Source: Nitrospirota bacterium
GTDB lineage: Bacteria; Nitrospirota; Thermodesulfovibrionia; Thermodesulfovibrionales; UBA6898
NCBI GenBank assembly: GCA_021811105.1
Contig: JAJZPM010000003.1
Coordinates: forward strand, 124,001-188,000
Length of the DNA stretch: 64,000 bases
Direction of reading: 5' to 3'
The position numbers and the translations under genes were made by a program. Each line of letters begins with the position of its first letter. Within the stretch, counting starts at the first letter, position 1. Below are positions 1 to 64,000 of this stretch, piece after piece. The notes beneath the pieces were generated by a model that was not told the DNA's origin, did not search any database, and saw only the letters and a list, made by a program, of their open reading frames with translations.

Positions 1-2
1 GG

Positions 3-1142
3 GCTTCGAATGTCGCTGCTGGCTCTCAATACGGATACAGCCTGCTATGGGTCGTCACCCTCTCGACACTTATGCTCATCGTCCTTCAGCATAATGCCGC
101 GCATCTCGGGATCGTAACCGGGCTCTGCCTGGCGGAATCGTCCACAAAATTCCTGGGCAGGCGGACGGGCAGGCTCTTTCTCGGCAGCGCCATGGCCGCC
201 GCAGCAGCGACGGCGATGGCCGAGGTCCTCGGTGCCGCGATAGGCCTCAATATGCTCTTCGGCCTCCCGCTGAAGGCCGGGGCGACCGTCACCGCCGTTT
301 CCGCCGGCTACCTCCTCTTTTCGAACGGCTACCGGAGGCTCGAAAAATGGATCATCGTCTTCGTCTCGGTGATCGGCTTCTCCTTTCTCTTTGAACTCAG
401 CCTCGTGCATATCGGATGGAACGCGGCATTGAAGGGCTGGTCTGTTCCTTCGGTCCCCACCGGCTCTCTTCCGATCGTCATGAGCGTCCTTGGGGCGGTC
501 GTCATGCCGCATAACCTCTTTCTTCACTCGGAGATCATTCAGAGCAGACAATGGAACAGGAAAGGGGAGGAGATCATCGGCATGCAGTTGAAATACGAAT
601 TCGCCGACACGCTTCTCGCTATGATCGTGGGATGGGCGATCAACAGTGCGCTTATCATCATCGCAGCCACCATCTTTTATTCACGGGGTATGGTCGTAAC
701 CGACCTCGCCCAGGCAGACATCACCCTAAAGCCGCTTCTTGGGGATGCTGCACATATCATCTTCGCCGTCGCGCTGGTCCTCGCGGGTTTCTCTTCGTCC
801 GTGACCGCTGCGATGGCCGGCGGCAGTATCTTCGCCGGCATATTCGGGGAGCCGTTCGACATCTCGGACAACCACTCCCGGGCTGGCGCAGCGATCACCT
901 TTTCGGGGGCCGTCCTGATCGTCCTCTTTCTGCGAGACGCCTTCAGCGGCCTCATCTGGAGTCAGACCGTCCTCGCCGTTCAGCTTCCATGGACCATATT
1001 TTCGCAAATATCTCTTACGTCGTCGGAAAAGGTGATGGGAAAACATGTGAATTCTCCGACCGACAACGTCCTCCTCTGGTCAACGGCCGCAATCGTCTCT
1101 TTTCTCAACATTATGCTCGCCCTGGATATCCTCCGGGGATAA
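3..1142 (+). CDS. NRAMP-family divalent metal transporter, 5' truncated by window edge
   Basis: Inner-membrane importer of Mn2+/Fe2+-type ions driven by protons. The reading frame is already open at the first bases, so the true start lies upstream; 379 residues are visible. The sequence is almost wholly hydrophobic with repeated membrane spans. It carries the family motif MPHNLFLHS in the span that binds metal, and an early NAAHLGIVTG segment typical of the first helices. The family usually has 400-450 residues, so only the extreme N terminus (with the DPGN-type motif) is missing. It ends convergently with the ICMT-like gene, 46 bases away. The family call is firm; metal specificity cannot be read here. 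Confidence 0.93.
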   Translation, partial: ASNVAAGSQYGYSLLWVVTLSTLMLIVLQHNAAHLGIVTGLCLAESSTKFLGRRTGRLFLGSAMAAAAATAMAEVLGAAIGLNMLFGLPLKAGATVTAVSAGYLLFSNGYRRLEKWIIVFVSVIGFSFLFELSLVHIGWNAALKGWSVPSVPTGSLPIVMSVLGAVVMPHNLFLHSEIIQSRQWNRKGEEIIGMQLKYEFADTLLAMIVGWAINSALIIIAATIFYSRGMVVTDLAQADITLKPLLGDAAHIIFAVALVLAGFSSSVTAAMAGGSIFAGIFGEPFDISDNHSRAGAAITFSGAVLIVLFLRDAFSGLIWSQTVLAVQLPWTIFSQISLTSSEKVMGKHVNSPTDNVLLWSTAAIVSFLNIMLALDILRG

Positions 1143-1188
1143 GACACGCAGGACAACCACTGCTGCGTATCGTGCAAGAAGAGCTGTG

Positions 1189-1788
1189 CTACTTCTTCCC
1201 GATCCTCGGGAAATACCTCGGAACCTTTTTACGGTACTCGGCATAATCCGCTCCGAACCGTGTAAAGAGCTCCCGCTCTTCCAGCGGGACGACGAACGCG
1301 TTGATCACCGTGAAATCGAGAAGCGCCACGATCCCGACGGCCGCCACAGAGGTCAGGAGAAACATCCCCGCCAGCATCATGGTATGCGACAGATAGGTCG
1401 GGTGCCTCACGACGGAAAACACACCCTCCCTCACCAGCCTGTCCGATGTCCCGGGAGATATCTCCGGAATTCCCATAAGCCCGCGAAGGCTCAGGAGCAC
1501 TCCGGTCCTGATCTGAAGTGCAATCCCCGCCGCCAGCAAGAGAGCCCCCGCGGTCCGGACCGATAAAGGGAGATCAAACCGGTAATGAAGGAGCAGGCCC
1601 CGGTTGATAAAGATGACATACGCGAGCGGCGGCCAAAGGACAGCCGGCATAATATAGGTAAACTTGCCGAGACGCCTGAAGAGCCTTGGAAATCCATGGA
1701 CCGGGATCCAGAAAAGCGGAATGACGGGCCAAACCATGACAGTAGCCAGGGCAAGAAGATCAGTCAACGCCCTTCCCCGATAAAACAC
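1189..1788 (-). CDS. ICMT/PEMT-like integral membrane methyltransferase
   Basis: Membrane protein of 199 residues with about five hydrophobic spans. The C-terminal half has the isoprenylcysteine carboxyl methyltransferase fold signature: RHPTYLSH at residues 128-135, then an EER (170-172) and a YAEYRKKVPRYFP ending. These parts form the SAM pocket in the family, and substrates in bacteria are mostly unknown. The start overlaps the 3' end of the radical SAM gene by 25 bases, so the two are probably translated together. That pairing, with the short peptide upstream, suggests it may modify the same product; this is inference. A stand-alone lipid or isoprenoid methyltransferase is the alternative. 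Confidence 0.8.
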   Translation of the reverse strand: MFYRGRALTDLLALATVMVWPVIPLFWIPVHGFPRLFRRLGKFTYIMPAVLWPPLAYVIFINRGLLLHYRFDLPLSVRTAGALLLAAGIALQIRTGVLLSLRGLMGIPEISPGTSDRLVREGVFSVVRHPTYLSHTMMLAGMFLLTSVAAVGIVALLDFTVINAFVVPLEERELFTRFGADYAEYRKKVPRYFPRIGKK

Positions 1789-2813
1789 TGGGGATCCTCG
1801 GAAAGAAAATCAGGTTGGCCTTTGGCAGATGAATACGCATAGGCGATCGCACGGCAGCCCCTGCAGCCTGCCCACCTCCTGCAGTCACCGCATCTTCCCT
1901 TGTATCGGGTCCTGTCTCTGAGCGCCTCCAGCACCGGCGAAGAGGCCCACACTTCCCTGATCCTGTCATTTCTGACATTGCCTATGGGCACGAACAATCT
2001 TCTGCAGGGCACGATCGTCCCGTCGGGAAGAAAGGTCAGCCCGGACAGGCCGGCGGCACACCCTGCCGTCGCGACATCCCCGGAATCCTCTTCCGCAGTG
2101 CAGTTCATCTGTGACGCCACCGGGTCCCCGGTGACAATTTCAAGGCCTTTTGGATGAAGGGAAAAGATCTCCTCGTATATCTTCCTGACTTTTTCCTTTT
2201 CGATCATCCTGTCGATGAGCCCGAGCCCTCTGCCGGACGGGACAAGTCTCGAAAAACCGAGCCGCTGCACCCCGAGAGAAAGGGCGATCTCCACGAGATC
2301 CTGCAAGTGGCCCGAGTTCAGCTCCGACAACGTCGCGTTTATCGTCACCCTCAGACCTGCATCGAGGAGATGCCTGATCCCTTTTACGGATGCCGAAAAA
2401 CTTCCTTTTCCCCTGATCGTGTCATGCACATCCTCAGGCCCCTCCATGCTTATCTGTGCCCCTTTGACGGCCAGGCGCGAAAGCATCTTCGCCCTTCCTG
2501 CATCGATAAGGGTGCCGTTCGAAAGGAGATACAGGTCGAAACCCTTGTTCCGGATCGTTTCGAGGATCTCTGAGATATCGTGCCTTAGAAATGGTTCTCC
2601 GCCGGTGACGCTGACGCTCCGCGAAAAAGAGATACCATATGCCTCTGTCCAGGCTCCCAGCATCTCCGCAACCTCTTCCGCGACAGACCTGATCTCCTCC
2701 AGCGAAAGTTCTTCGCTTTTTCCGTCCGTCTGATAACAATGGGCGCATCTGAGGTTGCACCTTTCCGTCAGGTGCCACTGAATGAAGAATTCATGAGAAT
2801 TGGTTATTGACAT
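1764..2813 (-). CDS. Radical SAM/SPASM domain protein, possible peptide maturase
   Basis: Of 349 residues. The radical SAM cluster motif CNLRCAHC lies at residues 19-26 (C19, C23, C26), followed by the GGEPFLR motif near residue 73. The C-terminal third has a SPASM-type set of cysteines (a Cys before the FLPDGTIVPCRR strand, then CGDC, CRGC and a final Cys) that would hold one or two extra iron-sulfur clusters. SPASM enzymes commonly modify ribosomal peptides, or act in cofactor and heme synthesis. A 37-codon ORF lies 140 bases upstream on the same strand and an ICMT-like methyltransferase overlaps downstream. TGGTAAAAT, 14 bases before the ATG, resembles an extended -10 and could give separate transcription. 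A heme- or cofactor-modifying enzyme is the main alternative to a peptide maturase. Confidence 0.82.
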   Translation of the reverse strand: MSITNSHEFFIQWHLTERCNLRCAHCYQTDGKSEELSLEEIRSVAEEVAEMLGAWTEAYGISFSRSVSVTGGEPFLRHDISEILETIRNKGFDLYLLSNGTLIDAGRAKMLSRLAVKGAQISMEGPEDVHDTIRGKGSFSASVKGIRHLLDAGLRVTINATLSELNSGHLQDLVEIALSLGVQRLGFSRLVPSGRGLGLIDRMIEKEKVRKIYEEIFSLHPKGLEIVTGDPVASQMNCTAEEDSGDVATAGCAAGLSGLTFLPDGTIVPCRRLFVPIGNVRNDRIREVWASSPVLEALRDRTRYKGRCGDCRRWAGCRGCRAIAYAYSSAKGQPDFLSEDPQCFIGEGR

Positions 2814-2863
2814 GACTGTTTAGAATTGCTCTATTTTACCACTTGTTCATGGAACCAGGGAGG

Positions 2864-2906
2864 AGAAAAACCCGGCGGACAGGAAGTCTGCTCTTCCATA
2901 TCCGCC
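2864..2906 (-). terminator. Hairpin plus T-run between short peptide gene and radical SAM gene
   Basis: On the minus strand GGCGGA pairs with TCCGCC (outer arms 2901-2906 and 2874-2879) and GGAAG pairs with CTTCC inside; GGGTTTTT follows. This is the form of an intrinsic terminator. A second perfect hairpin, GTTGCC-ggtc-GGCAAC, lies just upstream at 2919-2934. Sitting between the peptide ORF and the enzyme gene, a leaky terminator would make more peptide mRNA than enzyme mRNA, as in many precursor/maturase operons. Confidence 0.6.
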
Positions 2907-2953
2907 TCACGAGATCTCGTTGCCGACCGGCAACTTCAGCTCTTTCAGCCCTT

Positions 2954-3067
2954 TCACTTGTGGCATACCTTGCCAGGGTTTTCCTTGGCTGCCTTCTGCA
3001 GACGCGACCAGAAGGCGGCTTCCTTGACAAGAGCCTCTCTGCTCAATGTCTTCTTCACCTGCTTCAC
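2954..3067 (-). CDS. Short Lys-rich peptide, candidate radical SAM substrate
   Basis: A 37-codon ORF starting with GTG directly behind a strong GGGAGGAGGAG ribosome site; a second in-frame GTG at 3058 would give 34 residues with even better spacing. The product is basic and probably helical, with an FW pair in the middle and a C-terminal end of ENPGKVCHK. It fills part of an otherwise gene-free gap of 460 bases between gspD and the radical SAM gene. It has a plausible sigma-70 promoter before it and a terminator-like hairpin after it. I do not recognise the family. Candidate function: precursor peptide modified by the neighbouring radical SAM/SPASM enzyme. A chance ORF remains possible. Confidence 0.5.
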   Translation of the reverse strand: MKQVKKTLSREALVKEAAFWSRLQKAAKENPGKVCHK

Positions 3068-3131
3068 CTCCTCCTCCCTTACAAGCCGTAATCGTGATCT
3101 GCGAAGCCTTCTTCCAAAAGGCCTTAATCCC

Positions 3132-3159
3132 AATTTACCTCGGAGGAAGAAAAAGTCAA
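3132..3159 (-). promoter_or_regulatory. Sigma-70-like promoter for the peptide/radical SAM operon
   Basis: On the minus strand TTGACT (3159-3154) is followed after 16 bases by TAAATT (3137-3132). It lies about 65 bases before the peptide start and after the end of gspD, so the short operon need not depend on readthrough from the secretion genes. Confidence 0.5.
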
Positions 3160-3274
3160 TCTTATTTTGTATGCCTGGAAATTCTTTTCAAGGACAGCCG
3201 GATTGGATCAGAGATGACGCGACTGCACGGGGGGCCACAATGACTGCAGTTCGGAAAAATGCCGGCAACTCCGC

Positions 3275-5293
3275 TCAGTCCGAGGGCTTACCGGAATACG
3301 CCGGTGACGGCGGCAACGGCGCAGGACCCTGCGACTTTTCGTCCCCGTTTCTCTCCTCCCTTTCTTTTCGCTCTATCCTCTCCTTAAGGCCCTTGACCCG
3401 CTCCTTCAACTCCTGAGTCAGGTCGTCGGCCTCCTCATAATTGCCGATCACGCGGGGGGTGACCATCAGGATCAATTCCTTTCTCGTATTCGTGTTCGTC
3501 GTCGATCCGAAGAGATAGCCCAATACAGGAAGGTCGCTGAGGAACGGGATGCCGTTGTGCGTCGTCTGCTTTGTCTCGTTGATTATGCCGCCCAGCACTA
3601 AGGTGTGGCCGTCCTGAACGATCGCCGTAGTCGTCGCCTTTCGCGTGGTAAACCCTTGGTAGTCCTGTCCTCCGATCGGGTAGGTCTTGCCGATATCGCT
3701 CACCTCCTGCACCAGCTTCAGCGTTACCTGTTTTTTATCGTTGATGTGAGGGGTAACGGTAAGGATCGTTCCTGCCAGCTTGAACTGCACCTGGGATGTC
3801 GCATTGACGGTAGTGCCGGTGGTGGCGATCGGCTGGGTTATTGCCGTTGCGACCGGCACCTCATCCGCAATCTCGATCTTCGCCTCTTTGTTGTCGAGCG
3901 CCAGGATGTGCGGGCTCGCGATCACGTTGAGCCTTCCGGAAGAGGCCGCGGCGGTGAGCAGCATATCGAACTTTCTCGGTGCGAGGATATTCGCAAAGGC
4001 GTTCACCGGCTGCGTCAGGATCTGGTCCGCGTTCGCGGGAAGCTGGAACCTGTTCGTATCGGTGTTGTACTGAAGCTTGCCGGTATTCTTATCGCTGAAC
4101 CCGCCGATGAGGTCGAAATCATAATCCCTGTTCGAGGTCTGCACTGAGGACTTGAGAAGCCATTCGATCCCGAACTGAGTACTGTTGTCGAGCGTGATCT
4201 CGGCTATAAGCACCTCGATGAGCACCTGTTTCGGCTGGACATCGAGTTTCTTGATAGTCTCCAGCAGGGAGAGATAGCCCCTCGGCGTCGTCTTGATCAG
4301 CAGGGCGTTTATATCTTCGTACGCCTCGATCTGCGGCTCTCCTTCTATCTCGCCCGCCAACCCTTCCTGGACAGAAGCGCCGGTCGGTGTCGGCGTCTGG
4401 GGCCTCTGGACACGGGCCCGCGTCGACTGCGCGGCGGGCACCGGGGGGACAGGAGAAGGTGCGGGACCGGTCGTCCTGACCGGCACACCCTCTCCCTTCT
4501 TGTTCACATAAATACTCTTGAGGATATCCATTAGCTTCTTCGCCTCACCGTTTTCGACGTAGTAGACGAAGGTCCTCACCGTGTCGCGTTCGGTGGCCGG
4601 GATATCAATCGCCTCGAGGACCTTCAGGAACTTCAGCATCCCCGCAGGGGGCGCAGTAATTATAAGCATATTGGAAGGCTCGTAGACGATTATGTCCGTC
4701 CCCCTCGGCATCAGGTTCCTGACGATATTGGCAACATCGCCCGCCTTCACGTACTCGAGCGGCACCTCCTGGGTCACGAAGCTCTGGTCTTTGGGAATGA
4801 CGGGCGCCTTCCCGGTCGCAACCGGAACAGGCTGCTGCTTTGCCGTGTCGATCGGCACTATTCTGTAGAAACTGCCGTACTTCACCGCAGTGAACCCATT
4901 CACCTCGAGTATCGTCTGAAAGGTTGCGAACAGTTCGCTCATGGGTATCTTGTTATAAGACTGGATCGTGATCTTGCCGGATACTCCCGGCGCGATAATA
5001 TAGTTGATCTTCAGCATCTCGCATATCGTCGCGATGACGGTTTCGACGTCGGTATTCTCGAAGTTGAGCATGACGTATTGCTCTTCCTGCTTCTTTTCGG
5101 CTGGCGCAGGCGTCTCGGTCTTTCCTTCCCCGGCCTTTTTCTCCCCGACCGTTTCCTTCTTCGGCCCCATCTCAGGCAGTTTCAGCTCCGCGGCGGGAGG
5201 CGCAGTGGTCTCGACCGGCTTCACAGCCTGTTTCGGTGCGCAGGAAAATACCGCGAATACCATAAGCATGACTGCGACTGTCTTATAGTTCAT
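3275..5293 (-). CDS. gspD: Type II secretion secretin GspD
   Basis: Outer-membrane secretin of the type II secretion channel, 672 residues. It begins with a lipoprotein signal whose lipobox cysteine is C18 (VFSCAP). A Pro/Glu/Lys-rich linker leads to N0/N1/N2 domains (from about residue 73), a Pro/Ala-rich insert (near 275-320), and the C-terminal secretin core with the conserved VPVATAI and final beta segments. A charged, Gly/Pro-ending tail closes it. The start overlaps the stop of the GspC-like gene by 4 bases (ATGA), at the end of a minus-strand gspE-K-L-M-C-D run. A lipidated secretin may assemble without a separate pilotin (inference). Confidence 0.93.
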   Translation of the reverse strand: MNYKTVAVMLMVFAVFSCAPKQAVKPVETTAPPAAELKLPEMGPKKETVGEKKAGEGKTETPAPAEKKQEEQYVMLNFENTDVETVIATICEMLKINYIIAPGVSGKITIQSYNKIPMSELFATFQTILEVNGFTAVKYGSFYRIVPIDTAKQQPVPVATGKAPVIPKDQSFVTQEVPLEYVKAGDVANIVRNLMPRGTDIIVYEPSNMLIITAPPAGMLKFLKVLEAIDIPATERDTVRTFVYYVENGEAKKLMDILKSIYVNKKGEGVPVRTTGPAPSPVPPVPAAQSTRARVQRPQTPTPTGASVQEGLAGEIEGEPQIEAYEDINALLIKTTPRGYLSLLETIKKLDVQPKQVLIEVLIAEITLDNSTQFGIEWLLKSSVQTSNRDYDFDLIGGFSDKNTGKLQYNTDTNRFQLPANADQILTQPVNAFANILAPRKFDMLLTAAASSGRLNVIASPHILALDNKEAKIEIADEVPVATAITQPIATTGTTVNATSQVQFKLAGTILTVTPHINDKKQVTLKLVQEVSDIGKTYPIGGQDYQGFTTRKATTTAIVQDGHTLVLGGIINETKQTTHNGIPFLSDLPVLGYLFGSTTNTNTRKELILMVTPRVIGNYEEADDLTQELKERVKGLKERIERKEREERNGDEKSQGPAPLPPSPAYSGKPSD

Positions 5294-5784
5294 TTCGCCA
5301 CCTTCGAGTTATCAATGGTCTTAATCCTCTCCAGGCTCAGATCGATATTTTCGCCGTTCCATTTTAGCACAGCCTGCCTCGCCGATACGCTAACTATTTC
5401 TGTCTTCTCGATTTTATCTCCTTTCCGGACCGCGACAGGCTTCGACTTGTCGATCTCGAGATACGCGACATAATCGCCGTAGGAATCGAGCACAATCCCC
5501 TTGAGCACAAACTCAGGCCTTTTTTCAGGCACCTGTGGAACAGACGAAACCGGTTTCTGTTCCCGGTATGTCCTTTCGGCGCTGAAGAGGTTTCTCCCGG
5601 CGATACCTTTGCTCCATGCCGGCCGATATACCACCCCGGCCCCCGCTTCGTGCCCCACCTGCCGGGGCCGCTCCACCGCAACCTCGGACAGCGGGTCCAG
5701 TAAAAGCGCCTGAGTGTAAAAATTCCAGACCGCATAAAGGAACAAAAAAAGGACAGCCGCAAGCATTGCGATCTTCCGTATCAT
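5290..5784 (-). CDS. gspC: Type II secretion inner-membrane protein, GspC/PilP-like
   Basis: 164 residues: a short cytoplasmic start, one membrane span (about 6-24), a linker with the HR-like SAERTYREQ region, and a C-terminal beta domain of about 70 residues (FVLKGIVLDSYGDYVAYLEI onward). This is the pattern of GspC and PilP, which link the inner-membrane platform to the secretin. No PDZ domain follows, so it is the short form. It overlaps gspD downstream and the gspM-like gene upstream by 4 bases each. Confidence 0.75.
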   Translation of the reverse strand: MIRKIAMLAAVLFLFLYAVWNFYTQALLLDPLSEVAVERPRQVGHEAGAGVVYRPAWSKGIAGRNLFSAERTYREQKPVSSVPQVPEKRPEFVLKGIVLDSYGDYVAYLEIDKSKPVAVRKGDKIEKTEIVSVSARQAVLKWNGENIDLSLERIKTIDNSKVAK

Positions 5785-6308
5785 AGCTTCGCCAGCCCCG
5801 ACAGCTGAATCTTGAACTTCAGGTCTTTCGTATTCTGCATGTTAGTGATGTTCAGCCCCAGCTTGTCTATCTTGATCATGAGGCCGTCCGCCTCGATCAA
5901 CCGCAGAAACTCGCTTATCCCTCTTATGCTCCCGTTGCCCTCGAAATATATCGGGATGCTCCGGTAGTCATTCACTTTTGAAGCCGCGAGGGGCCTTATG
6001 GTCAACACCTTAATACCGGCTTTTTCAGCGAGGTCGGAGACCTCACCCTGCAGTCTCGCAGCAGCGAGAAACTCCGATTTTTCCGCTATCAATCTCTTTT
6101 CCAGAACCTCCACTTCGCGGGAAACGGCCTGAATGCCTCCCCCCGTAGCAGCCGCCCCTTTCAGGTACAGCTCGTCCTTCTGCATCACGGCGTATGCCGC
6201 ATTCACGCGGTCTCTCAGAAGCTCCGATCCGGGTCTCAGGAAATAATACTCGAATGCCAGGACCGCCAGGACAAGGGCCACCCCAATAAGTGCATATCGC
6301 CTGCTCAC
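5781..6308 (-). CDS. gspM: Type II secretion assembly protein, GspM/PilO-like
   Basis: 175 residues with one N-terminal membrane span (about 6-23), a periplasmic coiled-coil stretch (about 30-95), then a ferredoxin-like alpha/beta domain to the end. This layout is shared by GspM and PilO, which pair with GspL/PilN in the inner-membrane platform. It overlaps gspL and gspC by 4 bases, giving translational coupling. Sequence is poorly conserved in the family, so the call rests on layout and position. Confidence 0.72.
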   Translation of the reverse strand: MSRRYALIGVALVLAVLAFEYYFLRPGSELLRDRVNAAYAVMQKDELYLKGAAATGGGIQAVSREVEVLEKRLIAEKSEFLAAARLQGEVSDLAEKAGIKVLTIRPLAASKVNDYRSIPIYFEGNGSIRGISEFLRLIEADGLMIKIDKLGLNITNMQNTKDLKFKIQLSGLAKL

Positions 6309-7573
6309 CGGCCTTCGACCTCCATCGTGAGAGCAAACCGTTCTTCACCATCGCGCGCGAGGATGGGGGCCGAAAAAGCGACGTTCTTGAACGCCTTCGA
6401 CTTTTCCAGCGCCGCGATCACCGAGGAGGTCTTGCGGGTGAATCCTTCGATCTCCACCTTACCCTTGTCGTCGACCGCTATATTGATCAGCCATGAGTCT
6501 TTCGGCAGCACCTCGCTCAGTTCGCTCATCGCCTTTATTGCCACATTGCTTTTTCCAAGGAAATCGCGGAGGGCATCTCTGTTATTCCGGAGCGCATCGA
6601 GCTTCTTCCTCTCCGCTAGGACGCCCGCCGCCCTTGCCCTGATGGCCCCCCCTTTCGCCTCGACGGCCTTCAGCGCGCTCCATTGCTTGTAATAGACTGT
6701 AATCCCGGTCAGAAGAAAGATCGCCAAAGAGGCTGCGGCCAATCCGCCGATGAGATAGGGGTAGGGGTCGGCTCCGGTCCTTGTCAGGTCTTCCGGCAGG
6801 AAGTCGAGGTTCAAAGAGTTCTTCCGCAGCGCCGAAAGGGCGAGGGCCCTCGGGACCGGGAAAGCGAATTTTCTGCCCCTGAACCTCTCCACCGTCGCAG
6901 CATCGACGTCGCCCATAAAATATACCCCGCCGGGATACAGCACCACAAGCCTCTCGATTTCCCGGGCAAGGTCCGCGTTCTTCGCAAAGGACTTCAGATA
7001 AAGCGGTGAGGAATCCTTTATCCCTGAGATTTCATAGCCGTCCCCCGCGCCGATCACAAAAAGGCCGTTCACGTTCTTCCCGGCCGCATCGAGCATGCTC
7101 CGGAGGGCAGAGAGAGTATTGCACCTCACCGAAGTGACCGCGATGCCGGCTGCCGCCGCCATATCCGTCATCCGGCGCACGACCTCTTTCTTGACCGAAA
7201 GGACCAGGACCTTGGTGCGGCCCGGCTCCCCGGGCAGGATGAAGAAATCGAAGAGATATTCATCGACGGGAAGCGGCAGGTGCTTCTCGAGTTCGAACAG
7301 GAGCGCCTTCTTCACATCACTCCTTTTCATCGCGGGCATGTCGACCACCTGATGAGAGAAACGCTGCAGCGGCAACCCGATGACGGCGACGTCCGGCGCA
7401 TGCTCCTTATTCCATTTCTCAAACGCCCCTGCGATGAAAAGGTCCCTCTCCTCCTCCGCCTCCGGGAGGACGAGGTTTTCGGACTTCACAGTCTTTTTCG
7501 CGACCAGCCCGTATTCGATAATTTCTGCCCCGAGCAGGTCCCGGCCCAAACTAACCCCTAATATTCTCCGCAC
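6305..7573 (-). CDS. gspL: Type II secretion protein GspL (PilM/PilN-like fusion)
   Basis: 422 residues: an actin-like cytoplasmic part (about 1-250, with MRRILGVSLGRDLLGAEII at the start), one membrane span near 255-285, and a periplasmic PilN-like domain (about 290-420, IAVDDKGKVEIEGFTRKTSS). GspL binds the GspE ATPase in the cytoplasm and GspM across the membrane. Its start overlaps the 3' end of gspK by 23 bases. Confidence 0.82.
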   Translation of the reverse strand: MRRILGVSLGRDLLGAEIIEYGLVAKKTVKSENLVLPEAEEERDLFIAGAFEKWNKEHAPDVAVIGLPLQRFSHQVVDMPAMKRSDVKKALLFELEKHLPLPVDEYLFDFFILPGEPGRTKVLVLSVKKEVVRRMTDMAAAAGIAVTSVRCNTLSALRSMLDAAGKNVNGLFVIGAGDGYEISGIKDSSPLYLKSFAKNADLAREIERLVVLYPGGVYFMGDVDAATVERFRGRKFAFPVPRALALSALRKNSLNLDFLPEDLTRTGADPYPYLIGGLAAASLAIFLLTGITVYYKQWSALKAVEAKGGAIRARAAGVLAERKKLDALRNNRDALRDFLGKSNVAIKAMSELSEVLPKDSWLINIAVDDKGKVEIEGFTRKTSSVIAALEKSKAFKNVAFSAPILARDGEERFALTMEVEGR

Positions 7574-8630
7574 TTTCTCTCCAATAAAGGGTTTGGATCT
7601 TGTATGTCCCGCCCGCCGGTTGCCGGTTTATGATCGCGACGACCTTTGAAGCGGGGCCTTTACTGTGCGCCCTGGCGGTCACTTCGATTCTCAGTACGCC
7701 CGAGGAAGTTGCGCCGAACCCGAGGCGGGCGAACTGCTCGGGCACGAAGGTGAAGCCCCCTGCCTCGGCGGTCCTCTGCTTCATCACCGCCTCTATTTCG
7801 AAATTGTCGAGACCTAGCATCGTCATCACGTCTTGGGAAACGGTATTGATATTCATGCCGCCCCTTCCGAACGTGGTGACAAGCGGCAGAAGGGGCTTGA
7901 TGTCCTTCGAACCGTAGAGGTATTCGGGTTTCATACCCTTCACGAGCAGCAGTTCCTCCGGCACGTCGAAAGGGCCGTGTTTCGCCGTATAAGGAGCCGA
8001 CAGAGATTCATAATAGTCATCCCCCGCACCAAGAAGTCGGTGGGTTTCCTTACTTGAGGGGTCCTTCCAGTCCTCGATGGAATCCATCAGCTCCGGTATG
8101 GCTTCTTCGGGTATCCCGGCATATTCCAGCAGACTCTTGAGGCGTTCCGGCTGGACATAATTGATATTGATCTTCGAATCCTCATCGGTAATCCGTATAT
8201 TCACCTCGCCGTCCCCCACGTTCCTCGTCCCGGTGACCGGAGGGGTGTCCCTGTCGACCCGGAAATTCCCGTCCGTGTCGAAAAAGTCGAAGCCGGGGTC
8301 CTTGTCGGACATCAGATACTGCAACGCCTCATGATATCCAGAAAGGGCCATATAGTAAGACTGCGTCTCCTCCTTGAGGTTTCGCGTACCCGCAGAATTC
8401 GCCCTGGATGAACCTAGATAATTAAGAGCGACGATGGTCAGCATGACGAGTATCCAGAGAACCATGATCAGCGCGATCCCTTCTTCATTAAGACGTGAGA
8501 CGTGAGCCGTAAGGCGTGAGGCACCTGAGGCAAGAAGGCGGCGGGCAGGACGAGCAATACGATCGCACTTCTCTATTTTGTGCTCTTTCACGTCCTCTTT
8601 CTGCATCCTGATCGTTTGATGTCTTGTCAT
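7551..8630 (-). CDS. gspK: Type II secretion minor pseudopilin GspK
   Basis: Large minor pseudopilin at the tip of the type II pseudopilus. The prepilin site is EEG before IALIMVLWILVMLTIVAL; position +5 is not Glu, which is the known exception in GspK. The later region (about 110-330) includes the helix-hairpin-helix-like domain of the family (SKININYVQPERLKSLL). The odd part is a leader of about 50 residues before the cleavage site: no ATG, GTG or TTG occurs in frame near it, so translation must begin at 8630 or at the ATG/GTG codons near 8606-8591. Part of this leader is encoded by a degenerate heptamer repeat (8490-8520). gspF to gspJ are not here. Confidence 0.85.
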   Translation of the reverse strand: MTRHQTIRMQKEDVKEHKIEKCDRIARPARRLLASGASRLTAHVSRLNEEGIALIMVLWILVMLTIVALNYLGSSRANSAGTRNLKEETQSYYMALSGYHEALQYLMSDKDPGFDFFDTDGNFRVDRDTPPVTGTRNVGDGEVNIRITDEDSKININYVQPERLKSLLEYAGIPEEAIPELMDSIEDWKDPSSKETHRLLGAGDDYYESLSAPYTAKHGPFDVPEELLLVKGMKPEYLYGSKDIKPLLPLVTTFGRGGMNINTVSQDVMTMLGLDNFEIEAVMKQRTAEAGGFTFVPEQFARLGFGATSSGVLRIEVTARAHSKGPASKVVAIINRQPAGGTYKIQTLYWRESAENIRG

Positions 8631-8658
8631 CTCACGTCTTACGCCTTACCCCTTACGT
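8490..8658. repeat. Inverted pair of tandem degenerate heptamers (consensus NCGTRAG)
   Basis: Near 8491-8520 the + strand reads ACGTGAG ACGTGAG CCGTAAG GCGTGAG. Near 8628-8657 the minus strand reads four related heptamers (CGTAAG, GGGTAAG, GCGTAAG, ACGTGAG). The arms face each other about 110 bases apart. The right arm fills the 30-base gspE-gspK gap and touches the gspK start; the left arm lies inside the gspK leader sequence. Confidence 0.7.
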
Positions 8659-8660
8659 TA

Positions 8661-10337
8661 TTACAGTTCAACCTGCGTAACCCTCAGCACCTCGTCGATC
8701 GTGGTAATGCCGTCTTTCACCTTTTGTATGCCGTCCTCTCTCAGCGTCCGCATGCCCAGGGCAACCGCCTTGTCCTTGATCTCCTTGACCGTGGCCCTCC
8801 GCATGACCAAATCCCGTATCTCGTCGCCCACCGGCAACACCTCGAAGATCCCCACCCGCCCGCGATACCCGGTCCCGGAACAGTGTTCACACCCCTCGCC
8901 CGCCCACATATCGGTGATAGTATAATCGAACTTTCTCCGCATTTCCTCGGATACAGGCCGGCTCACCCTGCACCGGGTACAGGTCTTTCTCACAAGCCTC
9001 TGGGCCATGACGCATATGAGCGTGGAGGATACGAGGTAGTTCTCGATGCCCATATCCATCAGCCTCGTGATCGCACCCGGCGCGTCGTTGGTGTGGAGGG
9101 TGCTGAAGAGCAGGTGCCCTGTCAGCGCGGCATGGATAGCAATGCCGGCCGTCTCTATGTCCCTGATCTCGCCGACCATGATAATGTCCGGGTCCTGCCG
9201 GACGATATGCCTGAGGCCGCCCGCGAAGGTAAGGCCGATCTTCGGCCTTACCTGGATCTGGTTTATGCCGGACATCAGATATTCCACCGGTTCCTCGATC
9301 GTAATGATCTTTTTTTCGGACGAATTGATCTTGTCCAGCGACGCGTAGAGTGTGGTCGACTTGCCGCTGCCCGTCGGGCCGGTGATCAGTATCATGCCGT
9401 AGGGCCTCTTGATCGTCTCCTCGTAGATATCGAGCAGGACCCTGTCGAAACCGAGTTGCTCGAGGGTGATGAAAGAGGACTCCTTGTCAAGGAGCCTCAT
9501 TACGATGCTCTCGCCGTAAATCGTCGGGAGGGTCGAGACCCTGATGTCCACCGGCCTTCCCCCGGCGTTTACCTTGATCCTTCCGTCCTGCGGCAGCCTC
9601 CGTTCCGCGATATTCATCTGAGCGAGGAGCTTCACCCTGGACGAAATCGCCGAATACATCCTTACAGGAAATATCTCTTTTTCGTACAGCACGCCGTCGA
9701 TGCGGTAGCGCGCCCTGACGCTGATTTCACCCGGCTCGATATGGATGTCGCTCGCCCGGTCCTTCACAGCGTTTTCGATGATGAGGTTGACGAGCTGGAC
9801 AATGCCTTTTTCCTGGGCCAGGTCCCTCAGGTGGCTTATCTCGCCGGTCACGTCGGGACCGGCCGCCTCGTCTTCCGCGGCATCCTCTATCACCTGCTGC
9901 ATGACCGCAGACCTCGAAGCCTTGAGGAGCTGAAGGTGCCGGAGGATCTCGTCTCTCCCCGCGAGCACCGTCTCGACCTCGTACCCTAAAGAAGAACGGA
10001 TCGTCTCGATGCATTCCGTATTCATCGGATCGCTGACTGCAATCGTGAGGACGCCGTCCCTGAGGCCCAGAGGAAGAAGAGCGTTACTCTCGAGGAACTG
10101 GTAGGAGATCTTTTCGACGGGAAATTGCTCGGGAAATTGCTGCGCATCGACCAACGGCATGTTAAACTGGACCGCCAGCGCCTTGAGGATCCGTTCCTCG
10201 GGCATTTCCCCGCCCAGGAGAATCTCCCCGAACCGTCTCCTGCCTCCCTCGGCATGCTGGATTTCGAGTATCCTCTTTATCTCGGTCTCGGTGATGAAAC
10301 CCATTTCGAGGAGTATTTCGCCGATCTTCTTATGCAT
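8661..10337 (-). CDS. gspE: Type II secretion ATPase GspE
   Basis: 558 residues, cytoplasmic motor that drives pseudopilus assembly. N-terminal GspE/MshE domain (about 1-150), then the ATPase core with Walker A GPTGSGKSTT, the Asp box HIVRQDPDIIMVGEIRD and a zinc-binding tetracysteine pair (CTRC and CEHC) typical of GspE/PilB. First gene of the minus-strand secretion cluster, 76 bases downstream of alr. Confidence 0.93.
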   Translation of the reverse strand: MHKKIGEILLEMGFITETEIKRILEIQHAEGGRRRFGEILLGGEMPEERILKALAVQFNMPLVDAQQFPEQFPVEKISYQFLESNALLPLGLRDGVLTIAVSDPMNTECIETIRSSLGYEVETVLAGRDEILRHLQLLKASRSAVMQQVIEDAAEDEAAGPDVTGEISHLRDLAQEKGIVQLVNLIIENAVKDRASDIHIEPGEISVRARYRIDGVLYEKEIFPVRMYSAISSRVKLLAQMNIAERRLPQDGRIKVNAGGRPVDIRVSTLPTIYGESIVMRLLDKESSFITLEQLGFDRVLLDIYEETIKRPYGMILITGPTGSGKSTTLYASLDKINSSEKKIITIEEPVEYLMSGINQIQVRPKIGLTFAGGLRHIVRQDPDIIMVGEIRDIETAGIAIHAALTGHLLFSTLHTNDAPGAITRLMDMGIENYLVSSTLICVMAQRLVRKTCTRCRVSRPVSEEMRRKFDYTITDMWAGEGCEHCSGTGYRGRVGIFEVLPVGDEIRDLVMRRATVKEIKDKAVALGMRTLREDGIQKVKDGITTIDEVLRVTQVEL

Positions 10338-10413
10338 AGCTACCTCGTACGCACCCCGGAAAGTATCACGATGCCGTATTTTACAGGATCGGCATCAGAA
10401 GTCTCAAGGCCTG

Positions 10414-11544
10414 TCAATTCACATATTCCCTCTTTGCTCTGCTCCCGAGGGACGTGATGATTTCATAGGGGATCGTGCCGATTCTGCCGGAAAGGTCGGC
10501 CGCGGTAATTGTTTCACCGCCCTGACTCCCGAGGATAACGACCTCGTCGCCCTCCTCCACGCCGTCGATATCCGTCACATCGAGCATCGTCAGGTCCATG
10601 CAGACCCTGCCGACCACCGGCGCCCTTCTCCCTTTGACGAGCATCTCGGCGTTATTTGAAAAAAGCCGGCTAAATCCGTCCGCATATCCGACAGGGACAA
10701 CGGCTACCCTGCTCTCTCTCTTCGTGGTAAAGGTCCTGCCGTAACTCACCGGCGTACCGGGCCGCAGGTTTCTGACCGCCAGCAAGCCGGTCTTGACAGT
10801 CATAAGCGGCCTCAGGTCATGCCCCTCCTTAAAAGGAGAGCATCCGTAAAGAAGCAGCCCCGGCCTTACCGCGTCCTGTATCGCCTCAGGCAGCGAGAGC
10901 ACGGCGGCGCTGTTTGCGATATGGCACATGACATGTCGGCCGAGCTTCGCGGAGACTTTGTCCCTGATCGCATTGAACACGTTGAGTTGCCGGAGGGCAT
11001 ATGACCTGTCGGCGAGATCGGCCTCGGAAAAATGGCTCATCAGACCTTCCAGTTCGATCCCCTCCAGCCCGGCGATCTCGGCAACTTCTGCAGCCGCATT
11101 CTCAGCGTCGAACCCTATTCTCCCCATCCCGGTATCGATCTTTACATGCACGCGGACCCTCGTTCGCCGTTTTCCCGCCTGGCGCGAGAACTCATGCGCG
11201 GTGCGTTTGTCCTGGATCACGGGGGTCAGGGAATAGGTAAAATAGTCGTCCGCGGCAGTGCGGTCGAAGAGGACGATGATCTCGGCGCGGATGCCGGACT
11301 GCCTCAGCAGCTTCGCTTCGCCTGTAAAGGCTACCGCAAGCCGGGAGACGCCGAGAGAAACAAGCCTTCGGGAGATCTCAGCCGAGCCGTGCCCGTAGGC
11401 ATCGGCCTTCACCACGGCTATTATCAGTTTATTGCTGACGATCTTTCTGACGATTTCAAGGTTGTGCGCAAGGGCGGATAGGTCTATTACCGCTGCAGGC
11501 CCTCTATTCACCCTTATCCTTTTCCCCGCCTCCCTTGTCTTCAT
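10414..11544 (-). CDS. alr: Alanine racemase
   Basis: 376 residues. PLP enzyme making D-alanine for peptidoglycan. The PLP lysine is K46 in [10 protein letters not shown], and the second catalytic region is seen in [11 protein letters not shown]. The barrel plus C-terminal beta domain ([16 protein letters not shown]) are complete. Its first 41 bases overlap the tatA gene. An internal start at a later codon is possible, but the [10 protein letters not shown] strand needs at least the residues from about 15 onward. Confidence 0.95.
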
Positions 11545-11722
11545 CCTGTGAGACCTTCTTTTTCGGCGTCACATCAATCTCATCAGGCTCCGACGTCGCC
11601 TTCTTGAAGTTTCTGATCGCCGAGCCGATTCCCTTGCCGATTTCGGGCAGCCTGTTCGCCCCGAAAAGGACCAGCACTATGACGAGCACGACGATAAGTT
11701 CTGGCATTCCTAATCCAAACAT
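11504..11722 (-). CDS. tatA: Twin-arginine translocase subunit TatA/TatE
   Basis: 72 residues: short periplasmic N terminus, one span (about 5-20), the [23 protein letters not shown] amphipathic helix and a charged tail. This is the small pore-forming Tat component for export of folded proteins. tatB and tatC are not in the window. The 3' end overlaps alr by 41 bases. Confidence 0.93.
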
Positions 11723-11889
11723 GTATGGCCTCCTGTCATCTGTTCACACGTATCGCCGGCAGACAGCCCCCGCCCGCAGCGAAATCCACGGTATCGTTCT
11801 CCGTGGCAACTATTGTACATATCTTCTTAGTTTATTAAAAAATGGCCGTGAATACAAGATAAAACCGCCCCGGGGAAAAGATTTTCCCC

Positions 11890-11919
11890 TTGCCCAAAGG
11901 GCGCTTCTTCTGGTATAAA
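11890..11919 (+). promoter_or_regulatory. Promoter of the 6S RNA candidate
   Basis: TTGCCC (11890-11895), 18-base spacer, then TGGTATAAA, an extended -10 (TATAAA at 11914-11919). Transcription would begin near 11926, a few bases before the closing helix of the RNA. Confidence 0.6.
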
Positions 11920-11925
11920 TATATA

Positions 11926-12110
11926 TAGGGCAATTACCTGCCCTGTAAGTGATATATGAAAAAGTTGATCCGGCAAATTAGATCTTTAGGGAGCCCGCGT
12001 AAGGTGTCGGTGTGCATGTTGACCAGGTGTCAAAAGCCTAAAGCCACCTTTATGGCACCCACCTATCCAATAGGCGGATCTGATTCTTCATATACACGAC
12101 AGGGCGGGAT
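11926..12110 (+). ncRNA. ssrS: 6S RNA candidate (RNA polymerase-binding RNA)
   Basis: About 185 nt, the usual 6S length. The two ends pair: GCCCTGT...GTGATATATGAA (from 11940) with TTCATATACAC-GACAGGGC (to 12105). A second paired block is GATCCG with CGGATC. The apical part has TTGAC-caggt-GTCAA preceded by GGTGTGCATG and followed by AAAAGCCTAAAG. This copies the order in the E. coli 6S apex (GGTGAGCATG, hairpin, GAGAAGCCTTAAA). A closed rod with a central bubble is the 6S form. A 114-codon ORF reading through here has no ribosome site or recognisable product and is discounted. A folding program was not run. Confidence 0.75.
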
Positions 12111-12321
12111 TCATATTTTACTGTTGAAGCTGGCGGCTATAGTTTTTGCGCTTTTGGGTGGCAACCTCAGGGAAAAAAGAGAATACAGCATATCAGGGTC
12201 TGCCGTGGCAGACTTTTTCATAGATTCAAATCGACAATTTTCTTTTAATACCGGACCTTCCGGTCTTTCCCCTGCTCCAAAAGCCCTGCTGAAACTATAG
12301 CTCCCGCTCGAGGGGGCTAAC
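12111..12321. other. Gene-free stretch between 6S RNA and rarA
   Basis: Apart from the terminator at 12198-12218 it holds a smaller hairpin (ACC-ttc-CGGT followed by CTTT near 12270). GAGGGGGC just before 12322 serves as the rarA ribosome site. No ORF here is convincing. Confidence 0.5.
12198..12218 (+). terminator. Intrinsic terminator before rarA
   Basis: GTCTGCC-gt-GGCAGAC (12198-12213) followed by five T. It would stop transcripts coming from the 6S promoter and separate them from rarA. Confidence 0.7.
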
Positions 12322-13596
12322 GTGGAACTCTTCAAAACTGAGAGCAGGACACCTCCGCTTGCTTGGCGGATGCAGCCCGGGGACTTCGATGATTTCCTCG
12401 GCCAGTCCCATCTCCTCGGTCCAAACAGGCCCCTCAGGAGGCTGATAGAGGAAGACAAGATCGTCTCCCTGATCTTCTATGGCCCGCCGGGCACCGGCAA
12501 GACGGCGCTCGCCCATCTCATCGCCCGCAAGACAAAGGCCGACTTCGTCTCGATAAACGCCGTCACCGCCGGCGTCAAGGACATACGAGAAGCGGTGTCG
12601 TCGATCAGGTCTGCAAAGACGATACTCTTCGTCGACGAGATCCACCGCTTCAACAAGCTCCAGCAGGACGCCCTCCTGCCCTACATCGAAACAGGAGAAT
12701 TGACACTTATCGGCGCCTCCACCGAAAACCCGTTCTTTTCGCTGGTGCCGGCGCTTTCGTCGAGGTCTCTTATCTTCCGGTTCAATCCTATTCCGCAGGA
12801 CGAACTGAGGGGACTGGTGAAGAGGGCAGTGATTGACAGCCGCGGTCTTGCGGGCAATGGAGTTTCCCTCTCAGAGGACGCCGCTGATTTTATCGCTTCG
12901 ATGAGCGAAGGGGACGCCAGGAGGGCGCTGAATATCCTGGAACTTGCCTTCCTCTCCTTGGGCGAGGCCGGGAAAGAGCGGGTCATCACGCTGGCCCGGG
13001 TAAAAGAGGCACTGCAGAACAAAACGCTTTACTACGATGAAGACGACCATTACGACACTATTTCCGCCTTTATCAAAAGCATGCGCGGATCTGACCCGGA
13101 TGCGGCCGTTTACTGGCTCGCAAAAATGGTAGAGTCGGGGGAAGACCCGCTTTTCATCGCAAGAAGGATCGTAATCTGCGCATCTGAAGACGTCGGCAAC
13201 GCTGACCCCTATGCGCTTGTCGTCGCGGTTTCGGCGATGCAGGCATTGGAGAGGATCGGGATGCCGGAGGGGAAGATACCCCTTGCGCAGGCCGTGGTAT
13301 ACATTGCTGCGGCGCCGAAAAGCAACGCCTCGTATATGGCGATCGAGAAGGCGACCGAAGAGCTGAGGACGCTGCCGGTGCAGCAGGTCCCAGACCATCT
13401 TCGGGACGCCCATTATCCGGGTGCGAAGCGGCTCGGGGCCGGGAAAGGGTATCGTTACCCCCACAGCTTCCCGGGCCACTATGTGAAACAGGAGTATATG
13501 AAAATAGAGAAACGCTTTTACGACCCTTCTCCTGAGGGGTTTGAAAGGATTATCAAATCACGGCTGCAAAAAAGGAGGAGCACTTCGGATGATTAA
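12322..13596 (+). CDS. rarA: Replication-associated recombination protein A (MgsA/RarA)
   Basis: AAA+ ATPase of 424 residues that acts at stalled forks. Starts with GTG behind GAGGGGGC. Walker A is GPPGTGKT (54-61), Walker B is LFVDEIHRF, and the C-terminal MgsA region ([16 protein letters not shown]) is complete. Its last 8 bases overlap rny. Confidence 0.95.
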
Positions 13597-15151
13597 CATA
13601 GTGTATCTGCTGGCCTCTGTCGTTGCTGGAATTGTGGTCGGCCTGATTATGAGTCTCATTTACAGGAACGCCCTCAAGACACAGAGGGATTCCATCAATA
13701 ATGAAAAGAAAAAGATTATCGACGAGACGCTGAAGGAGGCTGAGTCTTTAAAAAAGGAGGCCTCTCTCGAAGCGAAAGACATCGTTTACCAGGCCAAGAC
13801 AGAAGCGGAAAAAGAACTGCGGGAGAGAAAAACGGAACTCAACCATCTCGAAAAAAGACTCAGACAGAAAGAAGAGTCGATCGAGAGGAAATTCGACATC
13901 ATCGACAAGCGCGAGCACGACCTCAGCCGGCGGGAAAAAGAGTACAGCGGCAAGGAACGTTCTCAACAGGAGAAAGAAAACAGGTATAACCAGCTTCTGA
14001 AGGACCAGACCGCCACACTCGAAAAACTCTCAGGGATCACCTCCGAGGAGGCGAAACAGGAGATCCTCAGACGCACGGAAGAAGAGGCGAAGTTTGAGAT
14101 AGCGAAGCTTATCAAGAGGATCGAAGACGAGGCGAAGGAAAACGCCGACAGAAAGGCGAAGGAGATCATGGGCTCTGCGATACAGCGGTACGCAAGCGAT
14201 TATGTGGCCGACGCGACCGTGACCGCCGTAAGCCTTCCGAACGACGAAATGAAGGGCAGGATCATCGGCAGGGAGGGCCGGAACATCAGGGCACTCGAAG
14301 CGGCAACGGGGGTCGATCTCATCGTCGACGATACGCCCGAGATGGTGACGCTGTCCGCCTTCGACCCTGTGCGCCGGGAGGTCGCGAGACTTTCGCTCGA
14401 ACGTCTGATCGCCGACGGCCGTATCCATCCCACGAGGATCGAGGAGATCGTCGAGAAGGTGAGAAAAGAGGTCGAGATCAACGTGCGGGAAGAAGGCGAG
14501 AAGGCGGTCTTCGACCTCGGACTTTCCGGCATCCATCCGGAGCTTGTAAAGACCCTCGGGAGACTCAAATACAGGACGTCATACGGACAAAATATGCTCC
14601 AGCATTCGCGTGAGGTCGCCTACATCGCCGGAATGATGGCCGGGGAAATCGGAGTAGACACCAAACTTGCCAAAAGATCGGGGCTTCTTCATGACATAGG
14701 CAAGGCGGTGGACCATGAGATCGAGGGCACGCACCAGGAGATCGGCGCGAACCTCGCCCGCAAGTACGGCGAAAACAACAAGGTCGTAAACGCGGTCCTG
14801 GTTCACCACGGAGAAGGCGAACCGATCACGGTGGAGGCGGCGCTCGTCGCGGCTGCGGACGCGCTTTCGGCTGCACGGCCGGGAGTGAGGAGGGAGAGCA
14901 TCGAGCACTACCTCAAGAGGCTCGAGACACTCGAGAAGATGGCCCTGTCTTTCAAGGGCGTGGAGAAGTGTTACGCCATCCAGGCCGGCAGGGAGATCAG
15001 GATCATCGTGAAGCCGGAAGACGTGAGCGACGAGATGTCTTCGATGATGGCGCGGGACCTCTCCAGAAAGATCGAGGCGGAGATGTCCTATCCGGGCCAG
15101 ATCAAGGTGACGGTCATCAGGGAAGCCCGGTATGTCGAGTACGCGAAATAG
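13589..15151 (+). CDS. rny: Ribonuclease Y
   Basis: 520 residues, membrane-anchored endoribonuclease that begins mRNA decay. N-terminal span (about 2-22), long charged coiled coil (25-200), KH domain with [15 protein letters not shown], then HD domain with [10 protein letters not shown]. The ATG at 13589 is chosen because AGGAGG lies 9 bases before it and the product starts right at the membrane span; a longer frame from 13541 lacks a ribosome site and overlaps rarA further. Confidence 0.95.
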
Positions 15152-15159
15152 AATAATCA

Positions 15160-15283
15160 AACGGTTAAAGGTTGAAAAGTTGAATCGTTGATTTCAAGGG
15201 AGGGTATTTTTGTGGAAACCATGACACGTGACAGATTTAGTTGTACTCAACAGTTCAACGGCTCAACACCTCAACGACCGGTA
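15160..15283. repeat. Inverted pair of degenerate tandem octamers (NNNGTTGA)
   Basis: After rny the + strand reads CGGTTAA AGGTTGA AAAGTTGA ATCGTTGA (about 15162-15192). Before ymdB the minus strand reads four octamers ending GTTGA (about 15244-15280). The arms face each other about 55 bases apart. The unit differs from the heptamers at gspK but the layout is the same. Confidence 0.6.
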
Positions 15284-16065
15284 TGAAAGTCCTTTTCATC
15301 GGTGACATCGTCGGGAAGCCGGGCAGGACGGCCGTCAAGGCCCTCCTGCCCGGCCTCGTCGACAAGTGCAAGATAGATTTCGTTATCGCCAACGGCGAAA
15401 ACATCGCGGGTGGCTTCGGTCTCACCGAGCCGCTCGTCGCCGACCTCTTCAGGACCGGCGTGCATGTCATCACGACCGGCAACCATGTCTGGGACAAGAA
15501 AGATTTCATTCCTTACATCTCGAAGGACAACAGGGTATTGAGGCCCCTCAATTATCCACCGGGAGTGCCCGGAAGCGGCAGCCTCGTGCTTACGCTCCCG
15601 AACGGGCTGAAGGCAGCGGTCCTCAACCTTTCGGGCAGGGTCTTCATGACGGGGATGGACTGTCCTTTCAGGACGGGCAGGGCCGAAATCGAGAACCTGT
15701 TGCGGGAGACAAAGATCATCATCATAGATTTCCATGCAGAAGCAACCTCCGAAAAGATCGCCTTCGGCTACTACGTCGACGGAGAGGTGAGCGCCGTAAT
15801 CGGGACGCACACCCACGTCCAGACGGCCGACGAGAAAGTCCTTTCGAACGGAACGGCCTATATCACCGACGTAGGCATGACGGGCCCCGCGTATTCAGTC
15901 ATCGGCATGGACGTCGATCAGATAATCCAACGTTTCCTTTCCAGCATGCCGGCAAAATTCGAGACGGCCCAGGGAGCGGTGGTCCTGTCGGCGGTAACGC
16001 TGGACATAAACAACCAGACCGGGAAGGCGACAAACATCCAGCGGCTCCAGCTCACGTATCCCTGA
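15283..16065 (+). CDS. ymdB: YmdB-family metallophosphoesterase (cyclic nucleotide phosphodiesterase)
   Basis: 260 residues, TIGR00282 type. Metal ligands show in MKVLFIGDIVGKPGR, ANGENI, GNHVWD, DFHAEATSEK and GTHTHVQT. The family hydrolyses 2',3'-cyclic nucleotides and commonly follows rny, as here. ATG at 15283 begins exactly at the first beta strand; an upstream TTG at 15241 would add repeat-encoded residues and is rejected. Confidence 0.92.
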   Translation: MKVLFIGDIVGKPGRTAVKALLPGLVDKCKIDFVIANGENIAGGFGLTEPLVADLFRTGVHVITTGNHVWDKKDFIPYISKDNRVLRPLNYPPGVPGSGSLVLTLPNGLKAAVLNLSGRVFMTGMDCPFRTGRAEIENLLRETKIIIIDFHAEATSEKIAFGYYVDGEVSAVIGTHTHVQTADEKVLSNGTAYITDVGMTGPAYSVIGMDVDQIIQRFLSSMPAKFETAQGAVVLSAVTLDINNQTGKATNIQRLQLTYP

Positions 16066-16146
16066 CACGACCGGCAAAGTGTTCGCGCTGTCCCGGCTGC
16101 TTCAGATGTTAGGGGTCATTTTTCAGGACGGAACGGGACGCCCTCT

Positions 16147-16740
16147 TTATTTGCCCCACCTTTTGAAAATCTCATGCTCTATTCCGATCAGGTCGAGGAT
16201 CTTGCCGGAAACGAAATCGATCATATCGTCTATCGTCTTCGGGCCGTGGTAAAACCCGATGACCGGCGGGGCTATCTTCACACCGAGCCTCGCCAGAGCG
16301 AGCATGTTTTCGAGGTGGATCGGGCTGAACGGCATCTCCCGCGGTGCGAGGATGAGGGGCCTTCCTTCCTTGATCGTAACGTCCGCCGCCCGTTCGATAA
16401 GGCCGTTCGCATATCCGTGTGCTATGCCCGACAGGCTCTTCATTGAGCAGGGCACCACAAGCATCCCGTCCGTCTTGAAGGACCCGCTCGCTACGGGCGC
16501 CTCGAAATTCCCTTCTTCGTAATAAAAGATGTTCTTCGAGCCGGCGGACTTCCTGATCTTCTTCTCAATCGCCGCCGCCGTCCCGGCGAAAAGATCGACA
16601 CCGGCCTCGTCACGCATGATCGAGAAAGACTGCCGGGATATTATCACATGTGCTTCAGCAGTGCGACAAAGTTCCCTCAGGACCCTTAGCCCTACGACCG
16701 GACCAGTAGCACCCGTTATCGCGAGAATGAATCTTTTCAT
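16147..16740 (-). CDS. ubiX: Flavin prenyltransferase UbiX
   Basis: 197 residues. Makes prenylated FMN, the cofactor of UbiD-type decarboxylases. The N-terminal ITGATGPVVGLRVLREL is the flavin-binding loop; VPCSMKSLSGIAHGYANGLIERAADVTIKEGRPLILAPREMP is the family core, complete to the C terminus. Start overlaps the UbiA-family gene by 4 bases; together they point to quinone synthesis. Confidence 0.93.
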   Translation of the reverse strand: MKRFILAITGATGPVVGLRVLRELCRTAEAHVIISRQSFSIMRDEAGVDLFAGTAAAIEKKIRKSAGSKNIFYYEEGNFEAPVASGSFKTDGMLVVPCSMKSLSGIAHGYANGLIERAADVTIKEGRPLILAPREMPFSPIHLENMLALARLGVKIAPPVIGFYHGPKTIDDMIDFVSGKILDLIGIEHEIFKRWGK

Positions 16741-17597
16741 ATCAACAAGTCAGCAACGGTAAAAAGGAAGATCGCCATGCTGATGTAGCCGTTCATATTG
16801 AAGAAGGCCACGTCGAGCTTGCTCAGATCGTTTTCTTTAACCAGGGAATGCTCGTAGATGAAAAGCCCTGCGGAAACAAACATGCCGGCCATATAAAGGC
16901 CGCCGAGGCCGAAGACCAGACCGTTCGCAACGAGAAGCATGAAACTGACAGCGTGAAAGCACCTGGCAAGATAAAGCGACTTTCTCACTCCGAAACGCTT
17001 CGGGATGGAATAAAGCCCATGGCTCCTGTCGAACTCGATATCCTGAAGTGCGTAGAGCACATCGAAGCCGGCAAGCCAGAAGATGACGGCAACGGCAAGA
17101 GGGAGTATCGCCGGGTCCAACGTGCCCTTCACCGCTATCCAGGAGCCGAGCGGCGCCGCTGAAATCGAAAGGCCGAGGACAAAGTGGGAAGACCAGGTGA
17201 ACCTCTTTGTATATGAGTAGAGGAATAGGACCGCGATCGCAATGGGGGAAAGCTCCAGACAAAGCGGGTTGAGCATGTAAGCCGCAAAGGCCATCACGCC
17301 GAAGGAGACCGCGACAAAGAGGACGGTCTCACCGACGCCTATCACCCCGCGGGGCAGTTCCCTTCCTGCGGTGCGGGGATTTGCTGCGTCCATCTTCCTG
17401 TCGATGATCCTGTTCAGGCCCATCGCACCGGACCTCGCGCCGACCATTGCGACCACGATCCAGAAGATCTGTCCCGGGGCCGGTATCCCGGATGCCGCGA
17501 TGAGCGCGGAGGTGAAGGCGAACGGAAGGGCGAAGATCGAGTGGGAGAACTTGATCATCCTCAGGTACAGCGTTATTTTCTGGATCACCGCGCTCAT
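16737..17597 (-). CDS. ubiA: UbiA-family prenyltransferase (menaquinone/ubiquinone pathway)
   Basis: 286 residues, polytopic membrane enzyme that adds a polyprenyl chain to an aromatic acid. The first Asp-rich motif is NRIIDRKMDAANPRTAGRELP and the second is LQDIEFDRSHGLYSIPKRFG. In organisms using the futalosine route this family is called MqnP; which route is used here is not visible. Translationally coupled to ubiX (4-base overlap). Confidence 0.9.
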   Translation of the reverse strand: MSAVIQKITLYLRMIKFSHSIFALPFAFTSALIAASGIPAPGQIFWIVVAMVGARSGAMGLNRIIDRKMDAANPRTAGRELPRGVIGVGETVLFVAVSFGVMAFAAYMLNPLCLELSPIAIAVLFLYSYTKRFTWSSHFVLGLSISAAPLGSWIAVKGTLDPAILPLAVAVIFWLAGFDVLYALQDIEFDRSHGLYSIPKRFGVRKSLYLARCFHAVSFMLLVANGLVFGLGGLYMAGMFVSAGLFIYEHSLVKENDLSKLDVAFFNMNGYISMAIFLFTVADLLI

Positions 17598-17725
17598 AAA
17601 TACCTCGAAAGCATTACTTAATAGTATAACCGATTATCGGCGGATGCTGTCCGCGATATGACACGGCGTTGAGTCGGGGGATATCGAACAATGGGAGAGG
17701 ACGTACTCTGACTTACCGATCTTCT
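17598..17725. other. Short intergenic region before ubiA
   Basis: 128 bases upstream of ubiA and downstream of the DUF1573 cytochrome gene on the same strand. No RNA or further ORF stands out. Confidence 0.4.
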
Positions 17726-18424
17726 TCAGTTGGCCTGCCCGACTTTTGAAACCGGTCTGATATAGTCGATCAAACTCCTGATCTCCTCTTCGAAGAGGGG
17801 GCCGCTGTGCCTCGCGTCCCATCCGGGCATAGAGGTTTTCTGGACACCTTCCCTGATCGCCCTTTCGACGTCTTCCTTATTTTTTGCCCGCAGGGCCGCA
17901 AGCGGAGACGCACTTTTCGCCGTGTTGTGGCACATCATGCAGTCGTTAATAAAAAGGTCGAACCCTTTCCTCCCTCTGCCGCGGTCCACATGGCATATTT
18001 TGCATGCGCCGCTGAATATTTCGGCTGCCTTGTATTTCTTCATGTGAATCAGGTCTTTTATCTTCATCTTCATAGAAAGGATCGTCTGGGGTCTCTGAGG
18101 ATCGTTTGTATGGACCTGGACGGTCTTCATAATGTTCCCGAATTTCCCGCGGATATTCACCTCCACCCTGATTTTGCCCTTTTCTCCGGGCTTCAGACGG
18201 CTCGAACTGGCCATCACCGCTGTGCAGCCTCAGGACGGCACCAGTTTTTCTATCACGAGGTCACTGTCTCCGGCGTTTTCGATCTCGAAGAAGTGCTCGA
18301 CCTTGTCCTCCTGCGTAACGGTGCCGAAGTCGTGTTGCGGTTTGTCGATGCGCAACGACGGCGAGGCATACGAACTTGCCGCCACACATAGGAAGAACAC
18401 CGTAGTCAAAAGGGTTTTTGCCAT
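17726..18424 (-). CDS. DUF1573/cytochrome c protein with in-frame UGA, candidate selenoprotein
   Basis: Two ORFs in the same frame, separated only by a TGA codon at 18230-18232, form one 232-codon gene. Signal peptide ([20 protein letters not shown]), DUF1573 domain (about 24-120), then a heme-binding end with CKICH and CMMCH and a possible Met ligand in SMPGW. DUF1573 carries a conserved SCGCT motif; here the DNA reads S-(TGA)-G-C-T, so UGA replaces the first Cys and both sides match the domain. After 14 bases a hairpin GATGGC/GCCGTC with an 8-base loop follows, the place of a bacterial SECIS. Read as selenocysteine, the protein is whole and probably periplasmic. A simple nonsense mutation is the alternative. 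Confidence 0.7.
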
Positions 18425-18534
18425 GGGAATATATTACTACAGCCGATCAACAAAAGTGGAGGACAAAAAAGCCGAATGCCGATCCGCGTCCCTTAACTTA
18501 TCCCGCGGCGTTCGGTTATAGTAAAAGGTACGGC

Positions 18535-21060
18535 ATGCAGAAGTTCATCAGGATAAAGGGCGCGCGGGAGCACAACCTCAAGAACATCGACCTTTCGATA
18601 CCGCGGCAGGCGATCACCGTAATCACGGGCCCTTCGGGGTCGGGAAAATCGTCGCTTGCAATCGACACGATATACGCGGAAGGGCAGCGAAGATACGTCG
18701 AGAGTCTTTCCGCCTATTCGCGCCAGTTCCTGGAACAACTCCGGAAGCCCGAAGTCGATTATATAGAGGGGCTTTCACCTTCGATCGCGATCGACCAGAA
18801 GACAGTAAGCAGGAGCCCCCGTTCGACCCTCGGCACGATCACCGAGATCTATGATTACCTCCGGGTGCTCTACACGAGGCTAGGGAAGGCCTTCTGCTAC
18901 AATTGCGGGTCCGAGATTGCCACCCGGGACCCGGGAAGCATCATACAGGCGATCCTGTCCCTGCGGGAGGGCACCAAGATCCAGATCCTCGCGCCGATAG
19001 TAAAGGACCGAAAGGGTAATTACCGGAAGGAACTCCAGGAGATGCGAAACGAGGGGTTCGTCAGGGCAAGGATAGATAACGTCATGTTGGACCTTACCGA
19101 GGACATCATCCTCGAAAAGAAGAAGCGCCACACGATAGAAATCGTCATCGACAGGCTTATCATCAAGGGGGACATCGAACGGCAGTTGAGGGAGGCGGTC
19201 GACATCGCCTTTAAGTATTCCGACACGGTGGTGGCGAACCTGCTCAAGGAAAACAAGGACATTCTTTTCTCGCGGGCGGCCGCGTGCCCAAACTGCGGGA
19301 TCAGCTATCCCGAGATCGTGCCGAGGTTCTTCTCCTTCAATAGTAAGGCAGGCGCCTGCCCGGCATGCAACGGTCTCGGGTTCGAGCACATCTCCGAAGA
19401 TTCCTTTGAAATCGACGTCCGCCGCTACTGCCGCACTTGTAAGGGCTTCAGGCTAAGGCGCGAGGCCCTGGGCGTAAAGTTCCAGGGGATGCATATCGGC
19501 GAGTTCAGCAGAATGCCGGTGAGCAAGACGCTCTCCTTTCTCGACAGGCTGAAATTGTCCGAGCGAGAAAGTGTAATCGCGTCCCGCGTCCTGAAAGAGG
19601 TACGGGACAGGCTCTCCTTCCTCGAAAAGGTGGGGCTCGGCTACCTCACGCTCGACAGGCCGTCGATTACCCTCTCCGGAGGGGAGGCGCAGAGGATACG
19701 GCTCGCAACGCAGATGGGCTCGTCGCTGACCGGCGTCCTCTATGTCCTCGACGAGCCGAGCATCGGCCTTCACCCGAGAGACTGCACAAAACTTCTCGGC
19801 TCTCTCTCAGCGATACGGGACGACGACAATACGATCATCGTCGTCGAACATGACGAGGAGACGATAAGATGGGCAGACCACATCGTGGACATGGGCCCGG
19901 GCGCAGGAGTGAGGGGAGGATGGGTCGTCGCGGAAGGCACTCCCGCGGAGATAGAGGCGAACGAGAAATCCCCCACGGGACTCTACCTGAGCGGCTCGCT
20001 GGCCATAGAGACCCCTTCGCGGCGGAGAAGACCGAAGGACCTTTTGTCCATCAGGGGCGCCTCGGAGCATAACCTAAAAAATATTGACGTCGAAATCCCC
20101 CTCAAACTTTTCGTCTGTGTCACCGGGGTATCCGGCTCCGGCAAGAGCAGCCTGGTCTTCGATATCCTCTATCGTGCTGCGGAGAAGAAATTGTCGTCGG
20201 CGGTGGACCTTTTACCCCCCGGGAGGCATAAGGAAATAAGCGGTCTTGAACTGCTGAACAGGGTAATAAGCGTGGACCAGGCGCCTATCGGCAGGACCCC
20301 GAGGTCGAACCCTGCAACGTATACAGGATTTTTCTCTCTGATCAGGGACCTTTTTGCGATGCTTCCCGAATCGCGGGTTAGAGGGTATACCACATCGAGG
20401 TTCAGTTTCAATGTCTCCGGAGGCAGATGCGAGGCCTGCAGGGGGAATGGGCTGATCAAGGTCGAGATGCACTTTCTGCCCGACGTCTATGTGGTCTGCG
20501 ACAAGTGCAAAGGCCGGAGGTATAACAGCGAGACGCTCGACATCAGGTACAAGGAAAAGAGCATTGCCGACGTCCTCGACATGACGGTATCCGAGGCCCA
20601 TCAGTTCTTCGAAAACATTCCTCAGATCAAGCGCCGCCTTGAAGTGCTCGAAGAGATAGGTCTCGGATACCTGCAGCTGGGGCAGGCTGCGACGACGCTG
20701 TCTGGAGGAGAGGCACAGAGGATCAGACTCTCGCGCGAACTCGGGAAAAAATCTACGGGGGGGACGCTCTATCTCTTCGACGAGCCGACGACAGGGCTGC
20801 ATTTCGTAGATATCCAGAAACTGCTGGATGTCCTGAACATGCTCGTAGACCAGGGGAATACGGTCGTGGTGATCGAACACAACCTGGATGTCGTAAAATC
20901 GGCCGACTATGTGATCGACCTCGGACCCGAAGGCGGCGAAGAAGGAGGACAGGTCGTCGCCGCGGGGACTCCCGAAGAAGTCGCTGAAAACCCGGCTTCC
21001 TACACCGGCATCTTCCTGAAAGAGAAACTTACCGGGCGGAGTACGGGGGTGGCGGCATGA
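18535..21060 (+). CDS. uvrA: Excinuclease ABC subunit A, form lacking the insertion domain
   Basis: 841 residues, against about 940 in most UvrA. DNA damage recognition ATPase of nucleotide excision repair. Walker A motifs GPSGSGKSS and GVSGSGKSS, two [11 protein letters not shown] signatures, UvrB-binding domain (about 120-240) and both zinc modules are present. Between ACPACNGLG and [14 protein letters not shown] only about 20 residues remain, where E. coli has about 115: the insertion domain is gone. ATG 18535 is chosen because [14 protein letters not shown] is the standard start and AAAAGG precedes it. Ends in a 4-base overlap with apbE. Confidence 0.93.
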
Positions 21061-22115
21061 AGGAAACACGTCCCGCAGAACAGCGGGCGGAAGAAACGAT
21101 GAAGAAGTCTTGCGGTGGGCAGGCAATACTCCTTGCGGTGCTGCTCCTCTTCGCCGTCTCGTGCAGCAAGAGCCCCGGGGTCTACCGGAAGACGAAGCCC
21201 CTCATGGACACGCTCGTGACCATTACGGTCGTAGCCAGTTCAGACAAGGAGGCTGATGCGGCCATAGAAAAAGCATTTTCGGTCATCGAACGGTTCGGCG
21301 ACAAGATCGATTTTTTCAAAGAGACAAGCGAGCTTGCGGCGATCAACAGGAATGCCGGAGTGAGTCCTGTGAAAGTGTCTCCCGAGACGCTGGGGGTAAT
21401 AGAAAGGGCAATCTATATCTCCGGGATATCCGATGGCGCCTTCGACGCTACAATAGGGCCTGAAATAAAGATGTGGGATTTTTATAAGAAAATCAGACCC
21501 TCTGATGACGCGATCAGACATAATCTTTCTCTCGTCAATTACAGGAATATAATCGTCAACCGTGACAAGTCGACAGTGTTCCTTAGAAAAAAGGGCATGC
21601 TGATGGACCTCGGAGGCATAGCAAAAGGATACGCGGCCGACCTTGCACTGGCAAATCTCCGGCAGTCCGGCATCGGCGCCGGGATAGTCGCGGCGGCCGG
21701 AGATATAAGGGCATTCGGGTTGAAACCGGACGGGACCCCGTGGAATGTCGGGATCAAAAACCCCAGGCAAAAAAGCGATGCCGACGATCTGATGGCCACG
21801 GCCAGGCTCAGCAATAAGGCCGTCTCGACATCAGGGGATTACGAAAGGTATTTCATAGAGGACGGCAGGAGATACCATCACATCCTGGACCCGAAGACCG
21901 GATATCCTGCCGGCCAGTGCAGGAGTGTTACTGTCATCAGCGACGACGGGATTTTTGCGGACGGGTTTACTACGGCGGTCTTCGTATTGGGACCGGAGAA
22001 GGGGATGAAGCTTGTGAGGGATTCAGGAGTGGACGCGGTGATCGTCGACAAAGACGGTACCATCCACACAACACTGGGGATAAAAAAAATGGTGACGTTT
22101 GAAGACGGTCATTAG
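21057..22115 (+). CDS. apbE: FAD:protein FMN transferase, ApbE family, lipoprotein
   Basis: 352 residues from 21057; the Met at 21099 is an equally likely start. Lipoprotein signal with VSCSKS, then the ApbE fold with [19 protein letters not shown] and [13 protein letters not shown], which bind FAD and magnesium. The family attaches FMN to threonines of extracytoplasmic flavoproteins. The next two genes (NusG-domain-II, Gx transporter) often accompany ApbE in extracytoplasmic flavin/electron-transfer loci; no flavinylated target is in the window. Confidence 0.92.
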
Positions 22116-22485
22116 GAATACCACTATAGCAGACAAACTGCTTTTCCTGATCCTGATAACGGCGTCCGTCGCCGGGATATTCTTCTCACGTGAGGCAATG
22201 CCCCAGGGCCCCGATATTGTGATCACGGTAGACGGGAAACCTCTGTACACCCTGCCCCGCGACAAGGACAGGCTTGTGTCCATACCCGGCCCTTTCGGAG
22301 ATACGGTGGTGGAGATCAAAGACGGGAAGGTGCGGGTCAAAGAGGCCCACTGTCCGAACAGGCTATGCGAAAAACAGGGATGGATCTCCAGGGGTGCGAT
22401 CGTCTGCCTGCCGAACCACATCGTCATAACGGTAGGCGGTAAGGCCGGCGATCTTCCAAGGGGCATTGATGCAGTTACAGGATAA
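22099..22485 (+). CDS. NusG domain II-containing membrane-anchored protein
   Basis: 128 residues, start TTG 22099 within the 3' end of apbE. One N-terminal span (about 12-30), then a small beta domain with CPNRLCEKQGWISRGAIVCLPN. These three Cys and the GAIVCLPN strand are typical of NusG domain II proteins that sit outside the membrane next to Gx transporter genes. It is not the transcription factor NusG. Role unknown, perhaps metal or flavin handling. Confidence 0.85.
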   Translation: MKTVIRNTTIADKLLFLILITASVAGIFFSREAMPQGPDIVITVDGKPLYTLPRDKDRLVSIPGPFGDTVVEIKDGKVRVKEAHCPNRLCEKQGWISRGAIVCLPNHIVITVGGKAGDLPRGIDAVTG

Positions 22486-23002
22486 ATACCGCATCGCGGT
22501 GCTCTCGGCATATGCCCTTTCACTGCATGCCTTCGAAAGCCTGCTTCCGACGCCCATTCCCTGGCTGAGGCTGGGACTCGCTAACATCATCACCCTCGTC
22601 GCCCTCGTCCTCTACGGCTTCAGGACCGCAATGACGGTCACGCTGATCCGCGTCATCCTCGGGTCGATTTTTATGGGGACCTTCCTAGGCCCTTCCTTCA
22701 TGCTCAGTTTCAGCGGCGGCGTGGCGAGCACCGCTGCCATGGGACTGGCCTATCTCACCTTCGGAAATATCTTCGGTCCGGTAGGGCTGAGTCTCATCGG
22801 CGCATTCTTCCACAATGTCGCGCAGCTCACCCTCGCCTATTTCCTGTTCATCCAGAGAGTCGAGGCGGTCCTTTTCATCACCCCCGTTATTATCCTCATC
22901 GGCACGCTGACCGGCGTCGCAAACGGTGCGGTCTCAGGCCTTCTTATCAAAAAAATATTGCAAAAAAACGGGGAAAATATTCAAAATGATAAAGCGGATT
23001 AG
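22469..23002 (+). CDS. Gx transporter family protein
   Basis: 177 residues, about five hydrophobic spans with ALSLHAFESLLPTPIPWLRLGLANIITLVALVLYG at the start. This family was long labelled heptaprenyl diphosphate synthase component I but is a membrane transporter-like (ECF S-like) protein. ATG at 22469 overlaps the NusG-II gene by 17 bases, so apbE, this gene and the one between are one transcription unit. Confidence 0.82.
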   Translation: MQLQDKYRIAVLSAYALSLHAFESLLPTPIPWLRLGLANIITLVALVLYGFRTAMTVTLIRVILGSIFMGTFLGPSFMLSFSGGVASTAAMGLAYLTFGNIFGPVGLSLIGAFFHNVAQLTLAYFLFIQRVEAVLFITPVIILIGTLTGVANGAVSGLLIKKILQKNGENIQNDKAD

Positions 23003-23014
23003 AGGTGCTGGACA

Positions 23015-23197
23015 ATGAAGATACGATGTCCCGTCTGCAGGGAATGGACCACGTGGGAGGAGAACCCCTATAAGCCCTTCTGCTCTAAGAGGTGCAAACT
23101 CATCGACCTGGGGGCCTGGGCGTCGGAGGAATACAGGGTCCCGGGCAAGAAAGAAGAGGAGGAAGACGAAACAAGGAATGAAGACCATGAGCAATAG
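23015..23197 (+). CDS. yacG: DNA gyrase inhibitor YacG-like zinc protein
   Basis: 60 residues. Zinc site CPVC (5-8) and CSKRC, then [17 protein letters not shown], the YacG signature; an acidic tail follows. In E. coli YacG binds GyrB. GGTGCTGGACA precedes the ATG. It lies between the Gx transporter gene and dapB, 12 bases from each. Confidence 0.88.
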
Positions 23198-23209
23198 GAG
23201 GATGAGCGT

Positions 23210-24013
23210 ATGATAAGAATCGGTGTGGCAGGAGCGGCCGGAAAGATGGGCGGAAGGATCACGGCCCTTTCGAAAGAGTATGAGGGACTGCGATTGGCGG
23301 CCGCGTTCGAAAGGGCGGGGCACAAGGACATCGGCAGGGACATCGGGCAGGTCGCCGGCATCGGGGAGACCGGCGTTATTCTTTCGGACGGTATATCCGG
23401 GATCATCGATTCTGTGGATCTGATTATAGACTTCACTTCGGTGGAGTCGACGAAAGAAAACCTGAAGATGGCCGCGGCAAAGGGCAAGGCGATGGTGATC
23501 GGCACGACCGGCTTCAGCAATGAAGACATGAAGGAGATTACGCCGCTTACAAAGAGGATTCCCTGTGTTATGGCCTCGAACATGAGCCTCGGGGTCAACC
23601 TGCTCCTGAAGGTGCTTCAGGACGTGGCGCATGCGTTGGGCGACGACTATGACATCGAGATCGTCGAGGCCCACCACCGGCTGAAGAAGGACGCGCCGAG
23701 CGGCACCGCCCTGAAGATGGCGCAGGTGATCGCGGATGCTGTGAACAGAGACCTGGACAAAGTCGCCGTCTATGCAAGAAAGGGGATCATCGGGCAGAGG
23801 ACAAAAAAAGAGATAGGCATCCAGACTGTCCGTGCAGGCGATATCGTCGGAGAACATACCGTCCTCTTCGGCGGCCTCGGCGAGAGGATCGAGATCACCC
23901 ACAAGGCGTCGAGCAGGGACACCTTTGCCCGGGGCGCCCTGAGGGCGGCTCTCTGGCTGTCGGGCAAACCCGCCGGGCTATATGATATGCAGTACGTGCT
24001 CGGCCTTAAGTAA
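23210..24013 (+). CDS. dapB: 4-hydroxy-tetrahydrodipicolinate reductase
   Basis: 267 residues. NAD(P)H-dependent step in lysine and diaminopimelate synthesis. GVAGAAGKMGGRI binds the nucleotide (residues 4-16); catalytic region is EAHHRLKKDAPSGTA. C-terminal SSRDTFARGALRAALWL is complete. Good GGAGGATGAGCGT ribosome site before the ATG. Confidence 0.95.
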   Translation: MIRIGVAGAAGKMGGRITALSKEYEGLRLAAAFERAGHKDIGRDIGQVAGIGETGVILSDGISGIIDSVDLIIDFTSVESTKENLKMAAAKGKAMVIGTTGFSNEDMKEITPLTKRIPCVMASNMSLGVNLLLKVLQDVAHALGDDYDIEIVEAHHRLKKDAPSGTALKMAQVIADAVNRDLDKVAVYARKGIIGQRTKKEIGIQTVRAGDIVGEHTVLFGGLGERIEITHKASSRDTFARGALRAALWLSGKPAGLYDMQYVLGLK

Positions 24014-24055
24014 AGAGCTTTTCGTGACTGCCCGGCAAGTGGGGACCAGGAGACA

Positions 24056-24142
24056 TAGTCGCCACTGAGGCACAGAGTCAACAGAGAAAAGCGCATATTC
24101 CCTTAGGCTTTCTCCGCGTCTCTGTGTCTCCGTGGTTCACTG
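24056..24142. repeat. Inverted repeat of the CACAGAG/CTCTGTG type between dapB and rubredoxin
   Basis: Left arm CCACTGAGGCACAGAG...GAGAAAAGC and right arm GCTTTCTCCGCGTCTCTGTGTCTCCGTGG are imperfect inverse copies of about 30 bases. It lies between two convergent genes and may act as a terminator for both. Similar CACAGAG-rich palindromes are spread through many GC-rich genomes (recollection, not searched). Confidence 0.6.
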
Positions 24143-24153
24143 CTTCTGTAGGA

Positions 24154-24312
24154 TTATTCTTTTTCGAACTGGTCCTTTGATGCCCCGCAGACAGGGCAGA
24201 CCCAGTCGTCCGGGATCTTCTCGAAAGGCGTTCCGGGCGCTACTCCTCCGTCCGGATCTCCCACTTCAGGATCGTAAATATAACCGCAGACCACACATTT
24301 CCATTTTTCCAT
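24154..24312 (-). CDS. Rubredoxin
   Basis: 52 residues, too short to stand out in an ORF scan. Iron ligands are CVVC (6-9) and CPVC (39-42), and the middle part [30 protein letters not shown] is standard. One-iron electron carrier of anaerobic metabolism and oxygen/peroxide defence. AAGGGG lies before the ATG at 24312. It is the last host gene before the element. Confidence 0.96.
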
Positions 24313-24461
24313 GACAGACCCCTTCCCGATATATTTAATCCTATAAAAAAATTTTAGCCGATCACTGAGGCGATTACAAGATAATATGCAGATTCCCGCA
24401 CCAGGAGGCTGTGCAGTAGAATCGGATATTTATCATGTACTGATTGCTATTGTACAGAAGT
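24313..24461. other. Host sequence upstream of rubredoxin, before attL
   Basis: 149 bases with AT-rich stretches. It should contain the rubredoxin promoter, but no clear -35/-10 pair was found. No gene. Confidence 0.4.
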
Positions 24462-24492
24462 GAATGGCGGAGAGAGTGGGAGTCGAACCCAC
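24462..24492 (-). repeat. attL: 31-bp copy of the tRNA-Ser 3' end
   Basis: Identical to 46382-46412 and covering the T-arm, acceptor and CCA end of tRNA-Ser. The rest of a tRNA is absent here, so this is not a tRNA gene but the recombination scar. Confidence 0.92.
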
Positions 24493-24527
24493 CCTCGACC
24501 GCATAAATACGCCATTTGTAGGGGTCA

Positions 24528-24548
24528 CACTCTCGGTTCACTCTCGGT
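24528..24548 (+). promoter_or_regulatory. Left integrase arm-type site, tandem CACTCTCGGT
   Basis: Two CACTCTCGGT decamers one base apart, 36 bases inside attL and overlapping the integrase stop codon. The same 21 bases recur 47 bases inside attR (46315-46335). Paired decamers at both ends are what tyrosine integrases bind with their N-terminal domain. Confidence 0.7.
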
Positions 24549-25713
24549 CGTCATTTGCGGCCTTCAGCTCGACGACCTTCTTTTTCTTTTCCTCAATCTG
24601 CCGGAAGGCGTCCACGACCCGCAGTTTAGCATAGCGCCGGGTCATCTCGCTTTTGGCATGGCCGAACCATTCCCGGAGGACATTTTCCGGGACACCTTCG
24701 TTTATCCGCTGGGTGCCGAAAGAATGCTTCGTGGCCTCGTAGAGCTCGACTGCGATGCCCAGCGTCCTGCAGGCCTCGTTGTATATCTTACTAAGGTAGT
24801 TATGGCTGTAGTGGCGTCTGACGGCCTTACCATGAGTGAAAACAAAGTCCTCGGGGAACCGGCGCTGTGGCAGTGCCTTCAACGTCGCATCGAAGAGGAG
24901 ATTATGCCGGACCCTCTTGTTCTTCGTCTGCTCCCTGAGGACTTCGCCGGACCATGTGCGCCGAATCGTCACGGTGTCGCCTTCTATGTCTCGCCACTTC
25001 AGCGCCCTCGCCTCTGAAGGCCGGACGCCCTGGTTAAACAGGAAGGTGAATATCGGCCTGTGCTCTGCCGGTATCTGGTCGAGTATCCTGGCCTGTGTGT
25101 CCCGGCTGATAGGCGTCGGTTCATACTCCGGGACCTCAATCTTTTTGGTCTTCGGGACATCCTCAATCACACCGTCTTCCTTCAGGGTCTTGAAGAAATT
25201 GATAAGGGCGTCCGTGATGTTCTTCTGATACTTCGCCGACAGCCTGTCCGGAAGCTGTTTGATGAACGCTTTCAAAGAGCGGATTTCCCGGACATCGTCG
25301 TCACCGAAGACCGGCCGGTAATAGTGTTCGATATAGGTCCGCAGTTTCGGGACATATCCCGGAGCAAGATGGCCCTTTTTCATCTCCTCTTCTTTGTCCT
25401 GATACCAAGCGTCTATAAGGCGGGTGAAGGAATAGTCAACCTTGACCTTTGATTTCCATTTGTCCCGGTCAAATTTATGACCGTCCTTTTCCTTCTCGGC
25501 CTGCCGGAGCAAGGCGTATGCGTCGCCGAAAGTCCGGAGTGTCCGCCCCTCAAGGTCCGTGCATCTGAAAATCCTCTCGCCCTCGTAAAAGACTGAAATC
25601 CTGAACCTGTCGGGTTTTGTCAGATGGGTCTTGCAGATAAAACCCTTTGACTTGTCAAACTGGAAAGGTCTTTTGCACTTCGGACATTTTCCCTCGGGCC
25701 TTATCCCTTTCAT
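24538..25713 (-). CDS. int: Tyrosine recombinase/integrase of the element
   Basis: 391 residues. An N-terminal zinc-ribbon-like part (CPKC...FIC, about residues 8-30), an arm/core-binding domain, then the catalytic domain with Arg in GVRPSEARALKW, KHSFGTQR, WFGHAKSEMTRRY (final Tyr as nucleophile). ATG 25713 is used because GGGGG lies 7 bases before it; the frame is open for 85 codons more but that part is Pro/Gly/Arg-rich and unlike integrase. It should catalyse integration at tRNA-Ser. Confidence 0.92.
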   Translation of the reverse strand: MKGIRPEGKCPKCKRPFQFDKSKGFICKTHLTKPDRFRISVFYEGERIFRCTDLEGRTLRTFGDAYALLRQAEKEKDGHKFDRDKWKSKVKVDYSFTRLIDAWYQDKEEEMKKGHLAPGYVPKLRTYIEHYYRPVFGDDDVREIRSLKAFIKQLPDRLSAKYQKNITDALINFFKTLKEDGVIEDVPKTKKIEVPEYEPTPISRDTQARILDQIPAEHRPIFTFLFNQGVRPSEARALKWRDIEGDTVTIRRTWSGEVLREQTKNKRVRHNLLFDATLKALPQRRFPEDFVFTHGKAVRRHYSHNYLSKIYNEACRTLGIAVELYEATKHSFGTQRINEGVPENVLREWFGHAKSEMTRRYAKLRVVDAFRQIEEKKKKVVELKAANDDRE

Positions 25714-26185
25714 CGAAAACCCCCATTCACTGAGATTTTCGATAGGGTACCCACTCCCCGCCGATTCCGTCAAGTCCCCTGCCGGTGTCTCCCTCTCCAC
25801 CCGTTCGGGTGCAAGCCCGCCGGTCCCTCTCTCCCGCCGGGCTGTGAGAATCCCCCCATCCGGGGGCAAGCCCCGGTCTACGACTGCCCCGCAGTCCATC
25901 TGGTATGCGAGCCACTTTTCCCCGCCGATTTCTGCCTGCTGCTCTCCCCTGCTCTCCCTGCGTGTCATCTCGGTTTGTCGAGTGACCCGGTAGTCCGTTT
26001 CTCGGGTGGTGCCGTTACCACCTGGCTACCGGCGACGACAGTTTAGCGGGCTCCCCCCGCCGTCGCACTTTTTGTCACGGGTCTTCGTGCGCTCCCGCTT
26101 TTACTCTCCCGGTTTCGACCGGGAACCCCTTTCTGTTCGTCTCTCTCCTTCCCGCCCATGGGGAAGGTTTACACCCGGTTACTGA
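25714..26185. other. Structured gene-free region upstream of integrase
   Basis: 470 bases with several short hairpins (CCGGTTTCGACCGG; GGTGGT-gccgtt-ACCACC) and purine-rich minus strand. An AGTGGGTACC site (minus strand, 25755-25746) lies 33 bases before the integrase start. Likely the long integrase leader; no protein is convincing. Confidence 0.4.
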
Positions 26186-26659
26186 TTACCGGCCGGGTCC
26201 TGTGCTCGGCCTCGTGACCCTGGGCCTTTCCGACGTTGCTATGTCCCGCTCGTTGCGTTCCCAGTCCTTTATCCTCTGTTCAAGCGCCGCGTCTTCTGCG
26301 GTCTGGTTCGGCGTGGCCGAGTGGGCCTCTCCGGCCCTGGCAAGCTCACGCTGGATAAAATCGACCATATGCGACTTGCCGTTGTTATCGATATAGTCGC
26401 TCACATCAATCGTAAGCCGCTCATACGCCAGATGTATCACGAGGTCGTTCAGGCTGCGAAACGCTCCCTGCCCCTCGTCCCACGCCCTGTAACCAGGGTC
26501 ATATTCTGTGTAAGTCCACGCCTTGCCGGGGTTCACGCCCATCGCAAGGGCATCAGAGTGAGATTTCGGAAACTCGCTCGCACTGTGCACATTGATTTTC
26601 ATTCCCTTTGCCTTGGCCCACTGCTCAATCATTCCGGCTGTCAATTTTGCTTCGTTCAT
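26186..26659 (-). CDS. Island protein of unknown function with conserved basic C-terminal tail
   Basis: 157 residues, soluble, not recognised. GAGGAG six bases before the ATG supports the start. The last 34 residues (AALEQRIKDWERNERDIATS then ERPRVTRPSTGPGR) match the tail of the protein encoded at 27046-27357, while the first parts differ entirely. Its 5' leader (26660-26776) is also similar to the leader of that gene. The shared ends suggest a common partner or export/localisation signal. Confidence 0.7.
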   Translation of the reverse strand: MNEAKLTAGMIEQWAKAKGMKINVHSASEFPKSHSDALAMGVNPGKAWTYTEYDPGYRAWDEGQGAFRSLNDLVIHLAYERLTIDVSDYIDNNGKSHMVDFIQRELARAGEAHSATPNQTAEDAALEQRIKDWERNERDIATSERPRVTRPSTGPGR

Positions 26660-26776
26660 TTCAGTCTCCTCTTCTTTCCGCCGGTCCTCTCCGGCCTCTC
26701 TGGTTTCCGTTAACTTCTTCCACGCTGGTCTCTCGGCCCCGACTGCGTCTCACTGCGTTTCGATGGTATCACCTGC
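26660..26776 (-). repeat. Leader copy 1, similar to 27358-27484
   Basis: Begins AGGTGATA at the stop of the gene before and runs to the ribosome site. Shared blocks include GCAGTGAGAC, GGAAACCAGAG and CCGG-GAG-ACCGGCG. About 70 percent alike by eye to the 27358-27484 leader. Confidence 0.6.
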
Positions 26777-26969
26777 CCCGCTTGGGTATGCCGGCAATCC
26801 GCTCTGCTAGGTCTGGAGCAGCGTAATATTGACGCACAAGCACAGGTTCCCGGTGTCCGTCATCGCCGACTTCACTCTCAAAGACAGCATCCGTAACCAC
26901 AATACCAGCCTTCAAGGCAATCACAAGGCCCTGCAGCTCTACAGATTCAGATTTCCTTTTCTTCGACAT
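26769..26969 (-). CDS. Small hypothetical protein
   Basis: 66 residues from ATG 26969, preceded by a clear AGGAGG. Lys-rich start (MSKKRKSESVELQG), a hydrophobic strand LVIALKAGIVVTDAVF, and a short basic end IPKRGR. No family recognised. Between two genes with duplicated ends, on the same strand, so probably in the same transcript. Confidence 0.6.
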   Translation of the reverse strand: MSKKRKSESVELQGLVIALKAGIVVTDAVFESEVGDDGHREPVLVRQYYAAPDLAERIAGIPKRGR

Positions 26970-27045
26970 GTTTCCTCCTGTCTTCTTCGTTGTTTTCAAT
27001 TCCTGACGGGCTCCCGCACGGGGAACCCGTCGCCCCTCGCCTCTG

Positions 27046-27357
27046 TTACCTGCTCGGCCCTGTGCTGCTCATACGCGTGACCCGCGGCCGTTCCGACGTA
27101 GCCCTGGCCTGTTCGTCACGCTCATAGTCGGCTATCCTCTTTTCAAGGGCTGCCTGTTCCCCTGCCGGGTCCGTCAACTCTCCGGCGATGGCTCGCTGTA
27201 TCGCCTGCTTTTCCGCCTTTTCCCTTTTACAACTTTCCTCTATCACCCCGGAAAGCTCACTTATAATTTTATTTGCTTCTTTGTTGGCTGCTCCAATACA
27301 TTTTCTCAATTCTGGCAATATTAGGTTGTTGATGACATATTCTTCAACACCGTTCAT
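27046..27357 (-). CDS. Island protein of unknown function, shares C-terminal tail with 26186-26659
   Basis: 103 residues. Helical and charged; start supported by GAGGA seven bases before the ATG. The tail AALEKRIADYERDEQARATS plus ERPRVTRMSSTGPSR is a clear copy of the tail of the 157-residue protein, with an unrelated N-terminal part. The leader is shared too. Not recognised. Confidence 0.7.
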   Translation of the reverse strand: MNGVEEYVINNLILPELRKCIGAANKEANKIISELSGVIEESCKREKAEKQAIQRAIAGELTDPAGEQAALEKRIADYERDEQARATSERPRVTRMSSTGPSR

Positions 27358-27484
27358 CTCTATTCCTCACTTTCTCGCCGGTTCTCCCCGGCATGCTCTT
27401 TGGTTTCTGTTCTCCGTCTTCCCTGCCGGAATCTCCCCGGCCCTCGCTGTCTCACTGCCTCGTCTCGGTCTGCTATCACCTCCC
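27358..27484 (-). repeat. Leader copy 2, similar to 26660-26776
   Basis: Begins AGGTGATA at the stop of the upstream frame, then GGCAGTGAGAC, GGCCGGGGAGA, AGAAACCAAAG and GGGGAGAACCGGCG in the same order as the other leader. Confidence 0.6.
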
Positions 27485-27485
27485 T

Positions 27486-27983
27486 TTAGTATAGTTTTCG
27501 TTGCTCTCCCTGATTGTAGGTTTTTGCGGTCCCCGTAGTTTTCCCGCCTCTCTCCGTTGCCTCTCCAGGGCCGCTCTTGCCTCTCCCCTCCGGGGACAAG
27601 CGGGGCATACTCTCCCCCGCCCCTGTGGCCGTTGTGCGCTCCTGCGGGCTCTGGTGAAGTCGTAGGCTCCCTGAAACTCTCCACCACTCCCCGACTTTGT
27701 CGCGCTTGCGCGGTTGTTCGATGCGGGCCGGCTTTGCGGCACGCGGAGAACAACTGTTGAATAAGGCCGTTGCTGTAGTCGTTGGCTGCCCTGGCTCCTG
27801 GCTCCCCAGCTCGCGGCGAGCGCGGCGGCGAAGATACATTGTCGATGTCTTTGACATCGTCGTTTTCGACACTGTCGAAAGTCTCGGCATTGTCTCCCCT
27901 TCTAAGGGGGCCTTTTGTTTTATCTGGTCCATCGTCGTTGTTTCTACATCGTTGGTCTTTAACATCGTCGTTTCCTCTGACAT
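27486..27983 (-). CDS. Low-complexity Thr/Met-rich protein, doubtful
   Basis: 165 residues from ATG 27983 (GAGAGGGAAAGG in front). The first 50 residues are a run of T-T-M / S-T-M units, produced by repeated ACGACGATG-like DNA; the rest is Arg/Gly/Pro-rich without known domain. It fits the operon between RepO-like and the tail-sharing genes, but the frame may be open only because of the repeats. Other overlapping frames look no better. Confidence 0.3.
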   Translation of the reverse strand: MSEETTMLKTNDVETTTMDQIKQKAPLEGETMPRLSTVSKTTMSKTSTMYLRRRARRELGSQEPGQPTTTATALFNSCSPRAAKPARIEQPRKRDKVGEWWRVSGSLRLHQSPQERTTATGAGESMPRLSPEGRGKSGPGEATERGGKTTGTAKTYNQGEQRKLY

Positions 27984-28073
27984 CCTTTCCCTCTCCCCTG
28001 TCGCCGTATGATGTTCACATCCGTAGCAGGGGTTTTCTTTCTGCCTTTCTTTCTTTCGACATTGTCGACAATG
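27838..28073. repeat. Cluster of ACATYGTCG-like repeats
   Basis: About nine copies of a motif near ACATYGTCG occur within 235 bases, for example ACATTGTCGA, ACATCGTCGT twice, ACACTGTCGA and a perfect CGACATTGTCGACAATGTCG palindromic pair near 28051-28070. They span the start and 5' part of the low-complexity frame. Confidence 0.55.
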
Positions 28074-28094
28074 TCGACTGTGTCTACCATAAAG

Positions 28095-28177
28095 GTATAT
28101 ATATAGTGGGTGGCATTTTCTGCCCCTATCGCTTTCCGGGGTGATAGAGGCATATTCTGCCCCTAGTGATAGAGGCA
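28095..28177. other. Origin-like cluster: iterons beside an AT tract
   Basis: TGCCCCTATC (28121-28130) faces GATAGAGGCA (28143-28152), and TGCCCCTA (28158-28165) faces TGATAGAGGCA (28167-28177). On the minus strand TGCCTCTATCAC occurs twice in direct order. A TATATATATA tract (28096-28105) adjoins. Placed right after the RepO-like gene, the layout resembles a theta replication origin. Confidence 0.45.
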
Positions 28178-28180
28178 GAT

Positions 28181-28576
28181 TTAGCACGCCTTCTCCCCCT
28201 TTGCCCTGGGGTGATAAAGCCACTCGTCCCGGATACGGTAGCTGTTGACTTTGTGGGTGACGCCGTTCTCTCGGTAGGCACGCTGGGTGCGGGTGAAAAC
28301 CTTAAAAGTGTGCTCAAGCGTCCACAGCGCCCGGAAAATGTGTCTGCGGTCAATCCCCGTCAGCTCTTCCAGAGTGTGTGTGGATACCTCGTTCTCGGAC
28401 TGCTGAAAGCCGACGGTCATGCGGACAACGGCCATAAGGACTTGTATCTCGTTCTTACTGAGGTCCCCGCCGAAAATAAGGTCGGCGAGTTTATAGGAAA
28501 CCTGAACGAATCCGTTGACGGCGAGTCTTTCGCGGAGGGTCTTCGTCGACTGTGACGACATCGTTTTTGTTTCCAT
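28181..28576 (-). CDS. Phage replication protein O-like winged-helix protein
   Basis: 131 residues. FVQVSYKLADLIFGGDLSKNEIQVLMAVVRMTVGFQQSENEVSTHTLEELTGIDRRHIFRALWTLE is the pattern of the RepO N-terminal domain (helix, T-G-F turn, winged helix), which binds origin iterons. AAGGGGG precedes the ATG. It follows the primase-like gene by 11 bases, and an iteron-like cluster lies just after its stop. It may start replication of the excised element. Confidence 0.72.
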   Translation of the reverse strand: METKTMSSQSTKTLRERLAVNGFVQVSYKLADLIFGGDLSKNEIQVLMAVVRMTVGFQQSENEVSTHTLEELTGIDRRHIFRALWTLEHTFKVFTRTQRAYRENGVTHKVNSYRIRDEWLYHPRAKGEKAC

Positions 28577-28587
28577 AGTCGTCCCCC

Positions 28588-29172
28588 TTAAACCAGCCTG
28601 CTTGGCGTGTTGGGCCGGCGGATATAGCTCTTGTCGTCCTTGGCCTCTCCGGAGGAAAGCCGCCGGTTGTGCTCCATCGCCGCTCTTGTTTCTTCGGGGT
28701 CGTTCGGGTCGTAGAACTCTCCAGGGTCATCCATGGCCGGCGTCTCTCCCTGCCGGTCCTCCGCTGCCTCCTCGGTCTTCCGCTCCTCGCCGTTCTCCGT
28801 GCGGGAAGGGGAACCGGCGGTGATTCCGGCGATGGCCCTAAGCTCGGTCATGGCAGAAACATAGTCAACACCGTAAATCACTTGCCACAAATCAAGGATA
28901 GTTCTGCAGACCGGTCTGCCGTCTGTATCTTTGTATTTGGCAAGCCATGCACCGGAGCCCTGGCGGGTGGCCAGAAAAACAGTCACCGGCCCGTTGATGT
29001 GTGGAAGAGAAGGAAAAACAGCGCTGTTAATACGCCGCTGCGTAGAGCGGAATCCGCGCTTCTCCAAAAGATGCAGTAACGGGATTTGTTTTATGAGTTG
29101 GATTTCGGATTGCCGCTTACTGCTGCGGCCGGTGATGTTGCTGCGGTCGTAGTTGTCGTTCGGTGTGGTCAT
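28588..29172 (-). CDS. Primase N-terminal (CHC2)-like protein lacking zinc ligands
   Basis: 194 residues. The first 110 follow the CHC2 primase zinc-domain outline (IPLLHLLEKRGF, strands with GPVTVFLATRQGSGAWLAKYKD, then DLWQVIYGVDYVSAMTELRAI), but the cysteines and histidine are missing. A disordered Glu/Asp-rich part and a basic end RRPNTPSRLV follow. AAAGGAG precedes the ATG. First gene after the leader at 29281-29403. Function as a replication accessory protein is inferred. Confidence 0.5.
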   Translation of the reverse strand: MTTPNDNYDRSNITGRSSKRQSEIQLIKQIPLLHLLEKRGFRSTQRRINSAVFPSLPHINGPVTVFLATRQGSGAWLAKYKDTDGRPVCRTILDLWQVIYGVDYVSAMTELRAIAGITAGSPSRTENGEERKTEEAAEDRQGETPAMDDPGEFYDPNDPEETRAAMEHNRRLSSGEAKDDKSYIRRPNTPSRLV

Positions 29173-29280
29173 CGCAATGCTCCTTTACGATTGACCACCC
29201 CGAAGGGTTGCGGCTCCCTACTTGATGTTTAATGGCCGGGCGTTTAGCAGGGTTAGCCCGTGGTTAATAAAAACACAAAA

Positions 29281-29388
29281 CCCTTGAGGTGGTGGACTGG
29301 CTAGGTCTCCTCAAGGGCTCTGTTTGTGTGCCCGAAGGCACACGGTAAAAAACTTTATGATTGCTGTTCGGGTTTTCGCCAGTCCACC
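29281..29388 (-). ncRNA. Attenuator-like structured leader of the replication operon
   Basis: In the minus-strand RNA order: GGTGGACTGGC (29388-29378), hairpin GTGTGCC-ttcg-GGCACAC (29343-29326), then CCCTTGAGG...CCTCAAGGG (29317-29309 with 29289-29281) followed by TTTTGTGTTTTT. The last is a terminator hairpin. Its loop contains GCCAGTCCACC (29301-29291), the perfect 11-base complement of the first arm. Both pairings at once would form a tight pseudoknot, so they probably compete. This is the form of a transcription attenuator or riboregulator controlling replication genes. Confidence 0.6.
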
Positions 29389-29402
29389 CAAAAACTAATC
29401 AA

Positions 29403-29430
29403 AGTATACCACGCTGAAAAATTCTGTCAA
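29403..29430 (-). promoter_or_regulatory. Strong sigma-70-like promoter of the replication operon
   Basis: TTGACA (29430-29425), 16-base spacer, TATACT (29408-29403) on the minus strand. Start would be near 29397, nine bases before the first arm of the structured leader. Confidence 0.75.
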
Positions 29431-29585
29431 GCGTTTTTTTGGCGTATTTACGCCCTTTGTGGGCTCATGCACCGTCGTGCATCTATTATACAGATATTAT
29501 CTCCGGGTGAATGTAGGATTTTGTTTCCTGGGGGAAAAAAGCGGGGGACCCGTGCGGTGAGTCCCCCCGAGGGTGGTCTGCTCAG
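29431..29585. other. Intergenic stretch between pilin operon end and replication promoter
   Basis: Holds GGCGTA-ttt-ACGCC and GGGC-type hairpins that could end the pilin operon transcript on the minus strand (the T-rich side is not long). No ORF is convincing. Confidence 0.4.
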
Positions 29586-30413
29586 TCAGTATGAACGTCC
29601 GTCGAACATCAGCGCGCCACACCCGACTGTCTGCCCCGGCGTGTATGTGCAATTCGGCATTGTCTGGCCGCATGCACATCCGTTAGCGTCCGCTATCCCT
29701 TGGGTACTCCCGGCCCACGGCTGTATCTGTCCGCTGTTGCTGTAGTCGTTGGCCTCACGGACATAGAGTGATTCAAGCGGCGGGTTCCCGTTCCACCCGA
29801 GCGTGCCGCCGCTGGTCACGGTGCTGGCCGTCGTAGGCCGTTGGGCATAAATCCTCTGGTTGAAATCCTGGGAGATATATCCGTTGGGATATGTCCCCGG
29901 TGCGTATGGAGCGCCTTCGACGTACATCGTATAGAGCGCCTGCATTGACGGATTCGTCGCCGCGCTTGCGTACCCGAGTTTCGAGGCCGTGTCGGCCGCA
30001 ATGGCGGAACCGACAATCGTCGTGTCGTTGATGACGTTCGCCGTGAACGCCGTCACCGTCGGGGAAGCCGTGTCGGCCGTGGTGGCCCACACGGCATTGA
30101 TTGCCGAATCGGCGCTGGTCGCCGTGGTGGCTGTGTTGGAGTACAAAGCGTGCATGTTCGTCGTGTCCAGCGTCGAGCTGGTCATCGTCGCATAGTCCTT
30201 CTTGCCCTTGGCACTCGTGAACATTGTAGATGCCGTGAGCTGTTTTGTCCCGTAACGACAGTCCATAAGCTGTTCACAACTGTCCTTCAGAACGCGGTCC
30301 GTCGTCAGCGCCGTCATTTCATGATTCACGGCGTCGTCCATCACGACGGTCCCGGCATAGGCAAGGCCGGATAACAGTAAGACAAGAAACCCGGATAAAA
30401 GAAAATGTCTCAT
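29586..30413 (-). CDS. Exported Ala/Thr-rich protein, last gene of the relaxase-pilin operon
   Basis: 275 residues. Signal peptide (MRHFLLSGFLVLLLSGLAYAG), then low-complexity Thr/Ala/Ser repeats with many TADTAS-type units, and a C-terminal part with four cysteines (CACGQTMPNC, VGCGALMF) that could be disulfide-bonded. No family recognised. Such proteins next to a pilin are often tip adhesins or substrates, which is inference. Confidence 0.7.
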   Translation of the reverse strand: MRHFLLSGFLVLLLSGLAYAGTVVMDDAVNHEMTALTTDRVLKDSCEQLMDCRYGTKQLTASTMFTSAKGKKDYATMTSSTLDTTNMHALYSNTATTATSADSAINAVWATTADTASPTVTAFTANVINDTTIVGSAIAADTASKLGYASAATNPSMQALYTMYVEGAPYAPGTYPNGYISQDFNQRIYAQRPTTASTVTSGGTLGWNGNPPLESLYVREANDYSNSGQIQPWAGSTQGIADANGCACGQTMPNCTYTPGQTVGCGALMFDGRSY

Positions 30414-30438
30414 ACTCGTTTACCTCCTTGGTTAAGGG

Positions 30439-31119
30439 TTACGGCATCACCATGGTGTCCGTTACTTTCCCTGCGGTAAGCGTTACCAAAATCTGAGCGT
30501 AAGGCGTCGCCGACGGATACAGACAATCCACGACCCCCGGAGCCATGTAATCCCTCGTCATTTTCCCCGCCACGCCGTCCCACTGCGGCCGCTGAAGGTC
30601 TCCCGCTACCCAGCCATGGGCGGCGTCAATCGGACTTAAGAAAACGCTAACAATAAACTGCACATCGCCGAGCCCGCTGAGTAAATCCGCCGGTGCAAGC
30701 ATCATCGGCATTTTGACAGACGAATTACTGAGCGCACCGTCCGGGACCCTGTGACTCGCTGCCGAGAGAATCCCGCTGCCGAAAGCGTCTGTTGCGCCGT
30801 CAACGTAGTTGTTCCACTGAATATCTTTACCTGCGTCTGTAGTGGCATTATACAGACCCGGAACGCCGGGAAGCTGTGCCGTATAATACAGCTCGTAGCC
30901 GTCCCAGTAGCTCGCGTATCCGTTCGGCAGGTCCGGGCTCGTGTGCCATTTGCTCTGGTCCGAAAACTCAATGTCCAGTTTGGCCATTAAATCTCCGGCG
31001 CTCGAAGTGTAGGGCGTCGCCGTGATGGTGGCCGGGAACATCCCGCATGAATCCGCATAAGCCGCCCCGGTCGTCATGATTACTGCGAGAAACAAGACTG
31101 CTGCAAAAATCTTCTTCAT
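30439..31119 (-). CDS. Exported hypothetical protein
   Basis: 226 residues from ATG 31119 (GGAGG in front). Signal peptide MKKIFAAVLFLAVIMTTGAAYA, then a beta-rich domain of about 200 residues with two cysteines (SCGMFP near 25 and DCLYPS near 200). Unrecognised. Lies between the prepilin group and the Thr-rich exported protein, suggesting a surface or periplasmic role in the same apparatus. Confidence 0.7.
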   Translation of the reverse strand: MKKIFAAVLFLAVIMTTGAAYADSCGMFPATITATPYTSSAGDLMAKLDIEFSDQSKWHTSPDLPNGYASYWDGYELYYTAQLPGVPGLYNATTDAGKDIQWNNYVDGATDAFGSGILSAASHRVPDGALSNSSVKMPMMLAPADLLSGLGDVQFIVSVFLSPIDAAHGWVAGDLQRPQWDGVAGKMTRDYMAPGVVDCLYPSATPYAQILVTLTAGKVTDTMVMP

Positions 31120-31230
31120 CTGTCTACCTCCATGTTTGATTGTTATTCCTTGGGAAGCTGTCCGGCTCCCCGTCCCCCGTCGGGTACCAGGGTACCACAA
31201 ATCATGGCCCTGGGTACCAGCGTTTTTTTT

Positions 31231-31335
31231 TCATCTCAGAAAATCCAGAACCCTGATATATACAACAGCCGTCGTGATGGACAGAACGACAACGGCCGTG
31301 ATTATCATCTGTGCAAGCTCCCATTTACTACGCAC
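31231..31335 (-). CDS. Small single-span membrane peptide
   Basis: 34 codons, GTG start at 31335 with GGGGG six bases upstream, overlapping the end of the gene before by 8 bases. The middle MIITAVVVLSITTAVVYI is one membrane span with a short charged end. No family. It could be a real small subunit or a chance frame. Confidence 0.4.
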   Translation of the reverse strand: MRSKWELAQMIITAVVVLSITTAVVYIRVLDFLR

Positions 31336-31825
31336 TGCGGCCCCCGTGGTAAATCATCGTCTTTTCGAACTCAAGACCTGCGTCGGCCGCCTGGTCAATC
31401 TCCACACGGACAAGCGCCCCGGCGTATGTCCCGACGGCCTGTATAACATTCAGCGTGTCAGCATAGTTCCACTGCGGCCCTCTGCGGACTGACGCTGCGG
31501 TCCGGAGAATGGAGCCGGACGCCTGGAAGCTGAACCGCTCGTGTATCCCCTTGGGCGGTGCATCGATGTCGATTTTATTTCCCGCCCACAGGTGGCCACC
31601 TCTCACACTCGGAGAATAAACTATCGTCGCTGCATGGACCGGCACTGTCCGGCCCATGACGGCTGTTTCCGCCGCGGCCGCTGTCCCGCTGACGACGCAC
31701 GGGCCGGAGAGAATCCTTTTCCCCGTGAATCCCTGAGCGAAAGAGACGGCTACAAGCACAAAGAGTATGATTACCGTCCCGCCGATAAAAGCGCCTGCCG
31801 TCCTGCTGATACTGATTTTCTTCAT
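31328..31825 (-). CDS. Membrane-anchored hypothetical protein of pilin cluster
   Basis: 165 residues. N-terminal basic end and one span (about 11-30, AGAFIGGTVIILFVLVAVSFAQG), then an extracytoplasmic beta-rich domain. No prepilin site (no G before the span in the F-x-x-x-E setting). Not recognised. It follows the pilin gene by 62 bases. Confidence 0.65.
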   Translation of the reverse strand: MKKISISRTAGAFIGGTVIILFVLVAVSFAQGFTGKRILSGPCVVSGTAAAAETAVMGRTVPVHAATIVYSPSVRGGHLWAGNKIDIDAPPKGIHERFSFQASGSILRTAASVRRGPQWNYADTLNVIQAVGTYAGALVRVEIDQAADAGLEFEKTMIYHGGRSA

Positions 31826-31887
31826 GGTCGTCCCTCCCTCAGAAAAAGGGGAAGGGCCGAAGCCCCTCCCCGGTGGATATGGTTGTG

Positions 31888-32415
31888 TTAGTTGGTCGCA
31901 CAGGTGATAGATGCACCTGTGAGTCCTGCAACGACATCAGCGATATCGCCAGTTGCTCCGGGTGTAACAACGGACACATTTGCGGTGCCGAGCTGCTTTG
32001 CCCACTCGGTTTTGATATCGTTTGCGATGGCCAACTCCGGGGTTGCAAGAGTGAGCGTCACCCCACCGACGGGGTCGCATTTGTAAGTGTAGGTGCTCGC
32101 CGGAGCCGCCGGCAGAAAGGTCACGATGCCGGGGGATTTTGTACCGGCGAGGTCGCTGGGGTATCCGTTGTACTTGGCAAAATAACTTATCATTGCGCCC
32201 TTCACGGTTTCGAGCTGCTGGGCCGACGCACTGATTTTCGAGCGTTTAATCTGCTCCTGTGCTCCCATGTAGACGACACCGATGATGATAGCGAGCACCA
32301 CTATCGCTATCGCCATTTCTGCGAGCGAGAAACCCCGCTCTGCCGTGAGGGCCTTGCGGACCCTCGCCCTGATACCCATGCTGCCCGGTGCTACCAAAAC
32401 CGTTGTTGCTTCCAT
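31888..32415 (-). CDS. Type IV prepilin
   Basis: 175 residues. Leader of about 28 residues ending AERG, then FSLAEMAIAIVVLAIIIGVVYMGA: the prepilin peptidase site with Glu at +5 and the N-terminal assembly helix. The globular part has two cysteines (YKCDP and ITCATN near the end) like the D-region of pilins. AGGAGG precedes ATG 32415; an earlier ATG lacks this. No peptidase or pilus ATPase is in the element, so processing would use host enzymes. Related forms are seen in conjugative thin pili (PilS/TadE-like) and type IV pili. Confidence 0.88.
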   Translation of the reverse strand: MEATTVLVAPGSMGIRARVRKALTAERGFSLAEMAIAIVVLAIIIGVVYMGAQEQIKRSKISASAQQLETVKGAMISYFAKYNGYPSDLAGTKSPGIVTFLPAAPASTYTYKCDPVGGVTLTLATPELAIANDIKTEWAKQLGTANVSVVTPGATGDIADVVAGLTGASITCATN

Positions 32416-32480
32416 CTGTGAATCCTCCTTTTTACTGCCTTTATAGTCCCCGCATGGGGACATGGGTTTATACTGTGCTG

Positions 32481-32741
32481 CTACCTCGCCGGTGCGTTCG
32501 GCGTCCTGCCGTTTGTCCTAGCCTGTCTCTGCTGCGCTTCCCGACCGTTGTTCTGGGCCTGACCCTGGCCGTTGTGGCTGTCACGGTGGTTCTGGCCGCC
32601 CTGGCCGTCCTGTTTCATGCGGTCAGCGATTGCCTTGTGCATCGCCTGGGCCATGGTCGAGGCTCCCTGCGTGATGCCTGCTGCTGTCTGCTCCGCCATG
32701 GCGAGATAATCACCGTCCAGCAATGCTCTCATTGTGCTCAT
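32481..32741 (-). CDS. Small Gln/Gly/Asn-rich hypothetical protein
   Basis: 86 residues. A helical N-terminal half (LLDGDYLAMAEQTAAGITQGASTMAQAMHKAI) and a disordered Gln/Asn/Arg half ending TPNAPAR. Starts in a TAATG overlap with the gene before. Unknown; its Arg-ending tail resembles the GPxR ends of other island proteins. Confidence 0.6.
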   Translation of the reverse strand: MSTMRALLDGDYLAMAEQTAAGITQGASTMAQAMHKAIADRMKQDGQGGQNHRDSHNGQGQAQNNGREAQQRQARTNGRTPNAPAR

Positions 32742-33619
32742 TACTGATTCACCTCCTCCCCGTCTGCATTTACCCTATCCATCCGTTCTATCTCTGCTTT
32801 GATTCGTCCTGCATAATCGGGCGCTACCTCCTGCGCCCTGTCACTGCAGGCCCGCTCAATCCTGACATTGCGGTCCCGCTTCCCCTGCCGGACCTGGCTG
32901 CTGTAGTCGCTCCACACCTCGGCAAGCCTGGCGCGTCCCCGCTCTGCCTCTCGCTGCTGCCGGTAGATAAGCCGGCGGGCCTCCTCCTCTGCCGACATCT
33001 GCGGATATCTCCCCGGCCGGTGTTCGCCTTCATACCAATATCCGGGGGTGAGTGATTTGATGCGGTTCACGACGGCGGCGAGCTCGTCGGGCGTCCGGAG
33101 CCGGATGTCCTGGACCGCCTCCCCGAACTGTTCACGCATCAAAGTAAGCTCCGTGTTAGCGCCCCGGAGAACATCATCGGCGAGTATGTCCAAGGACCGG
33201 AGGTTGCCGTATATCGTGTGACACAGCGTTCTATCCGCTTCGACCCATACCCAAGTTGACGGGTGTTCGGTGGCAAACACGCTGCAAAATGCAAGCCCTT
33301 CCTCTACAGCCGTCTTGTGATACTGCCACTGCAAGTAGCCCTCTGCGATTCCACAAAACACCTCCGCCGCTTGTTCGTCCAGGTCTCTCTTTATCCGCTC
33401 CTCTTTGGCCGTCCCGTCCAGGCTGATAAATGCCGACAGGTCGAGGACGCAAGGCTGAACCCAGCGCCGGAGAAACAACAGCGTCGGCGACAAAGGACCG
33501 GCGTCGAGGAGCCTGGCGTCGATGCGGGGATTGATGGTCTTGTATGCCCTGATGGCACGGAGCAAGCGGATGCTCTGGCGGCCGTTTAATCCCTGCCGTT
33601 TCGTCGTCGTGCTGTTCAT
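32741..33619 (-). CDS. Hypothetical cytoplasmic protein of the relaxase-pilin operon
   Basis: 292 residues, no signal or membrane span. N-terminal basic region, central helical domain, then an Arg/Glu-rich coiled coil (about 215-285). Start overlaps the upstream gene by 4 bases (ATGA) and the stop overlaps the next start. Not recognised. Position beside the TrbL-like channel suggests an accessory role in transfer or pilus function. Confidence 0.65.
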   Translation of the reverse strand: MNSTTTKRQGLNGRQSIRLLRAIRAYKTINPRIDARLLDAGPLSPTLLFLRRWVQPCVLDLSAFISLDGTAKEERIKRDLDEQAAEVFCGIAEGYLQWQYHKTAVEEGLAFCSVFATEHPSTWVWVEADRTLCHTIYGNLRSLDILADDVLRGANTELTLMREQFGEAVQDIRLRTPDELAAVVNRIKSLTPGYWYEGEHRPGRYPQMSAEEEARRLIYRQQREAERGRARLAEVWSDYSSQVRQGKRDRNVRIERACSDRAQEVAPDYAGRIKAEIERMDRVNADGEEVNQ

Positions 33620-33963
33620 TTGCCGTACCTCCAGTCTCCGGGGAGATAGCGCCCTTTCTTTTTATCCGGTTCCTGCGCCTCCCGGCCCTTCAGGTATTCG
33701 TCATACTCCCCTTGCAACGAGAACGGCTGGTCACTGTGTATGCACCCTTCGTTCTCGGCCATTTCTATGGTTTTGAGCAACGCCTGTGCCTCCCGGAGTT
33801 TGTCGCTGTCGGGACAAAAATGGTACGAAAGATACAAGGTGTCCTCTGCCTTTCCTTCTCCCCCTTTGTGCGCTTCCGGGCACAAGGTCTGAAACGCCTT
33901 GTGTATTTTTTCGGTATCCACTGTGATGTTGATGTAACGCTGTTTTATACTGACTTCCGCCAT
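33616..33963 (-). CDS. Hypothetical protein of the relaxase-pilin operon
   Basis: 115 residues from ATG 33963, with AAAGGAG nine bases before it; longer frame from 34095 overlaps the membrane protein gene and is not used. Acidic and soluble with two cysteines. Unrecognised. Confidence 0.62.
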   Translation of the reverse strand: MAEVSIKQRYINITVDTEKIHKAFQTLCPEAHKGGEGKAEDTLYLSYHFCPDSDKLREAQALLKTIEMAENEGCIHSDQPFSLQGEYDEYLKGREAQEPDKKKGRYLPGDWRYGK

Positions 33964-33979
33964 TGTCTGTCTCCTTTCC

Positions 33980-35350
33980 CTATCTGGTCTGTCCCAGTCC
34001 ACCGACTGCGCTCTGCACAAGCTGCACGCTTCCGCCGACAATGGATTCCGCCACGCTGAAGGTTCCGAACATGGTTTTTGCGAGCGGTACCACAATGATG
34101 AACGGTGCGAACAGCCCGAAAATAATCCAGCGAAGTGCGAGTCCGATTATGTCCGTGAGACCTGACGCTGTGCTCGGGTCCCCTATGAAAACATCTCCCA
34201 TTTTGCTGAGTAGCCCGCCGTCCATCATGATGGTGCCGAACAATATCAACGCCGTTGCGAATATCACGCTTGCAAGGGCGGGAACCAGCATGAGCTGTAT
34301 CCCCTTGGCGAAATGCCGGATGAACGCCTGCTTCTGGCCTTCTCCGAATGCAAGGTTCACAGCCGAGAACGGGAAGGACACGGCGTAAATACAGACTTCT
34401 GCGAGCCATTGTATAAGCACGCCGAAGAAAGCGAATGTGAGGGCGTACACGAAGATTGACCCGCTGAGTATCCGGGCGACTATCAGCCCGATTGCAGCAA
34501 GGACCGTAGTCACAACGCCGGAGATGCCGGCTGCCGTCGCCGCCGTGGCACCTAACGCCAACGCATTGACAAACGGAATCAGGAACGCAGTCGCACCGAC
34601 AAGGGACAGTAACAGCCCGAGTATCAGAATAATCGGCAGGTATTTTATGAGTGTAGAAATGTAGTTCAACAGATTGGGGATGGCGTCCGCTCCGAGAGCG
34701 TGCAGGATTTTGTCTAAGAAGTTGCTGTTAGTAGTCTTCGCTGTCTCCAAGCATTGCTCATATTTTTCCGCTAGAGGCTGATAGCGGTTAATAATACTGT
34801 CAACCGCTTTGACGGCATTGTTAGCGACACCGAGAATGCCGTTTGTGTTCTGAGTGAATAAAGATTGAAGAGCAAGGGTCTTCGACAGCCCGACGAGGTC
34901 CGAACTGCTTCCTGCCGGGATGCTCGTCAACCCACAGGCCCCGACGTTGTCAACGAAAGACCCGTCCGCTACCATGCCTCCCCAGTCCGCATTGTATACG
35001 GGGAGGTTGTTGGCTACCTTGTCCCCGAAATCGATGCCTGCCTTAGCGATAAACCACGGCCACGCCCCCAGAAAGTTCAGGTTCATGGTGGCTCCCTGCA
35101 ACGGGATGCAAATCATAATCAGGAAGAAGAACCGGACCCAGTTTTCTTTCGCCACAGCCTTTGCTTTTTCTAATCCGTTCTCTCCCCCCTGCCATGTGTT
35201 ATACGCAAACCTCGCAATGATGAAGATGAAGCACAGCATGATAGCGATAGGTGCGACAATGTCCACGGCGATATACCGGTAGACATTCCCCGTTGATACC
35301 ATGATGCCGAAAAAGTTGTCCAGGGTACTCGCAAGCGGCGAACTGGTCAT
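33980..35350 (-). CDS. Polytopic membrane protein, TrbL/VirB6/TraG-N-like
   Basis: 456 residues with six or more membrane spans: one near 24-46, one near 75-90, a periplasmic loop of about 110 residues with several Cys/Asn, then a cluster of spans (about 235-430). VirB6/TrbL-type proteins form the inner-membrane channel part of type IV secretion. Sequence identity is not obvious, so the call rests on size, topology and neighbours: relaxase two genes upstream. Starts in a TAATG overlap. Confidence 0.55.
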   Translation of the reverse strand: MTSSPLASTLDNFFGIMVSTGNVYRYIAVDIVAPIAIMLCFIFIIARFAYNTWQGGENGLEKAKAVAKENWVRFFFLIMICIPLQGATMNLNFLGAWPWFIAKAGIDFGDKVANNLPVYNADWGGMVADGSFVDNVGACGLTSIPAGSSSDLVGLSKTLALQSLFTQNTNGILGVANNAVKAVDSIINRYQPLAEKYEQCLETAKTTNSNFLDKILHALGADAIPNLLNYISTLIKYLPIILILGLLLSLVGATAFLIPFVNALALGATAATAAGISGVVTTVLAAIGLIVARILSGSIFVYALTFAFFGVLIQWLAEVCIYAVSFPFSAVNLAFGEGQKQAFIRHFAKGIQLMLVPALASVIFATALILFGTIMMDGGLLSKMGDVFIGDPSTASGLTDIIGLALRWIIFGLFAPFIIVVPLAKTMFGTFSVAESIVGGSVQLVQSAVGGLGQTR

Positions 35351-35679
35351 TATCGTTTTCCTCCGCTACTCACGATGGTTTCGTATGCCTCCCTGCGGAG
35401 CACGTCGTCATAGCTGAGGCCGGGCCGCTCCCATGTCCCGCATTTCTCCCCGGCCGAGCACTGTCCGGTCTCGGGACAGATAGGAGCGTGACAGAACTCC
35501 ACGGGACAAAGCGGCGTCTCGGCCGTGAACTCGTGAACCTGCCCGCACTCCGGGCATTTATAGGACCCTTTTTTCAGCCGGTCCCTGTAAGCCGCTCCGA
35601 GCGTGTAATATTTCCCCTGAGGCGTCCACCGCCACGCCTCGAATCTCGATACAAGCCTTGCATACAGTTTTGTAATCAT
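35350..35679 (-). CDS. Small multi-cysteine zinc-binding protein
   Basis: 109 residues. Cysteine pattern CPEC, then C-x-x-x-x-C-HAPIC-x-x-x-x-x-C-x-x-x-x-x-C suggests two metal sites. It overlaps relaxase by 4 bases at its start and ends where the membrane protein begins. Unknown; perhaps an accessory of the relaxosome. Confidence 0.62.
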   Translation of the reverse strand: MITKLYARLVSRFEAWRWTPQGKYYTLGAAYRDRLKKGSYKCPECGQVHEFTAETPLCPVEFCHAPICPETGQCSAGEKCGTWERPGLSYDDVLRREAYETIVSSGGKR

Positions 35680-36773
35680 CTGTTGTTCCCTCCTGTCTTC
35701 GGTTTACTGAGCGTTTGCGCAAGCTCTCTGTTTGCGTTCTCCTGCCCGCTGATGGCCTCATTGATGCTCGCCGCCTCGGCCTGGTGCTCCTTGTCTTTTG
35801 CGGCCGCCCTGCCGGAGCTGGCGACAACGGCCCCGCCTTTGCTGCCGGAACCGGAAGCCCTGCCAGTGGTCGGCCTGGGCGTCATCTTGGGGCCTGTCCC
35901 GTGCCCGTGCCCGTGTCCGTGTCCGTGTCCGTGTCCGCTGTCGTCATCCGGTTTTGTCTTGAACGGCATCGACGCCAGCATATAAGCGGTCCCGAGTCTG
36001 CGGCCCCGGATGGCTCTCTGTTTCCCTGCTTTGTCCGTGAAATGGTATGAGGCGCCGTGGCCTCTAAAACGACACTCAACATGTTGTAGAGCAAGTAAAC
36101 TGACAAACGCCTCTTTGTCCTCTGCTCGCTTCAGCGCTTCATCAATCCGCTCTTTCAAATCCTCCGTCCAACTGTACCGGCCCGCCTCCTTCGCCCGAAT
36201 CGAAGACAAGCGGGTCACGACCTCGGCCCTGCGGTAGGTGCCTTCCTCCCTGTCAATCGTCATAAGGTTGTGACGGCGTAGCGCCTCGTCAACGATTGAC
36301 TGCCGTTGTATCGCCCGCCTGTCGGCTCCCCGTCCCTGATAGCTGAGACAGTGGCCGTCACTGTCCAGGTAATCCACAAGTGCATGAAAGTGTTGATTGC
36401 CGTTATAAGCTGCGGCTCCGTCTCCGTGCTCCACCATGAAATAGTTTCTGTCCGGATACAATTCCCTGATAATCTCGTCTATAAGGGCCTCGCCTTCCTC
36501 CTGTGTCAGTTTCCGGTCTCCAGGGTCCAGCGCTAAGCGGAAGTGGTGTGCGTCGTATTTTCTCCCCCTCCGCATCTCTGCGAGCATCCCGGCTGCGTCA
36601 TCGGGTCCCGCCGCAAAAGTCGAGACGCGATTTATCACGCGGTTATTTTTTTCGCCCTTGCCGGATGAAAGGCGGTTGTCTTTTTTCTTTCCCTTGCCGG
36701 ATGCGGAGGAAAGATAGTCCAGAAGCCCGGAAGCTCCCCCGCTCGTGATGGCTCTCTCATAACTCGCACCCAT
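35676..36773 (-). CDS. Relaxase/mobilization nuclease (VirD2/MobA-like)
   Basis: 365 residues. The core has HHFRLALDPGDRKLTQEE (about 93-110) and the His triad region EHGDGAAAYNGNQHFHALVDY (about 128-148), the metal-binding motif III of relaxases; the nicking Tyr is probably in the N-terminal YLSS/YERA segment. The C-terminal half has a HG-repeat (HGHGHGHGHGHG) and a disordered Pro/Gly region ending in a charged helix. It should nick oriT and carry the strand. Overlaps the next gene by 4 bases, in an operon with MobC. Confidence 0.82.
   Translation of the reverse strand: MGASYERAITSGGASGLLDYLSSASGKGKKKDNRLSSGKGEKNNRVINRVSTFAAGPDDAAGMLAEMRRGRKYDAHHFRLALDPGDRKLTQEEGEALIDEIIRELYPDRNYFMVEHGDGAAAYNGNQHFHALVDYLDSDGHCLSYQGRGADRRAIQRQSIVDEALRRHNLMTIDREEGTYRRAEVVTRLSSIRAKEAGRYSWTEDLKERIDEALKRAEDKEAFVSLLALQHVECRFRGHGASYHFTDKAGKQRAIRGRRLGTAYMLASMPFKTKPDDDSGHGHGHGHGHGHGTGPKMTPRPTTGRASGSGSKGGAVVASSGRAAAKDKEHQAEAASINEAISGQENANRELAQTLSKPKTGGNNR
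35901..35936. repeat. Tandem hexamer repeat in relaxase gene
   Basis: Six units of GTGCCC/GTGTCC on the + strand, which encode the His-Gly run of relaxase on the minus strand. Copy-number change keeps the frame, so the linker could vary in length. Confidence 0.85.
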
Positions 36774-36775
36774 GG

Positions 36776-36985
36776 TCAGCGGCCCTCCGAGATGGCGTCT
36801 GCAATCGCGGTGTTGTAACGCCTGATTACATCAAAGTCCAGGTCGTCCAGTTCCTTGTCGGTCTCTGCAAGCAACCGGATATAACTGTCCCGCATCTCCC
36901 GCCACTCCTCCGCCGACACCCTGTAATAGTCCTCCAGGTCGTCCTGCTGACAGGTGAGCACATTGCGATATCGCCCGTCCCTCAT
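36776..36985 (-). CDS. Small acidic hypothetical protein upstream of relaxase
   Basis: 69 residues, helical and acidic (LEDYYRVSAEEWREMRDSYIRLLAETDKELDDLDFD). Two bases before the relaxase start and two after the previous stop. Unknown. Confidence 0.6.
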   Translation of the reverse strand: MRDGRYRNVLTCQQDDLEDYYRVSAEEWREMRDSYIRLLAETDKELDDLDFDVIRRYNTAIADAISEGR

Positions 36986-36987
36986 GA

Positions 36988-37326
36988 TTACCGCCCCGGC
37001 CCGTCGAGGTTCACCCTGCGTTTCTGTTGCGGAACCCGTGCCTCTCTCAATGTGTGTTCAATTCTGGAGGTCCATGCTCTGGCGTCTATGTGCATCTGCG
37101 GCCCCCTGGCCGTGTTCTCGGCGGCAATACCATAGAGCGTATCAAGTATTTGCCTTGTGGCATCCCTTTCAAGTGCTACGCCGCCCCGGCCCCGGAGATT
37201 ACACGACCAGGCCGCGCAGTCGGTTTTCCCTGGCTCCTCCATGTGCGGAATCGCTGCATCAAAAAAGTCCCCCAGCTCTTCTGCCTCTTCCTCCGATAAA
37301 ACCAGATAGCCGTCGTCCCGCGCCAT
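36988..37326 (-). CDS. Hypothetical protein with GPGR C terminus, relaxase operon
   Basis: 112 residues, acidic N terminus (LSEEEAEELGDFFDAAI), basic C-terminal part ending RRVNLDGPGR. The end resembles those of the 26186 and 27046 products (STGPxR). No family recognised; one base after mobC. Confidence 0.6.
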   Translation of the reverse strand: MARDDGYLVLSEEEAEELGDFFDAAIPHMEEPGKTDCAAWSCNLRGRGGVALERDATRQILDTLYGIAAENTARGPQMHIDARAWTSRIEHTLREARVPQQKRRVNLDGPGR

Positions 37327-37327
37327 G

Positions 37328-37657
37328 TTAGTTCCTCCCCCTCTCCATTAAAGCGGTTAATCTCCGGACCAGGTCCGACGCTTCCTTCCTGAGCTGCTCC
37401 ACGGCGGCCCTATCGACCCGGCCGATATTACCGGCGTGTGAGAGTTGGTTGAGATTGCGACCGAATCCTGCAACACTGGCCGCTATCTCCCGTCTCTCCT
37501 CCGCCGACAGGATAGGGGGCGTTATCCGGTGCCGCATCCCGCAAGCTCTAAGATATGCAGAGACGGTCAACCCTCCCGCTTCGGCTGCCTTCTCCTCGAT
37601 TACCTTCAGCGTTTCATCGTCGCATCTAAGATGTATTCGTCTGCTCTTCATCATCAT
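37328..37657 (-). CDS. mobC: MobC-like relaxosome protein
   Basis: 109 residues. Ribbon-helix-helix start (RRIHLRCDDETLKVIEEKAAEAGGLTVSAYLRACGMRH) and the MobC-type helix FGRNLNQLSHAGN. Such proteins bind near oriT and help the relaxase. First gene of the minus-strand operon, with the hairpin AAAGTGAT-gctta-ATCACTTT 14 bases upstream as likely binding site. Confidence 0.8.
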   Translation of the reverse strand: MMMKSRRIHLRCDDETLKVIEEKAAEAGGLTVSAYLRACGMRHRITPPILSAEERREIAASVAGFGRNLNQLSHAGNIGRVDRAAVEQLRKEASDLVRRLTALMERGRN

Positions 37658-37659
37658 AC

Positions 37660-37980
37660 CTCCATTCCTTAAAGTGATGCTTAATCACTTTTGCATAACT
37701 TTCAGTATGCACACTCCGTGCCACCTTTTAAGGGCATTTTCGGAGTGGGTACCGGCAAATTTTCCGGATTTGCTGTGTCAAAAGTGGGTACCCATTGTGC
37801 GCATTGCGTCACTCCGCCGAAACAGTAGGCCTCCCGGCGATTGGCTCCAGGTGGGCATTCACAAGGGGTGTCGGGGGCATAGCCCCTGACATTGTCCCGT
37901 TTGACGGGACGAACCAGGAACTATGGTGGGGACGGACAGAATGTACGGACACACCCTACTGGTTCCTTAGTCTCTCCCCC
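37660..37980. other. Candidate oriT and divergent control region
   Basis: Between divergent mobC and the HTH gene. It holds a perfect 8-bp hairpin AAAGTGAT/ATCACTTT (37671-37691), CACTCCG (37712-37718) with CGGAGTG (37741-37747), GCAAAT (37755-37760) with ATTTGC (37768-37773), and two direct AGTGGGTACC copies (37744-37753, 37783-37792). A nick site cannot be named from known consensus sequences. Confidence 0.5.
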
Positions 37981-37985
37981 GTGGT

Positions 37986-38592
37986 GTTTCACACGATGAA
38001 ACGGGGTGTCTCACAGGGCGTTTCACGGGGTGTTTCAGTGCTGTTTCAAGGTCTGTTTCACTCGGGATGAAACAGTGTTTCACGGCGGATGAAACACTGA
38101 TGAAACGGGGTATGGAATATGCAGGGTGTTTCACTAAGAAATTAACCTTCGGAGGTATCGAACATGAGTGATGAAACAGTGAATGAAACAGGGAAGGCGT
38201 CGGCAATGGAACAGGCCATAGAAGCGGTGAAACAGGGTGAGACAATCAGGGGTGCGTCAAAGCGTTTCAATGTCTCTTTGGCCACTCTCTCCCGCCATGT
38301 GAAACGGGCTGGGGTAGGTGTTTCACGGTCGCATGAAACGGCGGATGAAACACCGCCTGCTGATGAAACAGCGACGGTGAATGAAACAGACCTTCCGCCG
38401 GCGAGTGAAACAGAGGATGTCCCGGAAGTCGTTATGAGTGAAACACCGGCAGGGGATGAAGCAGCGTTTCAGGAGAATGAAACGGATGTCCCGGCCATGG
38501 ATGAAACGGACCTCCCTGGTGAAACACTCATAGATGAAACACCGGTCCCTGATGTTTCACCGGATGGTGAAACGGTCTCGGGGAGTGAAACA
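37986..38592. repeat. Array of 31 TGAAAC/GTTTCA motifs across promoter and 5' coding region
   Basis: Twenty TGAAAC and eleven GTTTCA occur in about 607 bases; about 0.3 would be expected by chance. Common wider form RTGAAACR. Some pair as palindromes, such as TGAAACA-g-TGTTTCA near 38069. The array begins 180 bases before the ATG of the HTH gene and runs 430 bases into it. Inside the gene the two orientations fall in different reading frames (E-T for one; V-S, F-Q or F-N for the other). Confidence 0.92.
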
Positions 38593-39531
38593 CTGTCATT
38601 CGGTGAACAGTTCCGCTTGACGGAGGAGAACGAGCGGTTGCAGTCGTTGACCAATTTCCTCCAGGGCGAAAACGAAGAACTGAAAGCGAACCTCGAAGCC
38701 GTACAAAACGAGCTCGCCACCCTCCGGGAATCTGCGGCCCCGGCCCCGGCGTTCTCCGGGGAAGGGGAACCGGCAGGGGAAGAGACGGCCGGCGGTGTGA
38801 CTTACGGGGATGTCAGTTATCCATGGAGCACCATCAAAGAACTTAAGGAGTGGTTGGATTCGATGGGGGAGAACGCATCAACATTTGTCGATAGGGCCGT
38901 CACCTGGCGGGTTGCATATAACGACTGGCAGGCGACTTACAAAGCTCACGACGAGATGAAAGGGCATCTCGTCCGGCTGTGTCGCCGGTATGTGGAGATG
39001 AGAAAACATTACGACCCCGGCTATGACCCTCACTGGATAATTCCGAAGGACATCCCCGAGAAAGACAAAGAAGATTATAAATATGAACTCGAAGCGTACG
39101 TCATCGCCAACACAGACGACCTCACCCCGCCGGCACCGGCGAAGAAAGAGAAAGACCCCGGCCCGGTGTTCCCTGAGAAATTCACACAACAGGACCGGGA
39201 TAAACTAAACGCCCTTGCCGACCAACTCCCGCCGGAAGATTACTCCCCCCGTCCCTCCGTCAAGGACATCATCGACAACACTCCAATGACCATCCAGGAG
39301 ATACAAGCTGAACGGGCGAAGGCGAACCGGAAAAAGACACCGGTCCCGGCGCTGAACGAGATGAACAGGCCCGCCGTCGAGGTCGTGAAAGAGCATGCAC
39401 GGACGGTCGAGGATGAACGCCTGGGGACACTCGCTGAACAGTTGAAGGGGGAGAGCATCGGTATGCAAGCGTTGCTCGTAGTCGCCTGGCCGGTAATATG
39501 GGCCATGGATAGGCTCCAGCATAGAAACTGA
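38164..39531 (+). CDS. HTH and coiled-coil DNA-binding protein, KfrA-like in layout
   Basis: 455 residues; GGAGG nine bases before ATG. HTH at about 14-48 (AMEQAIEAVKQGETIRGASKRFNVSLATLSRHVKRA), a Glu-Thr-rich stretch coded by the TGAAAC array (50-150), a coiled coil (about 150-195), then an unrecognised domain and a final hydrophobic helix (GMQALLVVAWPVIWAMDRL) that may bind membrane. KfrA plasmid proteins have N-terminal DNA binding with a coiled-coil tail and bind repeats at their own gene. Partition, replication control or transfer control are all possible. Confidence 0.65.
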   Translation: MSDETVNETGKASAMEQAIEAVKQGETIRGASKRFNVSLATLSRHVKRAGVGVSRSHETADETPPADETATVNETDLPPASETEDVPEVVMSETPAGDEAAFQENETDVPAMDETDLPGETLIDETPVPDVSPDGETVSGSETLSFGEQFRLTEENERLQSLTNFLQGENEELKANLEAVQNELATLRESAAPAPAFSGEGEPAGEETAGGVTYGDVSYPWSTIKELKEWLDSMGENASTFVDRAVTWRVAYNDWQATYKAHDEMKGHLVRLCRRYVEMRKHYDPGYDPHWIIPKDIPEKDKEDYKYELEAYVIANTDDLTPPAPAKKEKDPGPVFPEKFTQQDRDKLNALADQLPPEDYSPRPSVKDIIDNTPMTIQEIQAERAKANRKKTPVPALNEMNRPAVEVVKEHARTVEDERLGTLAEQLKGESIGMQALLVVAWPVIWAMDRLQHRN

Positions 39532-39594
39532 TGTCCTGAGAGCGCGTAGGAGAGCATTTCGAGGGGGTGCCCTGTGTGGGTGTCCCCTCTGTTT

Positions 39595-40692
39595 TTACGG
39601 TCGCCGTAGAATCTCCACGATGTCCGGATAGCACTTGTAAAGAGCCTGCCGCGTTACCCGTGCTGCCTTTGCTACTCCTGAGACGTTCACAGACTCGCCT
39701 CTCTCGTGCATCCGCTTTATGGCCCTCTCTATTGCCGCTCTTGTAGCGTCTCTCCGCTTCGTCGCCGTCATGCTCTGTCCGTCGCGCTGTCGTTTGCGTA
39801 GGGGCTGTATCCTCCAGGTCTCATACTCCAGGACGGCGGAAGCGACATGCCGCGCAAGATTCACGGGTACCGCATTCCCGATAAGTTTCTCCTGCTCTTT
39901 TGCGGACCCGGAGAACCGGAATCCCGTCGGGAAGGTTTGTATCAATGCCCGCTCCATCGTAGTCAGCGCCCTGACGCCGTGCTTTCGGGCATGCGGCGGA
40001 ACCGGTCTGTTTTCACACCTCATCGTAGGCGCTGGCTCGTCGATGGGAAAAACACATCTAAGGTCATTCCTCATGGGGTGGCTGTGATAACGGTCTGTGC
40101 CTATGTCCGGCAGGTAGTCCCTGACGGTCATCGGCGTCGCTGCGAGTCCACGCCGTAGAAACCCGTCAAGGAATCCATGACGGGCCTCTAGGCGGCCGAT
40201 AAGGAAAAACCTCCGGCGGTGCTGTGGCACTCCGCAATAACAGGCGTCAAGGACAACGCCGGAGAGCCCGTACCCGGCCCGGCGGAAAATCACGCGGGCT
40301 CGCGCAAGGGCGTAGCTCCCTTTGATGGCCGGGACATTTTCGAGCACAAACAGCGACGGCCGGACCGCCCGGACAATTTCGGCAAACCGGACGGTGAGAC
40401 CTGCCCGTTCCTTCGTCTCCGCTCTCTCACCATTGCGGGCGACCGCTGGCGAGTAATCTTGACAGGGTGGCCCTCCGAAAATTATGTCTGGTTTACAGGC
40501 TGCGACGACATCGACCGCCTCGGCTCTGTACAAGTCCAGGTCGTGACAGTCATGGCGGAAATTTTTCCGGTAGGTTTCGACGGCCGGGGTCCAAGAATCG
40601 AACCCGGCGACGACCCGGAAACCGGCGTCGCAGAATCCCCGCGACATCCCACCGGCTCCACAAAACAGGTCAACGGCTCGTAGTTTTTTCAT
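39595..40692 (-). CDS. C5-cytosine DNA methyltransferase with C-terminal HTH extension
   Basis: 365 residues from ATG 40692. Motif I DLFCGAGGMS, motif IV GGPPCQDYS, motif VI ENVPAI, motif VIII QHRRRFFLIG, motif X KLIGNAVPVNLARHVASAV. The target domain is short. After the last motif a helix-turn-helix segment of about 65 residues follows (MTATKRRDATRAAIERAI, GVAKAARVTRQALYKCYP), like DNA-binding ends of TnpC/DUF6262-type proteins. It could be an internal start product too. No cognate endonuclease adjoins, so a solitary methylase is likely. Confidence 0.85.
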   Translation of the reverse strand: MKKLRAVDLFCGAGGMSRGFCDAGFRVVAGFDSWTPAVETYRKNFRHDCHDLDLYRAEAVDVVAACKPDIIFGGPPCQDYSPAVARNGERAETKERAGLTVRFAEIVRAVRPSLFVLENVPAIKGSYALARARVIFRRAGYGLSGVVLDACYCGVPQHRRRFFLIGRLEARHGFLDGFLRRGLAATPMTVRDYLPDIGTDRYHSHPMRNDLRCVFPIDEPAPTMRCENRPVPPHARKHGVRALTTMERALIQTFPTGFRFSGSAKEQEKLIGNAVPVNLARHVASAVLEYETWRIQPLRKRQRDGQSMTATKRRDATRAAIERAIKRMHERGESVNVSGVAKAARVTRQALYKCYPDIVEILRRP

Positions 40693-40779
40693 GGTCGTTA
40701 TGATATCACAAAGGTCTGTTCGGAGGGGACCCAAGTTGACACCATTCCCGTGTCAACTTGGGTATGCCGTAAGGCTGCC

Positions 40780-41202
40780 TTAGAGGTAGCCTTTCTCTAG
40801 CATGCTAGTGTGTGCTCCTTCATTGCCGATTATCACATGGTCAAGGAGTTTGATTCCCAAAATCTCGCCGGCGTCCCGGAGTCTTTCCGTGATGGCGATA
40901 TCCTCACGGCTCGGCGCGGTATCGCCGCTAGGGTGATTGTGCGCGACGATAATGCTTGCCACGCCGCGGTGAACCGCAAGTCTGAAGGTCTCGCGGGGAT
41001 GGATAAGCGAAGCGGTAAGGGTCCCCAGGCTCACGAGGTCAACAAACTTGATAGCGTTTTTCGTATTGAGACCGAGCACCCAAAAATGTTCCTTTTCGCG
41101 GTCGATTTCCGATTCCGTAGCGAGCATCGCACTGAGCACCTGTAAAACATCTGCCGCGCTGCTGACTTTCTCTCCTGTGTTCTCCTTGATTATCATTGTC
41201 AC
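40780..41202 (-). CDS. radC: RadC/JAB-domain protein
   Basis: 140 residues; only the JAB (MPN) domain, without the helix-hairpin-helix part of long RadC. Metal motif HNHPSGDTAPSREDI. Such short forms are frequent on mobile elements; the biochemical role is not known. Start ATG at 41202. Confidence 0.88.
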   Translation of the reverse strand: MTMIIKENTGEKVSSAADVLQVLSAMLATESEIDREKEHFWVLGLNTKNAIKFVDLVSLGTLTASLIHPRETFRLAVHRGVASIIVAHNHPSGDTAPSREDIAITERLRDAGEILGIKLLDHVIIGNEGAHTSMLEKGYL

Positions 41203-41213
41203 TTCCTCCGCTG

Positions 41214-41411
41214 TTAAACGATATGCCGGTTAAAAACCATTTCCCCTGGCGGCCCTCTCTCACAAACTTCGGAGAGGGCTGACAGGGAAAGCGAAAGAAG
41301 CTCTTTCACGCGGTCGAGCGAAGCGAAAGAAAGTCCGGAATCGGCAGACATAAGAAACATGACAGGTTCATGAACATGGTTCTGGCGGGTTTCTTGGTTG
41401 GATGCCTTCAA
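41214..41411 (-). CDS. Doubtful small ORF next to radC
   Basis: 65 residues with a central LSFASLDRVKELLSLSLSALSE helix. It has no clear ribosome site and no family. Given low weight; the region may belong to the radC leader. Confidence 0.2.
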   Translation of the reverse strand: MKASNQETRQNHVHEPVMFLMSADSGLSFASLDRVKELLSLSLSALSEVCERGPPGEMVFNRHIV

Positions 41412-41413
41412 AC

Positions 41414-41870
41414 AGTCACCGCGGGGAAGGTGCCGTTTTCTTATCCGGTAATCCGGTCAAATCAAAGACACCCGAGAAGTTAGCGGAGTGCTTCCGGAGC
41501 GGTTGGCGACGAGAGTGTTTACAGACAGTAGCGAGAGCGTGGAGCGTAGCCGTCAATAATCATAGCGATACGGAGTAGGAGTGTAAACGAGAGCGTAGCA
41601 CCCCGAAACCGGAGCGGGCTGTCTGGGGGAACCCGTGAGGACGGAGTGCTTTCAATATCGCCTCCGTTGTGCGCTGTAGGTCCCGCCGGTCGGCTATGCT
41701 GAGATACAGTCTATGTCCGGAGCCTGCCGGAGGGCATTGTCTGTGTCAGGCGGGCTTCCGGGACACTGGCGAAGGGGAGGAAGCAACGAAAACACCCGAA
41801 ACCGAGTGGAAGCGGAGAAGGGGAACCGGAGCCATGGAACGAAGAGGAGCGGAGTTATGGTTGCGGGGGC
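41414..41870 (+). other. 457-base gene-free purine-rich region, candidate structured RNA
   Basis: No credible ORF on either strand. The + strand repeats GGAGCG, GAGCGTAG and CCGGAGC. Pairings seen: GTTTACA (near 41517) with TGTAAAC (near 41582) enclosing CCGT/ACGG; GTCCGGAGCCTG (near 41714) with CAGGCGGGCTTCCGGGAC (near 41746). Large structured RNAs of mobile elements have this look; a DNA-level origin or silencer is the alternative. Confidence 0.4.
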
Positions 41871-41874
41871 GTCT

Positions 41875-42066
41875 TCAATACTTATTGCGTAGCAAATATA
41901 ACTGCTTCAACAGTTCAAATGGCAACCCGCATTGTTTTGCCATGGTCGTTAAGTCGTCGTCGCTCAGCACCTTGCTTTTCTTTAAGGCGTCATTCAGTGC
42001 GGCATATGCCATGTTGATTTGATAACCGCGGATGTCCGTCCCCAGTTTCCCTCTGCTGTCTGTCAT
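41875..42066 (-). CDS. Small hypothetical helical protein
   Basis: 63 residues; AGAGGGG before the ATG. Charged helical (AYAALNDALKKSKVLSDDDLTTMAKQCGLPFELLKQLYLLRNKY). No family recognised. Confidence 0.55.
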   Translation of the reverse strand: MTDSRGKLGTDIRGYQINMAYAALNDALKKSKVLSDDDLTTMAKQCGLPFELLKQLYLLRNKY

Positions 42067-42163
42067 AATCCCCTCTCTGCTCCCCTGTGTGGTACTTGCT
42101 CCGATTGTATCCCATGCCGAGCTGAAAAATCCATGTCGCGAAACTCTTGGAGGTTGCGCGGGG

Positions 42164-42364
42164 TCAGTTGCCGGTCAGTTTTACCGGCATGATGAAGACG
42201 CCCGGATTTTCCTCTTGGAAGGCTTGCAGGACCCTGTCTAATTCATCGTCGTCAAGTAGGCCAAGATTCCGCGAATGCAGAACCGTGCCGTCCTCTCCGA
42301 TAATTTCGCCCATGACCTCGCCGGACTGAAGCCGCCGGAAACACACTGTTGCCTTGTCTTTCAT
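42164..42364 (-). CDS. Small hypothetical protein coupled to vsr
   Basis: 66 residues. The ATG overlaps the vsr stop by 4 bases. Beta-rich start (ATVCFRRLQSGEVMGEIIGEDGTVLHSRNLG), acidic helix and strand end. Unrecognised. Confidence 0.55.
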   Translation of the reverse strand: MKDKATVCFRRLQSGEVMGEIIGEDGTVLHSRNLGLLDDDELDRVLQAFQEENPGVFIMPVKLTGN

Positions 42365-42768
42365 TTCAGAAAGCTCCTGAGTCTTCCGGTTATTTTCTTT
42401 TCGTCTCTAGTCTCGCACTCCCATATGACTAGGACTTTCCATCCGTCTTTCTTCAAGGCGGCCATGCTACGCCGGTCCCTCTCGACATTCCCCTCCCTCT
42501 TCGTTCTCCAGAACTCCGCACGAGTCGCCGGTGCCACGCGCCCGGCCGGACAGTCGTGCATGTGCCAGTAGCATCCGTGAACGAAGATTATTTTCCTGCG
42601 GGACTTGAAAACAAGGTCCGGAGTGCCGGGAAGTCTTCTGTCATGGAGCCGGTATCTGTATCCGAGTCCGTGAGCGATTCGGCGGACAATCATTTCCGGT
42701 CCGGTATCGCGGCCCCGTATGCGTGACATGCAATACCGGCGCTGCTCGGGGGTGAGGACATCAGCCAT
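42361..42768 (-). CDS. vsr: Very short patch repair endonuclease
   Basis: 135 residues. T:G mismatch nicking enzyme that corrects deaminated 5-methylcytosine at Dcm-type sites. Family marks: RIRGRDTGPEM, GYRYRLHDRRLPGTPDLVFKSRRKIIFVHGCYWHMHDCP (zinc and catalytic residues), and FWRTKREGNVERD. GAGGA before ATG. In one transcript with the EcoRII-like endonuclease and its methylase. Confidence 0.95.
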   Translation of the reverse strand: MADVLTPEQRRYCMSRIRGRDTGPEMIVRRIAHGLGYRYRLHDRRLPGTPDLVFKSRRKIIFVHGCYWHMHDCPAGRVAPATRAEFWRTKREGNVERDRRSMAALKKDGWKVLVIWECETRDEKKITGRLRSFLK

Positions 42769-42777
42769 GGTGATTCC

Positions 42778-43947
42778 TCACGGCATGGCTAACCGGACAG
42801 TCTCGACGAACCGCTCGACGGTCAAAAGCTCCGGCCGGTAGTCCGGGGGATAGTCCTTGTGGAGACCATGGGGAACAACAAGGGTGACCTTGCTGCCGGC
42901 CATTTCGTCCAGTTGTCTTGACGATATGCCCTGCTGAATGGTGAGAAGGTGCTTGCGCTCGATGCGCGGAGCCTCCTTCGTCACCTGCCGCCACCTGTCC
43001 TTGCAGGTGGTCTTGATTCCGAGAACGAAGAGCCTTTCAAGAGGAAAGGCCGGGTCGAGATATTCGGCCCTGCCCGGAATCAGGATATCCGGTATGGTCC
43101 CGTCAACATTCGGATGCGGGACAAAGGGGATTTCAGCCGCTCTCAAGAGATATTCGACATGGTGTTCAAGGGACCGTCCGGCCCTGGCCTTCCTGCGCTG
43201 CAGGATGGACTGCGCCGTCTGTAGAAAGTCGTCAACGGATTCGAACAGCCGGATTATCGCCGGCCCGCAGACTTTCCGTTCCACCGTCCTGAACAGTCGG
43301 TATTCGGCGTCCACGCAGTCCAATAGCTGATTGTCGCTCGGACTGCTCATGAAGTTCCTGACGCACTCGACAAGCGCCTCCCGCGCCTCGGTTGAAAAGG
43401 CAAGGGTAGGCGGAAAATCAGTCAGCGATTCCGAAAACCGCCTGAAACGGCGTTCAATGCATTCGTCCTCACCCTCCCATAGCTGGGGGACTTCCCGGTC
43501 ATAGGAAGCCCAGCCCTTCACAAGCTGTATCCCCAGCGCTGCCTGTATCTCGTCAATGTCGGCGTCGTTGTCGAGAACGAACATGAAAAAACGGTCCATG
43601 CTCTCCGGAATCAGGATGAGAAGGTTTCCCACGCCGTCGCGGGTGCGGAAAGGGAAGTCACGACCGAAACGGGTGATGCGGTACTCACTCCTTGTGCCGG
43701 TGCCGTACCACTTCACGACGGACTGTGTCACCTGTCCGTTCTGCCATACCGCTTCAACCGGATGGTCATCGTTGCGGCCCCTGACGGGAGCATAAGGCGT
43801 GAACATGCGCCATGCCTCCTTCGGAAGATAGAAGCCGCTCTGGTGGCTGCCGGTGATTCCTACATCATTGGGGGAAATGAATTTGAGGAGTGCGCTTCCG
43901 CACCTGAATGATTCTCTTATGGCCTGTTCACACTCTGGTGACGCCAC
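42778..43947 (-). CDS. EcoRII-like type II restriction endonuclease
   Basis: 389 residues, near EcoRII's 404. N-terminal DNA-binding regulatory domain (about 1-160), then the catalytic domain with RAGRSLEHHVEYLLRAAEIPF, PDILIPG and GIKTTCKDRWRQVTKEAPR, the last being the EcoRII family active-site block. EcoRII cuts CCWGG after binding two sites. GTG start at 43947 overlaps the methylase by 20 bases. Specificity here is inferred from family and from vsr/Dcm neighbours. Confidence 0.9.
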   Translation of the reverse strand: MASPECEQAIRESFRCGSALLKFISPNDVGITGSHQSGFYLPKEAWRMFTPYAPVRGRNDDHPVEAVWQNGQVTQSVVKWYGTGTRSEYRITRFGRDFPFRTRDGVGNLLILIPESMDRFFMFVLDNDADIDEIQAALGIQLVKGWASYDREVPQLWEGEDECIERRFRRFSESLTDFPPTLAFSTEAREALVECVRNFMSSPSDNQLLDCVDAEYRLFRTVERKVCGPAIIRLFESVDDFLQTAQSILQRRKARAGRSLEHHVEYLLRAAEIPFVPHPNVDGTIPDILIPGRAEYLDPAFPLERLFVLGIKTTCKDRWRQVTKEAPRIERKHLLTIQQGISSRQLDEMAGSKVTLVVPHGLHKDYPPDYRPELLTVERFVETVRLAMP

Positions 43948-45181
43948 CGGCCGCTGCCTTCCTTGTCCTGCCTTTTCCGTTTCCGTTCTTCGGTGCCTTC
44001 AAAAGACACCCTTTCAGGTTCGTGGTGAGATGCCAGTCAAGGACTTGGACGACCTGCCGCGCCACCGCTTCGACGACGCGGGGGACCACGGCGTTCCCGA
44101 ACTGCCGGTAGGCCTGCGTATCCGAGACAACTATGGGTTTATCGGGGAAGCCCATAAGGCGCCTGGCCTCGGACGGTGTCAGCCGGCGCGGATTCTTGCC
44201 CTTTTGAGGAATCAGGATTTCCGAGCCGTCCTTATAGTATCGAGCCGAAAGGGTCCTGCTGATGCCGTCCATGTTGACCAGCCCGAAGCCGAAGCCGTTA
44301 CCCTTTTCCTTGTGGCGCTGGGCGTAATCCTGGAGATATTTCCAGAGGTGGTCGCTGAGTGTGTATTTCGGGTCCGCCGCGGGCTCCAGGATGTCCCGGA
44401 ACTTCGGGGCCGGTCCCGCCGGTTCCTTCGGAAACTCGAAGGGCGGGGAATCGCCGAAGACATGTCGGTCGAAACCGATTATGAAAATGCGCTCCCGGTG
44501 CTGGGGAACCCACGCGGCCGCATTCATGACCTTGGAGAATATCTTGTATTCCAGATTCTCAAGGGTGGACTGTATGACCGCCCACGTCTTGCCGCCGTCA
44601 TGTGACTGGAGGTTCTTCACATTCTCCAGCATGATGACCGGCGGGCGCTTTATCTGAATGATGGTAGCCAGTATGAAAAACAGGTTGCCCTGAGTGACAT
44701 CCTCGAACCCGTGAGGCCTGCCGAGAGCATTTTTCTTAGAGACGCCGGCGATGCTGAAGGGTTGGCAGGGAAACCCAGCCGCAAGGACATCATGGTTGGG
44801 GATGTCGGTCGGCTCAATCTTCGTTAAGTCACCGTGCGGGACCTCGCCGAACCACGCCTTGTATGTCCGCTGGCAGTGCTCGTCCCACTCGGATGAAAAC
44901 AGACACCGGCCCCCCACCGCCTCAAGACCCAGCCTGAGACCGCCGATTCCGGCGAAGAGGTCGATGAAGCTGAACGGAAGATTTCCGTTGCCGGCCTGAG
45001 CGGCGTTTGCCGCCATGGAATCAAACAGGGTGGGTCCTTCTTCCGGTTTCGCTGCGTGCGTGATGAGAGACAGAAGAAATTCCCGCTGTGTCACGCGCTG
45101 CCGGCCGCATTCCTCCTCAATCCATGCGCGGACATCTTCGGGAACACCGCGGACGAGTATCGAGTCTGACGCCACCTGCAC
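43928..45181 (-). CDS. dcm: C5-cytosine methyltransferase of the EcoRII/Dcm type
   Basis: 417 residues. N-terminal segment of about 50 residues (LVRGVPEDVRAWIEEECGRQRVTQREFLLSL) looks like a ribbon-helix-helix binder; the methylase follows: motif I IDLFAGIGGLRLG, IV GFPCQPFS, VI ENVKNL, VIII QHRERIFIIG, X YRQFGNAVVPRVV. Protects DNA from the neighbouring endonuclease. Start GTG 45181 or GTG 45175; CGGAGG favours 45175. A 19-bp palindrome upstream suggests self-regulation. Confidence 0.92.
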   Translation of the reverse strand: MQVASDSILVRGVPEDVRAWIEEECGRQRVTQREFLLSLITHAAKPEEGPTLFDSMAANAAQAGNGNLPFSFIDLFAGIGGLRLGLEAVGGRCLFSSEWDEHCQRTYKAWFGEVPHGDLTKIEPTDIPNHDVLAAGFPCQPFSIAGVSKKNALGRPHGFEDVTQGNLFFILATIIQIKRPPVIMLENVKNLQSHDGGKTWAVIQSTLENLEYKIFSKVMNAAAWVPQHRERIFIIGFDRHVFGDSPPFEFPKEPAGPAPKFRDILEPAADPKYTLSDHLWKYLQDYAQRHKEKGNGFGFGLVNMDGISRTLSARYYKDGSEILIPQKGKNPRRLTPSEARRLMGFPDKPIVVSDTQAYRQFGNAVVPRVVEAVARQVVQVLDWHLTTNLKGCLLKAPKNGNGKGRTRKAAAGGVTRV

Positions 45182-45196
45182 CTCCGGGGGGAATGT

Positions 45197-45215
45197 TTGA
45201 TATCAATGATATCAA
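45197..45215. promoter_or_regulatory. Perfect palindrome TTGATATCAATGATATCAA upstream of dcm
   Basis: Two 9-base arms around a single base, 16-34 bases upstream of the methylase start. It is a likely operator; the N-terminal DNA-binding segment of the methylase is a candidate ligand. Confidence 0.6.
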
Positions 45216-45332
45216 CTTTTCCCAGCGAAAGCAAGCAAAAAGGTCCTCCGGCTGGCCGGCCTTTCATTATCTCTCGAACTGTCGTAAAATAAGGGAATTT
45301 TGACGGAATGATTTCGGGGAAAGGAGGTTGCG

Positions 45333-45530
45333 ATGAGTACAAAGACGAGCCAGAAGAAGAAACCCGGTGAGATACCTGGCAAGGAGTCATGGAGGAACCT
45401 GTCAATCACAAAAATCTGTGACACCTGCAAGAAAGAATATCACCCGAGGAAGAACGGCTATGAGGCGACAAGCCGTTTCTGTTCGGCGGAATGCACGAAG
45501 AAGGGAAGACACAAGAATCACAGGTTTTAG
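45333..45530 (+). CDS. Small zinc-finger protein
   Basis: 65 residues. GGAGG seven bases before ATG. Zinc pattern CDTC (about 39-42) and CSAEC, with a Lys-rich start and end. Transcribed away from dcm. No specific role known. Confidence 0.68.
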   Translation: MSTKTSQKKKPGEIPGKESWRNLSITKICDTCKKEYHPRKNGYEATSRFCSAECTKKGRHKNHRF

Positions 45531-45553
45531 ACGGTCCCCTCGCCGGATTTTCT

Positions 45554-46114
45554 TTATCGTCCCCTGAGTCTTTTTCTGAACTCCCACGGCGGCGTCGGAT
45601 TCGCATCCTGCCACAGCCCGCGCCGGTTCTCTCGCGCCTCCCTTTCCGCGTCGATGTATTCGGAAGCATAGGGCCTTTTCAAATACTGCCGGTAGGCCCA
45701 TGCATCGCCACGCCTGACCATCTCCAGGTTGATGTCCCGGCCGTCCTTCCAGATAATGCAGACTTCTCGCCGATAGGTCTGCTGGCCGGTTGTTGTGACC
45801 TCGACGGTTTGCCCCAGTATCAGGCGCTTTAGTTCTCTGCTCGCCTCCTCGCCATATCGCTGGCCGCCCTGGCCGAATCGGCGGTGTGACACCTCGGGGG
45901 CGTCAATGCCGTAGAGCCGACAGACGAAGAAGGAACCGCCGTCCTCGGGTGAGATGGTGACTGTGTCGCCGTCTTTGACCTGCATGACCTTGCCGGTCAC
46001 GGTGAAGCCGTGTCGGCGGGCCTCGGTCATGGAAACGGAGAGCACGAAAACAAGAAGAGTGACGAAGATGACGACTCTTGGCCTCCGAAAATGCCTGATG
46101 ATATCCCCTCTCAT
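45554..46114 (-). CDS. Secreted thermonuclease (SNase-like)
   Basis: 186 residues: signal or anchor helix (about 13-32), then the staphylococcal nuclease fold with VKDGDTVTI, YGIDAPEV, and EARENRRGLW. Catalytic Arg/Glu positions (CRLYGIDAPE, EVCIIWKDGRDIN) appear kept. Often found on plasmids and conjugative elements. Converges with the zinc-finger gene, 23 bases apart. Confidence 0.88.
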   Translation of the reverse strand: MRGDIIRHFRRPRVVIFVTLLVFVLSVSMTEARRHGFTVTGKVMQVKDGDTVTISPEDGGSFFVCRLYGIDAPEVSHRRFGQGGQRYGEEASRELKRLILGQTVEVTTTGQQTYRREVCIIWKDGRDINLEMVRRGDAWAYRQYLKRPYASEYIDAEREARENRRGLWQDANPTPPWEFRKRLRGR

Positions 46115-46381
46115 GTCGATGATTATAAGGCAGGCCCGCTCGGAAAATCTATCGTCGTCGGTCTCTGTATCTGCGATAGGGATGGAAACCCTTGGGGGGT
46201 TTACCCACCGGCAGGGATACGACCAGCATAGAGGGCGTAGCTCGTGACAGCCCGGACCCTTGGGGCATCGCCATGGAAGGACAGGGAACGGATTTCCGGA
46301 TAGAAAAAACAGGGCACTCTCGGTTCACTCTCGGTTTCTGAGGGGTATTTTGATACCTAACCCCCTGATATAAAAAAAAAG
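46115..46381. other. Right end of the element without genes
   Basis: Holds the second tandem CACTCTCGGT site (46315-46335) and a GGGGTATTTTGATACC hairpin at about 46341-46356. No credible protein. Confidence 0.5.
46315..46335 (+). promoter_or_regulatory. Right integrase arm-type site, tandem CACTCTCGGT
   Basis: Same 21 bases as 24528-24548, in the same orientation, 47 bases before attR. Confidence 0.7.
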
Positions 46382-46412
46382 GAATGGCGGAGAGAGTGGG
46401 AGTCGAACCCAC
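46382..46412 (-). repeat. attR within the tRNA-Ser 3' end
   Basis: 31 bases identical to 24462-24492; keeps the tRNA whole. Confidence 0.92.
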
Positions 46413-46475
46413 GGTGCGGGATTAGCGCACACACGATTTCCAGTCGTGCACCTTCGGCCACTCGGTCATCTCTCC
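46385..46475 (-). tRNA. tRNA-Ser (anticodon GGA), integration target
   Basis: Complete type II tRNA with a long variable arm. Acceptor GGAGAGA pairs with TCTCTCC, G discriminator and encoded CCA. The anticodon loop CTGGAAA gives GGA, reading UCC/UCU serine codons. T-arm GGGTTCGACTCCC. Its last 28 bases plus three bases beyond CCA are the att core. Confidence 0.96.
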
Positions 46476-46591
46476 AACCCAGGAAATAACTGAGTTATTA
46501 TTATAAATTAAATAGTTGGTTCTCACAAGGTCTTCCTGGCAAACCATGGCAGAAAAAGGCAAGACAAGACCAATTTGGACGTTTTTTGCGA

Positions 46592-46680
46592 TCAGTTTGC
46601 GTCCAGTGAACGCAGGCCCATGAGATTAGCGGCAAGTCCGGTATCAAGGAAGTACAACTTCGGCGACTCACGGTAATTCG
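46592..46680 (-). pseudogene. Remnant of a DUF4143 (AAA_14) ATPase
   Basis: The minus strand reads NYRESPKLYFLDTGLAANLMGL RSLDAN and a stop; SPKLYFLDTGLAANL is the signature of the C-terminal DUF4143 domain of AAA_14 ATPases. Nothing else of the gene is upstream: the frame runs into the DprA-like gene, which probably replaced it. Confidence 0.65.
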
Positions 46681-47234
46681 GGGCTGCTGTCCGAAAAAGT
46701 ATACACTCCTTTATTCCACGCCCTCAATTCGCTACAAAATTTCTCGGTCTTGCTTCCCGGCGCTGCATAGGGAACGACCACCGCCGCCGCAAGGGCCGCG
46801 ACAAAGTGATTTCTCCTGTCGGCAAGGTCAGCGGAAATGCGGCGATGCTTTTTATGGAACGGAGACAGAATCAGCAAGCGACCCTCATCAAGAGGTTTCT
46901 TGAATTCAGGCTTGAGCGTCATCCCATCTACGCTGCGGGCGGGACAATAGATGATCGGCTGGCTCCCTCTTAGCAAAATAGCACAGCATTCACGCTCAAT
47001 TGCCGAATGAAAGCCGCTTATGATCGTGGCCCCTAAGTCTCTCAGTTCTCGCACAAAGTCGTAGGTCTGGATAATTATTTTTCCGGGGCACTTATTCGAA
47101 CAAAAAAGAGCGAGGGATTTTTTCGACAGGATTTCAGGATTACCGAGGGCATTCACGGTATGCGGCGCTTGATCACCAAGATATTGATCCATGGATGCCA
47201 AACAGGCGTAATTATTGCTGTCAAGCGTTACCAT
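46668..47234 (-). CDS. DprA/Smf-like Rossmann protein
   Basis: 188 residues. Follows the DprA core order: short strand with ALFCSNKCPG, ATIISGFHSAIERECCAILL, PIIYCPARS, then RNHFVAALAAAVVVPYAAPGSKTE. It lacks the SAM and winged-helix extensions of housekeeping DprA. Stand-alone forms near restriction genes suggest defence or DNA handling rather than transformation. Starts at 47234 after a gene-free region. Confidence 0.7.
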   Translation of the reverse strand: MVTLDSNNYACLASMDQYLGDQAPHTVNALGNPEILSKKSLALFCSNKCPGKIIIQTYDFVRELRDLGATIISGFHSAIERECCAILLRGSQPIIYCPARSVDGMTLKPEFKKPLDEGRLLILSPFHKKHRRISADLADRRNHFVAALAAAVVVPYAAPGSKTEKFCSELRAWNKGVYTFSDSSPELP

Positions 47235-47413
47235 CGTGACACCTCATTCTCTAAATAATTACATAGTAACAATGGTTATACGTCTAGCAGAGAAAATGCC
47301 TAAATCTATCTTTACTCTTGATCGATTTACGGGACGCTCTGATAGATCTATCTGTCTCAGCGTGCTCCCGCCCACATATCCACAATATATTAGCTACATC
47401 TATCACTTTTCGC

Positions 47414-47441
47414 TTGACAGCACAAGCGCTTACGCTATATG
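47414..47441 (+). promoter_or_regulatory. Sigma-70-like promoter of candidate small RNA
   Basis: TTGACA (47414-47419), 16 bases, TATATG (47436-47441). Confidence 0.55.
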
Positions 47442-47446
47442 CTGTA

Positions 47447-47517
47447 AGTAGCTCATCCACCATGTGTGGAAGGAGTAACGAGGCCGCCCCCTAAAAGGAC
47501 GGCTTCAGCCGTTTTTA
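47447..47517 (+). ncRNA. Candidate small RNA of about 70 nt
   Basis: Begins after the promoter and ends at GGACGGC-ttca-GCCGTTTTT. GGAAGGAG occurs near 47467 but is followed at once by a stop (TAACG), so no peptide is likely. The terminator also faces the end of the Toprim-like gene and may serve both directions. Confidence 0.4.
47493..47517. terminator. Bidirectional intrinsic terminator
   Basis: AAAAGGACGGC-ttca-GCCGTTTTTA: stem ACGGC/GCCGT (47499-47512) flanked by A-run and T-run, suitable for both strands. Confidence 0.65.
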
Positions 47518-47605
47518 GCCCCCTGATTCTTCCAATATTCATCGAATTCACTTTGAAGTTTACACTTCGTGTGAGGCCTGGTAGTCTACTTCTTACATCT
47601 CTTTG

Positions 47606-48253
47606 CTATTGTTGGCCACTATTTGTCTCGGCAAACCAACTTCTTAAGACCGCCTTAAATTTGACAAATGCCTCGTCGGTGCACCGCTCGAAGCTGACTT
47701 TTTGCGCAAGCTCAAAAAACAGTGAGGAAGAATGGGCCTTGCGTGCAGTCCGTAGTGCTTCTTTAAAAGCATCTTTTGGGGTATCCGGTTTGGCGGCGTT
47801 ACCTTGCAGAAACCCACGAGTTCTAAGCCACTCTCTAAGTGACGGCTGTTTGCCATGCCATCCCAAGACATTGTCCACATGGGGTGAATCCGACCATACC
47901 CAGTTTTCCAGCTCTGGCTCAATAACAATTGCCGCCGCTCTCTCATTCCAACCGGATGATGAAATCTCTCCCTCAATGCTGTTTTCAATCTCAGTTCTGG
48001 ACTGATTTTCTTGCCCGCATCCTTCTTTATCAAGGATCACTATCGAGCGGGAATATTGATTCACAAAGGGGCGAAGAAATTCTTTACTGTTAAACCGACA
48101 GCCGGCATCATGCCACGGATGCTGAAAAAGGTCATAGGTAATCACTCGAATTCCTAGAGCCGGCGGCCTGGTAAGCAGCCCTTTAACAGTGAATTCCATA
48201 TTTCTGTCCGCCACAAGAACAAGCAAATCTTTCATTTCCGGCGAAGGGGTCAT
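47606..48253 (-). CDS. Toprim-like partner of defence ATPase
   Basis: 215 residues from ATG 48253, which forms an ATGA overlap with the ATPase stop. MKDLLVLVADRNMEFTVKGLL begins an alpha/beta fold, with IVILDKEGCG and IEPELENWVW following: acidic positions like Toprim nuclease domains that accompany AAA ATPases (OLD/Gabija-type or DUF4276). A nuclease activity is inferred. The family is not named with certainty. Confidence 0.6.
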   Translation of the reverse strand: MTPSPEMKDLLVLVADRNMEFTVKGLLTRPPALGIRVITYDLFQHPWHDAGCRFNSKEFLRPFVNQYSRSIVILDKEGCGQENQSRTEIENSIEGEISSSGWNERAAAIVIEPELENWVWSDSPHVDNVLGWHGKQPSLREWLRTRGFLQGNAAKPDTPKDAFKEALRTARKAHSSSLFFELAQKVSFERCTDEAFVKFKAVLRSWFAETNSGQQ

Positions 48254-49515
48254 CCGAGTACGCCGCCGGCAAAAAGGACCCCAAGGTTCGTCTCGCCGCG
48301 CCAATCCTTGAGCGCCGGGTGCTTGCTTCCCAAGACAATAACGGTAGCCCCCTCCGTGCTCTTTGCAAAGCAGAGCACATTTTCCGCTTCCACCATACTC
48401 AGAATAACAGGAGAATGTGTTGCCATCAGTATCTGTGCATTGTATACGGATGACAATGATTCAAAGGCAGTCGCCACCGCCCTTGGATGGATGCCGTTCT
48501 CAGGCTCCTCGATAAGATAAACTCCCGTGAATTCGGGGAGATAGGCCGGCAGCGTCAGGGCCAGCAATCTTAAAGTGCCATCGGATACCATCCATGAAGG
48601 AACTTCGAGACCACCCTTATAGCAAATCAACAGATACCTGTGTTTGTCGTCCGGCCGCTCCACAGTCCTAATATCTTCAATATCGGGCAAGGCCGTTTGC
48701 AGATGGGCGAGCCAGTTTTGAAAATAATCGGGATGTTTTTGTTTCAATCTATCAACTACCCACGGAATATTTGACCCATCGGGCTTGAACCCGCGCACTT
48801 GTCCGGGCGGACTTGCCTTCCTGATCACGAGGCTGTTCAATATAAACTTCTGAACCCCTTCTTTGAGCAGTGTTTTAAGCCATATTGCCACAGGGAACTT
48901 CGATTCATCGGCGGGCAAGTTCCCAAGTGCGGATTTACGCGGCCCAAGTCTGAATGAAGGGGCCCGCTTTTTCCCGTTCTCAGTCGCAATCTCCGAGTAA
49001 AAATTGTCGTTGCCGCCTGCGACTTTGGTAATGACGAGCTTATTATCAAAACGTTTGCCGGTCTTTGTCGTCATAAGCGTATTAGGCGGCGGCGGAAGAA
49101 CAGGAAAAAGTGTTTCCGGTTGAGCAGACAACACAGCCGGCTTAAGGAGCAGTACCTTCTCGTTATGGATCTCGGTCTCCCCGGTAGCAGGGTTGACTCT
49201 TATCGACACCTCATATCTGACCGTATCATAACCGTTCTCCGCAAGAAGAAGGCGCTTTTCGTCAGGAATGGCCGCCTGGATTGCCAACTCGAAGTCATTA
49301 CCCAGGCGGTTCCACACAAGGTCCTCAAAGTTCACTGTACGTTCTTCAACGGCGGCGTCAAGGCCCTCAGAAACAAGTGTTCCCAGGAATGCAATAACAT
49401 CAAGAAATGTCGTCTTCCCGCTCGCATTAGGCCCAACAAGCACATCAAATGGGGCCAGCGGCTGGCTGACATAGCGCAAACATCTATAATTAAGAGCCTC
49501 AATTAAAGTAATCAT
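48250..49515 (-). CDS. AAA/ABC-type ATPase of a two-gene defence module
   Basis: 421 residues, SMC/OLD-like ATPase (AAA_21). Walker A GPNASGKTT (28-36), signature MVSDGTLRLLALTLP, Walker B VYLIEEPENGIHP and switch MATHSP. No fused nuclease; the next gene supplies a Toprim-like protein. This split form of overcoming-lysogenisation-type systems is common in defence islands. Placed after the methylase/helicase pair on the same strand. Confidence 0.82.
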   Translation of the reverse strand: MITLIEALNYRCLRYVSQPLAPFDVLVGPNASGKTTFLDVIAFLGTLVSEGLDAAVEERTVNFEDLVWNRLGNDFELAIQAAIPDEKRLLLAENGYDTVRYEVSIRVNPATGETEIHNEKVLLLKPAVLSAQPETLFPVLPPPPNTLMTTKTGKRFDNKLVITKVAGGNDNFYSEIATENGKKRAPSFRLGPRKSALGNLPADESKFPVAIWLKTLLKEGVQKFILNSLVIRKASPPGQVRGFKPDGSNIPWVVDRLKQKHPDYFQNWLAHLQTALPDIEDIRTVERPDDKHRYLLICYKGGLEVPSWMVSDGTLRLLALTLPAYLPEFTGVYLIEEPENGIHPRAVATAFESLSSVYNAQILMATHSPVILSMVEAENVLCFAKSTEGATVIVLGSKHPALKDWRGETNLGVLFAGGVLG

Positions 49516-49570
49516 ACGTAGGCCTCCTATCTGCCTTTATATAATAGCAAAGCCGCCATTAAATGAGCCT

Positions 49571-52500
49571 CTAATCCTCCTCACTCTCCCGCCCCATGCG
49601 GTATTTGATGTCATAGTTGATGATGAACTCCAGTTCCTCGTCGGTAAAGCCATAGTGCTTTGCCAGCACTCGGTCGATTTCGTCGATAACAGGTTTGGAC
49701 TCCGAAACATTGAATTCATCATATGAAATCTTGTCCCCATCCTTCGTCTTAATCGTCTTCTTTTCCGCGTGTTACTTCAAGTCCTTCATGAGCTTCTCGT
49801 TTAGACTAATCAAAGATTTGTCGGTAATGACTGAGGGCGGCAGCGGGAAACTGAGCGCCAACGTGTTACTCAGATGAAAACAATCACCATAGACGATGAA
49901 ATAAGAATAAAATAGGCTGCTGTTTAGTGCGGCACATACAAGATGGGCGATGTCTGCACTAGGAAAAAACAGATACCGGCCGTGCGCCGGTGCTGCCACC
50001 TTGCCGTTCTTAGCATAGTACGGCAATCCAACTGTTGCTTTTGTCCAATACTGCGTTGCCTCTTGATAAAAGATAAAATGCTCAGTTGCATGGTTGGAAA
50101 GAAACAACTCAATACGGCTGCCGCTATTTGTTAATATCTTCGTGAATACTGCCACATGCACAGGGCTGCCCATTTTGGGAAACTGAAATTGAAAGATTCT
50201 CTCATCCGTAACAGGCGTGAATTCCAATTTTCTAAAAAGAGCCTCCCGAAGTTCTGTATGCCAGCGATTATAGCGCGTTACCTGAAATTGAAGGCCCTCC
50301 TCCTGACGCCGCTTATTAACTACAAAGATCGTACCGCGGCAATGCTGCAACCCGTCGAACAGTTTCCCCGGTCTATCATCACAAGGGATGATAGCAAGAT
50401 AGCTACTATGTTTAGTCAAAAACTGGCGCAAAGCAGTCATCCTTGATGAGCTGACTAGCGGTAGTTGGACTATAAAGCTAAAATATCCATGAGTAGCGGC
50501 AATTCGCATTGAGCGTTCCGTACATAGAGCATAAAGATTTCCAGTTTGCTCTGTATCGTAGTTTCTAACTGTGTATTCCTTTTTTGTCGCCGAATATTCC
50601 CGCCAAGGCGGGTTCCCGATGATCACATCAAATCCGCCCCTTTTCAATATCCCGTAGAACTCGATAAACCAGTGGAAGGGTTTATGGGATTCAAGCCACT
50701 TTTTGTACGCCATCTTCTTCGCTGAATCGACTCCATATTCTGCCGCATGATGTCGATTCAGCTCATCCTCCAAAGACCGCAGCCTTGTCCTCAACTCCTG
50801 CTTATCCTCGGGTGTAACCTCACCACCCAACTCAGTCTGCTGCTGATGGAAGAGTTTGAATAGGCGATCAACATCCTGCGCTTTTTCCTCGATGGCCGGT
50901 AGTGACTGAAGACTTACAAGATCGCTCTGTAGAGTCTGTTTTAATTCATCATAAGTCGCAAACCCCACGAGGGTATTGCCCGCCCTGATGTTGAAATCAA
51001 TATCAGGCAATGGCTCGATACGTTCAGAACTATCTATCTGTGCAACCAGCTTCAGGAACAACCGTAGCTTGCAGATTTCTATTGCCTCTTCCATGATGTC
51101 GACGCCATAGAGGTTGTTCACGATTATAGACTTGAAGATGAAATATTTGAGGTTGGGATGTTCTGAAACCCTCTTAAGAATCTTTCGGAAATCGCTGTAT
51201 TTGTCTGACCGGTGCTTTTCTTCCGACCGGTCGACTTCATCCACAAAGACCTGCATCCTGTCGAGGCATGCCTCATAGAGCGGTTCAAGGATATTCAGGG
51301 CTGCAAACAGAAAAGCTCCTGACCCGCAGGTTGGATCGAGCACGGTCACATTCTCTATCGCATGGTAAAAGGCCCGCAATAACTCGGGGCCTTCTGAATT
51401 CCAGATTACGTCCTGGGCAAACTGACGGATATCGAGGTTATAGGTGATGAGGTCATTGACGGAAGTTATCTCGCCGGCAAGCATTTTTGCTTTGACCTCT
51501 TCATAGCGCTGGCGGCGTGCCACGACCTCTCGCCAGATTTCGGTCGGCAATGCGTATTCAGCTGGGGCCGGCTTGTTCCATTCTGTGCGCTTCGAGACAT
51601 CTTTAACGCCTGCGTCGATTTCCGGAGGCAACGGCAAGGGCGAACCGCCGTTTGCCCCTACGAGTCCCTTTTTTACGGCGGAGTAGATGTACCGGTCAGG
51701 GTCGTTCTGAAGAAGTCGCCATACCGATGTCTCTCCCTCAAAGGCTATCCTGCATTTCTGCTTTGCCGCATCAAAGAGGAATGGAATCACGGTGTTCTTG
51801 CTGATATACTCGGTGATGTCTTCCTTGGTGTAGTATGCGCCCATCTGCTTCTGGTTGATGTACTTCTCGAAAATATAGCCGAGCACGTCCGGGTTGATCT
51901 CGTCATCTTTTCGCAGGGGCCTTTCGTCAAGATGCCAGTGATATTGGTCGAAGAATTCAAAGAGCTTTTCGAACGCCTTGTCAGATATCTCTATATGTCG
52001 GCCGTGCAGTTCCTCGATCTGGTGCTTGAGGAACAGGCCGCCGTTCAAATAGGGAATTGGGCCGAGGAGCTTGTTGATGGCAGCTGACCGATCTTTTTCC
52101 TTTTTTGCAAAACCTTCAAAGAATAAGGGGCAGAGAAAATCCCTGTAGAACCTGTCCTTGCCCCGTTGTTTGCTCTGGAGGAGTTTCGTGCTCAGATAGT
52201 TTTCGTCGTTGTCGAGGAAAGCCTTCTTCTGAATGAAATAAATGAACATGAGGCGATTGAGCATAACAGAGGCGTACCATCTGTGCAGGTCACCGACGGG
52301 TATGCCTTCAATAAACTTCAGGAATGCGTCGTGCTCGGCCTTGAATCTGTCATAAAATCGCTTTGTAATGCGCTCGACATCGAAAGCAGCCTTCATGCGT
52401 CCGGCGACTTTCACGATTGTCAGGGTCTCTTCTTCTTCGAGGCTGAATGCGATTGCCTGGAGCTTTTGGATAAGGGACTCTCCGGGCTGGTTGACGTGAT

Positions 52501-52876
52501 AGGGATGTTCGCGACAGGCCACGGGCTTGCCGGCCTCACGCTTCACCCACTGCCATATCTGTGTTGTCCTGGCATCGTCTGAGTAGATAATTATATGCTC
52601 ATGAACTGATTTTGCAGCCTGTTTCTCGATTTTCCTTCTGAAGTCGTAGTCGGGAATATGGCCGTCAGCAGCCGGGCCGCAATTAAAAGCCACCATGCCA
52701 TGCTTCTCAGCCACAGCGGCAAGATGAAATTGCAGGGGTGGGATGGACCCGCTCTTGTTTTCGATAGCCACATCGATCCGGCTGGCGCAATGATTCCATC
52801 CCAACTCATCGATAAAGAGGCTCTTGAAATCGAAGGCCTTCAGGTACTGGCGGGTTCTGGCAGTATCAAGCTGCAT
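49571..52876 (-). pseudogene. N6-adenine DNA methyltransferase (Eco57I-like) with in-frame TAA
   Basis: The main frame (1034 residues, 52876-49772) contains motif I VLDPTCGSGAFLFAA and motif IV DVIIGNPPWREY, with large N-terminal and target-recognition regions. It stops with TAA at 49774-49772, but the same frame goes on for 66 residues (HAEKKTIKTKDGDKISYDEF through GFTDEELEFIINYDIKYRMGR) to TAG at 49571. That end is the usual C terminus of such methylases. ATG 52876 has GGGGGG in front and overlaps the helicase stop by 11 bases. Methylation may persist without the last 66 residues; calling it pseudogene is cautious. Confidence 0.7.
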
Positions 52877-55800
52877 TATCAGGCCCCCCGACCAACCCCA
52901 GAGAACAGATAATTCTCGGTTCCTGAGTCTGCGCCTCCTCTTGTATGCTGCAAAGACGCCCCTCCTCACGAAGATTCAAAACCAGATATGCCAAAGCCTC
53001 ATCAGAGATACCGCTTCGCAGCTGACGGTTGAGGATATCAGTTGCCACCGGTCGCAAGGGGTAACGGTATATTTCATCAATCGCCTTGGGGAGGTACTTC
53101 AATGAACCCTGATGCTCAAAGAGCGTGCCTTTCATTTCTTCTGCATATCTCTTCAGTCGTTCATAGGTCCTGAACCTGGCCCCCGCCGGCCTGCCGAGTT
53201 GCCCGCCAACGGATTTCTCCTCTTCAATGATCAGTTCAACCCCTTTCTGGACTAATTGATGGTGTTTCTCGTCCCGATGTGCTGCAGGCGTCGCGGGAAG
53301 ACATTCGGCAGTCTTGAGGATCGCAAACTGTGATTCTGTGACACTCCGCCCCTGTTTATCCATCCAGGCAAGAGCGTCGTTGCCCTCGGCCGTCTTCATA
53401 TAGATCAGGACTCCCTCGGGTTCTTTCTCAGAAGATGTATGCTGCTTGGCAGAATAGATGACCGGCTGGAGCGAAGGAATGATCTTCTGAAGCTCCGGAG
53501 TCGCAGTTATGGCATTCTTCCATATCTGGTAAGCGTATGATGCGAGATCGACCTCACCGTCTATATCTCCATCGAGAATGCCGGATTTCTCATTGTAGAG
53601 GTCGAGAATGGCCAGATCGTTTCGGTCATCTTCAAAGAAGGCTTCGTTAGTGCCGACAACCTCCGCATTTTCCTTCAGCCGGACTCGGACGCGGGCACGG
53701 AGCCTTATGATACGCTCGACGCCTTCAGCTGGCAAAAATGAATAGCAGATAATGTTCTCAGCCTTCTGCCCTATCCTGTCCACGCGGCCTGCCCGCTGTA
53801 TCAGCCTGATGATCGCCCAAGGCAGGTCATAATTCACGATGTGTGCGCAGTCCTGAAGGTTTTGTCCTTCACTCAGCACATCTGTGGCGACAAGAACCCG
53901 AAGCTCATCATCTGGCTTTATCCGGTCACGCTTCTCATTGCTTTCCGGGCTGAACCGCCAGGCAAGAGCGGTAGGGTCATCGTTGTCGCCGGTCACACCC
54001 TCAAGTCTGTCCACGCCACGGTCTTTCAGCTCGGACTCAAGGTAACGGACGGTATCGGCGAATTGGCTGAAGACCAATATCTTTTCCGTAGGATGTTTTT
54101 TTGAAATCAGATTGAATAAGGCCTCGAGCTTGGTATCCTCTGAGGAATTCCAATCTCCGCACTTTTTCAGGACTTTCAAAAGAGATTGAATGTCTTTGCG
54201 AAGGTCTTTCTCCAGGTCTTTCAAGAAAAGGGGCGACCGCAACCATCTGAACCGCTTTCTGTACTGTGTCTCATAACCCTGAAATACTTGTTCGGCTTTT
54301 TTCTTGAAGTCATTTTCAGACCGCAGGGGCGACGAATGACATACCTTTTCGCCATCGTCCTCTTCAAAAATGTTTGTCGTAATACACGTATCTTCGGCAT
54401 CTTCATCGAAGAGGCGGGAGTCAAGCATCTCTGGGTCCTGCGTTCCGATAGGTATGGGCTTGTTGTGCTCTATGGCATGAAGATAAATATAATTTCTCAG
54501 AATATGCCGCTCGACAGAAAGCAGAAAGGACTTTCCGCTGCTCTCGAGACGCTTGAAAAGGTTTGTACGGCAAAAACCCATAAGCCTCTTGCCTGCGCGT
54601 GAGAGGTCCTGGAGTATCCTCGCCTCTGCCGGAGTAGGCGGCTCATGAGGGGTTTCTACTATGTAGTTGCCAAGACCGTATCTCGGCAGATTAAGACCAT
54701 TGATAGCGTCAACTATATCCGGTGCGTAAAGCCGTGCATATTGATCGGCGGCATTGCTGTCATCGATCTTGAATTTAACAGTCTTCGGATTCCGGACCGG
54801 GAAGTAGGAGCGGCTCCCGTCTTCAAAAGTGAGATATTTGCGGGCTGTGGCGGCGTCAGTCTCTGCATAATTGTCTTGTATGAAAGTTCTGGTGCGTCGC
54901 ACCATGTAAAGGCGCATGAGATCGCGCCAGTCATCGGCAGCCTCGCTTTTCTCAAACGCAAAGAGGGACCTCACCGGACACTGATGTCTTCGTATAAACT
55001 CTGTCTCTCCAAGATCGCGAAGCAGCCTTTCGGGCCTGATGCCCAGATCTTTGTCTTCCTGCACAAAAAGACGGAGCTGGCTCGATAGGTCGCCATAATT
55101 CTTGTTATAGGGAGTTGCTGAAAGGAGAATGCATTTGCTCTCGTTCCTCTCGATATAATCTCTGATTGCAGCGTAGCGCTTGCCTTCCCGATTTCTGAGG
55201 TTGTGGCTCTCGTCAATTATAACGACTCTATACCGTCTTTCATCGGGAAGATCATTTATTGCCGTTGTGATGGAGAGCACCTTCGCGCGCATGCGATACA
55301 TGTGCACGTAATCCTTCCACATGGGAACCAGATTCTTAGGGCAAATAATCAGAGTTTCAAGATTGAAATCATCTTCGAAGATACGGGCAAGTGCAGTTGC
55401 CATCAGTGTCTTGCCCAGCCCTACAACATCACCAAGAAGCACGCCGCCTCGCTTATTCAAGTGGTGCGCCGCGATCTTTACTGCAGCCGTTTGGAACTCG
55501 AACAGCTTTTTCCCGAAATCAGAGGGAATGCGGAACTCGGACAGACCGGCCCGGGCCTCCTGAGCAAGGTGATAGGCCATTTTTATATAGATGTGGTATG
55601 GGGGAATCGGCGCCTCCCTTGCCCAGCTCTCCTGGATAATGCTGACCAGTTCGTCCGATATATCAAGACACCACCTGTCATTCCAGCGGTCCTCAAACCA
55701 CTTCGCAAGCTTATTGCAGGCATCATGATCGAGGACATCGACGTTCAATTCCCCCTGATGAGAAAGGCCGGCAAAGGTCAGATTACTGCTTCCGAGGTAG

Positions 55801-56267
55801 CCGACGGTTGGGTTGATGGGATCAGGCCTGAAGAGCAGATATAGCTTTGCGTGTAAAGGATGTCTCAGAAACAGTTTAACAAGAACCTTTTTGTTTTTGA
55901 TCTGGGCAGCAAGCCTGCGAAGGCCTTCTTCATCTTCATTGGTGGGTATGCCGTAAGTCAGTTGTTCCCGGAATTCTTCCGCGAGCTTTTTCTTGAGACG
56001 TAGGGCTGTCTGGTTGTCGATCTCCTTGTCCTGTTTTATAAGGCTCAATGCCGATAACAGTTCATCCTTTGGGAGCCTCTGCATCCCGACGAGGAGACGG
56101 CAGCAATTGGTTTTGCCACCCGACCATTTTTCTATGTATGAATCAAGCTGTTTCCAACCTCGAAGATTAAAGTACCCTACGCAAAAATCAGCACGATCAG
56201 AGACATTGAGAGTCTCCTGGAGAGCCGTAAGTAGCTGCTGTTCTATATTGTCGAAAATACGGGGCAT
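52866..56267 (-). CDS. PLD-domain SNF2 helicase of a restriction-like system
   Basis: 1133 residues. N-terminal phospholipase D-like domain (about 1-190; HAKLYLLF and GSSNLTFAGL), SNF2 helicase core with GDVVGLGKT (Walker A), DESHNLRN, SATPYN, FSQFADTVRYLE and QRAGRVDRIGQ, and a long C-terminal part. Pairs with the adenine methylase in an overlap. The pair resembles DISARM-type helicase and methylase (DrmD/DrmMI) with a fused nuclease, but DrmA and DrmB are absent. Expected role: cut or block unmethylated DNA. Confidence 0.82.
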   Translation of the reverse strand: MPRIFDNIEQQLLTALQETLNVSDRADFCVGYFNLRGWKQLDSYIEKWSGGKTNCCRLLVGMQRLPKDELLSALSLIKQDKEIDNQTALRLKKKLAEEFREQLTYGIPTNEDEEGLRRLAAQIKNKKVLVKLFLRHPLHAKLYLLFRPDPINPTVGYLGSSNLTFAGLSHQGELNVDVLDHDACNKLAKWFEDRWNDRWCLDISDELVSIIQESWAREAPIPPYHIYIKMAYHLAQEARAGLSEFRIPSDFGKKLFEFQTAAVKIAAHHLNKRGGVLLGDVVGLGKTLMATALARIFEDDFNLETLIICPKNLVPMWKDYVHMYRMRAKVLSITTAINDLPDERRYRVVIIDESHNLRNREGKRYAAIRDYIERNESKCILLSATPYNKNYGDLSSQLRLFVQEDKDLGIRPERLLRDLGETEFIRRHQCPVRSLFAFEKSEAADDWRDLMRLYMVRRTRTFIQDNYAETDAATARKYLTFEDGSRSYFPVRNPKTVKFKIDDSNAADQYARLYAPDIVDAINGLNLPRYGLGNYIVETPHEPPTPAEARILQDLSRAGKRLMGFCRTNLFKRLESSGKSFLLSVERHILRNYIYLHAIEHNKPIPIGTQDPEMLDSRLFDEDAEDTCITTNIFEEDDGEKVCHSSPLRSENDFKKKAEQVFQGYETQYRKRFRWLRSPLFLKDLEKDLRKDIQSLLKVLKKCGDWNSSEDTKLEALFNLISKKHPTEKILVFSQFADTVRYLESELKDRGVDRLEGVTGDNDDPTALAWRFSPESNEKRDRIKPDDELRVLVATDVLSEGQNLQDCAHIVNYDLPWAIIRLIQRAGRVDRIGQKAENIICYSFLPAEGVERIIRLRARVRVRLKENAEVVGTNEAFFEDDRNDLAILDLYNEKSGILDGDIDGEVDLASYAYQIWKNAITATPELQKIIPSLQPVIYSAKQHTSSEKEPEGVLIYMKTAEGNDALAWMDKQGRSVTESQFAILKTAECLPATPAAHRDEKHHQLVQKGVELIIEEEKSVGGQLGRPAGARFRTYERLKRYAEEMKGTLFEHQGSLKYLPKAIDEIYRYPLRPVATDILNRQLRSGISDEALAYLVLNLREEGRLCSIQEEAQTQEPRIICSLGLVGGPDNAA

Positions 56268-56431
56268 GTCCGGCTACCTCATCTGATGACGTGGAGTTGT
56301 TTTGTGTAAATCACACTTGGTCAGATGTGTCATTGATAACCTCTGATTCAGCCATATCCCCTTAGAATCTAAGCATTTTCCCATTCCGTGCATATATTAA
56401 CATAACCTCAAAAAGATGGGGTAGAATTTCT
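56268..56431. other. AT-rich promoter region of the helicase operon
   Basis: GAGGT precedes the helicase ATG. The region must hold its promoter but no exact pair is chosen. No gene. Confidence 0.35.
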
Positions 56432-56581
56432 TCATTTCCGCCCCTCTTTTCCTCTGCAAAACTGGTAGATCCTCTTATGATTTCTCCCGTGCCCCCACTC
56501 ATCGAATTTGAGCCCGGCCGCGATGTGGGACATCTCATGAGCCATCACCCACCTGCCGGTGATCTCGATCGGCACATGCAT
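56432..56581 (-). pseudogene. Remnant of an HExxH metalloprotease
   Basis: 49 codons from ATG 56581: MHVPIEITGRWVMAHEMSHI AAGLKFDEWGHGRNHKRIYQFC. HEMSH is a zinc-protease motif and WGHG...H gives a further ligand, as in SprT-like proteins. A stop lies just upstream in frame, so only the C-terminal end remains. Confidence 0.6.
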
Positions 56582-57045
56582 CAGTGCCTGCCCCGCCGAA
56601 GCCCTTCACTTGTTCTTCTCATCACGAGGCTATTCTACCGGAGGATCTATCCCATAAAGTGTCCCAGGTGGCGGCTTCCTGAGGCGTGAGGCAAACGAGT
56701 GCAGTGAGAAGATATTCCGATTTTAGTTCACTCTATGCGCATTTAATCATCTATTAGTTGAATTATCCCTAACGTTGCATAAAGTGTGTGTATTTAGGCC
56801 GTCCCGCAGTCTTTAGGCGGGAATCCATTCTTAAGAAAACATGGATGCCCGACTGAGAACCTCGGGCATGACGGAAAAAGAACTATGACCTGGAGGTAAC
56901 ATTCGGTGAACTCCAGCATAAGGAGTGTCATCAGGCTCAAGAGCCCGTCAATCAAGCTTTTGTGGCTGTTAATTTACAATCTTTATGCAACTGGAAGGTC
57001 ATATTTACGTCATGGCGGGCTGATATGTGGCAGGATGAAATAGAC
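56582..57045. repeat. Gene-free stretch with dispersed-repeat palindromes
   Basis: Two hairpins: CCCGC...GCGGG (56803-56821) and GCCCGA-ctgagaacc-TCGGGC (56847-56867), the second in an ATGGATGCCCGA...CTCGGGCATGACG unit of the kind repeated in many genomes. No ORF is convincing. It separates two decayed genes. Confidence 0.45.
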
Positions 57046-57421
57046 ATGGCTTATAAATAATGGACATAGAAACCACAGACAGGTCAGCAGCAATGCAATT
57101 GTCGGGATACTTGTGGCGAGAGCAGGGATAGGGATACTCAGGGACGCAGCGGATGTTCTGGCAGACCGAAAGCAGCTTGATCCGCAAAAGATAAAGGAAA
57201 TCGTATGCGGGATAGATAATGTGGTTGACTGCCACAGAATCCGAACAAGAGGCACCAATAGCAATATCTTTATAGATTTGCATGTCACGGTCAAGCCGGA
57301 TTTATCCGTTGTAGACGGTCATAAGATAGCCCATATTGCAGAGCAAAGAATAAAGGGCAACATAAAGGCGGAGGTTGATGTTGTTGTCCATATAGAGCCA
57401 CTGGGAAGTGAAGCCGATTAG
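57046..57421 (+). pseudogene. C-terminal remnant of a cation diffusion facilitator
   Basis: Frame open after a TAG at about 57040. It reads NGHRNHRQVSSNAIVGILVA then ARAGIGILRDAADVLADR and the cytoplasmic dimer domain (IDNVVDCHRIRTRGTNSNIF IDLHVTVKPDLSVVDGHKIA). Only the last membrane span and ZT-dimer domain of a CDF exporter remain; the other spans are missing. Confidence 0.7.
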
Positions 57422-57455
57422 TTAGTCTGAACAACAGTTGTTGAGGTGAACCGCT

Positions 57456-57626
57456 ATGAAAATAACGATGGAATTATCTGACAGGGAAGTTAAGTTCCTA
57501 AATGGAATGGTGAGCGACATGGTAAGCTATGAAAAAATCGGTAGCACTGAAGAAGCAATCAGGGAATGCATCAGGATGGCAATGTTTGACGAGAGTGAGC
57601 CTATGGCTGCCGATGAGGGAGCATAG
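57456..57626 (+). CDS. Small hypothetical protein
   Basis: 56 residues; AGGTGA eight bases before ATG. MKITMELSDREVKFLNGMVSD followed by a helical, acidic end. It looks like a ribbon-helix-helix or antitoxin-size regulator, but no partner toxin is adjacent. Confidence 0.5.
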   Translation: MKITMELSDREVKFLNGMVSDMVSYEKIGSTEEAIRECIRMAMFDESEPMAADEGA

Positions 57627-57879
57627 TCCGCATTTGGTTTAATACAGGCCATGCCGAAAATCGGGATTTTCCGGGTTTATCATAATAAGGTCACCGGCCG
57701 GACAGACCTCTTTAAGGTTCCGCAGTTAATGCAATAGGAGGAGCGGCGGTGGCCTCAGAGTCCCGTCTTATCGGGACGAGAATGAGCGGCAATGCTCCCT
57801 CCTCGCATATTTGCCGGGCGATTGGACTAATTTCTCTCTTTGCCAGCGGCCCCGGAAATCGCTTATAATATCGCTTGCA
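57627..57879. other. Intergenic region before the amidohydrolase
   Basis: 253 bases with hairpin GTCCCG-tcttat-CGGGAC at 57759-57776. TATAATATC lies just before the gene and is a possible -10, though only some 15 bases from the ATG. No gene. Confidence 0.4.
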
Positions 57880-58689
57880 ATGCAGAACATAATCGACTTC
57901 CATACGCATGCGTTTTCCGACAAACTCGCCGACCGGGCGATGACCGCTCTTCTCGAAGAGGGCAAGAAAAAGTGGGACGTGACCGCCCATCTCGACGGAA
58001 CGGTTTCTTCCCTCCTCTCCTCGATGGACAGGAACGGCATCGCAAAGAGCGTCGTCTGCTCGATCGCTACGAGGCCGTCACAATTCGAGCCGATACTCGC
58101 GTGGTCGCGCTCGATACGGTCGGAGAGGATCATCCCTTTCCCGTCGCTTCATCCCGATGATCCGGACGCAAGGGAAAAGGTCTCTCTCATAAAGCGCGAA
58201 GGGTTCAAAGGCATCAAGTTCCATCCATATTACCAGAACTTCACCATCGACGAGGAGAGGCTCTTTCCGGTCTACGAGCGGATCTGCGAGGAGGGGCTGA
58301 TTGTGGTTATGCATACCGGGTTCGACCTCGCCTTCGAAAGGAAGCGGATCGCAGACCCGGCGAAAATCGTCCGCGTCATGGAGAGATTTCCGACATTTAA
58401 GCTCGTCACGACACACCTCGGCGCGTGGCAGGATTGGGACGAGGTCGAGAGACTGCTCGTCGGAAAGAAGATTTACATGGAGATATCCTATGCCCTCGAC
58501 CTGCTCGACCCGGAGCGTGCGCGACGCATGATACTGGACCATCCCGCCGAATATGTGCTCTTCGGGTCCGACTCGCCATGGACCGGCCAGGAAAATACGC
58601 TGGCCCTGTTGAGAGGGCTGAAGCTTGGGCCCGAGCGTGAAAGGAAGATCCTGACCGACAACGCCGCGGCCCTGCTGAACTCCGTGTAA
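57880..58689 (+). CDS. Amidohydrolase family 2 protein
   Basis: 269 residues. Metal site HTH (8-10) in MQNIIDFHTHAF; other ligands in FHPYYQNF, VMHTGFD, THLGAW and LFGSDSPW. TIM-barrel hydrolase or decarboxylase of the COG2159 type; substrate unknown. ATG 57880 starts at the first strand; the longer frame from 57811 adds an unlikely sequence. Confidence 0.88.
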   Translation: MQNIIDFHTHAFSDKLADRAMTALLEEGKKKWDVTAHLDGTVSSLLSSMDRNGIAKSVVCSIATRPSQFEPILAWSRSIRSERIIPFPSLHPDDPDAREKVSLIKREGFKGIKFHPYYQNFTIDEERLFPVYERICEEGLIVVMHTGFDLAFERKRIADPAKIVRVMERFPTFKLVTTHLGAWQDWDEVERLLVGKKIYMEISYALDLLDPERARRMILDHPAEYVLFGSDSPWTGQENTLALLRGLKLGPERERKILTDNAAALLNSV

Positions 58690-58781
58690 ACTTTCAAGTT
58701 CACAAAATCAAATCAAAACTCGATATTTCGCAGCTGCATGTTAAAAAATACGTCGCACAGAAGTGACGGCGGAAGCCGGCT

Positions 58782-59213
58782 TTACGGGGCTTCGTTCAGT
58801 ACCAGCCAATAGAGCCCGAGGTTCTGCACAGCCTCGGCAAACTGATTGAAGTCCACGGGCTTGCGCACATAACTGTTTGCACCCAGTTTATAGCTCTCGA
58901 TCCGGTCCCTGTCCTCGCTCGAGGTGGTGAGGACCACGACCGGCAGGAGCCTGGTCTTCTCCTCCGCGCGAATCCGCTGCAAAAACTCCAGGCCGTCCAT
59001 CCTCGGCATCTTCAGATCAAGCAAGACCACCTGGGGCAGCACGTCGGAATTGCGGCCCGAGAATTTTCCCGTGCCCGAGAGGTATTCAATCGCCTCGACA
59101 CCGTCCTGGACCACCACCACCTCGTTGGCGATCCGGCTCCTCTCGAGAGCCCTGAGGGTGAGCTTCACGTCGTCGGGGTTGTCCTCCACAAGCAGTATCT
59201 GTTTGTTATTCAT
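58782..59213 (-). CDS. Single-domain response regulator (Rcp1-type)
   Basis: 143 residues, receiver domain only. Acidic pocket E10/D11, phospho-acceptor D66 in LLDLKMPRMDG, switch Thr in VVLTTSS, Lys in YVRKPVDF. AAAGGAGAGAGA precedes ATG 59213. Follows the histidine kinase gene by 122 bases on the same strand; likely its target. Confidence 0.92.
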   Translation of the reverse strand: MNNKQILLVEDNPDDVKLTLRALERSRIANEVVVVQDGVEAIEYLSGTGKFSGRNSDVLPQVVLLDLKMPRMDGLEFLQRIRAEEKTRLLPVVVLTTSSEDRDRIESYKLGANSYVRKPVDFNQFAEAVQNLGLYWLVLNEAP

Positions 59214-59335
59214 TCTCTCTCCTTTACCAATATATTCGCCCATGCAACCTTTCAGTTAAATCCGCACGGATAAGTAACAAAAAAGAAGGTGCTTTTTTCA
59301 GCATATCCGCCTCTATCTTAGAGTTTACTCTACCA

Positions 59336-62068
59336 TCAACCCAGGGTAAAAAACACGTTGGTGCCCCGTCCGACCTGGCCTTCTATCCATACCCTTCCGC
59401 CGTGCCGCTCTATGATCTTTTTTACCGTGGCAAGGCCGATCCCCGTGCCCGGGAAGTCGGCGGCATGAAGCCGCTGGAAGGGCTGGAAGAGCTTGCCGGC
59501 ATACTTCATGTCGAACCCCTCGCCGTTGTCCCTGACGAAATACACCCTTCCGCCATCACGCTGCAGGAGCCCGAATTCGACCCGGGCGTCTCCTGACCTC
59601 TCGGTAAATTTCCAGGCATTGCCCAGGAGGTTTTCGAGGACTACTGCAAGCAGCCTCCCGTCGCCGCTTGCAAGGACGCTTTCCTGGACCTTGACCGTTA
59701 CGCTCCTTTCCGGATACGCCTCGGCAAGTCTTCGCAGGACGTCCCGGGCAATGCCGCTCAGATCGACTGACTCGCGCTTCATTTCAGCCCTTGTAACCCG
59801 GGAGAGCTTCAGGATATCGTCGATGAGCAGGCCCATCCGCTGCGTCGCGGCACGCACGCGTTCCAGATAGTCCCTGCCGTTGGCGTCCAGTCTGTCGGCG
59901 TAATCTTCGAGCAGCGCCAGACTGAAGCCGTCGATGCTCCTGAGCGGCGTTCGCAGGTCATGCGAGACCGAATACGCAAATGCCTCCAGGTCCCTGTTCA
60001 GCGCCTCGAGTTCTCCCGTCCGGAGCCTTTCGGACTCCAGGAGGCGTATCCGCTCCATAGCGATCGCCACCTGGTCCGCAACGGTCTTCATTACCGAGAG
60101 GTCTTCGTCGCTGAAGCCCGTCCGCGAGCGGCTGCCGAAGGAGAGCGTGCCGATCACCCTGCCGCCGGACAGAAGGGGTTGACAGGCGTACGCGGTGATC
60201 CCGAAGGACTTTACAAGGTCTGTTCCGGCATCCGGTGTCTCCTGGATGTTACCGCAGACGATGCGCACCCCGTCCCTCGCCGCACATCCGCAGACCGCGC
60301 TCCCGTATTCAAGCCACTCAATCCTGTCCGCGGCCTCATCCGGAATGCCCTCGAACGCGTTCAGATGAAGACGTCCCTCTTTCTCGTCGGCGAGATAATT
60401 GAAGAACACATGACAATCGAGATGGACCATGACATTCCGGCAGAGGCTGCGTACGATCTCATGCGGCCTGTCGCTTGCGAGCAGCCTGGCGGCGGTTTCC
60501 GAAAGGATCTCGAACCTCTCTTTCGCCTTCCGGAGCGCCTCTTCCGCCTCCCTGCGGCCGGTGATGTCCTGAATGACCGCTGTGGTATGCAGCGGCCTGC
60601 CCTCCTCGTCCCTGATCACGGTCCCCGACATATTGACCCAGATGGTCCTGCCGTCCTTGCGCACGTACCGTTTTTCTATTTCCCACGTGTCCGTCTTGCC
60701 GCTGAGCACGCTCCGGAAGCCATCCATGTCTCTTTCGCGGTCTTCCGGATGCACGACATCGGCAAACGTCATCGAGCGGAGTTCCTGCTCGGGGTAGCCG
60801 GTGATTTCGCAATATCTCCTGTTGGCCCGCAGGATCCTTCCCGTTGCGGCGTCGGCCTGGACCTCGCCGACCGCGGACAGTTCAAAGAGGCTCCTGAACT
60901 CCTTCTCGCTCAGGCGGAGCGCCTCGGACGTCTCCTTATAATCATTGATGGCCCGTCTGAGGTTGTCCGTCATCGCATCGAAGGCACGCGAGAGCCCGCC
61001 CACTTCATCTTTGGCCTTCGTCGCCACCCTGTGGTCGAGGTTGCCGCGGCCGATGATCTCGGCCCCCTTCTGCAGCGCCAGCACCGGGCCTGTAACACCC
61101 TTCGCCACAGCGACCGCCGCAAAAATGCCCAGGACGAGCAGAATGAGTTCGACCGTGATCAGCAAGACCTTGAGCCTGGCGACCGGCTCGAACGCCTCGG
61201 AGGTGTCGATCTTGGTGACTAGTCCCCAACGAAGCAGGGGGATATTCCTCCAGGCAGCCAGCACCTCCTTGCCGGTATAATCAACGGAGATGCCGGACCC
61301 GTTTTCCCCCATGACCGCCTTCTGCGCAGGGAACGCCTTTTGTTCCCCGAAAGAGATCTGTTTTCTTAACGCAGCTGCCGGGTTGCCCTGTAACGGGCTC
61401 AGGAACAAAACTCCGTCGCCCTGCTTCCGGACAATCAGCGCCTCTCCCGTATTCCCGAGTCCGGTCGTATTGCCTATGAAATCGTATACAGGACCCATGT
61501 CTATCTCGAAGACGACCGAGCCGAGAAGTGTCCCTGCGGGGCCCGTCAGCGGAGCGATGCCGGTGATCACATAGCGTCCCTTCTTGTCGAGATAGATATC
61601 ACTGAAGGAGACCCCGCCGTCCCCCTTCGCATTCGCGCTCAGTTCAGGCAGGGATAAGGTCGGCCCGTGCGCGTACGCCGGGTCGCTCTCATATACGACG
61701 TTCCCCTGCGGGTCAAGGAGCATGACGTCAAGATATCCGTAGTCCTTTTGAACCGGTCTGAGCCTCAAGTCGAGCTCCTTTTTCACGGTTGTGTACCGGG
61801 GGTCGTTCCTCCGGTCCGAATACCGGACGACCAAAGGGAGGTTCTCCTCGACGACTCCCATGTTCCTGACGGACATGATGTCGGCGGTCCGCTCGTGGAA
61901 AAACGTCTCGATCTTGTCCTTTTTCAGGTCGGTGATATTGTTGAGCTGGGCAAGACGCAGGGCGACGATGGAATCTCTCTCATGGGGGAAGACGATAAGC
62001 CCCAGCAGAAGCACAGGGACCACCACAAAGGCGATCAGCAAGAGGACTATCTTAAGTTTGATCGACAT
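59336..62068 (-). CDS. Membrane sensor histidine kinase (dCache-HAMP-PAS-GAF-HisKA)
   Basis: 910 residues from ATG 62068. TM1 (about 7-28), dCache sensor, TM2 (about 295-318), HAMP, PAS/PAC (about 385-520), GAF (about 530-690), HisKA with YSVSHDLRTPLRSIDG, HATPase with NLLGNAWKF, DNGEGFD and GTGIGLATVKK. Phytochrome-like kinase core. An ATG at 62116 is possible but overlaps a TATAAT that is probably the -10. Signal unknown; pairs with the downstream regulator. Confidence 0.92.
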   Translation of the reverse strand: MSIKLKIVLLLIAFVVVPVLLLGLIVFPHERDSIVALRLAQLNNITDLKKDKIETFFHERTADIMSVRNMGVVEENLPLVVRYSDRRNDPRYTTVKKELDLRLRPVQKDYGYLDVMLLDPQGNVVYESDPAYAHGPTLSLPELSANAKGDGGVSFSDIYLDKKGRYVITGIAPLTGPAGTLLGSVVFEIDMGPVYDFIGNTTGLGNTGEALIVRKQGDGVLFLSPLQGNPAAALRKQISFGEQKAFPAQKAVMGENGSGISVDYTGKEVLAAWRNIPLLRWGLVTKIDTSEAFEPVARLKVLLITVELILLVLGIFAAVAVAKGVTGPVLALQKGAEIIGRGNLDHRVATKAKDEVGGLSRAFDAMTDNLRRAINDYKETSEALRLSEKEFRSLFELSAVGEVQADAATGRILRANRRYCEITGYPEQELRSMTFADVVHPEDRERDMDGFRSVLSGKTDTWEIEKRYVRKDGRTIWVNMSGTVIRDEEGRPLHTTAVIQDITGRREAEEALRKAKERFEILSETAARLLASDRPHEIVRSLCRNVMVHLDCHVFFNYLADEKEGRLHLNAFEGIPDEAADRIEWLEYGSAVCGCAARDGVRIVCGNIQETPDAGTDLVKSFGITAYACQPLLSGGRVIGTLSFGSRSRTGFSDEDLSVMKTVADQVAIAMERIRLLESERLRTGELEALNRDLEAFAYSVSHDLRTPLRSIDGFSLALLEDYADRLDANGRDYLERVRAATQRMGLLIDDILKLSRVTRAEMKRESVDLSGIARDVLRRLAEAYPERSVTVKVQESVLASGDGRLLAVVLENLLGNAWKFTERSGDARVEFGLLQRDGGRVYFVRDNGEGFDMKYAGKLFQPFQRLHAADFPGTGIGLATVKKIIERHGGRVWIEGQVGRGTNVFFTLG

Positions 62069-62239
62069 TGTCTCTCGAAGCGGTCTCCTCAATCCGGCAA
62101 GGGAAACCTTTATCATTATACCTTATCGCAATTCACGCGTTACAGCAGCGGCAACGGGACTACTGCCATACTTAAACCTAACGCGGGTGCATATTGAAAA
62201 TATGCCTCCGGTGTGATAACCTAAATTTCTTGCTTGGTT

Positions 62240-64000
62240 ATGAAGAAAACAAGGTCTGACAAAGAAAAAATGCTCCTCTCCGGAAACGAGGCCCTTGCCC
62301 TCGCCGCCTTCGAGGCGGGGGTAAAAGTTGCATCAGCCTATCCCGGGACACCTTCCACCGAAATCCTCGAAAACCTGTCACGGTACGAGGGCGTCTACAC
62401 CGAGTGGGCGCCGAACGAGAAAGTGGCGTTCGAAGTCGCGCTTGGCGCCTCTTTTGCGGGAGTGAGAGCGCTTGCGACGATGAAACACGTCGGCCTCAAC
62501 GTCGCCGCCGATCCGCTCTTCACCGCCGCCTATACCGGTGTCAGGGGCGGCCTCGTTCTCATCGTCGCGGACGACCCGGACATGCACAGCTCCCAGAACG
62601 AGCAGGACAGCCGGAATTACGCGTTTGCCGCCAAGGTGCCGATGCTCGAACCCTCCGACGCTGCGGAGGCGAAGGATTTCCTCAAATCCGCATACCGCAT
62701 AAGCGAGGAATTCGATACGCCCGTGCTCCTGAAGAGTTCGACCCGCGTGTCCCATGTCAAGGGCGTGGTGACGACAGACGGCACCGAGACTTCCTCCGTT
62801 ACACCGGGTATCGAGAAAATGCCCGAGAAGTTCGTCATGCTCCCTGCCAACGCGAGAAAGCGGCGGATCGAGCTCGCGGCCCGCATGGAGAGACTGCGGG
62901 ACTTCAGCGAGACCTACAGCGGTAACCGGACCGAATGGGGCGACAGGAAGCGGTGCTTCATCACCTCGGGCGTCTCGTATTTATACGTGAAGGAAGTTTT
63001 TCCGGAGGCCTCCGTGCTGAAACTCGGCATGGTGTGGCCCCTTCCCGGGAAGATGATCAAAGAGTTTGCCGGCAAGGTGGAGGAGGTCTTCATCGTCGAG
63101 GAACTCGATCCTTTCCTTGAGCTGCATATCAGGGCGATGGGCATCGCCTGCAGGGGCAAGGACCTGGTCCCGGCGATAGGCGAGCTCAACCCCACGATCG
63201 TGCGCCAGTCGATCACAGGGAAAAAGGCGGAAGGGATCTTCGAGCCTGCAGCGATTCCCATGCGTCCGCCGAACCTCTGCCCTGGCTGTCCCCACCGCGG
63301 CATCTTTTACGCAATCTCGAAACTCGGGGCCTTCGTCACCGGCGATATCGGCTGCTATACGCTGGCAGCGCTTAAGCCGCTTTCGGCGATGGACACCTGC
63401 GTATGCATGGGAGCGGGGATAGGGAACGCCCACGGCATGGCAAAGGCGCTCGGCAAAGAAGGGCTCGGGAAGATCGTAGCGGTCATCGGCGACTCGACAT
63501 TTTTCCATTCCGGCATCACCGGGCTCATCGATATCGTCTTTAACAGGGGCGATTCGACCGTCGTCATCCTCGACAACCGGACCACCGGTATGACCGGGCA
63601 CCAGCCCCACCCTGCCTCGGGAATGACGATCACGGGCGATCCGACTGTCGCCGTCGATATCGGGGCGCTATGCAGGGCGGTGGGCGTAAAACATGTCAGG
63701 ACAGTCAACCCCCATGACATCGTGGAATGCGGAAAAGTCCTCAAGGAGGAGATCGAACGGCCCGAACCCTCCGTTATCATCACCAAGGCCCCCTGCGTCT
63801 TGCTGCCCGAGATGAAGAAACGGAAAGACAAGAAGCTCTACGTCGTTGTCTCCGGGAAGTGCACCGGCTGCAGGTCATGCCTCAAACTCGGCTGTCCGGC
63901 AATAGAATGGGTCCCGCTCACCGAGGAAGAGGCGAAACAGAAGGGCTGCAAAGCGAAACAGAAGGGATATTCGCAGATCAATGCGGTCCTATGCGACGGC
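62240..64000 (+). CDS. iorA: Indolepyruvate ferredoxin oxidoreductase alpha subunit, 3' truncated by window edge
   Basis: 587 codons visible, open to the last base. Thiamine-diphosphate enzyme oxidising aryl pyruvates with ferredoxin as acceptor. Begins with the pyrimidine-binding domain (LLSGNEALALAAFEAGVKVA, YPGTPSTEI), then core II and the TPP-binding domain (CPGCPHRGIF, TGDIGCYTL, IGDSTFFHSG, NRTTGMTG). The C-terminal ferredoxin part starts with CTGCRSCLKLGCP. Typical of anaerobes. Confidence 0.95.
   Translation, partial: MKKTRSDKEKMLLSGNEALALAAFEAGVKVASAYPGTPSTEILENLSRYEGVYTEWAPNEKVAFEVALGASFAGVRALATMKHVGLNVAADPLFTAAYTGVRGGLVLIVADDPDMHSSQNEQDSRNYAFAAKVPMLEPSDAAEAKDFLKSAYRISEEFDTPVLLKSSTRVSHVKGVVTTDGTETSSVTPGIEKMPEKFVMLPANARKRRIELAARMERLRDFSETYSGNRTEWGDRKRCFITSGVSYLYVKEVFPEASVLKLGMVWPLPGKMIKEFAGKVEEVFIVEELDPFLELHIRAMGIACRGKDLVPAIGELNPTIVRQSITGKKAEGIFEPAAIPMRPPNLCPGCPHRGIFYAISKLGAFVTGDIGCYTLAALKPLSAMDTCVCMGAGIGNAHGMAKALGKEGLGKIVAVIGDSTFFHSGITGLIDIVFNRGDSTVVILDNRTTGMTGHQPHPASGMTITGDPTVAVDIGALCRAVGVKHVRTVNPHDIVECGKVLKEEIERPEPSVIITKAPCVLLPEMKKRKDKKLYVVVSGKCTGCRSCLKLGCPAIEWVPLTEEEAKQKGCKAKQKGYSQINAVLCDG

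What the first reader, a model, noticed from the sequence alone, without database searches (positions are those of the whole stretch)
17726..18424. Candidate selenoprotein: UGA replaces the conserved Cys of the DUF1573 SCGCT motif
Two ORFs in the same frame are separated only by TGA, and the joined protein aligns through the domain as S-(UGA)-G-C-T where the family has SCGCT. The gene is otherwise intact: signal peptide before it, and the rest of DUF1573 and two CxxCH sites after it. A hairpin GATGGC/GCCGTC begins 14 bases after UGA with its loop at about 20 bases, within the range of bacterial SECIS elements, though the loop's first G is at the third position. A U-x-C redox pair next to heme sites would be a new arrangement to my knowledge.
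Basis: partly seen in the sequence, partly recalled or inferred. Interest (0 to 1): 0.88.

Follow-up and report, generated by a model that had tools for sequence, protein, structure and literature searches.

The report
Selenocysteine DUF1573–diheme cytochrome c protein
The internal stop codon in this gene almost certainly encodes the rare amino acid selenocysteine: the same UGA, followed by the same RNA hairpin, is kept in dozens of related bacteria, in a secreted protein that joins a selenium–sulfur pair to two heme sites.

Summary
The gene at 17726-18424 (-) is intact except for UGA65, which sits where relatives have the first Cys of SCGCT. The genome has selA, selB, selD (itself with an in-frame UGA) and a tRNA-Sec with anticodon UCA. 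About 38 full-length genes and dozens of DUF1573-only genes in the same Nitrospirota order carry UGA at this column. The bases after UGA form a covarying 7-bp hairpin with an AGUUC loop: at least 6 of 7 pairs form in 46 of 53 Sec genes and in 0 of 78 Cys genes. Codons after UGA are under purifying selection (dN/dS about 0.2-0.3). DUF1573 with a UGC motif has been a predicted selenoprotein family since 2008 (OS_HP2; NCBIfam NF041425), and Sec-containing multiheme cytochromes are known (ExtKL). What I did not find described is the DUF1573(Sec)-diheme cytochrome c fusion, its spread through the phylum, and sister forms: Sec-DUF1573 fused to SCO1/SenC, and proteins with two Sec-DUF1573 copies. Most likely function: a periplasmic selenenyl-sulfide redox module wired to c-hemes; chemistry and partner are unproven. 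Verdict: real, a new variant of a known kind.

The parts
17726..18424 (-). Complete gene of the DUF1573(Sec)-diheme cytochrome c protein, 232 residues with U65; terminal TGA stop at 17726-17728
18365..18424 (-). Signal-peptide-like N-terminus (about 20 residues, [20 protein letters not shown])
   Evidence: Sequence; hydrophobic helix 2-16 in the model; similar N-termini in relatives
18080..18352 (-). DUF1573 / PapD- and HYDIN-like Ig domain, residues 25-115
   Evidence: Pfam PF07610 at 86.2 bits; model pLDDT mostly above 90; 2qsv Z 14.6 over 102 residues
18230..18232 (-). In-frame UGA codon read as selenocysteine 65 (S-U-G-C-T)
   Evidence: column is U or C in all 36 aligned homologues
18224..18226 (-). 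Cys67, partner of U65, invariant in the 36 full-length homologues
18196..18215 (-). Bacterial SECIS-type hairpin GATGGCC-AGTTCG-AGCCGTC, starting 14 nt after UGA
   Evidence: covariation; Sec against Cys genes; energies
17750..18052 (-). C-terminal cytochrome c domain, residues 125-225
   Evidence: Pfam PF13442 at 38.5 bits; helical in the model, lower confidence
17990..18004 (-). Heme c site 1, CKICH (141-145), invariant CxxCH
17927..17941 (-). Heme c site 2, CMMCH (162-166), invariant CxxCH
17822..17830 (-). MPG (199-201), conserved; Met199 is the likely distal heme ligand (inference)

Best explanation
A periplasmic selenoprotein. UGA65 is decoded as selenocysteine by SelB and tRNA-Sec, directed by the hairpin that starts 14 nt downstream (strongly supported by sequence, not shown biochemically). 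The product is exported and carries a U-G-C selenol/thiol pair on a PapD-like Ig domain, fused to a C-terminal cytochrome c domain with two heme c sites (supported by domain and motif matches). It most likely works as an electron relay: U65 and C67 cycle between reduced and selenenyl-sulfide states while exchanging electrons with a periplasmic thiol, metal or chalcogen substrate, and the hemes carry those electrons to or from the respiratory chain (inferred). Substrate and direction are unknown. Related Sec-DUF1573 domains fused to SCO1/SenC, or lying in NosD/NosL/ABC operons, suggest that some family members serve copper-site maturation or thiol redox.
For: Sec machinery: selA 614 bits and selB 373 bits, adjacent on C37; selD with one internal TGA; tRNA-Sec tca. 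Conservation: 91 of 176 genomes of the order match, nearly all with one in-frame TGA; about 38 full-length genes, plus two from other families of the class. Column 65 is only U or C, and C67, both CxxCH and MP are invariant. Hairpin: 92.9% of cells paired, 6 of 7 pairs with two-sided changes, 0 of 500 shuffles as high on the covariation score. Sec genes 46/53 with at least 6 pairs, Cys genes 0/78. dN/dS after UGA 0.18-0.29. Sec and Cys labels are clustered on the tree with few changes. SCO1 fusion, and NosD, NosL and NosR-like neighbours, of sister forms.
Against: No protein-level evidence of selenium or of heme attachment. The window's own hairpin has a C-A mismatch at the loop-closing pair and does not strictly pass the published bSECIS rules; 42 of 53 Sec genes do. 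A few genomes with the Sec form lack a detected selA; of seven checked, four have selB, one a fragment and two nothing clear. The window gene has no functional operon partner: ubiA/ubiX downstream, uvrA divergent. The own genome has no NosD above cut-off, so the copper link does not reach this copy.
Confidence: 0.9

Rival explanations
1. Same selenoprotein, but U65/C67 is mainly a soft-metal ligand (for example Cu(I)) and the hemes supply electrons to keep metal or ligand reduced: a copper- or metal-handling protein rather than a thiol redox enzyme.
For: A Sec-DUF1573 domain is fused to SCO1/SenC (PF02630, 72.7 bits) and, in a related genome, lies beside NosD, NosL, NosR-like and ABC proteins. 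The CxC-on-Ig-fold arrangement recalls Cox11 (from memory, not tested).
Against: The window gene is not in such an operon and its genome has no NosD above cut-off. Some second copies keep U without any nearby Cys, and the cytochrome fusion favours electron transfer.
Confidence: 0.3
2. Pseudogene or sequencing error: UGA65 is a true nonsense mutation.
For: In one genome alone an in-frame stop would look like this.
Against: UGA at the same column in dozens of species, purifying selection after it, covarying hairpin in UGA genes and not in Cys genes, full Sec machinery.
Confidence: 0.01
3. UGA is read through by another route (Trp or near-cognate suppression), so the residue is not selenocysteine.
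For: No protein data exist here.
Against: Replacement is only by Cys in aligned homologues, the hairpin goes with UGA and not with Cys, tRNA-Sec with UCA is present, and this gene itself ends in TGA.
Confidence: 0.02
4. The UGA works as a selenium-dependent switch: a short truncated product without Se, and the full cytochrome with Se.
For: Any Sec UGA can terminate; DUF1573-only Sec proteins exist.
Against: Termination at residue 64 cuts the Ig domain in half, so a stable short product is unlikely.
Confidence: 0.05

Closest known systems
OS_HP2 / DUF1573 selenoprotein family (PF07610, NCBIfam NF041425; GOS survey 2008, PMC2398784; motif UxC or UGC)
   Same: Same domain, same U-G-C motif, UGA in place of a Cys codon, Cys homologues elsewhere.
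   Different: Scores 82.6 bits against NF041425, below its cut-off of 100. The model covers the Ig domain only; the C-terminal diheme cytochrome is not part of it, and I found no mention of this fusion in the papers searched.
ExtKL of Geobacter sulfurreducens (predicted Sec-containing 5-heme c-type cytochrome, PMC5877670; NF040886)
   Same: Predicted Sec and c-type hemes in one polypeptide.
   Different: Different protein, with five hemes; DUF1573 is not mentioned in the passages read.
SCO1/SenC copper chaperones
   Same: Some sister Sec-DUF1573 domains are fused to SCO1/SenC (L106, L204, L207).
   Different: The window protein has no SCO1 domain.
Class I cytochrome c / CcoP-type (PF13442)
   Same: C-terminal domain with CxxCH, conserved MP(G) and GGPL...I.SLV.YI.
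   Different: A second CxxCH lies 21 residues upstream of the class I one, and an Ig domain precedes it.

Membership tests
Bacterial selenoprotein | In-frame UGA at a column held by Cys in homologues | tested here: met
   Column 65 is U or C in 36 of 36 homologues
Bacterial selenoprotein | Genome encodes SelA, SelB, SelD and tRNA-Sec(UCA) | tested here: met
Bacterial selenoprotein | Conserved hairpin downstream of UGA, absent from Cys forms | tested here: met
Bacterial selenoprotein | Published bSECIS rules: G in loop positions 1-2, UGA-to-loop distance 16-37 nt, MFE <= -7.5 kcal/mol | tested here: inconclusive
   Distance 20-21 nt is met. The window copy has G third in its best fold, second in a fold 0.2 kcal/mol higher; hairpin -7.4, or -8.6 with flanks. 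42 of 53 Sec genes pass the scan (rules from PMC13188914)
Bacterial selenoprotein | Selenium found in the protein | not testable with these tools
   Needs mass spectrometry or 75Se labelling
DUF1573 (PF07610) | Score above the Pfam gathering cut-off | tested here: met
   86.2 bits against 26.1
OS_HP2 seleno family NF041425 | Score above the curated cut-off of 100 bits | tested here: not met
   82.6 bits; short Sec forms of the same order also only 71-77
c-type cytochrome | CxxCH heme-binding motifs in an exported protein | tested here: met
   Two invariant CxxCH, PF13442 at 38.5 bits against 27; export judged from the signal-peptide-like N-terminus only
c-type cytochrome | Covalently bound heme | not testable with these tools
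   Needs heme stain or spectroscopy

The most novel reading that the evidence does not exclude
Sec-DUF1573 is a general periplasmic selenol/thiol module that Nitrospirota attach to different electron or copper partners (diheme cytochrome c, SCO1/SenC, a carboxypeptidase-regulatory-like domain in NosD/NosL/NosR-like operons), with some proteins carrying two Sec residues. It would link selenium use to respiratory electron transfer or copper-site assembly.
Probability: 0.35. Interest if true: 0.75.

Novelty: new variant of a known kind. Interest (0 to 1): 0.58.

Why it matters
It turns a thinly documented predicted selenoprotein family (two sequences in the 2008 survey) into a well-supported, widely conserved lineage with SECIS covariation and a testable architecture: a selenenyl-sulfide pair fused to c-hemes. 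Ordinary annotation would cut such genes at the UGA and miss both the selenium and the cytochrome. The SCO1 and Nos-type contexts of sister forms give a concrete lead to a function for DUF1573.

Tried and rejected
Pseudogene and sequencing error (conservation and dN/dS). Phage origin: no relative in viral contigs. Operon-based function for the window gene: neighbours are ubiA/ubiX and uvrA; ubiA is a neighbour in 9 of the loci sampled, but other loci have unrelated neighbours, so no functional partner is inferred. Search of the own genome with the SECIS model finds only the two DUF1573 genes strongly; the next hit is E about 0.01. NosD in the own genome: none above cut-off. Sequence search of solved structures found only partial, weak matches. 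The all-order alignment could not be used for the contig scan, so a subset was used. The published bSECISearch program was not available; its rules were scanned by script.

Full report
1. The observation. On the minus strand, 17726-18424 encodes MAKTLLTT... through S-UGA-GCT to a diheme C-terminus. Two ORFs in one frame are parted only by TGA at 18230-18232. Read with TGA as a residue, the protein is 232 aa. Pfam matches DUF1573 at 25-115, across the UGA, and Cytochrome_CBB3 at 151-222.

2. Sec machinery. The genome (3.94 Mb, estimated 100% complete) has selA (614 bits) and selB (373 bits) side by side on contig C37. It has selD with its own internal TGA and a tRNA-Sec with anticodon tca.

3. 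Conservation. Searching 176 genomes of the same order gave matches in 91, nearly all with one in-frame TGA in the aligned stretch. About 38 genes are full length (DUF1573 plus cytochrome) and the rest are mostly DUF1573-only. The own genome has a second, 53%-identical full-length copy, also with UGA. Over 396 genomes of the phylum the Sec diheme form also occurs in two genomes outside the order (L211, L212), while several full-length forms elsewhere are Cys. In the 36-row alignment column 65 holds only U or C. C67, both CxxCH motifs and M199-P200 are invariant. Named records with this gene are Nitrospirota MAGs, including one filed as Thermodesulfovibrio. Codons after UGA are under purifying selection: dN/dS 0.21 (Ig part) and 0.18 (cytochrome part) against the closest ortholog, 0.24 and 0.29 against the next.

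4. The hairpin. Forty-nine Sec genes align without gaps from UGA to +57. A 7-bp stem (columns 18-24 with 31-37) around the loop AGUUCx has 92.9% of cells paired and two-sided changes at 6 of 7 pairs. Its covariation score is 0.447 against a shuffled mean of 0.258, with 0 of 500 shuffles as high, and all slid versions score 0.15 or less. RNAalifold finds the inner six pairs unaided. In a wider comparison 46 of 53 UGA genes have at least 6 of 7 pairs and 51 of 53 have AGUU in place; of 78 Cys stretches, none has 6 pairs and one has AGUU. Much of the Cys set is distantly related (Bacteroidota), and a few rows picked up by the motif filter may not be DUF1573, so protein divergence contributes to that contrast. 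Published rules for bacterial SECIS ask for G in the first two loop positions and 16-37 nt from UGA (PMC13188914). By a scan of those rules 42 of 53 Sec genes pass. The window copy does not strictly pass, because its closing pair is C-A; an alternative 0.2 kcal/mol higher does place G second.

5. Association with the Sec trait. selA is found in 153 of 176 genomes of the order. Most genomes with the Sec form have it. Of seven that lack it, four have a full selB, one a fragment and two no clear selB. They are fragmented assemblies, so gaps are the likely cause, but this was not proved.

6. Structure. The model (pLDDT 86, pTM 0.64) has an Ig domain at 24-123 and a helical cytochrome domain at 125-225, less certain between about 130 and 170. 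The Ig domain matches 2qsv (Z 14.6, 1.4 A over 102 residues), then HYDIN and other PapD-like domains. The relative placement of the domains, and so the Se-to-heme distance, is not established.

7. Evolution. A tree of 44 full-length proteins needs three changes between Sec and Cys. One clade of Cys forms sits in a conserved cluster with a rhodanese-like secreted protein (PF00581) and a protein resembling methyl-accepting chemotaxis receptors. L088 is a Cys form (NCSC) nested among Sec forms on a long branch; that genome still has selA.

8. Sister forms. DUF1573 domains with in-frame UGA also occur (a) alone, about 120-140 aa; (b) fused to SCO1/SenC with U-x-x-C (L106, L204, L207); (c) after a carboxypeptidase-regulatory-like domain, with one or two DUF1573 copies (L105, L108, L201-L203, L205, L206). 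Where there are two copies, both have UGA followed by the same type of hairpin with a CAGTTCG loop, and the second copy lacks a nearby Cys. Loci L105, L106 and L108 lie in similar clusters. In L106 the members match NosD (380 bits), NosR in two pieces, an ABC transporter, NosL (160 bits), a ResA-like thioredoxin and a transglutaminase; L105 adds a CydA-like protein. This hints at copper-site maturation or thiol redox for those forms. It does not transfer directly to the window gene, whose genome has no NosD above cut-off and whose neighbours are ubiA, ubiX and uvrA.

9. Mechanism. Shown by sequence: a conserved Sec codon, SECIS-type hairpin, and domain and heme motifs. Inferred: export, Sec insertion, a U65-C67 selenenyl sulfide, and electron exchange with the hemes. 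I put the selenoprotein reading at about 0.97, electron relay as the main role at about 0.55, and metal ligand at about 0.3. The confidence of 0.9 given above is for the statement as a whole, dominated by the selenoprotein identity, with its substrate and direction left open.

10. Novelty. DUF1573 with UxC/UGC is listed as a predicted selenoprotein (PMC2398784 with two sequences; PMC9312934; PMC13188914), and only three papers in the library mention DUF1573. NCBIfam has a model, OS_HP2_seleno, that this protein matches below cut-off. A c-type cytochrome with predicted Sec is known in Geobacter (ExtKL, PMC5877670). I found no report of the diheme fusion, the two-Sec forms or the SCO1 fusion, but preprints and most subscription papers were not searchable. 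New variant of a known kind.

Noticed in passing
L105 7436-8893 (+), L108, L206: Proteins with two DUF1573 copies, each with an in-frame TGA followed by a hairpin with a CAGTTCG loop; the first is U-x-x-C, the second has U without a nearby Cys. Predicted two-Sec proteins.
   Followed up: partly
L106, L204, L207: SCO1/SenC domain fused to DUF1573 with in-frame TGA (U-x-x-C); L106 lies in a cluster with NosD, NosL, NosR-like, ABC transporter and ResA-like genes.
   Followed up: partly
L104 8526-8885 (-) (G160): DUF1573-only Sec gene with UGG instead of UGC: the partner Cys is lost but UGA and hairpin are kept.
   Followed up: no
L082-L087: Cys forms of the diheme protein lie in a conserved cluster with a secreted rhodanese-like protein and a protein resembling methyl-accepting chemotaxis receptors.
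   Followed up: partly
L008 (own genome C19:38459-39376): selD of the window's genome has an in-frame TGA (SCAGUAAKFSPSDL), so SelD is itself a predicted selenoprotein here.
   Followed up: no
L051 8020-8670 (-) (own genome C3): Second full-length Sec copy in the window's genome, 53% identical, also with UGA and the hairpin.
   Followed up: yes
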